DNA of 41,487 bases from an uncultured Flavobacteriales bacterium. Lineage in GTDB: Bacteria > Bacteroidota > Bacteroidia > Flavobacteriales > BACL11. Below, one piece after another: positions 1-41,487 of the stretch. Location: contig CAJQHO010000012.1 of the NCBI GenBank assembly GCA_905478185.1, forward strand, positions 1 through 41,487, given 5' to 3'. Both the position numbers and the translations under genes were made by a program. The notes under the pieces were generated by a model that ran no database searches, had not been told where the DNA came from, and saw only the letters and a program-made list of their open reading frames with translations. Each line of letters starts with the position of its first letter. Within the stretch, counting starts at the first letter, position 1.

Positions 1-1
1 T

Positions 2-2179
2 GACATGAATTTTCCATTGTCAGATCTAAGCACTAAAACATTAAGATATATTCAACATAATGTGCATGATTTTGGTTGGTTTGCTGATAAGCGTTTTCAT
101 GTTTTAAAAGGTGAAGTTGAATTGCCAAATACAAAAGAAAAAGTAACTCTATGGACAATGTTCACCAATAATGAAGCAGACCTCTGGAAAAACTCTATAG
201 AATACATGCATGATGCAGTTTATTATTACTCCCTCTGGAATGGAGATTACCCTTACAAACAATGTACTGCTGTAGATGGAACAATATCAGCTGGAGGTGG
301 TATGGAATATCCGAATGTTACTGTAATTGGGGAAAGTAGAACTGCAATTGCCTTAGAGGAAGTAATTATGCATGAAGTTGGGCATAATTGGTTTTACGGT
401 ATGCTTGCAAGTAACGAAAGAGATCATCCTTGGATGGATGAAGGATTGAATTCATTTGATGAATTGAGATATATGCGTTTAAAATATCCAGAGCACAACT
501 TGTTAAATAATGAAATTCCTCATTTTTTCACAAAAATGCTTGATTTAAAAGATTATACAAATAAAAATATTCAAGGGGAATTGATGTATTTTATGAATGC
601 TTGGACAGGTAAAGACCAGCCAATTGAACTACATTCTTGTAAATATACAGGCATGAATTATGGAGGAATAGTTTACTCAAAAACTGCAATTGTTTTTGAT
701 TATTTAATGGCTTATTTAGGAGAAAATATGATGAATAAATGCAAACGCACTTATTTTGAAAAATGGAAATTCAAACACCCACAACCTGAAGATTTAAGAG
801 CAGTTTTTGAAGAAGTAAGTGGTAAGAATTTATCATGGTTTTTTGATGATATGATAAAAACAACTAAGCATCTAGATTACTCTATTTCAAGTATTAAAAA
901 AGAAACTAAGGACCTTTTGATCACACTTAAAAATAAAGGAGAAATAAACGGACCTGTAATTATTAGTGGTGTAAAAGATGGAAAAAGCATGACTCCACTT
1001 TGGGTAGAAGGATTTGAAGGAGAAAAAACTGTTCGTTACTTTAATGGAGATTACGATCATATCCGAATTGACCATAATGGATATATGCCTGAGATAAATC
1101 GTAGTAATAACATAATGCGTACAAAAGGGATTTTTAAAGCAACTGAGCCAATAAAACCACAGATTATTGGAAGCTTATATCATCCTGAGAAAACACAAAT
1201 CTTCTTTCATCCAATAATGATTTATAACATTTACAATAAGCATTCTTATGGATTAAAAATTTATAATCAGTTTTTACCAAAAGGTGGGTTTGCTTATAAA
1301 GTTATTCCATTGTACAGTAATGGAACAAAAGATTTTACTGGTGAAATAAAGCTCTCTTACAAAAAGTTTAGTCAAACCGCCAAATACCATAGCTTAACAT
1401 TAAGTGTTGATGCTAGGCAATATCTGTATGATTATAACAAAGAATATACAAGGATTACGCCTCAATTAAATATTGAATTCAAAAAACCTTCTTTAAGAAG
1501 TAAAATCTATAAATATTTAAATACCTCTTATGTTCATTTAGTAAAAGAAGAGGAAACTCTAGGTTTTATTAATGCACAGTTTGGTTATGCAAACAACAGA
1601 ACTATTAATCCATTTTCAGCCTACTCTTCAATTGAAAAAGGATATAATTATAGCAAAATTCAATTAGGTGGCTTTTTTCGAAAAATGATTAATCAAAAAA
1701 AGCAGCTCAATATTAGAGGGTATATAGGCTATGTAAATACAGAGGATAATATATATAACTTAAAAATGAGTGCTTGGAACGGATCAGATGATTACATGTT
1801 CAATGAAAGGGTATTTTCTAGAGATAATAGCTCTAACCACAACTTACCATACCAACAACAATATTTCTCAAGAGAAGGTGGGTTAAAGCATTTTACAAAT
1901 GATTCTTTAAATTCAAGTCAATTTCTTGCATCAACATATATTGATTATAATTTACTCAAAACCATGTCATTATATGCAGAATTGGGAACAAATGGATCTA
2001 AAATTGCATATGGAAGTGGATTTACACTTAATGCTATTGCAAATGGCCCTGGATTTAATGGAGGATTACAACTTTACCTCCCTTTAATCACAGAGGAAAG
2101 TGTAGTACATTTTGATAACTATTCAAATATCTTAAGATTTAATTTGTATTTTAATCTGGGAGGATTAAAATTTGACTAA
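2..2179 (+). CDS. M1 family metallopeptidase with C-terminal beta-rich region (5' end outside window)
   Basis: Zinc aminopeptidase of the M1 (gluzincin) family, probably envelope-located. The reading frame is open to the left edge, so the Met at base 5 is internal and the signal sequence and N-terminal domain are missing. Counting from that Met, HEVGH is at residues 123-127 and the third zinc ligand Glu is at 146, the exact HExxH-x18-E spacing. A GGMEYP exopeptidase motif precedes it. After the catalytic part (to about residue 290), a long region from about 390 to 724 is rich in alternating aromatic and polar residues and ends in an aromatic strand. This resembles an outer-membrane beta barrel, but that is inference. 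The stop is 3 bases from the stop of the convergent dehydrogenase gene. The family call is firm; the substrate is unknown. Confidence 0.88.
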   Translation, partial: DMNFPLSDLSTKTLRYIQHNVHDFGWFADKRFHVLKGEVELPNTKEKVTLWTMFTNNEADLWKNSIEYMHDAVYYYSLWNGDYPYKQCTAVDGTISAGGGMEYPNVTVIGESRTAIALEEVIMHEVGHNWFYGMLASNERDHPWMDEGLNSFDELRYMRLKYPEHNLLNNEIPHFFTKMLDLKDYTNKNIQGELMYFMNAWTGKDQPIELHSCKYTGMNYGGIVYSKTAIVFDYLMAYLGENMMNKCKRTYFEKWKFKHPQPEDLRAVFEEVSGKNLSWFFDDMIKTTKHLDYSISSIKKETKDLLITLKNKGEINGPVIISGVKDGKSMTPLWVEGFEGEKTVRYFNGDYDHIRIDHNGYMPEINRSNNIMRTKGIFKATEPIKPQIIGSLYHPEKTQIFFHPIMIYNIYNKHSYGLKIYNQFLPKGGFAYKVIPLYSNGTKDFTGEIKLSYKKFSQTAKYHSLTLSVDARQYLYDYNKEYTRITPQLNIEFKKPSLRSKIYKYLNTSYVHLVKEEETLGFINAQFGYANNRTINPFSAYSSIEKGYNYSKIQLGGFFRKMINQKKQLNIRGYIGYVNTEDNIYNLKMSAWNGSDDYMFNERVFSRDNSSNHNLPYQQQYFSREGGLKHFTNDSLNSSQFLASTYIDYNLLKTMSLYAELGTNGSKIAYGSGFTLNAIANGPGFNGGLQLYLPLITEESVVHFDNYSNILRFNLYFNLGGLKFD

Positions 2180-2182
2180 GAA

Positions 2183-3580
2183 TTAAAATATTTTTCCAGG
2201 ATTTAAAATCTGATTCGGATCAAAAAGTTTTTTAATTCCTTTTTGTAGTTCTATGTTTTTATCAGACAAAACAATACCTAAATATTCCTTCTGAACTAAA
2301 CCTATTCCGTGTTCACCACTAATTGTTCCTCCTAAATTTTTGGTAAGTTCAAATATTTCTCTGATTCCAAAAGTGAGTTTATTGTTCCAATCAGAGTCAG
2401 ACATCTCTCCTTTTATAATATTTACATGTAAATTTCCATCTCCTGCATGTCCATAGCAAACTGATTTGAACCCATATTTTGCACCAATTTTTTTTACTCC
2501 TATTAATAGTTTTGCTAATTCAGCTCTAGGGACTACAGTATCTTCTTCTTTATATACCGAATTTGCTTTTACAGCCTCACCTACCGCTCTTCTTAATTTC
2601 CATAATTGTTCTTTTTGACTTTCACTATCAGCAAGAAGAATCTCTCCACAATCAAATTGTCCCATAACTTCAGCAATTTTTTCACAATCCTTATAAAGTA
2701 AATCAATATCATTTCCATCAACTTCAACTAAAAGATGAGCTTGTACATCTTCTAGTATTTGAATTTCTACATCAGTGTATTTTATTGTCCAATCTATCGC
2801 ATCCCTTTCAATAAACTCTAAAGCTGATGGAGTAATTCCAGCTCTAAAAACTGCTGATACTGCTTCACAAGCTTTTTCAGCAGAAGAAAATGGTGCGAGC
2901 ATGCTAATATCTTTGGTTGGCAAAGGGATAAGTTTGAAAACAATTTTAGTAATAATCCCTAGAGTACCTTCACTTCCAATCATCAATTGTGTTAAGTTGT
3001 ATCCAGTTGAATTTTTAAGAACATTCGCTCCTGTCCAAATAATTTCTCCAGTAGGTAAAACAACTTCCAAGTTTAAAACATAATCTTTTGTAACACCATA
3101 TTTCAGTGCTTTCGGACCACCAGAATTCTCTGCCAAATTTCCACCTAGAAAACAACTTCCTTTACTTGCAGGATCTGGCGGGTAAAAAAGTCCCTTCTCC
3201 TCTACTGCATCTCTAAAAACTTGATTGATAACACCCGGCTCAACCTTTGCTTGTAAATTTCTTTCATCAATTTCAATAATAGAATTTAACCGTTCTGTAC
3301 TTAAAGCAATTCCTCCTTTTATAGGCAAACTTCCGCCACTTAAACCAGTTCTTGCTCCACAAGGTGTAATAGAAATTAATTTATCATTGCAATAGGTTAT
3401 AATTTTTGAGATTTCCTCAGTAGTTTTAGGTTTTAATACTACTTCTGGCGGATAAGATAAATCCTCAGTTTCATCACTACTATATTCCAGTAATTTGTCT
3501 TCATCTGAAAAAACAAAATCAGTACCAACAATTTCTTTTAAAACTGCTAAATCATCAATATTTATCTTCTTGTATTCCAC
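2183..3580 (-). CDS. FAD-binding oxidoreductase, D-lactate/glycolate dehydrogenase (GlcD) type
   Basis: Flavoprotein of the FAD_binding_4 / FAD-oxidase C-terminal family, which oxidises 2-hydroxyacids such as D-lactate, glycolate or D-2-hydroxyglutarate. The 465 residues match the usual length. Visible motifs are the N-terminal FAD-binding stretch PCGARTGLSGGSLPIKGG (about residues 77-94), GSEGTLGIIT (about 202), and the C-terminal GHAGDGNLHVN and SGEHGIGLVQKEYL. No iron-sulfur domain is fused and no glcE or glcF lies nearby, so it is a stand-alone enzyme. The start is GTG (bases 3578-3580). A TAAATTTG -7 box ends four bases upstream, which leaves almost no leader, and no better start lies nearby. 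The exact substrate cannot be read from the sequence. Confidence 0.9.
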   Translation of the reverse strand: MEYKKINIDDLAVLKEIVGTDFVFSDEDKLLEYSSDETEDLSYPPEVVLKPKTTEEISKIITYCNDKLISITPCGARTGLSGGSLPIKGGIALSTERLNSIIEIDERNLQAKVEPGVINQVFRDAVEEKGLFYPPDPASKGSCFLGGNLAENSGGPKALKYGVTKDYVLNLEVVLPTGEIIWTGANVLKNSTGYNLTQLMIGSEGTLGIITKIVFKLIPLPTKDISMLAPFSSAEKACEAVSAVFRAGITPSALEFIERDAIDWTIKYTDVEIQILEDVQAHLLVEVDGNDIDLLYKDCEKIAEVMGQFDCGEILLADSESQKEQLWKLRRAVGEAVKANSVYKEEDTVVPRAELAKLLIGVKKIGAKYGFKSVCYGHAGDGNLHVNIIKGEMSDSDWNNKLTFGIREIFELTKNLGGTISGEHGIGLVQKEYLGIVLSDKNIELQKGIKKLFDPNQILNPGKIF

Positions 3581-3584
3581 ATCA

Positions 3585-3592
3585 CAAATTTA
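3585..3592 (-). promoter_or_regulatory. -7 promoter box for FAD oxidoreductase gene
   Basis: Minus-strand TAAATTTG, a full match to the Bacteroidota TAnnTTTG box. Only four bases separate it from the GTG start, so the transcript would be leaderless or nearly so. Confidence 0.55.
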
Positions 3593-3631
3593 ATTAAATT
3601 CGCCACAGCTAATTTAAACTTACAATTCAAA

Positions 3632-5785
3632 ATGAAAAAATTACTAACACTTTTACTAGCACTATTAATTATCACTCCAACTTTTGCTCAAAAAAGAGAT
3701 ATTACACTTGATGATTTATGGAAGAATTATACCTTCTACCCTAAAAGTTATAGTGGACTGAACTCAATGAATGACGGTGAGCACTATGTAACAATGGAAA
3801 AAACTGATAATGGACAAGAAATTATAAAATATAGATTTAAAAGTGGTAAAAAAGTAAGAACCCTTTTTAAAAGTAATAATTTTGAGATTCCAAAAGTAGG
3901 TAGGTACACCTTTAGTCAGGATGAAAAACAACTTTTATTAGCAACCAAAACTGAGGGAATATATCGTTATTCTAGCAAATCAGTATATTACATTTACAAT
4001 GTATTTACAGATAAACTCAAGAAGCTATCTGATGACAAAGTTATGTATGCTACTTTCTCACCTAATGGAGAAAAAGTAGCTTATGTCCTAGAAAACAATC
4101 TTTTTATTCAAAACATTAAAAGTGGAGCAATAACACAAGTTACAACTGACGGAAAAAAGAACCATATTATAAATGGTGCTTCTGATTGGGTTTATGAAGA
4201 AGAGTTTGCATTGGTTCGTTCCTTTGAATGGGCTCCTGATGGAGAGCATATTGCCTATTATAAATTTGATGAATCACAGGTAAAAGAATTCTCAATGGAT
4301 TTGTTTAAAGGAGGCTTATACCCTACCCAGGAAGTGTTTAAATACCCTAAAGCAGGAGAAGATAACTCAGTTGTAAAAGTGTACTTCTATAATTTGGAAC
4401 AAGATAAAAGCACTTATATTTATACAGAGAAAGATTACGAATATATTCCAAGAATTAAATGGACTAACAACCCAAAAGTTTTAGCCCTTTATGGAATGAA
4501 TCGCCATCAAAATGAATTGGATTTTGTTCTAGCAAATGCTGAAGATGGAAGTAATAAAGTACTATTTACTGAAAAAGACAAATATTTTATTGATATTCAT
4601 GATAACCTAACTTTTTTACCAGAAGATAATTTTATTTGGACTTCTGAAAAAGATGGTTTTAATCATATTTATATAAAAGGTTTGGATGGATCAGAGCAGC
4701 AGATCACAAAAGGAGAATGGGAAGTAACTGCATTTGATGGTGTTGATAGTGATAAAATGGAGATATATTACAGATCAACAGAAGAGGGATCAATAAATAG
4801 AACACTTTATGTGCAAAATTTGGAAACTGAAGAAAAAAGAAAACTTAGCACACAAATTGGAGATAACTCAATAAAGTTTAGCGAAAACTTTAAATATTAC
4901 ATGAATAGTTACTCCAATGCTAATACAGCTCATTATTATACGCTACATAACTCAAGTGGAAAACAATTAAAAATTCTAGAAGACAATGCTGAATTTAATA
5001 AGGAAATGGAAGAATTCAATTTAACTGAGAAAGAATTTTTCACTATCAAAACTGAAGATGCTGAACTAAATGCTTGGATGATTAAACCACCTGATTTTGA
5101 TAAAAACAAAGAATATCCTCTTTACATGTTTTTATATGGAGGTCCAGGTTCGCAACAAGTAACCAACTCTTTCGGCTGGACGAATTACTACTGGTACCAA
5201 ATGCTTGCTCAAAAAGGATATATAGTAGCATGTGTGGATAATAGAGGGACAGGGGGGAAAGGATCAGAATTCAAAAAAATGACTTACAAAGAACTAGGGA
5301 AATATGAAACTATTGATCAAATAAATGCCGCAAAACACTTTGGTAACTTATCTTACATTAATGCAAATAGGATAGGTATTCAAGGCTGGAGTTACGGAGG
5401 TTATATGTCATCATTAGCAATTACAAAAGGAGCAGATGTATTTAGTCTTGCCATTGCTGTGGCTCCAGTAACCAATTGGCGTTATTACGATAATATCTAT
5501 ACAGAACGCTACATGCAAACTCCACAAGAAAATGCAAGTGGATATGATGAAAATTCTCCAATTAACCATGTAGATAAACTAAAAGGACATTATTTATTAG
5601 TCCATGGAAGTGCTGATGACAATGTGCATGTACAAAATACTATGGAAATGATTTCTGCATTAGTTAAAGCAAACAAGCAATTCGATTTGTTCATTTATCC
5701 TGATAAAAACCATGGGATTTATGGCGGTAATACACGCTATCATTTATACAAAAAAATGACTGATTTCATTTTAGATAATCTATAA
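3632..5785 (+). CDS. Secreted dipeptidyl peptidase IV-like S9 peptidase
   Basis: Serine exopeptidase of family S9B that removes N-terminal dipeptides, often X-Pro, from peptides. It is probably periplasmic or surface-attached. A clear signal peptide ends at TFAQ (residues 1-19). The N-terminal half is the beta-propeller (DPPIV_N) region, including the Glu cluster DWVYEEEF with Glu189-191, equivalent to the substrate-anchoring double Glu of DPP4. The C-terminal alpha/beta-hydrolase domain carries the triad Ser587 (GWSYGG), Asp662 (HGSADDNVH) and His694 (KNHG). The length of 717 is normal for the family. A di/tripeptide transporter follows 45 bases downstream, which suggests coupled peptide cleavage and uptake. 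Confidence 0.94.
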   Translation: MKKLLTLLLALLIITPTFAQKRDITLDDLWKNYTFYPKSYSGLNSMNDGEHYVTMEKTDNGQEIIKYRFKSGKKVRTLFKSNNFEIPKVGRYTFSQDEKQLLLATKTEGIYRYSSKSVYYIYNVFTDKLKKLSDDKVMYATFSPNGEKVAYVLENNLFIQNIKSGAITQVTTDGKKNHIINGASDWVYEEEFALVRSFEWAPDGEHIAYYKFDESQVKEFSMDLFKGGLYPTQEVFKYPKAGEDNSVVKVYFYNLEQDKSTYIYTEKDYEYIPRIKWTNNPKVLALYGMNRHQNELDFVLANAEDGSNKVLFTEKDKYFIDIHDNLTFLPEDNFIWTSEKDGFNHIYIKGLDGSEQQITKGEWEVTAFDGVDSDKMEIYYRSTEEGSINRTLYVQNLETEEKRKLSTQIGDNSIKFSENFKYYMNSYSNANTAHYYTLHNSSGKQLKILEDNAEFNKEMEEFNLTEKEFFTIKTEDAELNAWMIKPPDFDKNKEYPLYMFLYGGPGSQQVTNSFGWTNYYWYQMLAQKGYIVACVDNRGTGGKGSEFKKMTYKELGKYETIDQINAAKHFGNLSYINANRIGIQGWSYGGYMSSLAITKGADVFSLAIAVAPVTNWRYYDNIYTERYMQTPQENASGYDENSPINHVDKLKGHYLLVHGSADDNVHVQNTMEMISALVKANKQFDLFIYPDKNHGIYGGNTRYHLYKKMTDFILDNL

Positions 5786-5830
5786 CGGAAATATTTACTA
5801 TTTTCGGCAACCTAATTTATTAAACAAAAT

Positions 5831-7450
5831 ATGACAAATCAAGACCAACAATTATTCGGACATCCTAAAGGATTGTTCTATTTATTTTTTGCAGAATTAT
5901 GGGAGCGATTCTCCTATTACGGAATGCGTGCATTACTTATGCTTTACATGGTAAATGAGTTTTTTACTTACATTACTGATGAAGCATATCGTGAGGAAGT
6001 ATCATTTGGTGTCTTTGCTGCTTATGGATCATTAGTGTATGCAACCCCAGTATTAGGAGGTATGATTGCCGATAAATTCATTGGTTTCAAAAAATCTATT
6101 ATGTTAGGAGGTATTCTAATGGCACTTGGACATTTTTTTATGGCTTTCTATTTTAAAAGTGATGTTCTTGGATTTGAAGTTTCTGCTATTAACCATTTTT
6201 TCTTTTATGCTGCTCTTGCACTTTTAATTGTAGGAAACGGATTCTTCAAACCTAATATTTCTACCATGGTAGGGAGATTGTATCCTGAGGGAGATGACAG
6301 AAGAGATTCTGGATTTACTATATTTTATATGGGAATAAACGCAGGCGCCTTTTTAGCACCATTAGTTTGTGGTTGGTTAGGTTATGAATATGGATGGCAC
6401 TATGGTTTTGGGGCTGCTGGAATTGGAATGATTGCTGGTTTATTAGTCTTTATGAAGGGTATGAATGATGGAGTATTTGGTGATAATGGTCAACAACCAA
6501 CAGAATATATAGAGAAAAAAATGTACGGAATTCGTACAGATTACTTTTTCTATTTAGTAGCAGCACTTATGGTACCTATTGCAGCATTCTTAGTTAAGTA
6601 TAATGCCTTAGAAGTATTAGAAGGAATGCATTTACATTCTGCATTACTTTCTTTATTAGGAGTAGTTATCTTAGGTATTCTGGCTAAAAAAATGATTGAA
6701 CTCTCAAGAATGGAAGTCTTCCGTTTATTTAGTGTTTTAGTTTTAACCTTACTAATTACAGTGTTTTGGTCTTTCTTTGAATTAGCAGGTACTGCAATTA
6801 CTTTATTTGCTGAAAGAAATGTAAACCTTACATTATTAAATGCTTCTCAAACCAATGCAATTAATCCTGGTTATATTATCTTCCTAGCTATACCATTTTC
6901 AATGATGTGGGTATATTTATCAAAAACACAAAGAAACCCAACTACTCCTAACAAATTTGCTTTAGGTATTTTACAGTTAGGTTTAGGATTTTTAGTATTT
7001 GCCATGAGTGCACAATATATGGATGCTGCTGGTCGTACTCCTTTTATGTTCTTAATGATAGGTTATTTACTATTAACAACTGGAGAATTATTCATCTCTC
7101 CAATTGGGCTTAGTAAGGTAACTGAATTATCACCAAAAAGCATGACAGCCTTTATGATGGGAGTTTATTTCTTATCCTCATCTTATGCACATTATATCTC
7201 AGGAGCAATTGCCAAATTAACTACCTCAAATGAATCGGGAGTAATTCCTGAGCCAGGTTTTATGACTACAATAATTGAAAAGGTAACTGGTTTTGCAGGA
7301 GGATATTCTGAATCATCAGTAGAAGGCGTACAGTCTTTAGTAAGTTATACTTCAGTATTTACACAAGTAGGTGTAGTTGCAATAGGAATGGCTGTTTTAG
7401 CGTTCCTCTTATCGCCAGTACTTAAAAAATGGATGCATGGCGTTCACTAA
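5831..7450 (+). CDS. POT/PTR2 family proton-dependent di/tripeptide transporter
   Basis: Inner-membrane symporter of the major facilitator superfamily, proton-dependent oligopeptide transporter family. The diagnostic ExxERFxYYG motif is present (Glu22, Glu25, Arg26, Phe27, Tyr30, Gly31). The second family motif region GNGFFKPNIS follows at about residue 136. The 539-residue chain has about 14 hydrophobic segments, as in bacterial POT proteins. Its position right after a dipeptidyl peptidase suggests it imports the released dipeptides, which is inference. The end overlaps a spurious upstream extension of the next gene, but the true genes are separated by 25 bases. Confidence 0.95.
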   Translation: MTNQDQQLFGHPKGLFYLFFAELWERFSYYGMRALLMLYMVNEFFTYITDEAYREEVSFGVFAAYGSLVYATPVLGGMIADKFIGFKKSIMLGGILMALGHFFMAFYFKSDVLGFEVSAINHFFFYAALALLIVGNGFFKPNISTMVGRLYPEGDDRRDSGFTIFYMGINAGAFLAPLVCGWLGYEYGWHYGFGAAGIGMIAGLLVFMKGMNDGVFGDNGQQPTEYIEKKMYGIRTDYFFYLVAALMVPIAAFLVKYNALEVLEGMHLHSALLSLLGVVILGILAKKMIELSRMEVFRLFSVLVLTLLITVFWSFFELAGTAITLFAERNVNLTLLNASQTNAINPGYIIFLAIPFSMMWVYLSKTQRNPTTPNKFALGILQLGLGFLVFAMSAQYMDAAGRTPFMFLMIGYLLLTTGELFISPIGLSKVTELSPKSMTAFMMGVYFLSSSYAHYISGAIAKLTTSNESGVIPEPGFMTTIIEKVTGFAGGYSESSVEGVQSLVSYTSVFTQVGVVAIGMAVLAFLLSPVLKKWMHGVH

Positions 7451-7475
7451 AAAATTAATTAAAAACAAAAAACAA

Positions 7476-7937
7476 ATGAAGAATTTATTAGCAGTATTAT
7501 TAATTGGATTTTCTCTTAACGGATTTGCACAACAAAAAGAACTAGTATGGCATACTGATGTAGACAAAGCTATTAATTTATCTGTACAATCAGGTAAGCC
7601 ATTATTCTTTTTCTTTACTGGTAGTGATTGGTGTGGTTGGTGTATTAAACTACAAAAAGAAGTCTTCTTCTTGCCTGAATTTAAAAAATGGGCAACTAAA
7701 AATGTAATTCTAGTTGAGCTTGATTTCCCTAGAAGAACTCCAATTTCTGATGATTTGAAAAAACAAAACAGAGAGTTAGCAAGTATGTTTGGTGTAAGAG
7801 GCTATCCTACTGTTTGGTTAGTTACTCCTACTATTTCAGACGGCAAAGTTAACTTCAACAAACTAGGCTCTCAAGGTTATGTTAGAGGTGGTCCATCAGC
7901 TTGGATTGCTGGAGCTAACAAAATCTTAAAAAAGTAA
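7476..7937 (+). CDS. Exported thioredoxin-family protein (CGWC active site)
   Basis: Thioredoxin-fold protein for thiol-disulfide exchange outside the cytoplasm. I chose the ATG at 7476 rather than the in-frame ATG at 7437, which lies inside the transporter gene. From 7476 the protein begins with a typical signal peptide ending GFAQ (residues 1-19). The active site DWCGWC has Cys53 and Cys56, and a cis-proline-type loop GYPTVWLV follows. The mature protein is about 134 residues, as in thioredoxin_7/DsbD-gamma-like proteins. A second exported thioredoxin-like gene starts four bases after its stop, so the two are co-transcribed. The partner proteins are unknown. Confidence 0.85.
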   Translation: MKNLLAVLLIGFSLNGFAQQKELVWHTDVDKAINLSVQSGKPLFFFFTGSDWCGWCIKLQKEVFFLPEFKKWATKNVILVELDFPRRTPISDDLKKQNRELASMFGVRGYPTVWLVTPTISDGKVNFNKLGSQGYVRGGPSAWIAGANKILKK

Positions 7938-7941
7938 TAAA

Positions 7942-8439
7942 ATGAAAAGGATAGTTATTCTTTTATTGGCTCTTGCTCCTTATTTTGTTTTCTCTCAAGG
8001 GCAAGTAACAAATGAAATCAATTGGATTTCTTTAGAGAAAGCAAAAGAATATGCCAAAAAGTATGATAAAAACATTTTTGTTTACTTTCATAAAAAGGAT
8101 TGTCCTTATTGTGAAGAAATGAAAAGAGAGACTTTCTCTGACCAAACGGTTATTGATCTTATCAATCATAATTTCTTTCCTGTAAAAATTGATTCAAGAA
8201 CTAAAGATACAATACGTTACAATGGGATAAAATATTCTAATCAACAACCCATATCACATGGATCAACTTTTAGGCATGACTTTTATCATGAAGTTGCAAG
8301 ATTTAATCGAAATGGAGAAGATTTAACTACAACTCCAACAATAGTTTTGTTTAATAGTAAATTTGAAAAAATTAATGTGCTGCCTGGGAAACACGTTAAA
8401 CCACTTCTTTTAAGAAAGATTAAACCTTATATAAAATAA
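7942..8439 (+). CDS. Exported thioredoxin-fold protein (CPYC active site)
   Basis: Second thioredoxin-fold protein of the pair, 165 residues. It has an N-terminal signal peptide ending VFSQ and the active-site pair Cys54-Pro-Tyr-Cys57, the dipeptide found in glutaredoxins and some thioredoxin_7/SoxW-like proteins. A TTPTIV segment near residue 132 provides the cis-proline. Between the active site and this proline is a longer insertion (about residues 85-125) than in plain thioredoxins. It is co-transcribed with the preceding CGWC protein. The two active sites differ, so one may reduce and the other oxidise or isomerise, but this is only a suggestion. A strong terminator follows directly. Confidence 0.82.
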   Translation: MKRIVILLLALAPYFVFSQGQVTNEINWISLEKAKEYAKKYDKNIFVYFHKKDCPYCEEMKRETFSDQTVIDLINHNFFPVKIDSRTKDTIRYNGIKYSNQQPISHGSTFRHDFYHEVARFNRNGEDLTTTPTIVLFNSKFEKINVLPGKHVKPLLLRKIKPYIK

Positions 8440-8440
8440 A

Positions 8441-8472
8441 AAAAGGAGTTGATACTTAAATCAACTCCTTTT
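8441..8472. terminator. Bidirectional intrinsic terminator
   Basis: Perfect 13-bp inverted repeat (8441-8453 with 8460-8472, six-base loop) with A-rich and T-rich flanks. It would terminate the thioredoxin genes on the plus strand and the tRNA-His transcript on the minus strand. Confidence 0.85.
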
Positions 8473-8484
8473 CTTTTTTAAATG

Positions 8485-8559
8485 GGTGACTGATGGGATT
8501 CGAACCCACGACCCCCGGCACCACAAACCAGTGCTCTAACCAACTGAGCTACAATCACC
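8485..8559 (-). tRNA. trnH: tRNA-His (GTG anticodon), with encoded G-1
   Basis: On the minus strand the sequence folds as a complete cloverleaf. The acceptor is GTGATTG/CAGTCAC, the D-stem GCTC/GAGC, the anticodon stem CTGGT/GCCGG with loop TTGTGGT (anticodon GTG), and the T-arm GTGGG-TTCGAAT-CCCAT. An extra 5' G pairs with C73, the identity feature of tRNA-His. The 3' CCA is not encoded; after C73 the genome reads CAT. Confidence 0.96.
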
Positions 8560-8571
8560 ATTTAGCGGCTG

Positions 8572-8579
8572 CAAATATA
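8572..8579 (-). promoter_or_regulatory. -7 promoter box for tRNA-His
   Basis: Minus-strand TATATTTG, a full TAnnTTTG match, ends 12 bases before the tRNA 5' end. It lies back to back with the promoter of the P-type ATPase gene. Confidence 0.6.
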
Positions 8580-8611
8580 TAATTTTATAGCATATTGATG
8601 AATAAACTTAA

Positions 8612-8619
8612 TACATTTG
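8612..8619 (+). promoter_or_regulatory. -7 promoter box for P-type ATPase gene
   Basis: TACATTTG matches TAnnTTTG. The in-frame TTG at 8617 lies inside this box, so it cannot be the start codon. The ATG at 8626 is only six bases beyond the box, implying a leaderless or near-leaderless mRNA. Confidence 0.6.
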
Positions 8620-8625
8620 TACCTT

Positions 8626-10731
8626 ATGAAAATTGAGACTAAAAAACTAAAGCTAGAGGTTGAAGGAATGTCTTGTGCTAACTGTGCTGCAGGAATCAAA
8701 AAGCACTTAGAAAATATAGGGTTACAAGATGTAAATGTAAACTTCTCAACTGGTGAAGCTAGTTGGGAAAATGATAAAAACCAAGATAAAAATAATGTTG
8801 CAAAAACTATTATTAGCCTTGGTTATAAGATAAAATCATCATCAAAAGAAGATGAAAAAGGGTTATCTAAAGTAGAAAAATATTTCTATTTCACTTTAAT
8901 TTTTACACTTCCTCTTTTTTCACACATGTTCTTCCCAAAGGGTAGTGTCATTCAAAATCCACTTTTACAATTTATACTTTGCCTTCCAGTATATATTGTA
9001 GGTGTCTCGTATTTTGGGAGAAGTGCTTGGGGATCGATAAAAACAGGTGTTCCAAATATGGATGTGCTAATTTTTACAGGCAGTTCAGCTGCTTTCTTCT
9101 ACAGCATATATGGTTGGTTAATTAATTATGGTACACCAGCAGTACATCATTATTTATTTTTTGAAACAAGTGCAACTATTATTACTTTAGTACTTCTTGG
9201 AAATGTTTTAGAACACAAATCTGTAAAGAAAACAACTACAGCAATTGGGGATTTAACTGCAATACAAAAAGTAATCGCTAAAAAAGAAATAAAAGGAAAA
9301 ATTACAGAGGTTAATTTTGAAGATATTAGAGTAAATGATATCCTTGTTATTAATTCTGGTGATAAAATTCCAACAGATGGAATTATCATTTCTGGGACAT
9401 CTTATATAGATGAATCCATGATTACAGGAGAAAGTATTCCTATTGATAAAACAATAGGAGATGAAGTAATTGGAGGAACTATTATTACTGATGGAAATCT
9501 AAAAATAAAGGCTACTAAAATTGGAGATGACACTTTACTTTCTCAAATAATTGAATTGGTTAAAAATGCGCAAAACAATAAGCCTAACATCCAAAAACTA
9601 GGTGACCAAGTAAGTGCTGTTTTTGTTCCTGTTGTTTTAACTATCTCTCTAGCTACTTTTTTTATTGGACATTATTTTTTCAATATTGAAATACAAGATG
9701 CTTTCTTAAGATCAATTGCAGTACTCGTAATTTCATGCCCATGTGCAATGGGATTGGCAACTCCTACAGCAGTTATGGTAGGAATTGGTCGTGCAGCAAA
9801 AAATGGAATACTTATAAAGGGTGGTGATACCTTAGAAAAATTAGCGAGTATAAAAACTATAGTTTTTGATAAAACAGGAACACTCACGACAGGGAAGTTT
9901 ATTGTATCCCAATTTACTGTTCTGGATGGTGATGAAAATGATGTTAAAAATATTATTTACAATATTGAACAGCACAGTTCACACCCTATTGCAAAATCTT
10001 TATGCAATGCATTCCAAGAAAATAGTAGTCTACTTAAACTATCAGATATTACTGAAGAAAAAGGAATTAGCATAAGTGCTAATATTGATGATAATATCTA
10101 TACTATTGGCTCATCAAAAATATATTCTTCACCAGAAAAATATGATTTATTTGTGTTAAAAAACAAGGAACTTATTGCTACTCTTAACATTAGTGATGAA
10201 CTGAAAACAAATACAGATTTAGTTATTTCATCCTTACATAAAAGAGGCTACACTACTACCCTTTTAAGTGGGGATAAGAAAGAAAAATGCAATCATATAG
10301 CTTCTGAATTAGGAATTATAACAACTTATAGCGAACAATTGCCACAAGATAAAATTGAAAAAATTGAAAAATTAGTAAGCAGCAATAAAACAGCAATGGT
10401 AGGTGATGGTATAAATGACGCTCCTGCCCTTGCAAAAGCAACTATTGGAATATCTTTAGGTAATGCAACACAAATAGCTATACAATCAGCAGATGTAGTG
10501 CTATTAAATAATGAAGATTTAAGTCAACTTCCACAAACAATGCAAATTGGTAAGCATACTCTACTTACAATAAAACAAAATTTATTTTGGGCCTTTGCTT
10601 ATAATATTGTTGCTATCCCGATAGCGGTAATGGGATTACTTAACCCTATGTGGGGGGCATTGTTTATGGCATTTTCTGATGTTATAGTTATTGGAAACTC
10701 AATTAGGTTACGCTATAAGAATATTTTTTAG
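8626..10731 (+). CDS. copA: Copper-type heavy-metal P1B ATPase
   Basis: Membrane pump that exports monovalent copper (P1B type). It has one N-terminal HMA domain with Cys17 and Cys20 (MSCANC), the metal-site CPC at 371-373, phosphorylation Asp415 in DKTGT, the SHP motif (about 451) and the hinge GDGINDAP. Eight membrane helices are expected. The helix-7 AYN is present. In helix 8, however, the usual copper motif MxxSS reads MAFSD, with Met681 and Asp685 in place of the second Ser. Copper is therefore the likely but not certain substrate. The ATG at 8626 was chosen because an upstream in-frame TTG lies inside the -7 box. The length of 701 is normal for a single-HMA pump. No copper regulator lies next to it. 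Confidence 0.92.
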   Translation: MKIETKKLKLEVEGMSCANCAAGIKKHLENIGLQDVNVNFSTGEASWENDKNQDKNNVAKTIISLGYKIKSSSKEDEKGLSKVEKYFYFTLIFTLPLFSHMFFPKGSVIQNPLLQFILCLPVYIVGVSYFGRSAWGSIKTGVPNMDVLIFTGSSAAFFYSIYGWLINYGTPAVHHYLFFETSATIITLVLLGNVLEHKSVKKTTTAIGDLTAIQKVIAKKEIKGKITEVNFEDIRVNDILVINSGDKIPTDGIIISGTSYIDESMITGESIPIDKTIGDEVIGGTIITDGNLKIKATKIGDDTLLSQIIELVKNAQNNKPNIQKLGDQVSAVFVPVVLTISLATFFIGHYFFNIEIQDAFLRSIAVLVISCPCAMGLATPTAVMVGIGRAAKNGILIKGGDTLEKLASIKTIVFDKTGTLTTGKFIVSQFTVLDGDENDVKNIIYNIEQHSSHPIAKSLCNAFQENSSLLKLSDITEEKGISISANIDDNIYTIGSSKIYSSPEKYDLFVLKNKELIATLNISDELKTNTDLVISSLHKRGYTTTLLSGDKKEKCNHIASELGIITTYSEQLPQDKIEKIEKLVSSNKTAMVGDGINDAPALAKATIGISLGNATQIAIQSADVVLLNNEDLSQLPQTMQIGKHTLLTIKQNLFWAFAYNIVAIPIAVMGLLNPMWGALFMAFSDVIVIGNSIRLRYKNIF

Positions 10732-10739
10732 TATCTTAG
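10732..10739 (+). promoter_or_regulatory. Possible -7 box for the Asp-box protein gene
   Basis: TATCTTAG differs from TAnnTTTG at one base. It sits at the stop codon of the ATPase gene, 36 bases before the next start. Confidence 0.3.
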
Positions 10740-10775
10740 CGTCCTAATTTTTTAAAAAATAAATAACAAAACAAT

Positions 10776-12578
10776 ATGAAAAAAACAATTACAATTATTA
10801 CTAGCATATTATTTGCTGTTAGTTTATCTGCACAAATCAAACCTGTCAAAATAGCTAAACATTTAGTAAAAGCAGAAAACAACAAAATTATCAGAAGTGG
10901 TGATGAAGTATTATCAAATTTAATGATTAACCCAAATCCACATACTTTTCCTGTGCTTAATTCAAATTCAAAAAGTACAATAACATCAGAGGTTATTGGA
11001 TGGACAACTTATGATTTACAAACAAATAATTCAGTTCAAAATAGAATTGTTGTTCACGATAACGGAACAATGTCTGCTGCCTGGACAACGTCATCAGAAT
11101 TAAATAGTTCTTGGTCAGATAGAGGTACTGGATATAATTATTATAATGGTACAGCTTGGGAACCGGCAGTAGCACCTCCAGGGCCATTTACCCCAAGAAT
11201 TGAAGACTCTCGAGTAGGATGGCCTTCTCTTCTATCTTTAGGAAATGGAGGAGAGGTTGTAATGACCCATTCTACAGAGTTCAACATTCTTAATACTGCA
11301 AGCAGACCTTCTATAGGAAATGGTACATGGAGTAATATTAATGTAAGTGAGGATTATCTAATATGGAACAGATCAGCAGCAGGTGGCCCAGATGGAAATT
11401 CTATTCATATGGTAGCTCTTACTGAGCCTAGTGGTGGAACCTGGACAGGGCAGATATATGAAGGTTTAAATGGAGCTCTTTTATACTTTCGTTCACTAGA
11501 TGGAGGAGTTAGTTGGGATACTACAATGCAAATATTACCTGGAATGGACAGTACTCAGTTTATTGGATTTGGTGGTGATAATTATGCTATATCAGCAAGA
11601 GGAGAAACTATAGCTCTTGCTTACTTTAATGGCTGGGCTGATTCATTTATTATGAAATCTACTGACAATGGAGAAACATGGACAAAGACTATCTTCATAG
11701 ACTTCCCAGTTGACAAATATGTTACTGATAGCGGTCTAGATTTGGATTCTGATGGTTTTTCTGACACAGTTTACTCTACAAGTAATTCAGGTGCGATTTT
11801 AATTGATAATAATGATATGGTGCATGTAACTTATGGAAATATGCTTCTACTTGATGCTGATTTAACTGATGGTGGCTCATCATATTTTCCAACCACAAAT
11901 GGCTTAATGTATTGGAATGAAAGTATGGGTTCAGGTACCCCTGGAGGTTCTATGGTAGGGCCATCTCTATGGGATTATGACAATGGTTTATACATTGCTC
12001 AAACAGAAGATCTTGATCAAAGTGGGGCTGTAGAATTATCTATTAATGGCGGTGGTAATTATGGAAGTGGAATGACAACAATGCCAAATATGGGTATAGA
12101 TGCAAATGGAGGAATATGGGTTTCTTACTCAACTATAGTTGAGTCTGTAACTAATGGAGATCAAGACTTTAGACATATTTTTATTACTAAAAGTACTGAT
12201 GGAGGTTTAACATGGAGTTCATCTGTTGACGTAACACCTCATGATGATTGGAACGGAATGCAAGAATGTGTTTATGGATCAATGAGTCCAGTAGTAGATG
12301 ACAAAATAAGGATTGTGTATCAATTAGATTTTGAACCAGGAAATACATTAGGGGCAGATGCAGATATGGTTGACTACAATGCTACAGTTTACCTGGAGAT
12401 TGATACAGTTGGTTTATTTGATAATACATCTACTGCAGTAATTGAATTAGACAACACTAACTTAAAAGAAGATTCAAGAATATTTGACTTACTAGGTAGA
12501 GAATGGAAATCTGATTTTGCTGACTTACCAAAAGGAGTTTACATTATTGACGGAAAGAAAGTATTTAAAACTAAGTAA
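10776..12578 (+). CDS. Secreted Asp-box (BNR/sialidase-fold) protein with T9SS sorting domain
   Basis: Extracellular or surface protein of unknown substrate. A signal peptide ends at SLSAQ (about residue 20). The body contains at least three Asp-box motifs (S-x-D-x-G-x-T/S-W): SLDGGVSW, STDNGETW and STDGGLTW, which mark beta-propeller blades of sialidase-like folds. The last 50 residues end with the pattern IFDLLGREW...LPKGVYII...KKVFK, typical of C-terminal type A signals for the type IX secretion system. The Arg and Tyr residues needed to call it a true sialidase cannot be assigned by eye, so I do not claim glycosidase activity. It is probably a single-gene unit, closed by a strong terminator. 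Confidence 0.8.
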   Translation: MKKTITIITSILFAVSLSAQIKPVKIAKHLVKAENNKIIRSGDEVLSNLMINPNPHTFPVLNSNSKSTITSEVIGWTTYDLQTNNSVQNRIVVHDNGTMSAAWTTSSELNSSWSDRGTGYNYYNGTAWEPAVAPPGPFTPRIEDSRVGWPSLLSLGNGGEVVMTHSTEFNILNTASRPSIGNGTWSNINVSEDYLIWNRSAAGGPDGNSIHMVALTEPSGGTWTGQIYEGLNGALLYFRSLDGGVSWDTTMQILPGMDSTQFIGFGGDNYAISARGETIALAYFNGWADSFIMKSTDNGETWTKTIFIDFPVDKYVTDSGLDLDSDGFSDTVYSTSNSGAILIDNNDMVHVTYGNMLLLDADLTDGGSSYFPTTNGLMYWNESMGSGTPGGSMVGPSLWDYDNGLYIAQTEDLDQSGAVELSINGGGNYGSGMTTMPNMGIDANGGIWVSYSTIVESVTNGDQDFRHIFITKSTDGGLTWSSSVDVTPHDDWNGMQECVYGSMSPVVDDKIRIVYQLDFEPGNTLGADADMVDYNATVYLEIDTVGLFDNTSTAVIELDNTNLKEDSRIFDLLGREWKSDFADLPKGVYIIDGKKVFKTK

Positions 12579-12602
12579 TTAGATTTAAACACATAAAATT
12601 AG

Positions 12603-12626
12603 AAAGCCGAGCAAATGCTCGGCTTT
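12603..12626. terminator. Bidirectional intrinsic terminator
   Basis: Stem AAAGCCGAGC/GCTCGGCTTT (10 bp) with an AAAT loop, followed by more T on the plus strand. It lies between two convergent genes, the Asp-box protein and bshB1. Confidence 0.85.
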
Positions 12627-12633
12627 TTTTGTG

Positions 12634-13332
12634 TTATAAATTTAAAAGGGAATCAATCTTTGGGAGTTGGTGTACTACAAAACCCTCAGCATATCCACAA
12701 TTGGATTGCCTTCCTAAATTTTTAGCTCTATAAGTAACGCTATCCAAAAACCCTTGAGAGGAAATAATAGTTTCTGATTCCTTACTTTCAGGATTAAAAA
12801 ACTGAGTAGAATAAGCTTTAACAGCATCTAACTTTAAATCCATTTGAGTTGAAATATCTACAACAATATCAGGGTTAATATCATTAAATTGTATGTAATG
12901 ATAAATCGCTTTTGGTCTCCAAATTTCTTGTCCTGTTTCAATCTTTTCTAACCCTGATAAAAAACACGCATCAATAGTAATTTGTGATGATCTAGGATGA
13001 TCAGGATGCCTATCAGAAATTGCATTAGTAATAACAATCTCAGGTTGAAATTCTCTAATCTTTTTAATTAAAGCTAGTTTATGCTCTTCATCATCCTTAA
13101 AAAAACCATCTTTAAAGTTCATGTTTTTACGGATTGCAACTCCCATAATATCAGTTGCTTTTTTAGTCTCCTTATCACGACTTTCAGCTGTTCCTCTTGT
13201 GCCTAACTCACCTCTAGTAAGGTCAATAATTCCAACCTTTTTACCTTTTTGAACTTCTTTAATAATCGTACCTCCACATCCTAATTCTACATCATCAGGA
13301 TGAGCTCCAAAAACAAGGATATCTAATTTCAT
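12634..13332 (-). CDS. bshB1: Bacillithiol biosynthesis deacetylase BshB1
   Basis: Zinc-dependent LmbE/PIG-L family enzyme that deacetylates N-acetylglucosaminyl malate, the second step of bacillithiol synthesis. Metal-binding AHPDD is at residues 10-14 and the RHPDHP motif follows with His109, Asp111 and His112. The 232-residue length and the segments GELGTRGT and SDRHPDHPRS match BshB1. An in-frame ATG at 13380 would add 16 residues, but those lie inside ccsBA. The ATG at 13332 is one base past the ccsBA stop and starts the protein at the family's normal position. The arrangement indicates translation coupled to ccsBA. The other bsh genes are not in the window. Confidence 0.92.
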   Translation of the reverse strand: MKLDILVFGAHPDDVELGCGGTIIKEVQKGKKVGIIDLTRGELGTRGTAESRDKETKKATDIMGVAIRKNMNFKDGFFKDDEEHKLALIKKIREFQPEIVITNAISDRHPDHPRSSQITIDACFLSGLEKIETGQEIWRPKAIYHYIQFNDINPDIVVDISTQMDLKLDAVKAYSTQFFNPESKESETIISSQGFLDSVTYRAKNLGRQSNCGYAEGFVVHQLPKIDSLLNL

Positions 13333-13333
13333 A

Positions 13334-16300
13334 TTAATAATATTTTTTATATCTAATTTTCCCAAGAATTGCCGATACAACCATCAATGCAAATAAATAA
13401 TACACAAATGTTGGTATTGGCATAGGATCTCCAGCTGCATAAGAGTGCAAACCAGACAGATAATAATTAACTCCAAAATAAGTCATTATGATTGTCCAAA
13501 TAGCAAACATAGAAACCATATTAAAAGTAAATTTACTTCTAAGCGCTGGGATAAATCGCATGTGTAAAACAAAAGTATAAATCAATACGCTTACTAAAGC
13601 CCAAGTCTCTTTCGGATCCCAACCCCAATATCTACCCCAAGACTCATTTGCCCATACACCACCCAGAAATGTTCCAACTGTAAGCATGAAAAGCCCAACC
13701 TCAAGCGTTTTTTCATTAATAATTGTAATCTCAGTAAGTGTATTCTTAAGCTTCATTTTATTGTCAGAATTTGTAAATACAATAAGCCAAAGAGAAATTA
13801 AACCAAGAATAGCACCTAAAACTAGGAAACCGTAAGAAGCAGTAATAATTGCAACATGAATCATTAACCAATAAGACTTTAAAACAGGTACTAAATTTGT
13901 AATTTCAGGATCAAGCCAATTAAGATGTGCAACCATCAATAATAAACCAGAAACTACTCCTGTAGCTGCCAAAGTAAGCACTGATCTTTTTGTGTAAATA
14001 ATACCTGAAAGGATAGTTGCCCAAGCAATGTAAATCATTGACTCATACCCATTACTCCAGGGAGCATGCCCCGAAATATACCACCTTGCCACTAAGCCAA
14101 ATGTATGAACAATAAATCCAGATATTACTAACCATTTAAGAATTGAAATAAAAACAGAAACCCACTTTTTCTCTTGAAATAACTGAACAATTACAAAAGA
14201 AATAAGTAATAATCCTAAGATAAAATAATATAAAAAGAGCTTAGAAAATAACCCTAACTTATTAGTGGTTATCTCTAAATTAATTTTTAATTTTTCAGGC
14301 AAAACCTCAGCACCATATCTTGCTTGAAACTTATGAATATAGCTTACAATACTATCAGCAGATGACCAATTATTATTGTCTATCCCATCTTTAATTCCTC
14401 TAAAATACATAGGCATGATATTAGCCACAAAAAGAGAATCATTTCCTGAAAATTCAACAACTGAAGTATAAGAAAGCCAAGTATTATTGGAATCATTAGG
14501 TAAAGGGAATAACCGAAAAATACCACCACTAAAAACAGCAAAACAAATATTTACTCTTTCATCAACTTTAATTATATCTTTATCAAATTGCCCTCTGTCT
14601 TTTGGTAATTTTTCATAAGCTTGTTCTACATCTTTAGTTAATAAATAATGCCCATTTTCACCAAAAAAATCATTAAAACAAACGCTAATATATTTTGAGT
14701 TTAAATCAGAATTATTTAACAATTCTCTTAATTTTTGATGACTAACCTTAATAATTGGCTCTTTACTCCAGGAAACAGGATCATGCATCATGCCAATAAT
14801 TACTTGGGTTGCTGATTGATTATTATATTTACCTTTCCCATAAATTTTTCTCAAATATTCTGAAGTTTGCGTATGAACTGGTTTTAATCTTCCACCATTA
14901 TCCTGCACTACCAAAGCATCAAAATTTGCAATATGATTAGCAGGAATTACATCAGTTGCAAATACTGAATTAGAGAAAATCAAAGGCAATAATATAACGA
15001 CACTTAACTTCTTTAATTTTTGAGTTAAAGAATTATATCTTGTCTTTTTAGTTAAGAATACAAGCACAAACCCTAGAATTAATAAAAAGTACCCAATATA
15101 CGTAACTAGTGTACCCCACCAATCATGATTTACAGAGAGGATTGTTCCTTTTTCATCTTTGTCATAAGAAGATTGAAATAATCTGAAACCACCATATTGT
15201 AATACATTATTCATAAATATTCTATGCTCTTCTTCATTTTCACCATCCAAAATACTTACTTCTGCTGCATACGAGCTCGGACTCATTGAACCTGCGTATC
15301 TATCCAATTGAAAATCTCTAAGCTTAACCCTAAAGGGAGTTGTGTAATATTTTGAACCATAAGACAGTTTGAAATTCAAATTATCTATAGCAAAAACCTC
15401 ATCACTTCCAGCATATCCTTTACCGCCATAAAGTGTAATTAAATGCTCTTTTCCATTAGCCATTACTTTAACAATAAGGGCATCCTCTGCCCCATCAACC
15501 ATAACGTTTGAAGTAGAAATAGGGATGTGTTTTGCATTATCTAAAACATTTTTCAATACTATATTTAAGCCATTAATAGTATGTAAAGTCCTTTTGTTAA
15601 ATAAGAAATTTTGCAAAGAATCAAAAGAAGAAGCCTCTCTAGTATCCATACTCATTACATGTACAAAATTTGGAGAATTGCAGTATATTAAATCACTATT
15701 AGAAGAGAAGTTTATTGCATCAACTATAGGATTATTAAAAGTAAAAACTTCTCCTTTAATTATTCTTTGTTCTTTATCGGATAAAAACTCATCTTGCATG
15801 CCATTTTCACCTGGTACAATCAGGTGTAACATTTTCTTTCCACCTTCAAACCCTACAAATAAAGAATCCTTAACATTAGGCAAAAATTCAATAGACCTTA
15901 TAGCAATATCATTTTCCTTAAAGTTAACATTTATATTAAAAATATTAGATGTAATTCCTGACAAATACAATTTCTTATCATACTTATACTGATGTTCTTT
16001 ATCATCAATATGAACCTGTAAAAAAGTATCATCAGATATGAACAAATTAGTGGAATCTCCTTCTCTGATATGCATCATTCCTTCATAGGAAATATACCTA
16101 GTAATCCCAGCTCCTATTAAAATACAGATAAATGCAAGATGAAAAGTTAAAGCTGCTATTTTATCTAATCTGAAAAGCTTACGTTTAATAAGATTATTAA
16201 TCATATTATAAGTAAGTAGAATAAGGATGCCTTCAAACCACCATTTACTAAAAATTAAAGCTTTTGAAGTTGATCTTCCAAAATCATTCTCAATGAAAGT

Positions 16301-16387
16301 AGCATAACCAATTGCAAAGGCAAAAAGCAAGATTAAAATACTCATCAATTTCATTGAAGAAAGAAACTTTATTACTCGATTTATCAT
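13334..16387 (-). CDS. ccsBA: Cytochrome c biogenesis protein CcsBA (ResB-ResC fusion)
   Basis: System II holocytochrome c synthase, an inner-membrane protein that delivers haem and attaches it to apocytochromes. The N-terminal part (about residues 1-480) is ResB/CcsB-like: four membrane helices around a large periplasmic domain. The C-terminal part (about 690-1017) is ResC/CcsA with the tryptophan-rich haem motif WGRYWGWDPKETWAL. Candidate haem-ligand histidines are in HAPWSNGYES, LMIHVAIITASYG and GLHSYA. At 1017 residues it is a full-length fusion. It starts at the ATG on 16387, with a TAATTTTG -7 box just upstream. bshB1 follows with one base between them, linking cytochrome assembly and low-molecular-weight thiol synthesis in one transcript. 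Confidence 0.94.
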   Translation of the reverse strand: MINRVIKFLSSMKLMSILILLFAFAIGYATFIENDFGRSTSKALIFSKWWFEGILILLTYNMINNLIKRKLFRLDKIAALTFHLAFICILIGAGITRYISYEGMMHIREGDSTNLFISDDTFLQVHIDDKEHQYKYDKKLYLSGITSNIFNINVNFKENDIAIRSIEFLPNVKDSLFVGFEGGKKMLHLIVPGENGMQDEFLSDKEQRIIKGEVFTFNNPIVDAINFSSNSDLIYCNSPNFVHVMSMDTREASSFDSLQNFLFNKRTLHTINGLNIVLKNVLDNAKHIPISTSNVMVDGAEDALIVKVMANGKEHLITLYGGKGYAGSDEVFAIDNLNFKLSYGSKYYTTPFRVKLRDFQLDRYAGSMSPSSYAAEVSILDGENEEEHRIFMNNVLQYGGFRLFQSSYDKDEKGTILSVNHDWWGTLVTYIGYFLLILGFVLVFLTKKTRYNSLTQKLKKLSVVILLPLIFSNSVFATDVIPANHIANFDALVVQDNGGRLKPVHTQTSEYLRKIYGKGKYNNQSATQVIIGMMHDPVSWSKEPIIKVSHQKLRELLNNSDLNSKYISVCFNDFFGENGHYLLTKDVEQAYEKLPKDRGQFDKDIIKVDERVNICFAVFSGGIFRLFPLPNDSNNTWLSYTSVVEFSGNDSLFVANIMPMYFRGIKDGIDNNNWSSADSIVSYIHKFQARYGAEVLPEKLKINLEITTNKLGLFSKLFLYYFILGLLLISFVIVQLFQEKKWVSVFISILKWLVISGFIVHTFGLVARWYISGHAPWSNGYESMIYIAWATILSGIIYTKRSVLTLAATGVVSGLLLMVAHLNWLDPEITNLVPVLKSYWLMIHVAIITASYGFLVLGAILGLISLWLIVFTNSDNKMKLKNTLTEITIINEKTLEVGLFMLTVGTFLGGVWANESWGRYWGWDPKETWALVSVLIYTFVLHMRFIPALRSKFTFNMVSMFAIWTIIMTYFGVNYYLSGLHSYAAGDPMPIPTFVYYLFALMVVSAILGKIRYKKYY

Positions 16388-16404
16388 ATCAGAATTTTAT
16401 GCGG

Positions 16405-16412
16405 CAAAATTA
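16405..16412 (-). promoter_or_regulatory. -7 promoter box for ccsBA-bshB1
   Basis: Minus-strand TAATTTTG, a full TAnnTTTG match, 17 bases before the ccsBA ATG. It is back to back with the promoter of the divergent operon. Confidence 0.55.
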
Positions 16413-16423
16413 CTAATATTTAT

Positions 16424-16431
16424 TAAGTTTG
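16424..16431 (+). promoter_or_regulatory. -7 promoter box for DUF2520-UbiA-maf operon
   Basis: TAAGTTTG matches TAnnTTTG. An in-frame GTG at 16431 overlaps its last base, which rules that GTG out as the start and supports the ATG at 16449. Confidence 0.6.
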
Positions 16432-16448
16432 TGATTAAATTAAATGAA

Positions 16449-17201
16449 ATGAAAAATATCATTTTAATAGGCTCAGGAAATGTAGCCACACATCTAGGGA
16501 TTAATTTAAAAAATAACAATTTTAATATTGTTCAAGTAATAAGTTCAACTTTAAAAAATGCTGAAACTCTTGCAACTAAACTAGATTCTGATTTTTCAAA
16601 TAATATTTCTGACCTAAAAAAAGCTGATTTAATAATTGTTGCTGTATCAGATAACGAAATTGGGAATGTTGCAAATCAAATAATCAATACCCCTATCGTT
16701 CATACATCAGGAAGTGTTGGATTAGAAGTGTTTAAAAACAATAATAATGCAGGTGTTTTTTATCCATTACAGACTTTTAATACAAATGTTGAAGTTGCTT
16801 TTAAGGAAGTTCCGATTTGTATAGAAGCAAACAACAAAGATTTTGAAAAAGAAATTATCAAACTTGCTCAAAACATTTCTGAAAATGTAGTAAAAATGGA
16901 TTCTAAACAAAGAAAACAACTGCATATAGCAGCAGTATTTTCTTGCAATTTCACCAATCAAATGTTCGCAATATCTGATGATATTTTAGAGAAATCCAAT
17001 ATCGAATTTAAATTACTTTTACCTTTAATTAAACAAACTGTAAACAAGCTTAAAACAAAAAAAGCAATTGAAGTTCAAACTGGCCCTGCAAAAAGAAAAG
17101 ATCTTGAAATTATAAAACAACATCTCAACCTAATTTCAAATAAAAAAAACAAAGAGATTTACAAGCTAATAAGTGAGTCTATCATCAAAACTCATGAATA
17201 A
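16449..17201 (+). CDS. Rossmann-fold and DUF2520 domain protein
   Basis: Putative NAD(P)-dependent oxidoreductase of unknown substrate. The first residues from the ATG at 16449 form a dinucleotide-binding loop GSGNVATHL, as in the F420-dependent NADP oxidoreductase/6-phosphogluconate dehydrogenase-like fold. The C-terminal half (about residues 120-245) matches the helical DUF2520 domain, with the signature H-x-A-A-V-F-x-x-N-F. The length of 250 is normal. The stop overlaps the start of the UbiA gene by eight bases, so the two are translationally coupled. In related flavobacteria a HAD phosphatase gene commonly sits between these two genes; it is absent here. Confidence 0.85.
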   Translation: MKNIILIGSGNVATHLGINLKNNNFNIVQVISSTLKNAETLATKLDSDFSNNISDLKKADLIIVAVSDNEIGNVANQIINTPIVHTSGSVGLEVFKNNNNAGVFYPLQTFNTNVEVAFKEVPICIEANNKDFEKEIIKLAQNISENVVKMDSKQRKQLHIAAVFSCNFTNQMFAISDDILEKSNIEFKLLLPLIKQTVNKLKTKKAIEVQTGPAKRKDLEIIKQHLNLISNKKNKEIYKLISESIIKTHE

Positions 17202-18156
17202 ATTTTTAGAATTTACAAAACTAATTAGGCTCAAAAACTTAATAATGATTGCACTTATTCAAGTACTGATTAAGTACACGCTTATTAATGTATATTTAGA
17301 CAATTTCACTTTGAATAATATCAGATTTTCATTTTATCTAATTGCTTTGATTTTAATTGTAGCTGCTGGTTATATTATTAATGATATTTATGATATAGAA
17401 ACTGATAAAATCAATAAAAAGGAAAATCAGATCATTGGGAATTCAATAAGTTCAAAATCTGCTTTCAACTATTATTATTTACTTAATTTTATAGGAGTTT
17501 TATTTGGATTTTATATTGCACTTTCAATTGGAAAAACTGCTTTCGGTTTTATATTTATTTTCTTTGCATTTAGCTTATGGAGGTATTCAAAACAACACAA
17601 AACTTCTTTTGCAACTGGGAATTTTCAAGTAGCATTTCTAACAGCTTTAAGCATCATAAATCTTATATTATTTGATTTAGTTCCTATCGGAATAAATAAT
17701 GAAAATGGCTCATTAATGATATCAAAAATAATTATGTTTTATGCAGGATTCTCATTTATTACAACTCTAATAAGAGAAATTGTTAAAGATATAGAGGACT
17801 TAGAGGGAGACCAAAAAATTAATGCAAAAACATTAGCAATCACTTATGGATTAAAAAAATCAAAAAACGTTGTTATTGGTTTAACGTCTGCAACAATTAT
17901 TTGTATTGCATATTTTCAATACTTTCAATACAGTGTTATTTCTACCCAATTTGAGTATGAAATATCTATTTGGGGAGTAAATGATATCTCAATTATTTAT
18001 ACTCTTTTCCTACAAGTATTATTTCTTTTTTTTATCTGTAAAACTTTTAAGGCAATAAATAAAGAAGATTTTCATTTTTTAAGTATGCTTAGCAAAATAA
18101 TCATGTTGGTAGGAATACTTTCAATTCCAGTTTTCACTCTTTTACATCAGAACTAA
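17194..18156 (+). CDS. UbiA-family prenyltransferase (geranylgeranylglycerol-phosphate geranylgeranyltransferase-like)
   Basis: Integral membrane prenyltransferase with both Asp-rich motifs of the UbiA superfamily: NDIYDIETD (about residues 64-72) and DIEDLEGD (about 198-205). About nine hydrophobic helices are visible in 320 residues. Flavobacterial homologues in this gene context are usually annotated as geranylgeranylglycerol-phosphate geranylgeranyltransferase, but the lipid product is not established and a quinone-type role is possible. The ATG at 17194 overlaps the end of the preceding gene by eight bases. It is better than the in-frame GTG at 17173, which lies deeper in that gene. The stop overlaps the maf start by one base. 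Confidence 0.85.
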   Translation: MNKFLEFTKLIRLKNLIMIALIQVLIKYTLINVYLDNFTLNNIRFSFYLIALILIVAAGYIINDIYDIETDKINKKENQIIGNSISSKSAFNYYYLLNFIGVLFGFYIALSIGKTAFGFIFIFFAFSLWRYSKQHKTSFATGNFQVAFLTALSIINLILFDLVPIGINNENGSLMISKIIMFYAGFSFITTLIREIVKDIEDLEGDQKINAKTLAITYGLKKSKNVVIGLTSATIICIAYFQYFQYSVISTQFEYEISIWGVNDISIIYTLFLQVLFLFFICKTFKAINKEDFHFLSMLSKIIMLVGILSIPVFTLLHQN

Positions 18157-18740
18157 TGCTTACAGAAAAATTAAAGAAATACAACATTATACTTGGCTCA
18201 GCTTCCCCTAGAAGAAAAGAACTCCTCAAAGGAATTGGTTTGAATTTTTCAATAAAAATTACTGATAAAGAAGAGTCTTACCCAACTGACTTAAAAGATA
18301 TTCAAATTGTAGAATTTCTTGCAAAACAGAAACAGGAATTTCTTTCCAAAGAATTAAAAAGCAATGACTTGTTGATAACAGCCGACACAATTGTTAGTCA
18401 AAAAGGAGAGGTTTTACACAAGCCAAAAGATAAAAATGATGCTAAAAATATCCTTTTTAATTTATCAGGAAATAGCCACAGAGTAATAACAGGTATTTGT
18501 ATAAAAACACTAGAAAAGGAAGTTACATTTTCAACAATTACCACAGTTCATTTTAATAAATTATCAGAGATAGAAATTGAATATTACATTACTAAGTTCA
18601 AACCATTTGACAAAGCTGGATCATACGGAATACAAGAGTGGATTGGGTATATTGCAATTGCAAAAATTGAGGGTTCTTACAATAATGTTGTAGGGCTACC
18701 AACTGCTGATTTATACCAAAAATTAAAATTATTCATCTAA
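18156..18740 (+). CDS. maf: Maf family nucleotide pyrophosphatase
   Basis: House-cleaning enzyme that hydrolyses non-canonical or excess nucleoside triphosphates (dTTP/UTP or modified pyrimidines) to monophosphates. N-terminal LGSASPRRKELL, the central ADTIV and the KPKD, GSYGIQEW and NVVGLP segments are the conserved Maf signature regions. At 194 residues it is full length. The start ATG shares its A with the stop codon of the prenyltransferase gene, so it is the last gene of that operon. Confidence 0.94.
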   Translation: MLTEKLKKYNIILGSASPRRKELLKGIGLNFSIKITDKEESYPTDLKDIQIVEFLAKQKQEFLSKELKSNDLLITADTIVSQKGEVLHKPKDKNDAKNILFNLSGNSHRVITGICIKTLEKEVTFSTITTVHFNKLSEIEIEYYITKFKPFDKAGSYGIQEWIGYIAIAKIEGSYNNVVGLPTADLYQKLKLFI

Positions 18741-18753
18741 AGGATCTAAAATT

Positions 18754-18763
18754 CTTATCTTTG
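18754..18763 (+). promoter_or_regulatory. -7 promoter box for polysaccharide export genes
   Basis: A TATCTTTG match lies within these bases. An in-frame TTG at 18761 falls in the box and is therefore not the start. The ATG at 18779 is about 15 bases further on. Confidence 0.6.
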
Positions 18764-18778
18764 CAACAAAACCAAAAA

Positions 18779-19558
18779 ATGTTAAAGATCAAATTTAGTT
18801 CAATTGTCAAGATATTTATCGTTCTACTTTTAGTGCAGTCATGCACTCCAATGAAAAAGATCACTTATCTTAATAACAATCAAAATAGTGAAGGGGACGT
18901 ATCTCCTATACCACCAAAACATCATTTAGAAATAGGTGATATTTTAATGGTAAAAGTTATCAGTAGGAATGAAGAATCCAACAATCTTTTTAATTTAGAA
19001 ACAAATACAAATAGCGCAAACCCTACTCTAACTGCTGCAAATTTATATTTAAATGGGTTTACAATTAGCCAAGAAGGGACTATTGACATTCCTAATGTTG
19101 GGGAAGTTTTAGTGATAAATCAGACTCTTGAAGAAGCTGAGGAAACAATATTAAAGAAGGCAGAGGAATTTCTAATAAACCCATTTGTAATAGTAAAGTT
19201 AGCTAACTTTCAATTTACAATACTAGGAGAAGTAAATGTATCTGGGAATTTTCCAGTTTACAAAGAAGGACTAACAATTTATGATGCAATTGCAATGGCT
19301 GGAGGAATTAATGACTTTGGAAACCTTACAAAAATTAAGATTATACGTTCTGAAAATAATAATAAAAAAATTCATAAAATTGATTTAACTTCAAGTGACA
19401 TTATAACTTCAGATTTTTTCTATTTAAGAAATAATGATTTGATTTATGTACAGCCTCTTAAATTTAAAGGATTTAAAAAATCACAATCTCAATTACTACT
19501 TTCAGCATTAACAACTTTTGCAGTTTTATTTAATGTATATTTAAAATTCTCAGAATAA
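18779..19558 (+). CDS. Polysaccharide export lipoprotein (Wza/BexD-like)
   Basis: Outer-membrane export component for capsular or exopolysaccharide. The N terminus is a lipoprotein signal with lipobox VQSC (Cys22). A Poly_export domain follows (about residues 50-140, including EIGDILMVKV and GTIDIPNVGEV). Next comes an SLBB-type segment (about 145-225, with FTILGEVNVSGNFPV and AMAGGINDFG). A hydrophobic C-terminal stretch (LLLSALTTFAVLFNVYL) probably crosses the outer membrane. The length is 259. The tyrosine kinase gene starts four bases downstream, the standard Wza-Wzc pairing. The ATG was preferred over TTG at 18761, which is inside the promoter box. Confidence 0.9.
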   Translation: MLKIKFSSIVKIFIVLLLVQSCTPMKKITYLNNNQNSEGDVSPIPPKHHLEIGDILMVKVISRNEESNNLFNLETNTNSANPTLTAANLYLNGFTISQEGTIDIPNVGEVLVINQTLEEAEETILKKAEEFLINPFVIVKLANFQFTILGEVNVSGNFPVYKEGLTIYDAIAMAGGINDFGNLTKIKIIRSENNNKKIHKIDLTSSDIITSDFFYLRNNDLIYVQPLKFKGFKKSQSQLLLSALTTFAVLFNVYLKFSE

Positions 19559-19562
19559 ATTT

Positions 19563-21953
19563 ATGATTGAAAATCAAAATCAGCAAGAAGAAACTATTGA
19601 TATTAAAGCCCTAATTCTGAAATACTCTCAATACTGGTATTTCTTTTTACTTTCAATTTTATTTTTTGTTTGCTTAGCCTTCTTAAGTAACAGATTGACA
19701 GTTCCTGAATATAGCGTTTCAACAACATTACTGATACGAGATGATAACAATACTCAGCTTGGAGCGGAAAACCTATTAGAAGGCTTAGAGCTGTTTAGCG
19801 GAAAGCAAAACATAAAAAATGAAATTGTCATTTTAAATTCTTACACAAGTACTGAAAAGGTTATTAGAGAACTTAAACTTGGACTTAGTTACCATCAACA
19901 CGGATTTTTTCAAACAAATGAACTTTTTGAAAACTCACCTATTACTGTTGAATTAGACTCCAATCACAACCAAATAACCGAGACTGTATTTAAGATTGAA
20001 ATCCTGAATGAAAATGAATTTCGGGTTTTAGCCACTACAGATGATTTATTTCCTTACAACTTACAAACTGAAAAGTTTGATAAAACATTATTAGCAAATA
20101 TTAATCTTGATAAAACTTACAAGTTTAATGAAGAAATCAAATCTGAATACTACTCATTTTCAATAAAGAAAAGTATCTTTTTTAATTTAGATAAAATCAA
20201 AAAAGGAAGACTGAGCTATTCTTTTAAACTTCACCAAAACAGGGGGTTAGCACACAATCTTATTAATAACATTATCATTAATCCTATTAATAAAGAAACA
20301 TCTATTCTGAAACTTAGTATTAAAGGGAAAACGCCTAAGAAAAATATCACTATTCTTGATAAAGTTACAGAGATATACATTAGAAGTGGCTTAGATGAAA
20401 AAAATATTATGGCAGTTAATACCATATATTTTATTGATGATCAGCTTGCTATAATTCAAGATTCATTAACTAATATTGAAAATCAAATCAAAAGTTTTAA
20501 ACAACAAAACGCTAATCTTGATTTGGTGGACAAAGAGTTTGGTACATTTTTTCAAAAACAAAGACTAGACAATACACTCTCAGAGCAATCTGTAAACATT
20601 AGGTATTACGAATCATTATTATCCTACTTAAAAGAAGATAAAAACGCAAATTCAATTGTGTCGCCAACTTCAATGGGAATCAGTAATCCTGAATTAAATG
20701 GTCTGATCAATCAGCTTTTGCAACTTTATGCTAGAAAAGGCGAATTACAAATTACAACAACTGAAAAGAACCCTGCTTATCAAGCTGTTTTATCACAAAT
20801 AAAACATACTAAAAAAACTATCATTGAAAATGTTAGTAACCTAATTGCTTCTGCTACAATTTACGAAACAGATCTTAAAAGCAGAATTAATACCTTTAAT
20901 TCAAAAATCAGCACTCTACCAGCAGCTGAAAAAGAATATCTTATTTTAAAAAGAAAATATGAATATAATGAGCAAACAGCAATTTACTTACAGCAAAAAA
21001 GATATGAAGCATCACTAGCAAAAGCAGGTACAGAATCAGATCATAAAGTAATAGACCCTGCAAGATTAGACTCAGAAATACCGATTAAACCGAGAAAAAG
21101 TTTAGCTTATTTTATTGCAATTTTACTTGGACTCTTTATTCCTATTGCAATTATTTCTTTAAGAGGTTTCTTTAGTGACACTATTTATAGTAAATCAGAC
21201 TTAAATAACGCTTCTAATATTCCAGTTTTAGGTTTAGTTGGGCATAGCGATAAAGCGACAAGCATGGTTGTTTCTACTGCTTCAAAATCAATTATTGCAG
21301 AATCATTTAGATCATTAAGAACTAATATTCAATATTTAGCTGCTGAAAAAGAAAAAAAAGTTATTACAATTACCTCATCAATTGGAGGAGAAGGAAAAAC
21401 CTTTACTGCTATGAATCTTGCAGCAATATTTGCGTTATCAGGGCATAAAACTATTTTAATTGGAGGTGATTTAAGAAAACCTAAACTCCATAATGATTTT
21501 AATCTAAAAGATGATGCGGGCTTAAGTAATTTTTTAATAAATAAGTCATCATTACAAGATGTAATTACTCAAACTGAAATTGAAAGCCTAGAAGTTATTG
21601 GGTCAGGCCCTACTCCACCAAACCCAGCTGAACTTTTAGATAGCCCAAAAATGCAAGAATTAATAACTGAACTAAACAAAACTTACGATTATGTTATTAT
21701 TGACACACCTCCTATTGGACTAGTTACTGATGGTGTAATCTTAATGCAACATGCTGACATTAATTTATATGTAGTTAGACATGGATACTCAAAAGCAAAA
21801 TCATTAAGTATAGTTAACAACTTATACGAACTAGAACAAATTAAAAATGTTCATGTTATTATTAATGATTTTAAATATTCATCTTCAGGCTATGGGTATG
21901 GATATGGCTATGGATACGGGACATCAGGATATGGTTATTATGAGGAAGAATAA
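19563..21953 (+). CDS. Wzc-like polysaccharide co-polymerase and BY-type tyrosine kinase
   Basis: Inner-membrane regulator of polysaccharide chain length and export. A Wzz domain opens the protein with a membrane helix at about residues 24-46. A long coiled-coil periplasmic region follows, then a second helix (about 515-540) and a cytoplasmic BY-kinase domain. Walker A is IGGEGKT (607-613, Lys612), Walker A' is GGDLRKPK and Walker B is VIIDTPP. The C-terminal tail is almost all Gly-Tyr, with about eight tyrosines before EEE, the usual autophosphorylation cluster. At 796 residues it is full length. No glycosyltransferase, flippase or Wzb phosphatase gene follows. Confidence 0.93.
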   Translation: MIENQNQQEETIDIKALILKYSQYWYFFLLSILFFVCLAFLSNRLTVPEYSVSTTLLIRDDNNTQLGAENLLEGLELFSGKQNIKNEIVILNSYTSTEKVIRELKLGLSYHQHGFFQTNELFENSPITVELDSNHNQITETVFKIEILNENEFRVLATTDDLFPYNLQTEKFDKTLLANINLDKTYKFNEEIKSEYYSFSIKKSIFFNLDKIKKGRLSYSFKLHQNRGLAHNLINNIIINPINKETSILKLSIKGKTPKKNITILDKVTEIYIRSGLDEKNIMAVNTIYFIDDQLAIIQDSLTNIENQIKSFKQQNANLDLVDKEFGTFFQKQRLDNTLSEQSVNIRYYESLLSYLKEDKNANSIVSPTSMGISNPELNGLINQLLQLYARKGELQITTTEKNPAYQAVLSQIKHTKKTIIENVSNLIASATIYETDLKSRINTFNSKISTLPAAEKEYLILKRKYEYNEQTAIYLQQKRYEASLAKAGTESDHKVIDPARLDSEIPIKPRKSLAYFIAILLGLFIPIAIISLRGFFSDTIYSKSDLNNASNIPVLGLVGHSDKATSMVVSTASKSIIAESFRSLRTNIQYLAAEKEKKVITITSSIGGEGKTFTAMNLAAIFALSGHKTILIGGDLRKPKLHNDFNLKDDAGLSNFLINKSSLQDVITQTEIESLEVIGSGPTPPNPAELLDSPKMQELITELNKTYDYVIIDTPPIGLVTDGVILMQHADINLYVVRHGYSKAKSLSIVNNLYELEQIKNVHVIINDFKYSSSGYGYGYGYGYGTSGYGYYEEE
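21888..21917 (+). repeat. Hexanucleotide repeat coding for (Gly-Tyr)5
   Basis: Five consecutive GGN-TAY units in the tyrosine tail of the kinase gene, with partial copies just after. The units are in frame, so gain or loss of one changes the tail by two residues without a frameshift. Confidence 0.75.
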
Positions 21954-22051
21954 AACTAGCAATAACCACTAATATTAAAAGCCCGATTTTATTGAACTTT
22001 TTCTTTCTATAATCCTTTTATTTTTATCAGTTTTGTAGAAAATTTAAAAGT

Positions 22052-23260
22052 ATGAGCAACAAGAAAGGAACACCAGCAAATAAAATACAAGATTTACAGT
22101 TTTTTGGAGAGTTTGGAGGGGTAAACCCATCCATTGCAGATTCATCAACCTTTACCTATTTAGCAGGTAAAACTATGGGAGATGTATTTGAAGGAACACA
22201 AGAAGGGTGTTACCTTTATTCACGACACACAAATCCATCAACATCATACTTAGCACAAGCAATTGCTGGAATGGAATATACAAAAGGAGCTATTCTTTCA
22301 GCTTCAGGAATGGGAGCAATTACAACTACACTTTTGCAATGTTGTAGCACTGGTGATGAAATAATTAGTAGCCGTACAATTTATGGTGGTACTTATGCTT
22401 TTATGAAAAACTATTTACCAAAGTTTAACATCAAAACAACTTTTGTAAACACAACTAAACTAGAAGAAATTGAAAATGCAATTACTGACAAAACAAAAGT
22501 AATTTATTGTGAGACAATGAGTAATCCTTTATTAGAGGTTTCAGATATTAATGCTATTGCTGAAGTTGCAAAAAAACATGGTATTAAATTTGTAGTAGAC
22601 AATACCTTTACTCCTATGATTTTTTCTCCAGCAAAAATGGGAGCTGATGTTGTGATTCACTCATTAACAAAATTTATTAATGGCACTTCAGATACTGTTG
22701 GTGGAGTTGTTTGTTCTGATGAAGAGTTTATTGGAAGTATGATTGATGTAAATTCAGGAAGTGCTATGCTTTTAGGTCCTACTATGGATGCCGTGAGAGC
22801 TGCAAGTATTCTTAAAAATATTCGTACACTTCACTTAAGAATAAAAAAACATTCTGAAAATGCTCAATACCTTGCTGAAAAATTCCAAGCTGACAATTTA
22901 AGAGTAATTTATCCTGGTCTTGAGAATCATCCTCAGCACGAAATGATGAAAAAAAGCATGAATGACGGATTTGGTTTTGGAGGTATGTTGGTTCTCGATA
23001 CAAAAACTAAAGAAAAAGCAAATACATTAATGGAAGAAATGCAAAACAACAACCTTGGTTATTTAGCTGTAAGTTTAGGGTTCTACAAAACATTATTTTC
23101 TGCACCAGGTCTATCTACTTCATCTGAAATACCTGAAGAAGAAAGAGAGACAATGGGGCTTTCTGATGGATTAGTTCGTATCTCAATCGGACTAGATAAT
23201 GACATTGAAAGAACTTACAATACTATGGTGGATTGTATGAAGAAGGTTGGGGTTTTATAG
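22052..23260 (+). CDS. Cys/Met-metabolism PLP enzyme, methionine gamma-lyase/cystathionine-lyase-like
   Basis: Cytosolic PLP enzyme of the trans-sulfuration family. Typical features are YSRHTNPST near residue 55, the SGMGAI cofactor loop, DNTFTP before the active site, and the Schiff-base Lys207 in HSLTKFINGTSDTVGG. The 402 residues fit the family. The family contains cystathionine gamma-synthase, beta- and gamma-lyases, O-acetylhomoserine sulfhydrylase and methionine gamma-lyase, which are hard to separate by eye. A lyase is my best guess and is not proven. It is flanked by unrelated genes and seems to be its own transcription unit. Confidence 0.85.
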   Translation: MSNKKGTPANKIQDLQFFGEFGGVNPSIADSSTFTYLAGKTMGDVFEGTQEGCYLYSRHTNPSTSYLAQAIAGMEYTKGAILSASGMGAITTTLLQCCSTGDEIISSRTIYGGTYAFMKNYLPKFNIKTTFVNTTKLEEIENAITDKTKVIYCETMSNPLLEVSDINAIAEVAKKHGIKFVVDNTFTPMIFSPAKMGADVVIHSLTKFINGTSDTVGGVVCSDEEFIGSMIDVNSGSAMLLGPTMDAVRAASILKNIRTLHLRIKKHSENAQYLAEKFQADNLRVIYPGLENHPQHEMMKKSMNDGFGFGGMLVLDTKTKEKANTLMEEMQNNNLGYLAVSLGFYKTLFSAPGLSTSSEIPEEERETMGLSDGLVRISIGLDNDIERTYNTMVDCMKKVGVL

Positions 23261-23306
23261 ATAAATGTTATAAAATCTTAGCTTAGTACAACATCAATTT
23301 TTCTTT

Positions 23307-23314
23307 TATCTTTA
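23307..23314 (+). promoter_or_regulatory. Possible -7 box for nhaC
   Basis: TATCTTTA differs from TAnnTTTG in the last base only and is 17 bases before the ATG. Confidence 0.35.
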
Positions 23315-23331
23315 CATCTTAAAAAAATAAG

Positions 23332-24765
23332 ATGACAGATAAAAAAACACCTTACTTTTTCGCACTTTTACCAATTATAGTCTTAGTTGCACTTTTAGCA
23401 TATAATGTATTCTTATATGGAGACAATTCTCTTGGGGGAGCAAATCAATTAGCTTTACTTTTTGCTGCAGCAACTGCATCAATAGTAGGAATAAAATTTG
23501 GATCCAAGTGGAAAACTATCTTAGATGGAATTAGCAAAAGTATTTCGAGTACTACTCCATCGTTAATAATTCTATTACTTATTGGAGCTTTAGCCGGTAC
23601 TTGGCTAATAAGTGGTATTGTTCCTGCTATGATTTTTTATGGTTTGCAAATCCTAAACCCTAAAACATTCCTATTTGCAACAGCAATAATTACAGCAATT
23701 GTAAGTTTAGCAACAGGAAGCTCTTGGAGTACAATAGCAACTATTGGTATTGCTCTTTTAGGTATAGGACAAGCACTTGGATTGCCAACAGGTTTGGTTG
23801 GTGGGGCAATTATTTCTGGCGCTTATTTTGGGGATAAAATGTCACCATTATCGGACACTACAAATTTAGCACCTGCAATGGCTGGTTCGGATTTATTTAC
23901 ACATATAAGATATATGATGTACACAACTATTCCTTCTTTTGCAATTACACTTATCATTTTTTTAGTAATTGGATTTACTTTTGAATCATCAGGAAATCAA
24001 GATATAAATATGCTCTTATCAGCTATTTCTAATTTATTCAACATAAGTGGGTGGCTCTTTTTAGTTCCAATTTTGGTAATTGCGCTTATCATTAAAAAAA
24101 CTCCAGCCATTCCAGCATTATTAGCAGGAACACTCTTAGGAGGCATCTTTGCTATTATCTTTCAGCCAGATGCTGTAATATCAATTACTAGTGCTGAATC
24201 ATTAACTTTTAGTTCGGCTTATATAGCAGTTATAAATGCTATGGGAAGTGAAATTTCTATCACAACTGAAAATGAAATGATTAACAATTTACTCTCAACA
24301 GGTGGTATGTACGGAATGCTTAATACGGTTTGGCTGATTATTTGCGCTATGATTTTTGGTGGAGCTATGGAGGCAACAGGACTTTTAAGAAGAGTTGCTG
24401 AGCCTATAATTAGTTATGCTCAGAGCACTGGGAGTTTGATTGCAACTACAGCAGGAACTTGTGTATTTTTCAACATCACAGCATCTGATCAGTATTTAGC
24501 AATTGTAGTTCCTGGAAGAATGTATGCTGATACTTATAAAGAGAAAGGTCTTGCTCCTGAGAACTTAAGTAGAACTTTGGAAGATGCAGGAACTGTTACT
24601 TCAGTTTTAGTTCCTTGGAATACTTGTGGAGCAACTCAATCAGCAGTTTTGGGTGTAGCAACCTTTGCTTATTTGCCTTTTTGTTTTTTCAATCTTATTT
24701 CTCCACTTATGACCATTGCTTATGGTTACCTGGGGATTAAGATTAAAAAGTTAGAAAATAAATAA
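23332..24765 (+). CDS. nhaC: Na+/H+ antiporter NhaC family
   Basis: Inner-membrane antiporter. The 477 residues contain about 11-12 hydrophobic helices. The conserved NhaC segments are ATGSSWSTIATIG (about residue 125), GDKMSPLSDTTNLA (about 168) and the late VLVPWNTCGA stretch with its Thr-Cys. Members exchange Na+/H+, and some exchange malate/lactate or other organic anions, so the substrate is inferred from the family only. A -7 box for the following gene begins right behind its stop codon. Confidence 0.9.
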   Translation: MTDKKTPYFFALLPIIVLVALLAYNVFLYGDNSLGGANQLALLFAAATASIVGIKFGSKWKTILDGISKSISSTTPSLIILLLIGALAGTWLISGIVPAMIFYGLQILNPKTFLFATAIITAIVSLATGSSWSTIATIGIALLGIGQALGLPTGLVGGAIISGAYFGDKMSPLSDTTNLAPAMAGSDLFTHIRYMMYTTIPSFAITLIIFLVIGFTFESSGNQDINMLLSAISNLFNISGWLFLVPILVIALIIKKTPAIPALLAGTLLGGIFAIIFQPDAVISITSAESLTFSSAYIAVINAMGSEISITTENEMINNLLSTGGMYGMLNTVWLIICAMIFGGAMEATGLLRRVAEPIISYAQSTGSLIATTAGTCVFFNITASDQYLAIVVPGRMYADTYKEKGLAPENLSRTLEDAGTVTSVLVPWNTCGATQSAVLGVATFAYLPFCFFNLISPLMTIAYGYLGIKIKKLENK

Positions 24766-24766
24766 C

Positions 24767-24774
24767 TATATTTG
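24767..24774 (+). promoter_or_regulatory. -7 promoter box for S51-like gene
   Basis: TATATTTG, a full TAnnTTTG match, begins one base after the nhaC stop codon. The ATC codon that opens the S51 reading frame lies four bases beyond the box. Confidence 0.5.
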
Positions 24775-24778
24775 AAGC

Positions 24779-26604
24779 ATCAAAAAGTTTCTTGTCTATG
24801 CATTTCTACTATCATCTATCCTCTCCTACTCTCAAGGGAGTTTAGTACTTATTGGAGGTGGTGGAGAAAGCAATGGAGGCTGGAGTGACGCTCCATACAC
24901 TTGGGGGCTTGACCAATCTCAAAACAAAAAAGTTGCAGTTATTTATTATAGCACTTCTACTTCATGGATTCCAGAATATTTTATGGATTTAGGTGCTTCT
25001 GATACTGCCAAATTTGACATTGACAATCTTACTTTAGCGAACTCCCAAGCTACTTACGATAGTTTAATGAACTATGATGTGTTTTTTATAAAAGGTGGCG
25101 ACCAATGGGATTATTACAACACTTGGAAGAACACTAAGGTTGAAGATGCTATTACCGATAAATTCAATCAAGGAGGTGTGATAATGGGAACTTCTGCTGG
25201 AATGGCAATTTTATCTAAACTGATATTTACAGCAGAAAACGGAAGTGTCTATCCTGATGATGCAATGACTGATGAAAATGACCCTGACATAACTTTAGTA
25301 GATGATTTCTTAAATATTTTTTCAGAATATATATTTGACACTCATTTTGTGGAAAGGGGAAGACTAGGAAGACTTATTCCTTTTTGTCTAAACACCTCAC
25401 TATCACCTTTTAATAATAGTCATTTTAAAAATGGATTGGGAGTTGATGATAGAACTGCTATATGTATTGATAGTAATAATATAGGTGAAGTAATGGGCTC
25501 AGCAGCAGTAACAATAATAGAAAGGATCTTTAGTCCATTAAATCAAGACCCAAGAATTTCACAGTTAATAAACAGACAAAAGTTTAACTTCAATACTTTC
25601 CAGGTAATTAGTGCTCCTGGGGCATATACAATCACACAACCCTCTCAAATATTTTATCAGAATTATAAAAACACACTATTTGTTTGTGGTAGTGATAGTC
25701 TTGAGCATTTTGATAATTTTATTATTGATTTGGATAGTTTTAGCGGTATCCCTCAAGAAAATATTTATATATATACATGCAATCCCAATAGAGCTTCACT
25801 CATAGAAAATAAAATCAATAACTTAGGAAACCCTAACACTTTTATTATTGATATAAATAATGGAGATTTACTTCCTAGTTCTGACTTTACAACTTCTAAC
25901 AAAATTCTTTTTTATGAGAATGATTGGAGTATTTTAAATGATTTTTTGAACAATACAGTAAATGGTAATATCCTTAAAATAAAATTAAGGGACAATGTAA
26001 CAATTACTGCCTTTGCTGGGCAAGATGCAAAGTTTGTAGGGACAACTTTTTGCTCTAACATTCATGATAATATTTATGGTGCATATTATGGTGAATTAGA
26101 ATTTGAAAAAGGATTAAACTTGATTAAAAGCTCAATATTTATGCCTAATACCTTTGATAAGTACACTAGTGACTATTACGAAAATACTCAATCAGCCGTA
26201 ACTTGGGCAATGGTAAAAGATACTTTGAAGTACGGTCTTTACTTACCTTATAATGGACACCTGAAAATAGCTCAGAATGCAGTATACAAAGTAGTTTACA
26301 TCAGAGGAGTAGCGCCAATTATATTAATGAATAATGAAACAAAAGTAAATACAACATCTTCAATGTTTACTCATCACAAAATTTTTTAAGGCAAGCAGTA
26401 AGTTTTAAAGAATTTTCATTAATTCGTTACTACTTAGCATGGGGAAGTACAACAACAGTTGGATTTGGAGAAACTACAAAAGAAAACGGAAAACTACAAA
26501 ACATCACAAATATATTAGGAGAAAAAACAAAAGCAACACCAAATACTCCTCTATTTTATAAATATGAAAATGGTAAAGTAGAAAAGAAAATAATTATTGA
26601 CTAA
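24779..26604 (+). pseudogene. Secreted peptidase S51/cyanophycinase-like gene, damaged at start and 3' end
   Basis: The gene encodes a Ser hydrolase of the S51/cyanophycinase class. Nucleophile Ser lies in GTSAG, followed by the DTHFVERGRLGRL signature. The frame begins at 24779 with ATC, then a clear signal peptide (KKFLVYAFLLSSILSYSQ) and the first strand SLVLIGGGGE. A stop (24773-24775) sits just upstream, and no ATG, GTG or TTG occurs in frame before 24983. Starting at 24983 would lose the signal and the first strand. Near the end, TAA at 26387 stops the frame right after six T (26382-26387). One added T continues into 72 more codons, ending at 26604 with ENGKVEKKIIID. It may be a decaying gene, a sequencing error at the T run, or a case of slippage. 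Confidence 0.7.
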
Positions 26605-27734
26605 GAAAATAAGCCTTTTAAAACATCAACTACATAATCAACTTCTTCTATTGTATTGTATTTGCTAAATGAAAATCTAACTGATGGTCTCTTTGAATTA
26701 GGATTAATCTCCTGAATAACATGAGATCCTTTATTACTGCCTGATGTACATGCACTGCCTCCACTACACGCAATTCCTTTAATATCTAAATTAAACAACA
26801 ACATCTCAGCCATTGGAGTTTCAGGAAAACTACAACTAAGCACAGTATGTAAGCTATTATCTATATCATCACACATACCATTAAACTTAACTTGAGGGAT
26901 ATGCTTTTTCAACTCAGCTATCATATGAGACTTAATTCGCTTAATATATTCTGTTTCCTCTTCCATTTTTTCATAAGCCATCTCCATAGCATGAGAAATT
27001 GCAGCAATACCAATTAAATTTTCAGTTCCAGCACGCATATTTCTTTCTTGAGACCCTCCACTAAGTAATGGTGAAATTTTAATGTTATCAGATATATATA
27101 CGAAACCAATACCTTTAGGTCCATGAAATTTATGAGCGGATGCTGCTATAAAATCAACATTAATTTTTTGTAAATCATAACTATAATGAGCCATAGTTTG
27201 TACAGTATCAGAATGAAATATTGCATTATGTTCTTTGCAGATATCTCCAATAGCAGTAATATCCTGAATAGTTCCTATCTCATTATTTGCATGTAAAATA
27301 GATACGAAAGTCCTTGGGTGACTTTCTAATAACTCTTTAAGGTTTGATAATGAAACCTGACCCTTTTCATTTACTTCAACATACGATAATTTAATCACTC
27401 CTGACTTTTCTAACTCCTCCAAAGGATGTAACACAGCATGATGAGAAAGCTTAGAAGTAATAGCATGAGTAATATTATGATCTTTTATACCACATTTAAT
27501 AGCCATATTATCAGCTTCAGTCCCGCCAGAAGTAAAGAAAATATTTCCTGGAGATGTATTTAAAAAATTTGCAATTTTTTTTCTACTTGTCTCAATAATA
27601 CTTCTAGTTGCGCGCCCAAAAGAATGTTGTGATGATGGATTTCCATAATGATTTTTCATTATATCTGTCATTACATCAATCACTTCTGGTGCCATTGGTG
27701 TAGTGGCGGCATTATCAAAAAAAACTTTTATCAT
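26601..27734 (-). CDS. Cysteine desulfurase (NifS/IscS family)
   Basis: PLP enzyme that takes sulfur from cysteine for Fe-S clusters and tRNA thiolation. PLP Lys202 lies in SAHKFHGPKG, and the persulfide Cys329 lies in the GSACTSG loop. The N terminus FDNAATTPM is typical. The long loop and SACTSG place it in the NifS/IscS group rather than SufS. The length is 377. It starts three bases after the glmM stop and is co-transcribed with it. Its stop overlaps the tail of the convergent S51 gene by four bases. No iscU or iscR gene is adjacent. Confidence 0.93.
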   Translation of the reverse strand: MIKVFFDNAATTPMAPEVIDVMTDIMKNHYGNPSSQHSFGRATRSIIETSRKKIANFLNTSPGNIFFTSGGTEADNMAIKCGIKDHNITHAITSKLSHHAVLHPLEELEKSGVIKLSYVEVNEKGQVSLSNLKELLESHPRTFVSILHANNEIGTIQDITAIGDICKEHNAIFHSDTVQTMAHYSYDLQKINVDFIAASAHKFHGPKGIGFVYISDNIKISPLLSGGSQERNMRAGTENLIGIAAISHAMEMAYEKMEEETEYIKRIKSHMIAELKKHIPQVKFNGMCDDIDNSLHTVLSCSFPETPMAEMLLFNLDIKGIACSGGSACTSGSNKGSHVIQEINPNSKRPSVRFSFSKYNTIEEVDYVVDVLKGLFS

Positions 27735-27737
27735 ATT

Positions 27738-29117
27738 TTATATCAATTCTTTAATCTCATTAATCATATCATGCGCAAATTTATTTGCTTTTTCCTCTCC
27801 TTCACTCTCAGCATAAATCCTAATTATCGGCTCAGTATTTGATTTTCTTAAATGAACCCAACCTTCTTGAAAATCAATTTTTAGCCCATCAATAGTTGTG
27901 ATTTGTTCATTCTTATATTTCTCCTCCAAAGTTGTAAGAATTGCATCAACATCAATCTCAGGTGTGAGCTGAATTTTATTCTTTGAAATAAAATAATTAG
28001 GATAACTATCCCTTAGTGTTTTTGCAGAAATTTTTCTTTCAGCAAGTTGAGTCAAAAATAAAGCCACACCAATTAATGCGTCTCTACCATAGTGCATTTC
28101 AGGGTAAATAACCCCCCCATTGCCTTCTCCTCCTATAATTGCATTTGTTGCTTTCATTTTATCTACCACATTCACCTCACCAACTGCTGAAGCCTCATAA
28201 CTTCCATTATGATTATTTGTGACATCTCTTAAAGCTCTTGTAGATGAAAGATTAGAAACTGTATTTCCTGGAGTTTTACTCAATACATAATCAGCAACTG
28301 CAACTAGGGTATATTCCTCTCCAAACATACTTCCATCTTCACAAACCATTGCTAGCCTATCCACATCAGGATCAACAACAATACCAAAATCTGCTTTTTC
28401 TTGAACAACTAATTTTGATATTTCTGTTAAGTTTTTAGGTAAGGGTTCAGGATTATGTGGGAATTTTCCGTTTGGCTTGCAATATAATTTCACGCACTCC
28501 ACTCCCATTTTCTCTAGCAATCTTGGAATCATAAATCCTCCTGTTGAATTTACTGCATCTACTACAACTTTAAATCCTGCAGATTGCACCAAATCAACAT
28601 CTACTAAATTCAAGTTTAAAACTTCCTCAATATGCTTATCGTTAAAGGTATCATCAAAAGTATATTTTCCTAAATCATCTACTTCTGAAAAAGTAAAAGC
28701 ATCATTTTCAGCTAACTCTAAAATTTCCTCTCCATCTTTTGCAGATAAAAACTCTCCTTTATCATTCAAAAGTTTTAATGCATTCCATTGTTTAGGATTA
28801 TGACTAGCAGTAATAATTATTCCTCCTGCTGATTGTTCTATCTGAACAGCAACCTCAATAGTTGGAGTAGTAGAAAGGCCTACATCTAAAACATCAAAAC
28901 CACAACCAATTAAAGTTCCTGAAACAATACTACTTACCATCTCTCCAGAAATACGTGCATCACGACCAATAATTATTGTATTAGAGCTACTAGACTGTTT
29001 TCTGATAAAAGTAGCATAAGAAGCTGTAAAACGCACGATATCCAAAGGAGTAAGTGCATCTCCTACACAACCTCCAATAGTACCTCTAATTCCTGAAATT
29101 GATTTAATTAATGTCAT
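27738..29117 (-). CDS. glmM: Phosphoglucosamine mutase
   Basis: Converts glucosamine-6-phosphate to glucosamine-1-phosphate for peptidoglycan and lipopolysaccharide precursors. It belongs to the alpha-D-phosphohexomutase superfamily: phosphoserine Ser105 in TASHNP, metal loop DPDVDRL (about 245), sugar loop GGEGNGG (about 325) and C-terminal phosphate loop RKSNTEP. At 459 residues it is full length. Bacteroidota GlmM and phosphomannomutase look alike; GlmM is preferred because of the N-terminal SGIRGTIGG. A TAATTTTG -7 box is 24 bases upstream. Confidence 0.88.
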   Translation of the reverse strand: MTLIKSISGIRGTIGGCVGDALTPLDIVRFTASYATFIRKQSSSSNTIIIGRDARISGEMVSSIVSGTLIGCGFDVLDVGLSTTPTIEVAVQIEQSAGGIIITASHNPKQWNALKLLNDKGEFLSAKDGEEILELAENDAFTFSEVDDLGKYTFDDTFNDKHIEEVLNLNLVDVDLVQSAGFKVVVDAVNSTGGFMIPRLLEKMGVECVKLYCKPNGKFPHNPEPLPKNLTEISKLVVQEKADFGIVVDPDVDRLAMVCEDGSMFGEEYTLVAVADYVLSKTPGNTVSNLSSTRALRDVTNNHNGSYEASAVGEVNVVDKMKATNAIIGGEGNGGVIYPEMHYGRDALIGVALFLTQLAERKISAKTLRDSYPNYFISKNKIQLTPEIDVDAILTTLEEKYKNEQITTIDGLKIDFQEGWVHLRKSNTEPIIRIYAESEGEEKANKFAHDMINEIKELI

Positions 29118-29140
29118 TTTCTGCTTTTGATTTATTGCGA

Positions 29141-29148
29141 CAAAATTA
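29141..29148 (-). promoter_or_regulatory. -7 promoter box for glmM operon
   Basis: Minus-strand TAATTTTG, a full TAnnTTTG match, in the 80-base divergent space between glmM and comA. Confidence 0.55.
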
Positions 29149-29168
29149 AAAGAATTATCTTATATTTT

Positions 29169-29176
29169 TATCTTTG
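29169..29176 (+). promoter_or_regulatory. -7 promoter box for comA operon
   Basis: TATCTTTG, a full TAnnTTTG match, 21 bases before the comA ATG. Confidence 0.6.
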
Positions 29177-29197
29177 TAAAAATTAAAACTGCAATAA

Positions 29198-29965
29198 ATG
29201 AATTTCTTTTTAACAGATATTCCTGAAAGAACAAAAAAACCAAGGGAAAACGGACTAACAATGATGATGGATAAAGGATTAAGTATCAATGATACCAAAA
29301 ACTTTATTGACATGTGCGGACCTCATACAGATATAATAAAACTAGGATTTGGAACATCTGCAATTTCACCACATATTGAAACAAAAATAAAATTATACCA
29401 AGAGGCAGGACTAATGATATACTTAGGAGGAACATTATTTGAGGCATTCGTTATAAGAGGAATGTATGAAGATTACAAAAAACTACTAAGAAAATGGGGC
29501 TTAAATATGTGTGAAGTGTCAGATGGGAGCATAGAAATGAATCACATAGAAAAATGCAATTATATTAAAGATTTATCCAAAGAATTTAGAGTAGTATCAG
29601 AAGTAGGGTCTAAGGATGAAAAGAAACTCATTGCACCATACAAGTGGATTGAATTGATGCAAAAAGAATTAGAGGCTGGAAGCTGGAAAGTAATTGCAGA
29701 AGCTCGTGAAGGTGGAAATGTTGGAATATTTAACAAAGGAGGGGATGTGCGATCTGATTTAATTGATGAAATTTTGACTAAAATACCAAGTAATAAAATA
29801 TTATGGGAAGCTCCAAAGAAACCACAACATGTTTGGTTTATAAAACTTTTAGGACCAAATGTTAATCTAGGAAATATTGGTTGGCAAGAAGTTATTCCTT
29901 TGGAAACATTAAGGATAGGCTTAAGAGGAGATACATTCTTTGATTATTTAAGTAACAATGAATAG
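29198..29965 (+). CDS. comA: Phosphosulfolactate synthase (ComA family)
   Basis: TIM-barrel enzyme that adds sulfite to phosphoenolpyruvate to give (R)-phosphosulfolactate. This is the first step of coenzyme M synthesis in methanogens and of sulfolactate formation in some bacteria. Segments RTKKPRENGLTMMMDKGL, KLGFGTSAI, YLGGTLFEAF, EVSDGSIEM and IAEAREGGNVGI follow the family pattern, and the length of 255 fits. No comB (phosphatase), comC or other sulfonate gene is in the window, so its product's fate is open. It is first in an operon with an overlapping membrane-protein gene and aroE. Confidence 0.88.
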   Translation: MNFFLTDIPERTKKPRENGLTMMMDKGLSINDTKNFIDMCGPHTDIIKLGFGTSAISPHIETKIKLYQEAGLMIYLGGTLFEAFVIRGMYEDYKKLLRKWGLNMCEVSDGSIEMNHIEKCNYIKDLSKEFRVVSEVGSKDEKKLIAPYKWIELMQKELEAGSWKVIAEAREGGNVGIFNKGGDVRSDLIDEILTKIPSNKILWEAPKKPQHVWFIKLLGPNVNLGNIGWQEVIPLETLRIGLRGDTFFDYLSNNE

Positions 29966-30437
29966 CATACTGTTTTACGCCATACTTTTAAGCTTACTCC
30001 CTATTGCTGAACTCAGAGGGGGAATTCCTTACGCTATCGCAAACAATATTAACCCTTTTATCGCATATTTTATTTGTGTTGGGGCTAATGTCCTAGCTTT
30101 TCCAATTGTTTTTTTCTTTTTAGAATTCTTACATCCATTATTTTTAAAAATTGATTTATATAAAAATCTGTTTGATAAATTTGTAATAAAAACAAGAGAG
30201 AAGCTAAATGATAAAATCAAAAAATATGGATTTTGGGGATTGATGTTATTTGTAATGATTCCTCTCCCAGTAACTGGAGCTTATACAGGTAGTTTTGCTG
30301 CCTGGCTCTTTAACATACCAAAGAAGAAAGCATTTCTATCAGTAGTACTTGGTGTTGTTATTTCTGGAATAATCGTTACAACTATTATGCTTACAGGAAT
30401 TGAAGCCTTTCAATTTCTATTAAAAGACATTAAATGA
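29958..30437 (+). CDS. Small multidrug-export family membrane protein (COG2426-like)
   Basis: Small inner-membrane protein of 159 residues with four to five hydrophobic stretches. The opening LLPIAELRGGIPYAI and the middle GLMLFVMIPLPVTGAYTGS are typical of the Sm_multidrug_ex (COG2426) family, related to the DedA-like fold. The transport function suggested by the family name has little experimental support. It overlaps comA by eight bases and aroE by four bases, so all three are translationally coupled. A role in exporting a comA-derived sulfonate would fit the context but is speculation. Confidence 0.85.
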   Translation: MNSILFYAILLSLLPIAELRGGIPYAIANNINPFIAYFICVGANVLAFPIVFFFLEFLHPLFLKIDLYKNLFDKFVIKTREKLNDKIKKYGFWGLMLFVMIPLPVTGAYTGSFAAWLFNIPKKKAFLSVVLGVVISGIIVTTIMLTGIEAFQFLLKDIK

Positions 30438-31150
30438 GAACTTTTGGCTTAATTGGTAAAAGTTTAACCTACTCCTTTTCTTCTCAGTATTTTTCTGAAA
30501 AGTTTTTTAAGGAAGGTATCTCAGATTCAAAATACAAAAATTTTAAATTAAAAAGCATTGCTGATTTTCCAAGATTAATTGCAGAAAATAAGCTATCAGG
30601 ACTTAATGTTACAATTCCATACAAAGAAAGTATTATTCCTTTTTTAGATGATTTAACTGATGATGCAAAAAATATAGGTGCTGTAAATACAATTCAATTT
30701 ATTAATGGAAAAACTATTGGTCACAACACTGATTGGATAGGTTTTTCAAAGAGCATTAAACCTTTATTAGGAGATAAAAAAACAGCTCTTATTTTAGGTA
30801 ATGGAGGTGGAGCAAAAGCAATTAAATTCGCATTAAATAAGTTAAATATTAAGCACAAAACAGTTAGTAGAAAAACATCATTTGATTATTTAGATATAAA
30901 AACAGAAACAACTGATTATTATACTATTATAATTAACACAACTCCCTTAGGAACACATCCAAAAATACTTGAATTTCCTAAAATAAATTATACGGACTTA
31001 AACTCAAAAAACTTATTATTTGACTTGATTTACAACCCAAATGAAAGTCGATTTTTACAATATGGAAAAGCAAAAGGAAGTGAGATAAAAAACGGCTTAG
31101 AGATGCTACAAATTCAAGCAGAAGAAAGTTGGAACATTTGGAATCTGTAA
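30434..31150 (+). CDS. aroE: Shikimate dehydrogenase
   Basis: NADP-dependent reduction of 3-dehydroshikimate to shikimate in aromatic amino acid synthesis. The substrate site SLTYSFS is at about residues 9-15, catalytic Lys64 is in NVTIPYKE and Asp100 is in HNTDWIGF. The nucleotide-binding loop is GNGGGAKAI (about 122), with INTTPLGT later. At 238 residues it is short compared with the roughly 270 of E. coli AroE, but this is common in Bacteroidota. It overlaps the preceding gene by ATGA. A promoter for the next gene lies just after its stop. Confidence 0.94.
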   Translation: MRTFGLIGKSLTYSFSSQYFSEKFFKEGISDSKYKNFKLKSIADFPRLIAENKLSGLNVTIPYKESIIPFLDDLTDDAKNIGAVNTIQFINGKTIGHNTDWIGFSKSIKPLLGDKKTALILGNGGGAKAIKFALNKLNIKHKTVSRKTSFDYLDIKTETTDYYTIIINTTPLGTHPKILEFPKINYTDLNSKNLLFDLIYNPNESRFLQYGKAKGSEIKNGLEMLQIQAEESWNIWNL

Positions 31151-31165
31151 GTCGTTAAATATTAG

Positions 31166-31173
31166 TAAATTTG
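31166..31173 (+). promoter_or_regulatory. -7 promoter box for DUF349-uvrB
   Basis: TAAATTTG, a full TAnnTTTG match, 19 bases before the GTG start of the DUF349 gene. Confidence 0.55.
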
Positions 31174-31192
31174 CATTCAAACATTACGAAAA

Positions 31193-32971
31193 GTGAACGA
31201 AAATAATGAACAAAAGCTTACAGAAGAAGTTTCTACTCCTACATCAGAAACTCCTACAATTAATAACTCTGAATTAAGTATGGAAGAACTCATCACAAGA
31301 ATTGATGAATTGTCAGAAAACATTAACCCATACTCTGTATCAAAAGAAATTGAAGAAATCAAATCTTTGTTTTACTCCAAACTTAAAACTGAGCAAAAAG
31401 AGGAAAAAACTCAAATAGCAGATGAGATAGTAGATGTAGTTGAACTACCTGAAAACACAGAAGTAAAAAAACCATTACATCCACTAGAAGTAAAATTCAA
31501 ACAATCCTTTGGTAATTACAAAAAAAAAAAGTTTGAATACAGGAAAAAAAGAGAAGAGGAAGAAAAGAAAAACTTAAATACTAAGCAACAAATTATTACT
31601 GATATTGATAAACTAACTCAAGAGGACGAGTCAATAAAAAAGACTTTTGAGCATTTTAGAATCCTGCAAGAACAATGGAAAAACACAGGACATGTTCCTC
31701 AAACTGAGAACAATAATCTTTGGCAATCCTACCATCATCATGTTGAGTTGTTTTATGATTTTATTAAACTCAATAATGAATTAAGAGATTTAGATTTCAA
31801 GAGAAACCTTGAAGAAAAAACTGCAATTATTGAAAAAGCAGAAGCTTTACTAGCTGAAAAATCATTAAATACTATGCATGGTTCTTTACAGGAATTGCAC
31901 GAACATTGGAAAAATGTAGGGCCAGTGGAAGGAGAACAAAGAGAAATTATTTGGGAGAAATTCCAAGAAATAAGCAGAAAATTAAATAAGAAAAGAAACG
32001 ACTATTTTACTAAAAGGAAAGAGATAGATGCTGATAAATTAGCAAAAAAAGATGCAATTTGTCAAAAAATTATTGATTTAAATAAAGAAAACTCAACTTC
32101 ACATAGCAAATGGCAATCACTTACTAATCAATGCAATGATCTTGAAAAAGAATGGAAAGGAATTGGTAGACTAGCAAAAACAGACAACAAAACAGCTTGG
32201 AATAATTTACGAACTGCTCTAAATGAGTTCTATAATAAGAAGAATGCTTTTTACAAAGAAAAGAAAGAGGAAGTAAAGGAAGCATTAAATGCAAAAATTG
32301 CAATTGTAGAAAAAGCTGAAGCATTGCAAAACAGCACAGATTGGCAAGGAACTGGAAATACACTAATCAAACTTCAAGAAGAATGGAAAAATTCAAGTTT
32401 TGCTCCAGCTAAGAAATCTAATGAGATATGGAAAAGATTTAGAACTGCATGCGACACCTTCTTTAATGCCAGAAAAGCACACTACAAAGAATTAGATAAA
32501 GAAAAAGAAGGAGCTTATACTGAGAAAGCTAACTTACTGAAGGAAGTAGAAAGTTTTAAAGCATCTTCTGACACAAAAGAAGATATTAAGAAATTAAAAG
32601 AGTTCAGTTCAAAATGGAAAACTCTTGGACATGTACCTAGAAACAAGATGAAAATTAATGATCAATTTTTCACTTTACTAAACTCAAAATTTGAAGATCT
32701 AGGACTAAGCAAAAAAGCTCTAGCAAACGAACAGTACAAAAATAAAATTAGTTCACTTAAAGGAAATAACAAAGCTGTTGAAAGCGAACAAAGATTTCTG
32801 AGAGGAAAAATTGATGCCCTTATAAAAGACATCTCTCAGTACGAAAATAACATATCATTCTTTGGGCATGGAAAAGGAACTGAACCTTTAAAAAAGCAAG
32901 TTGAGCAACAAATTGAAAAAGCTAAAAAAGAAATTGAAGAGTTGAAATCAAAATTGCAAATGCTAAAATAA
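31193..32971 (+). CDS. DUF349 domain repeat protein
   Basis: Cytosolic, highly charged helical protein of 592 residues with no known function. After an acidic, low-complexity N terminus (about 110 residues) come at least five repeats of roughly 75 residues. Each is marked by a W-K-x-x-G-type core: EQWKNTGHVP, EHWKNVGPVE, KEWKGIGRLA, EEWKNSSFAP and SKWKTLGHVP. These are the signature of DUF349 repeats. The last 70 residues are predicted coiled coil. The start is GTG, placed 19 bases after a good -7 box. uvrB begins six bases after its stop, so the two are co-transcribed. Confidence 0.88.
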   Translation: MNENNEQKLTEEVSTPTSETPTINNSELSMEELITRIDELSENINPYSVSKEIEEIKSLFYSKLKTEQKEEKTQIADEIVDVVELPENTEVKKPLHPLEVKFKQSFGNYKKKKFEYRKKREEEEKKNLNTKQQIITDIDKLTQEDESIKKTFEHFRILQEQWKNTGHVPQTENNNLWQSYHHHVELFYDFIKLNNELRDLDFKRNLEEKTAIIEKAEALLAEKSLNTMHGSLQELHEHWKNVGPVEGEQREIIWEKFQEISRKLNKKRNDYFTKRKEIDADKLAKKDAICQKIIDLNKENSTSHSKWQSLTNQCNDLEKEWKGIGRLAKTDNKTAWNNLRTALNEFYNKKNAFYKEKKEEVKEALNAKIAIVEKAEALQNSTDWQGTGNTLIKLQEEWKNSSFAPAKKSNEIWKRFRTACDTFFNARKAHYKELDKEKEGAYTEKANLLKEVESFKASSDTKEDIKKLKEFSSKWKTLGHVPRNKMKINDQFFTLLNSKFEDLGLSKKALANEQYKNKISSLKGNNKAVESEQRFLRGKIDALIKDISQYENNISFFGHGKGTEPLKKQVEQQIEKAKKEIEELKSKLQMLK

Positions 32972-32977
32972 AAGCAC

Positions 32978-34966
32978 ATGCAATTTAAACTGCAATCAGA
33001 GTTTTCTCCTACTGGAGACCAACCAACAGCAATTAAAGAATTAGTTGAAGGATTACAAGATGGTTCTAACTTTCAAACTTTATTAGGAGTAACAGGATCA
33101 GGAAAAACATTTACAATTGCAAATGTGATTCAAGAAGTGAATAGACCCACTCTTGTTTTAAGCCATAACAAAACTCTTGCAGCTCAACTGTTTAGCGAAT
33201 TTAAACAATTTTTTCCTGACAATGCAGTAGAGTACTTTGTATCCTATTACGATTACTACCAACCAGAAGCTTACATACCTAGCTCAGGAACTTTCATTGA
33301 AAAAGATTTATCAATAAATGAAGAAATTGAAAAATACAGACTCAACACCACTTCTACCCTCTTATCAGGAAGACAAGATGTAATTGTAGTTTCATCAGTA
33401 AGTTGTATTTATGGTATTGGAAACCCAGAAGACTTTCATAATGGAATAATTGATCTAGCAGAAGGGGATATTATCAGTAGAGATCAGTTTTTGCAAAAAT
33501 TAGTATTAGCACTTTACAGTAGAACAACTGCCGAATTTACAAGGGGTAACTTTAGAGTAAAAGGAGATACAGTTGATATTTTTTTAGCACATAATGATAT
33601 TGGATATAGAATTCATTTCTTTGGAAATGAAATAGAAGAAATTGAAAGTTTTAACCCAGAAAATGGCAAAATAATTGATACACTTGAAGAAATTAGGATT
33701 TTTCCAGCAAGTATATTTGTAGCTTCAAAGGACAAAATACATGGCGCAATTTCTGACATACAAGATGACTTACGAAAACAAGTAGATTACTTTCAGGAGA
33801 TTGGACTGAGCACAGAAGCTAAAAGACTAGATGAGAGAACTCATTTCGATCTTGAAATGATTAAGGAATTGGGGTATTGCTCAGGAATTGAAAATTACTC
33901 ACGATACTTTGATGGAAGGAAAGAGGGCAGTAGACCCTTCTGTTTATTGGACTACTTCCCAGATAATTTTCTGACAGTTATTGATGAAAGTCATGTAACC
34001 CTACCACAAGTAAGAGCAATGTATGGAGGTGATAGATCAAGAAAGAACAATCTAGTTGAGCATGGCTTCAGATTACCAGCTGCAATGGATAATCGCCCAT
34101 TAAAATTTGAGGAATTTGAGATGATTAATCATCAAACAATATATGTTAGTGCAACTCCTGCTGATTATGAATTAGAAAAATCAGAAGGGATAGTTGTAGA
34201 GCAAGTAATTCGCCCAACAGGACTACTAGACCCCATAATAGAAGTCCGTCCTAGCAAAAATCAAATTGATGATTTACTAGAGGAAATTAGAATAAGAATA
34301 GAAAAAAAAGAAAGAGTTCTTGTTACTACATTAACAAAACGAATGGCTGAAGAATTCAGTAAGTATCTTACAAAATTTAGCATTAAATGTAGGTATATTC
34401 ATTCTGATGTAGATACACTTGAAAGAGTAGAAATATTACACGGATTAAAAGAAGGAGAATTTGATGTACTTATAGGTGTAAATCTACTAAGAGAAGGATT
34501 AGATTTACCTCAAGTAAGTCTTGTAGCAATAATGGATGCCGACAAAGAAGGATTTTTAAGATCAGAAAGAGCCTTAACACAAACTGCTGGTAGAGCAGCA
34601 AGAAACATAAACGGACTAGTAATCATGTATGCTGATAGAGTTACAGGATCAATGGAAAGGACAATAAAAGAAACCAACAGAAGACGGAAAAAACAGAAAT
34701 CTTACAACAAAAAGAAAGGCGTGTCACCTCAACCATTACTAAAGAAAAAGGATAGCGAATTAGTGCGAAACCTTAATCCATATAAAGTTACAACACCAAA
34801 TTCTAAACCAATAATTGACTCATCATCAGTAGAGCAATTGCAAAAAATGGCAAAACACACTAAAAAAGAGATGGAAAAAATGGCAAAGAATCTTAACTTT
34901 ATGGAAGCTACACGATTAAGAGATGAACTACAGGAATTAGAGGAAAAACTAAAAAACAAAGCATAA
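32978..34966 (+). CDS. uvrB: Excinuclease ABC subunit B
   Basis: DNA damage recognition helicase of nucleotide excision repair, acting with UvrA and UvrC. Walker A GVTGSGKT is at residues 37-44. The damage-probing beta-hairpin YYDYYQPEAYIP is at about 95, the DEAD-like DESH at about 338, SATPAD at about 390, and helicase motifs V and VI (GVNLLREGLDLP, QTAGRAARN) at about 505 and 540. A C-terminal UVR domain (about 625-660) is present. The 662 residues are the normal length. It lies behind a DUF349 gene and ends in a strong terminator. No uvrA or uvrC gene is nearby. Confidence 0.97.
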   Translation: MQFKLQSEFSPTGDQPTAIKELVEGLQDGSNFQTLLGVTGSGKTFTIANVIQEVNRPTLVLSHNKTLAAQLFSEFKQFFPDNAVEYFVSYYDYYQPEAYIPSSGTFIEKDLSINEEIEKYRLNTTSTLLSGRQDVIVVSSVSCIYGIGNPEDFHNGIIDLAEGDIISRDQFLQKLVLALYSRTTAEFTRGNFRVKGDTVDIFLAHNDIGYRIHFFGNEIEEIESFNPENGKIIDTLEEIRIFPASIFVASKDKIHGAISDIQDDLRKQVDYFQEIGLSTEAKRLDERTHFDLEMIKELGYCSGIENYSRYFDGRKEGSRPFCLLDYFPDNFLTVIDESHVTLPQVRAMYGGDRSRKNNLVEHGFRLPAAMDNRPLKFEEFEMINHQTIYVSATPADYELEKSEGIVVEQVIRPTGLLDPIIEVRPSKNQIDDLLEEIRIRIEKKERVLVTTLTKRMAEEFSKYLTKFSIKCRYIHSDVDTLERVEILHGLKEGEFDVLIGVNLLREGLDLPQVSLVAIMDADKEGFLRSERALTQTAGRAARNINGLVIMYADRVTGSMERTIKETNRRRKKQKSYNKKKGVSPQPLLKKKDSELVRNLNPYKVTTPNSKPIIDSSSVEQLQKMAKHTKKEMEKMAKNLNFMEATRLRDELQELEEKLKNKA

Positions 34967-34995
34967 AAAAAGCGAGCTTTTTGCTCGCTTTTTTT
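34965..34995. terminator. Bidirectional intrinsic terminator
   Basis: Perfect 13-bp stem (34965-34977 with 34983-34995) with a five-base T loop. GC core GCGAGC is flanked by seven A and seven T. It overlaps the uvrB stop codon and also serves the convergent cold-shock gene. Confidence 0.9.
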
Positions 34996-35014
34996 CTATA
35001 TTATATTTTGCTAA

Positions 35015-35212
35015 TTAAGCGTTTACAATATTTTTAGCTACTGGTCCTTTTTCACCATCTCCAGGTTCGAATGCTACAGCTGCTCCTTCTTTAAGAGTTT
35101 TGTATCCTTCTACTTGAATTTCTTGAAAATGAGCAAAGTAGTCAGTTCCGTCTGAACCTTCAATAAAACCATACCCTTTACTTGCGTTAAACCATTTTAC
35201 TGTTCCTTCCAT
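35015..35212 (-). CDS. Cold-shock domain protein (CspA family)
   Basis: Single-stranded nucleic-acid binding protein of 65 residues forming one cold-shock domain. It has [19 protein letters not shown] with RNP1 KGYGFI, an RNP2-like YFAHF (most homologues have VFVHF), and the ending [10 protein letters not shown]. Likely an RNA chaperone. A -7 box lies 57 bases upstream, leaving a leader of roughly 50 bases with a run of A before the ATG. It has its own promoter behind folD and ends at the shared terminator. Confidence 0.95.
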
Positions 35213-35269
35213 AATTGTTTTTTTTTAAAATTTATTAATACTAGTGGGAACAACCCCACAAAACTGCTG

Positions 35270-35277
35270 CAAAGATA
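35270..35277 (-). promoter_or_regulatory. -7 promoter box for cold-shock gene
   Basis: Minus-strand TATCTTTG, a full TAnnTTTG match, ten bases past the folD stop. The leader is longer than for most other genes here. Confidence 0.6.
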
Positions 35278-35286
35278 ACAAAATAT

Positions 35287-36165
35287 TTAATATAGCAACT
35301 TTGCAGTAGCTACTAGAGTATTTTTCAATAACATAGCGATTGTCATAGGACCAACCCCACCAGGAACTGGCGTAATAAAGCTCGATTTCTTTGATACCTC
35401 ATCAAAAGCTACATCTCCGAGAAGCTTCCAGCCACTTTTTGTTTTGTCAGACTTTACTCTTGTAATCCCTACATCAATAATGCAAACCCCATCTTTTACC
35501 ATATCAGTAGTTACAAACTCAGCTTTACCAAGAGCAACTATCAAAATATCAGCTGTTTTAGTGATCTCTTTAAGGTTTTGTGTTCTACTATGTGTAAGAG
35601 TAACCGTGCAATTTCCTGGATTATTATTACGAGCCATTAAAATACTCATTGGTGAACCAACAATATGACTCCTACCTATAACTACACAATGTTTACCGGA
35701 AGTTTCTATCTTATACCTTTCCAATAATTCTAAAATACCAGCTGGAGTTGCTGGTAAATAAGTTGGTAAGTTCAATGCCATTCTACCAATATTTGCAGGA
35801 TGAAATCCATCTACATCTTTTATAGGATTGATAGTTTCAGTTACTTTCATTTCATCAATATGAGCAGGCAAAGGCAACTGGACAATTAAACCATCAATAT
35901 CAGAATTATTATTTATCTTTTTCACCTCAGCTAACAACTCTTCCTCAGATACATCAGCATTAAAACGAACTAATGTAGAATCAAAACCAACTTTATTACA
36001 TGCTTTTACTTTTGCATTTACATAAGTTTCACTTGCTCCATCACTCCCAACTAAAATAGCAGCTAAATGAGGTTTCTTTCCTCCACCAGCAACTAAGGAA
36101 GCAACTTTAATTGCAATCTCATTTTTTATATCGTTAGCTGTTTTTTTTCCGTCAAGTAATATCAT
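35287..36165 (-). CDS. folD: Bifunctional methylenetetrahydrofolate dehydrogenase/cyclohydrolase
   Basis: Interconverts methylene-, methenyl- and formyl-tetrahydrofolate for purine, formyl-methionine and one-carbon supply. The active-site motif YVNAKVKAC has Tyr48 and Lys52. QLPLPAHID, the NADP site GRSHIVGSP and the C-terminal [10 protein letters not shown] are all conserved. At 292 residues it is full length. It lies 112 bases behind ffh on the same strand. I see no clear -7 box in that gap, so it may be read from the ffh promoter. Confidence 0.96.
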
Positions 36166-36277
36166 TAGTTTTTTATTATTGGCTGTTGGTTTTACACACC
36201 CCTAACGCCTGTTTATAGAGAGGAACATTTCAAACATTTAATCTAAAGTCTAACATTTATGTACTAAAATCTACTAT

Positions 36278-37621
36278 TTACATTCCAGGAATACCGCCCT
36301 TCCCTTTCATCATTTGCATCATCTGCTTTGCTCCACCACCTTGCATCATTTTCATCATTTTACCCATCTGACTGAATTGCTTAATCAATTGATTTACCTC
36401 AACTACTGTAGTACCACTTCCACTAGCAATTCTTTTCTTACGACTACCATTCAACAACTTAGGATTTTCTCTTTCTTGCTTTGTCATAGAATGAATAATT
36501 GCTTCAATTCCTTTAAAAGCATCATCATCCATATCAACACCTTTCATTGCTTTACCCATCCCAGGAATCATTCCAACTAAATCCTTCATGTTACCCATCT
36601 TTTTGACTTGCTGAATCTGTTTTAAGAAATCATCAAAACCAAATTGATTTTTAGCAATTTTCTTCTGAACTCTCCTTGCTTCTTCCTCATCAAATTGTTG
36701 CTGAGCACGCTCCACTAATGAGATAACATCTCCCATTCCTAAGATACGAGAAGCCATTCTGTCTGGATGAAAAACATCTAAGCCATCCATCTTTTCAGAA
36801 GTACCAATAAACTTAATCGGCTTATCAACTACAGAGCGTATAGTAAGTGCAGCACCACCTCTTGTATCACCATCTAACTTTGTGAGGACTACCCCATCAA
36901 AATTTAACTTTTCATTAAAGGCTTTTGCAGTATTTACAGCATCTTGCCCTGTCATTGCATCAACTACAAAAAGAGTTTCATTCGGATTAACTGCTGATTT
37001 TACAGCTGAAATCTCTTTCATCATTTGTTCATCAACAGCCAAACGACCAGCAGTATCAATTATAACAACATTATGTCCGTTAGTTTTTGCATGCTTAATT
37101 GCTGCTTGTGCAATTTCAACAGGATTTTTATTTTTTCTATCTTGATATACATCAACACCAACTTGTTCAGCCAATACGCCAATCTGATCAATAGCTGCTG
37201 GACGATACACATCACAAGCAACCAATAACGGACGCTTGTTCTTTTTACTTTTAAGCAATAAAGCTAATTTACCAGAAAAAGTAGTTTTACCACTACCCTG
37301 CAAACCAGCAATAAGAATAACTGTTGGAGAGCCATCCAAAGAAATATCAGATTGCTCGCTTCCCATGAGAGTAGCCAACTCATCTTTCATTATTTTGGTA
37401 AGCAATTGCCCAGGATCAATAGCTGTAAGCACCTTTTCACCCATTGCTTTTTCCTGAACTCTAGATGTAAATGATTTAGCAGTTTTAAAATCAACATCAG
37501 CCGCAAGTAGTGCCTTACGGATTTGTTTCATTGTTTGGGCTACATTAATCTCGGATATACTCCCTTGCCCCTTTAATACTTTAAACGCCTTATCTAGTTT
37601 TTCTGATAAATTCTCAAACAT
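36278..37621 (-). CDS. ffh: Signal recognition particle protein Ffh
   Basis: GTPase that with 4.5S RNA recognises signal sequences on nascent chains and delivers them to FtsY at the membrane. The N domain (about 1-90) leads into the G domain with GLQGSGKT (106-113), DTAGRL, TKLDG and GTSEK. The Met-rich M domain (about 300-447) ends in a tail dominated by Met, Gly and Lys. The length of 447 is normal. A TACTTTTG -7 box lies in the 41-base gap behind rimO, so ffh probably has its own promoter. The 4.5S RNA gene is not seen here. Confidence 0.97.
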   Translation of the reverse strand: MFENLSEKLDKAFKVLKGQGSISEINVAQTMKQIRKALLAADVDFKTAKSFTSRVQEKAMGEKVLTAIDPGQLLTKIMKDELATLMGSEQSDISLDGSPTVILIAGLQGSGKTTFSGKLALLLKSKKNKRPLLVACDVYRPAAIDQIGVLAEQVGVDVYQDRKNKNPVEIAQAAIKHAKTNGHNVVIIDTAGRLAVDEQMMKEISAVKSAVNPNETLFVVDAMTGQDAVNTAKAFNEKLNFDGVVLTKLDGDTRGGAALTIRSVVDKPIKFIGTSEKMDGLDVFHPDRMASRILGMGDVISLVERAQQQFDEEEARRVQKKIAKNQFGFDDFLKQIQQVKKMGNMKDLVGMIPGMGKAMKGVDMDDDAFKGIEAIIHSMTKQERENPKLLNGSRKKRIASGSGTTVVEVNQLIKQFSQMGKMMKMMQGGGAKQMMQMMKGKGGIPGM

Positions 37622-37644
37622 TTCTTTTTACTTTTTTAACTTTA

Positions 37645-37652
37645 CAAAAGTA
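37645..37652 (-). promoter_or_regulatory. -7 promoter box for ffh
   Basis: Minus-strand TACTTTTG, a full TAnnTTTG match, 23 bases before the ffh ATG, inside the short gap behind rimO. Confidence 0.5.
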
Positions 37653-37662
37653 ATGAATTCAA

Positions 37663-38979
37663 TCATAACTCCACAACCACTCCATATAAATCAAAGTGGT
37701 CTGTTTTTTCAATCTTAATATTAGCAAAATCACCCATTCTTATATAGGTGTCATTTGCTTTTACTAACACTTCATTATCTACATCAGGGCTATCAAATTC
37801 AGTTCTACCAATAAAGTAGCCTCCTTCTTTCCTGTCAAATAGCACTTTAAAAGTCTTGCCTATTTTCTTTTGATTTAATCCCCAAGAGATATGAGTCTGC
37901 AAGTCCATAATTTCTTCTTGCCTTGCTTTCTTCACTTCATCAGGCACATCATCTTCCAAAACATGGGCAGAAGTATTTTCCTCATGCGAATAAGTAAACA
38001 CCCCCAATCTATCAAACTTGGTATCCTGAACCCATTGTTTTAATTCTTGGAATCTTTCTTCTGTTTCACCAGGATAACCAACAATCAATGAAGTGCGAAT
38101 AGCCATATTTGGTACTTTTTTCCTAAAAGCTTTTAATAAATCATTTGTCTTTTGATGAGAAGTTCCTCTTTTCATAGACTTCAAAATCTCATTATTAATG
38201 TGTTGTAAAGGAATATCAATATAATTACATACCTTATCATTATCTCTAATCACATCCAACACATCCTGCGGGAACCCTGTCGGGAAAGCATAATGCAAAC
38301 GAATCCACTCAATACCCTCCACTTTGGAAAGTTCAATTAGCAAATCAGCCAACCTTCTCTTTTTATAGATATCCAACCCATAATACGTTAAATCTTGAGC
38401 AATAAGAATCAATTCTTTTACCCCATTTTTGGCTAATTTTTTAGCCTCAATGACTAACTGTTCAATAGGAGTAGATTTGTGCTTTCCTCTCATCAATGGA
38501 ATAGCACAAAACGAACAAGGTCTATCACAACCTTCAGCAATTTTAAGGTAAGCATAATGCTTAGGTGTAGTTGTTAATCGTTCTCCTAACAACTCGTGCT
38601 TGTAATCCGCACCTAAAACTTTCAATAATTTTGGCAAATCAGTTGTGCCAAAATACTGATCAACATTAGTGATTTCTCGTTCTAAATCTGGCTTGTATCG
38701 CTCAGAAAGACAGCCTGTAACATATAACTTATCAATACTACCCGCTTCTTTTCTTTCTGCTTGTTCTAAGATAGTATTGATAGATTCCTCCTTTGCATTA
38801 TCAATAAAACCACAAGTATTTATCACAACAATATTAGCATCATCTTTTTCTGACTCATGCTCAACATCCATTTTGTTGGCTGCTAATTGACCCATCAAAA
38901 CCTCAGAATCATACACATTTTTAGAACAGCCTAAAGTGATAACATTAATCTTATTTTTCTTTGTTGATTTTGTTCTCAT
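37663..38979 (-). CDS. rimO: Ribosomal protein S12 methylthiotransferase RimO
   Basis: Radical-SAM enzyme that methylthiolates an aspartate of ribosomal protein S12. The N-terminal UPF0004 domain has cluster-binding Cys18, Cys56 and Cys90. The radical-SAM motif CDRPCSFC has Cys151, Cys155 and Cys158. A C-terminal TRAM domain covers about the last 65 residues. The length of 438 and the CDRPCSFCAIP motif favour RimO over MiaB. The ATG overlaps the ftsY stop by one base, so translation is coupled to ftsY. Confidence 0.95.
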   Translation of the reverse strand: MRTKSTKKNKINVITLGCSKNVYDSEVLMGQLAANKMDVEHESEKDDANIVVINTCGFIDNAKEESINTILEQAERKEAGSIDKLYVTGCLSERYKPDLEREITNVDQYFGTTDLPKLLKVLGADYKHELLGERLTTTPKHYAYLKIAEGCDRPCSFCAIPLMRGKHKSTPIEQLVIEAKKLAKNGVKELILIAQDLTYYGLDIYKKRRLADLLIELSKVEGIEWIRLHYAFPTGFPQDVLDVIRDNDKVCNYIDIPLQHINNEILKSMKRGTSHQKTNDLLKAFRKKVPNMAIRTSLIVGYPGETEERFQELKQWVQDTKFDRLGVFTYSHEENTSAHVLEDDVPDEVKKARQEEIMDLQTHISWGLNQKKIGKTFKVLFDRKEGGYFIGRTEFDSPDVDNEVLVKANDTYIRMGDFANIKIEKTDHFDLYGVVVEL

Positions 38980-39911
38980 TAATTAAATAGTGAGTCTACA
39001 AACTCATTTTTATTAAACACTTGTAAATCTTCTACTCCTTCTCCTACACCTATATATCGCACAGGAATTTGAAACTGATCAGAAATACCAATCACCACCC
39101 CTCCTTTTGCTGTACCATCTAGTTTGGTAAGCGCCAAAGAATTTACTTCAGTAGCTTTTGTAAACTGTGTAGCTTGCTCTATAGCATTTTGCCCTGTTGA
39201 GGCGTCTAACACCAACATTACATCATGTGGAGCTTCAAGAATTACTTTTGCCATTACATTTTTTATCTTAGTCAATTCGTTCATCAAATTAATTTTATTG
39301 TGCAATCTTCCTGCTGTATCAATAATCACAACATCAGCACCACTTGCTTTTGCTGACTGTAAAGTATCAAAACAAACAGATGCAGGATCAGAACCCATAT
39401 CTTGTTTTACAATTTCTACACCAACCCTATCAGCCCAAATCAATAATTGGTCAACAGCAGCAGCACGGAAAGTATCAGCAGCACCTAGCACTACTTTTTT
39501 ACCTTGTTGTTTAAACTGGTGCGCTAACTTCCCTATTGTTGTCGTTTTCCCTACGCCATTAACACCAACCACCATAATCACATAAGGCCCATCAACTTTA
39601 GGGATTTCGTCATAACCTTCCTTCATTAATAAGGAAATTTCTGCTTTTAGAAAATCATTTAGTTCAGCAGTATTGATATACTTATTTTTCGCTACTCTCT
39701 CCTCTAATTTACCAATAATTTTTAATGTGGTTTCCACCCCAATATCTGAAGTAATTAACGCTTCTTCAATATCATCAAGTGCCAGCTCATCAATAGTTGA
39801 TTTGCCCGCAACTGCTCGTGATATTTTACCAAAAACATTCTCCTTTGTTTTCTCTAAACCCTTGTCAAGTTTTTCTTTTTTATCTTTTGAAAAAAAATTA
39901 AATATCCCCAT
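38979..39911 (-). CDS. ftsY: Signal recognition particle receptor FtsY
   Basis: Membrane-associated GTPase that docks the Ffh-ribosome complex. It is a compact form: about 35 charged residues, then the N domain and a G domain with GVNGVGKTTT (116-124), DTAGRLH, TKLDGTAKGG and the closing GVGEGVEDLQVF. The long acidic A domain of the E. coli protein is missing, as is common in this phylum. A hairpin lies 24 bases before its start, between it and the DUF4295 gene, and may lower its expression relative to the upstream genes. ffh lies just past rimO on the same strand. Confidence 0.96.
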   Translation of the reverse strand: MGIFNFFSKDKKEKLDKGLEKTKENVFGKISRAVAGKSTIDELALDDIEEALITSDIGVETTLKIIGKLEERVAKNKYINTAELNDFLKAEISLLMKEGYDEIPKVDGPYVIMVVGVNGVGKTTTIGKLAHQFKQQGKKVVLGAADTFRAAAVDQLLIWADRVGVEIVKQDMGSDPASVCFDTLQSAKASGADVVIIDTAGRLHNKINLMNELTKIKNVMAKVILEAPHDVMLVLDASTGQNAIEQATQFTKATEVNSLALTKLDGTAKGGVVIGISDQFQIPVRYIGVGEGVEDLQVFNKNEFVDSLFN

Positions 39912-39934
39912 TATTAATGCCTTTTTTAAACAGA

Positions 39935-39967
39935 AAAAGCTCCTTTCAAAAATAGAAAGAAGCTTTT
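39935..39967 (-). terminator. Intrinsic terminator or attenuator between DUF4295 gene and ftsY
   Basis: On the minus strand, a 13-bp stem with one G-T pair (39967-39955 with 39947-39935) and a seven-base loop. It is followed by TCTGTTT. No -7 box is visible between it and ftsY, so ftsY may depend on read-through. Confidence 0.6.
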
Positions 39968-39987
39968 AATTTGTGTATAATTTAATA

Positions 39988-40140
39988 CTATTTTTTTGCA
40001 AAGAATTCTTTTACCCTATCCTTTGGTACAATTTCACTTTTAAAAGAGTAAGATCCGCCCTCTGTTTTAACCATTTTCACCGCTTTAGTAAACGCCTTAG
40101 CTCCTTTCTTCTGTAATGATGCTACTGTCTTTTTTGCCAT
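39988..40140 (-). CDS. DUF4295 family small protein
   Basis: A 50-residue, strongly basic protein: MAKKTVASLQKKGAKAFTKA at the start, and ending PKDRVKEFFAKK. It matches the DUF4295 family, which in Bacteroidota is regularly encoded between rpmG and ftsY. Because of that position and its charge it is suspected to be ribosome-associated, but this is inference. The ATG is at 40140 and the stop is TAG at 39988-39990. It lies six bases behind rpmG and is co-transcribed with it. Confidence 0.9.
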   Translation of the reverse strand: MAKKTVASLQKKGAKAFTKAVKMVKTEGGSYSFKSEIVPKDRVKEFFAKK

Positions 40141-40146
40141 TTTCTT

Positions 40147-40329
40147 TTATTTTATTTCTTTATGAACAGTCATTTTCTTCATGATAGGGTTAAATTTTTT
40201 CAATTCCATCCTATCTGGAGTGTTCTTCTTATTCTTAGTAGTAATATAACGAGATGTTCCTGCTAATCCGCTTGCTTTATGCTCAGTACATTCTAAAATA
40301 ACCTGAATTCTATTTCCTTTCTTTGCCAT
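40147..40329 (-). CDS. rpmG: 50S ribosomal protein L33
   Basis: Small basic protein of the large ribosomal subunit, 60 residues: [20 protein letters not shown] at the start, and a [19 protein letters not shown] core typical of L33. It has only one cysteine, so it is the zinc-free form. A TAAATTTG -7 box is 22 bases upstream, which makes rpmG the first gene of the operon with the DUF4295 gene, ftsY and rimO. rpmB (L28), usually just upstream, is not present. Confidence 0.95.
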
Positions 40330-40351
40330 CTTCTTATAATTTATTGGGCTG

Positions 40352-40359
40352 CAAATTTA
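40352..40359 (-). promoter_or_regulatory. -7 promoter box for rpmG operon
   Basis: Minus-strand TAAATTTG, a full TAnnTTTG match, 22 bases before the rpmG ATG and downstream of the M1 peptidase stop. Confidence 0.6.
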
Positions 40360-40387
40360 ATTAAATAATCTAATACCAAACCAAAAT

Positions 40388-41487
40388 TTACATCTTTTTA
40401 ACATCTATAAAAAACAAGTCATCTCTTACTTTAAAATCATGCTTATCAAAGCCTCCTAAATCTTGCTCTTTCCACTCCGAATTTGGGTAAACCCAAAAAT
40501 CCTTACTTCCTGTATTTATCAAAATAGGCATGTCAAATTCAGGAATTGCTTCCCACCTGTACAACAAAGTAATATTCTTCCCTTCTTTTTGAAACTTATA
40601 TTGAAATTCTGGGATTTTCTTACTTTTCAAATACTGACTAAAAAAAACTGTAAAATCTTTTCCTGATTTTTCATTGATATAATCCATGATTACTTGTCCA
40701 TCTACAGTTTGATACTTAAAATCATTTGCAATGCCTTTTATAATGTCAAACCATAATACATCATCTTCAATGAGATTTCTTAGAGTATGCAGCATTAATG
40801 AACCTTTAAAATACATATCTCCACTACTTCCTGTTTGGTTCACATGATATGGACCTATAACTGCCTTGTCATTCCTAACACTCCTTTTTTGGTTATTTAC
40901 ATAACTCAACATAGCATCATAGCCATGCATGCACTCAACATACAATACTTCAGAATAAGTACAAAACCCTTCATGCACCCACATATCAGCAATATCATTT
41001 GATGTAATAGAGTTTCCCCACCATTCATGTCCACTTTCATGAATAATAATAAAATCAAAATCTAGGCCATCAATATGAGAGGTGTTACCATGATAACCTG
41101 GTAAGTAATCATTCCCATAAGCAATAGCCGACTGATGTTCCATTCCTAAATAAGGTGTTTCAACTAAAGCATAACCATCATTCCAAAAAGGATATTCTCC
41201 AAAGTAATTTTCAAAACATTTCATCATGGGCTTTACCTGTTTAAAATGCTCTTTTGCCTTTTCTAAGTTATCATGCAATACATAATAATCCATTCTTAAT
41301 GTATCTTTTAAAGAAATATAAGAATCTGAGAAATGCGTGTAATCACCAATATTTAGCGTTACATTATAGTTATTTATAGGATATGAAACAAACCATTCAC
41401 TTACATTTACCCATGATTCCAAATATTGATTCCAAACAGATGTGTCACTTCTTAAATCTCCATTTACAATAATCTTTAAAGGATAAC
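40388..41487 (-). CDS. M1 family metallopeptidase (5' end outside window)
   Basis: Zinc aminopeptidase of the M1 family. The frame is open to the right edge, so the N-terminal signal and part of the N-terminal domain are missing. A possible TTG at 41422 is internal. The motif GMEHQSAIAYG replaces GAMEN, and HESGHEWWGN (near 41012-41041) is followed by WVHEGF, giving HExxH-x18-E. A Tyr in MYFKGSLMLHTLRN is the likely transition-state stabiliser. After the catalytic region a domain of about 100 residues ends the protein, without the long beta-rich extension of the M1 protein at the other end of the window. The rpmG promoter lies just beyond its stop. Confidence 0.9.
   Translation of the reverse strand, partial: YPLKIIVNGDLRSDTSVWNQYLESWVNVSEWFVSYPINNYNVTLNIGDYTHFSDSYISLKDTLRMDYYVLHDNLEKAKEHFKQVKPMMKCFENYFGEYPFWNDGYALVETPYLGMEHQSAIAYGNDYLPGYHGNTSHIDGLDFDFIIIHESGHEWWGNSITSNDIADMWVHEGFCTYSEVLYVECMHGYDAMLSYVNNQKRSVRNDKAVIGPYHVNQTGSSGDMYFKGSLMLHTLRNLIEDDVLWFDIIKGIANDFKYQTVDGQVIMDYINEKSGKDFTVFFSQYLKSKKIPEFQYKFQKEGKNITLLYRWEAIPEFDMPILINTGSKDFWVYPNSEWKEQDLGGFDKHDFKVRDDLFFIDVKKM

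Follow-up and report, generated by a model that had tools for sequence, protein, structure and literature searches.

The window analyzed here is a stretch of 41,487 nucleotides that constitutes contig 12 of a flavobacterial draft genome (G000; 1.66 Mb in 66 contigs, 98.5% complete). On its forward strand, to which all feature coordinates below refer, a zero frame is open from 24776 to 26389 (536 codons, no internal stop). It is located between a putative antiporter-like gene (23332–24765) and a gene on the minus strand whose end lies at 26604. Residues 22–232 of the frame (24842–25474) match the Peptidase_S51 profile (PF03575) with an E-value of 6.5e-12 and a score of 46 bits, above the gathering cut-off of 23.9, and include the sequences GTSAG and FDTHFVERGR. 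The GTSAG nucleophile motif and the DxH residues are presumably catalytic; both are present in the window frame, are invariant across the 5 aligned sequences and, in the orthologue, align to CphB chains. The remainder of the zero frame (25475–26362) is homologous to the orthologues as far as the sequence NTTSS, and no family was found for it.

The nearest solved relatives, both by sequence (with the orthologue as the query) and by fold, are the CphB cyanophycinases (chains 3en0, 7uqw and 7uqv). However, the window protein remains below the cut-off of the cyanophycinase equivalog TIGR02069 (86.5 of 126.6 bits), its start and end are broken, and the intact orthologues carry about 350 more residues beyond the S51 domain. 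The structure model (mean pLDDT 55.4, pTM 0.54) is weak outside the S51 part, with residues 405–536 below 50; KaiC rows among the fold matches were treated as noise, and a second S51-like domain, suspected by eye in the C-terminal half, was dropped (hhalign probability 0.1, E 0.47). The cyanophycinase CphE bears a signal peptide. Named as an extracellular enzyme in PMC10206079, it resembles the gene studied here, by description, in being of the S51 type with a signal peptide. We predict that the product of the S51-like gene would be a secreted, cyanophycinase-like peptidase, with hydrolysis of cyanophycin predicted at most.

The preliminary description of this locus placed a signal peptide and the first beta-strand upstream of any usable start codon, and this is borne out: residues 1–19 of the zero frame (IKKFLVYAFLLSSILSYSQ; 24779–24835) are signal-peptide-like, with a helix at residues 2–14 of the structure model, and the first strand comes next. 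Likewise, the codon at the expected start is, as had been noted, ATC, with a stop one codon before it (TGA at 24773–24775, AGC, ATC at 24779–24781), and the earliest ATG, GTG or TTG of the frame is found at 24983. At the same position, ATG is present in the orthologue L020, from the same locus of the congener G004, and in a remnant of the gene in the sister genome G002; the start region reads TATATTTGAAGTATGAAAAAA in the orthologue (L003/L020) versus TATATTTGAAGCATCAAAAAG in the window. The longest conventional open reading frame, 468 codons from the ATG at 24983 to 26389, could in principle yield a shorter cytoplasmic protein, but this product would be missing the signal peptide and the first strand, along with the GGGxE stretch, the residues of which do not vary among the 5 aligned sequences. 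Homologues spanning the equivalent of 24983 to 26389, which the preliminary description had named as grounds for abandoning its reading, were not seen: none of the homologues seen starts at the equivalent of 24983, and they begin with ATG at the equivalent of 24779 and end at that of 26601. The likelihood that the 468-codon protein is made and useful is practically negligible.

A match to the Bacteroidetes −7 box TAnnTTTG (TATATTTG, 24767–24774) lies 4 nt before the start-codon position. Because this spacing corresponds to the 4 or 5 nt between the box and the transcription start given for F. johnsoniae in PMC6847099, the ancestor and the orthologue of the S51-like gene were probably leaderless, an arrangement that is seen here solely as promoter-box spacing. 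In a sample of 297,843 bases of G000 (the window and L022–L037), TAnnTTTG precedes the ATG of open reading frames of at least 100 codons by 4, 5 and 6 nt in 10, 5 and 4 cases, respectively, compared with about 2 cases per spacing at 10–39 nt. This enrichment at 4–6 nt (19 cases) suggests the presence of leaderless genes. Among flavobacteria with mapped starts, leaderless mRNAs are a minority, accounting for 5.5% in F. psychrophilum according to PMC9723704.

A start codon other than ATG appears to be used in this genus by infC, which was found in 13 of the 14 genomes (L038 at about 1447; L039–L050). The conserved start is ATC in 11 of the 13 and ATT in the other 2, it lies four codons past the preceding stop in 12, and ATG, GTG and TTG are absent from the first 16 codons examined in these 13 genomes. 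The infC gene of E. coli has AUU as its start codon and is under the control of IF3. Given infC, an ATC start codon is not impossible in the genus; for ATC initiation on a leaderless mRNA, this is one supporting fact, but nothing in it is specific to the S51-like gene, whose relatives use ATG.

The second lesion lies toward the 3′ end of the gene. As previously described, a T6 run (26382–26387) leads into a premature TAA of the zero frame (26387–26389), and the −1 frame from 26386 to its stop at 26602–26604 adds 72 codons. The displaced C-terminal stretch (26365–26604) is coding: its in-frame hexamer score is 0.588 (157 long open reading frames average 0.593, and the gene body scores 0.540), it is 57% identical to the end of the orthologue (E 8e-25), and when the stretch was shuffled 20,000 times, all 89 codons of the tail frame stayed free of stops in 2 cases. 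The break itself, which had been assigned to the T6 run, lies elsewhere. Both full-length orthologues contain TS[Y/F]V[H/Y]xSQNFLRQ (x, any residue) in one frame, whereas in the window NTTSS belongs to the zero frame, which can be followed up to 26362, and VYSSQNFLRQ to the tail frame, starting at 26365 (read from 26362, the tail frame gives N-V-Y-S-S-Q-N-F-L-R-Q). The nucleotide alignment contains a single-base gap within TCTTC-AATG, 17–23 bases upstream of the T run, so that, relative to the orthologues, one base appears to be missing at about 26359–26365, a loss that can be placed in this interval but not at an exact base. The alignment of the SQNFLRQ peptide and the position of the gap rule out T6 as the site of the frame change. 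Moreover, T6 carries no signal because there are 352 exact T6 runs in the sampled 297,843 bases, and L020 has the same T6 (AATTTTTTAAG) within an intact frame. By eye, the other indels that separate the window from the orthologues add up, region by region, to multiples of three. The alignment also raised the suspicion of a compensated frameshift at about 25366–25420, but this was rejected in favor of divergence, given that RLGRLIPF in the window resembles RLGRLLSF of the distant homologue L005. The case also illustrates that, if no homologue is available for comparison, a frame break can be assigned wrongly to the closest homopolymer.

These observations bear on the possibility, raised in the preliminary description, that the gene is live through recoding, in which ATC would start translation of a leaderless mRNA and −1 slippage on T6 would restore the tail. 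The 4-nt spacing of the promoter box fits a leaderless mRNA, infC provides a precedent for ATC, and slippage at the T run would bring the two frames back together. Such a slip, however, would take place downstream of the actual frame change and would produce MFTHHKIF where xVYSSQNF is conserved, at a run that is both common and tolerated in the intact frame of the orthologue; selection against A/T runs becomes evident at about nine in many genomes, as described in PMC1088944. With ATG in the orthologue and in a sister remnant, and with the gene being lost in the clade by deletion in both sister genomes, this reading is barely credible. Compared with the transcriptional slippage genes of the dnaX/mxiE type covered in PMC1088944, the S51-like gene likewise consists of an open frame followed by a tail in a different one, but has no long homopolymer at the frame change, and the arrangement is not conserved. 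Indeed, contrary to what is expected of programmed frameshifting or slippage, the change falls in TCTTC-AATG, with no slippery site, and the orthologues are in one frame. By analogy with infC, ATC at 24779 might still start some translation on a leaderless mRNA, leaving a down-tuned gene whose tail would be lost or rarely restored by slippage, but we consider this highly improbable.

The conserved end of the displaced stretch (GKLQNITNILGEKT...KYENGKVEKKIIID, 26488–26601) bears a likeness, as a resemblance only, to a type IX secretion sorting tail. Type IX cargo sorting tails of this kind include that of one other protein in the sample, which ends in LIKYVDVLGRTNNPSNTLLFYIYDDGTVEKRIVIE; the sorting-tail pattern matched 1 of 431 stop-to-stop open reading frames of the sample and accordingly says little. 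The TIGR04183 sorting-domain profile had no match in the window tail or the two orthologue tails, and the distant L005 scored 22.9 against a cut-off of 23. GldK is detected over its cut-off in the G000 genome; type IX export is a putative route for the S51-like protein. A limited search found no literature on a cyanophycinase together with type IX secretion. L005, from another family of the order (G049; 37% identity), has the same combination of S51 and a long C-terminal region, with a borderline type IX sorting domain, and is also encoded directly behind an antiporter-like gene.

The S51-like gene is accessory: it was found in 2 of the 14 genomes of the genus and, at E 1e-40, in 4 of 52 of the family. 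L020 consists of one frame of 619 codons, with 67% protein identity to the window over 535 columns, and a second full-length orthologue, from another genus, has 617 codons. Among the other 13 congeneric genomes, the locus was read in 7 (G001, G002, G004, G008, G009, G011 and G013), of which G004 alone has the gene. In two congeners without it (L080 and L082), the interval from the antiporter to the next gene contains ~300 bases of imperfect GCAAAAGACAATAAGATGA-type repeats. The window copy is the less similar one, with a pN of 0.217 to L020 versus 0.125 between L020 and the copy from the other genus, and from this pattern, the gene tree is apparently not the simple species tree. The dN/dS of the body against the orthologues is 0.107–0.111, with saturated dS (2.2–2.4), and may be taken as a sign of old constraint. 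Branch-wise counts gave 113 synonymous and 148 nonsynonymous changes on the window side against 76 and 58 on the L020 side (Fisher p 0.014) and, for the tail, 7 and 32 against 13 and 8 (p 0.0012). As proof of relaxed constraint, these counts were set aside, since synonymous sites are saturated and L019 is not a true outgroup.

The two genomes closest to G000 are G001 and G002, with 97–98% protein identity of a neighbour gene, compared with 64–70% in nine other congeners that have this neighbour; two further congeners gave just a distant paralogue of it. In both G001 and G002, the flanks are 91–96% identical to the window, and the S51-like gene is skipped: the alignment stops at 24769 and 24786 and resumes at 26575 and 26552, respectively. 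What remains in G001 is the last four or five codons, with IIID and the stop fused to the antiporter, which ends in KLENKIIID. G002 retains the start, ATG and eight or nine codons (MKKTFFILSL and a stop; ATG AAA AAA ACC TTC TTT ATT TTA TCA, then TTA and the stop), and the last fourteen codons (YENGKVEKKIVIV followed by the stop). The gene was therefore present in the common ancestor of the three genomes, and at least one lineage had ATG. Across 693 4-fold sites in four neighbour genes, 113 differ between G001 and G002, and 95 and 92 between G000 and these two. As G001 and G002 are no closer to each other than to G000, their losses look separate; the end points of the two deletions also differ. 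Three losses across the three genomes are thus the simplest interpretation, with two as the minimum. The 693-site comparison excluded the antiporter gene for its far greater divergence between the sisters (68, 49 and 61 of 190 4-fold sites), and this excess leads us to suspect recombination there.

Given the G000 branch of about 0.057 substitutions per 4-fold site, neutral decay over the whole branch would have brought about 90 substitutions and, by a rough estimate that assumes a mutation bias, about 4.2 stops in the 1581 bases before the lesion. None is seen (probability of none, 0.015), so the loss in G000 would be younger than the split from the sisters, or else an assembly error.

The window copy is very probably a pseudogene, inactivated recently, that once encoded a secreted, cyanophycinase-like protein of the Peptidase_S51 family; relative to intact orthologues, its start and frame have been lost, in a derived state that is not conserved. 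The assembly itself shows both lesions, and the intact orthologues and the sister deletions, with their remnants, are likewise seen directly. The ancestral gene would have begun with ATG at 24779, right behind the TAnnTTTG box, and run in one frame of about 610–620 codons to 26601. In G000, the start codon would have become ATC and one base would have been lost at about 26359–26365, removing the start of the signal peptide and putting the conserved C-terminal end out of frame. An intact secreted product would not be expected from such a gene, and the same gene was lost in both sister species through deletions with different end points.

Under the main rival explanation, the two lesions are artifacts of assembly or sequencing, and an undamaged gene is expressed, giving a secreted protein. 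Both are single-base changes, a kind that assemblies can get wrong, in a genome that is a draft of 66 contigs; furthermore, the normal coding scores of the body and the tail and the wholly open body are likewise expected of an intact gene with two errors, and the gene tree unlike a simple species tree is a further point against a pseudogene. This alternative, however, needs two errors within one gene, and a clade that is losing the gene, with deletions in both sisters, makes error less likely. A scan of the 297,843 bases of G000 for startless coding stretches left 16 of 57 candidates after shadowed ones were removed. Two of these are the two parts of the S51-like gene; of the other 14, 11 were checked by eye, and one real frame change was recognized, in dnaX, which recurs in three genomes. 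We therefore regard two errors as unlikely and infer that the lesions lie in the real genome and not in the assembly alone. The preliminary description had left the choice between a pseudogene and assembly errors open; its two independent lesions are supported, and the sister genomes favor the pseudogene.

The frame change in this putative dnaX, a gene named in part from its tail, is a side finding. In G000 (L025:12893–13597), G002 (L052) and G001 (L053), the first frame stops a short way past an A10 run (CTCAAAAAAAAAATCTAAAC in G000), and a tail of 235 codons, the tau-specific part, follows in the −1 frame. The other 9 congeners with an identified tail (L054–L062) all have A9 and a single frame of 581–607 codons; in G005 and G007, two of the 14 genomes, no tail was found. 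An exact A10 occurs once on the scanned strand in the 297,843 bases of G000. In the A10 clade, the longer dnaX product (tau) would depend on slippage, and A10 where the other congeners have A9 amounts to a natural swap that is more interesting than the S51-like gene. In T. thermophilus, gamma is made by slippage on A9 of dnaX, according to PMC1088944; a limited search found no literature on dnaX slippage in Flavobacteria.

On its own, the S51-like gene of the window would be a routine pseudogene, and its main value is that of a gene loss caught early. Among three close genomes, this one accessory gene carries two point lesions in the first, has an internal deletion in another and is almost entirely deleted in the third.
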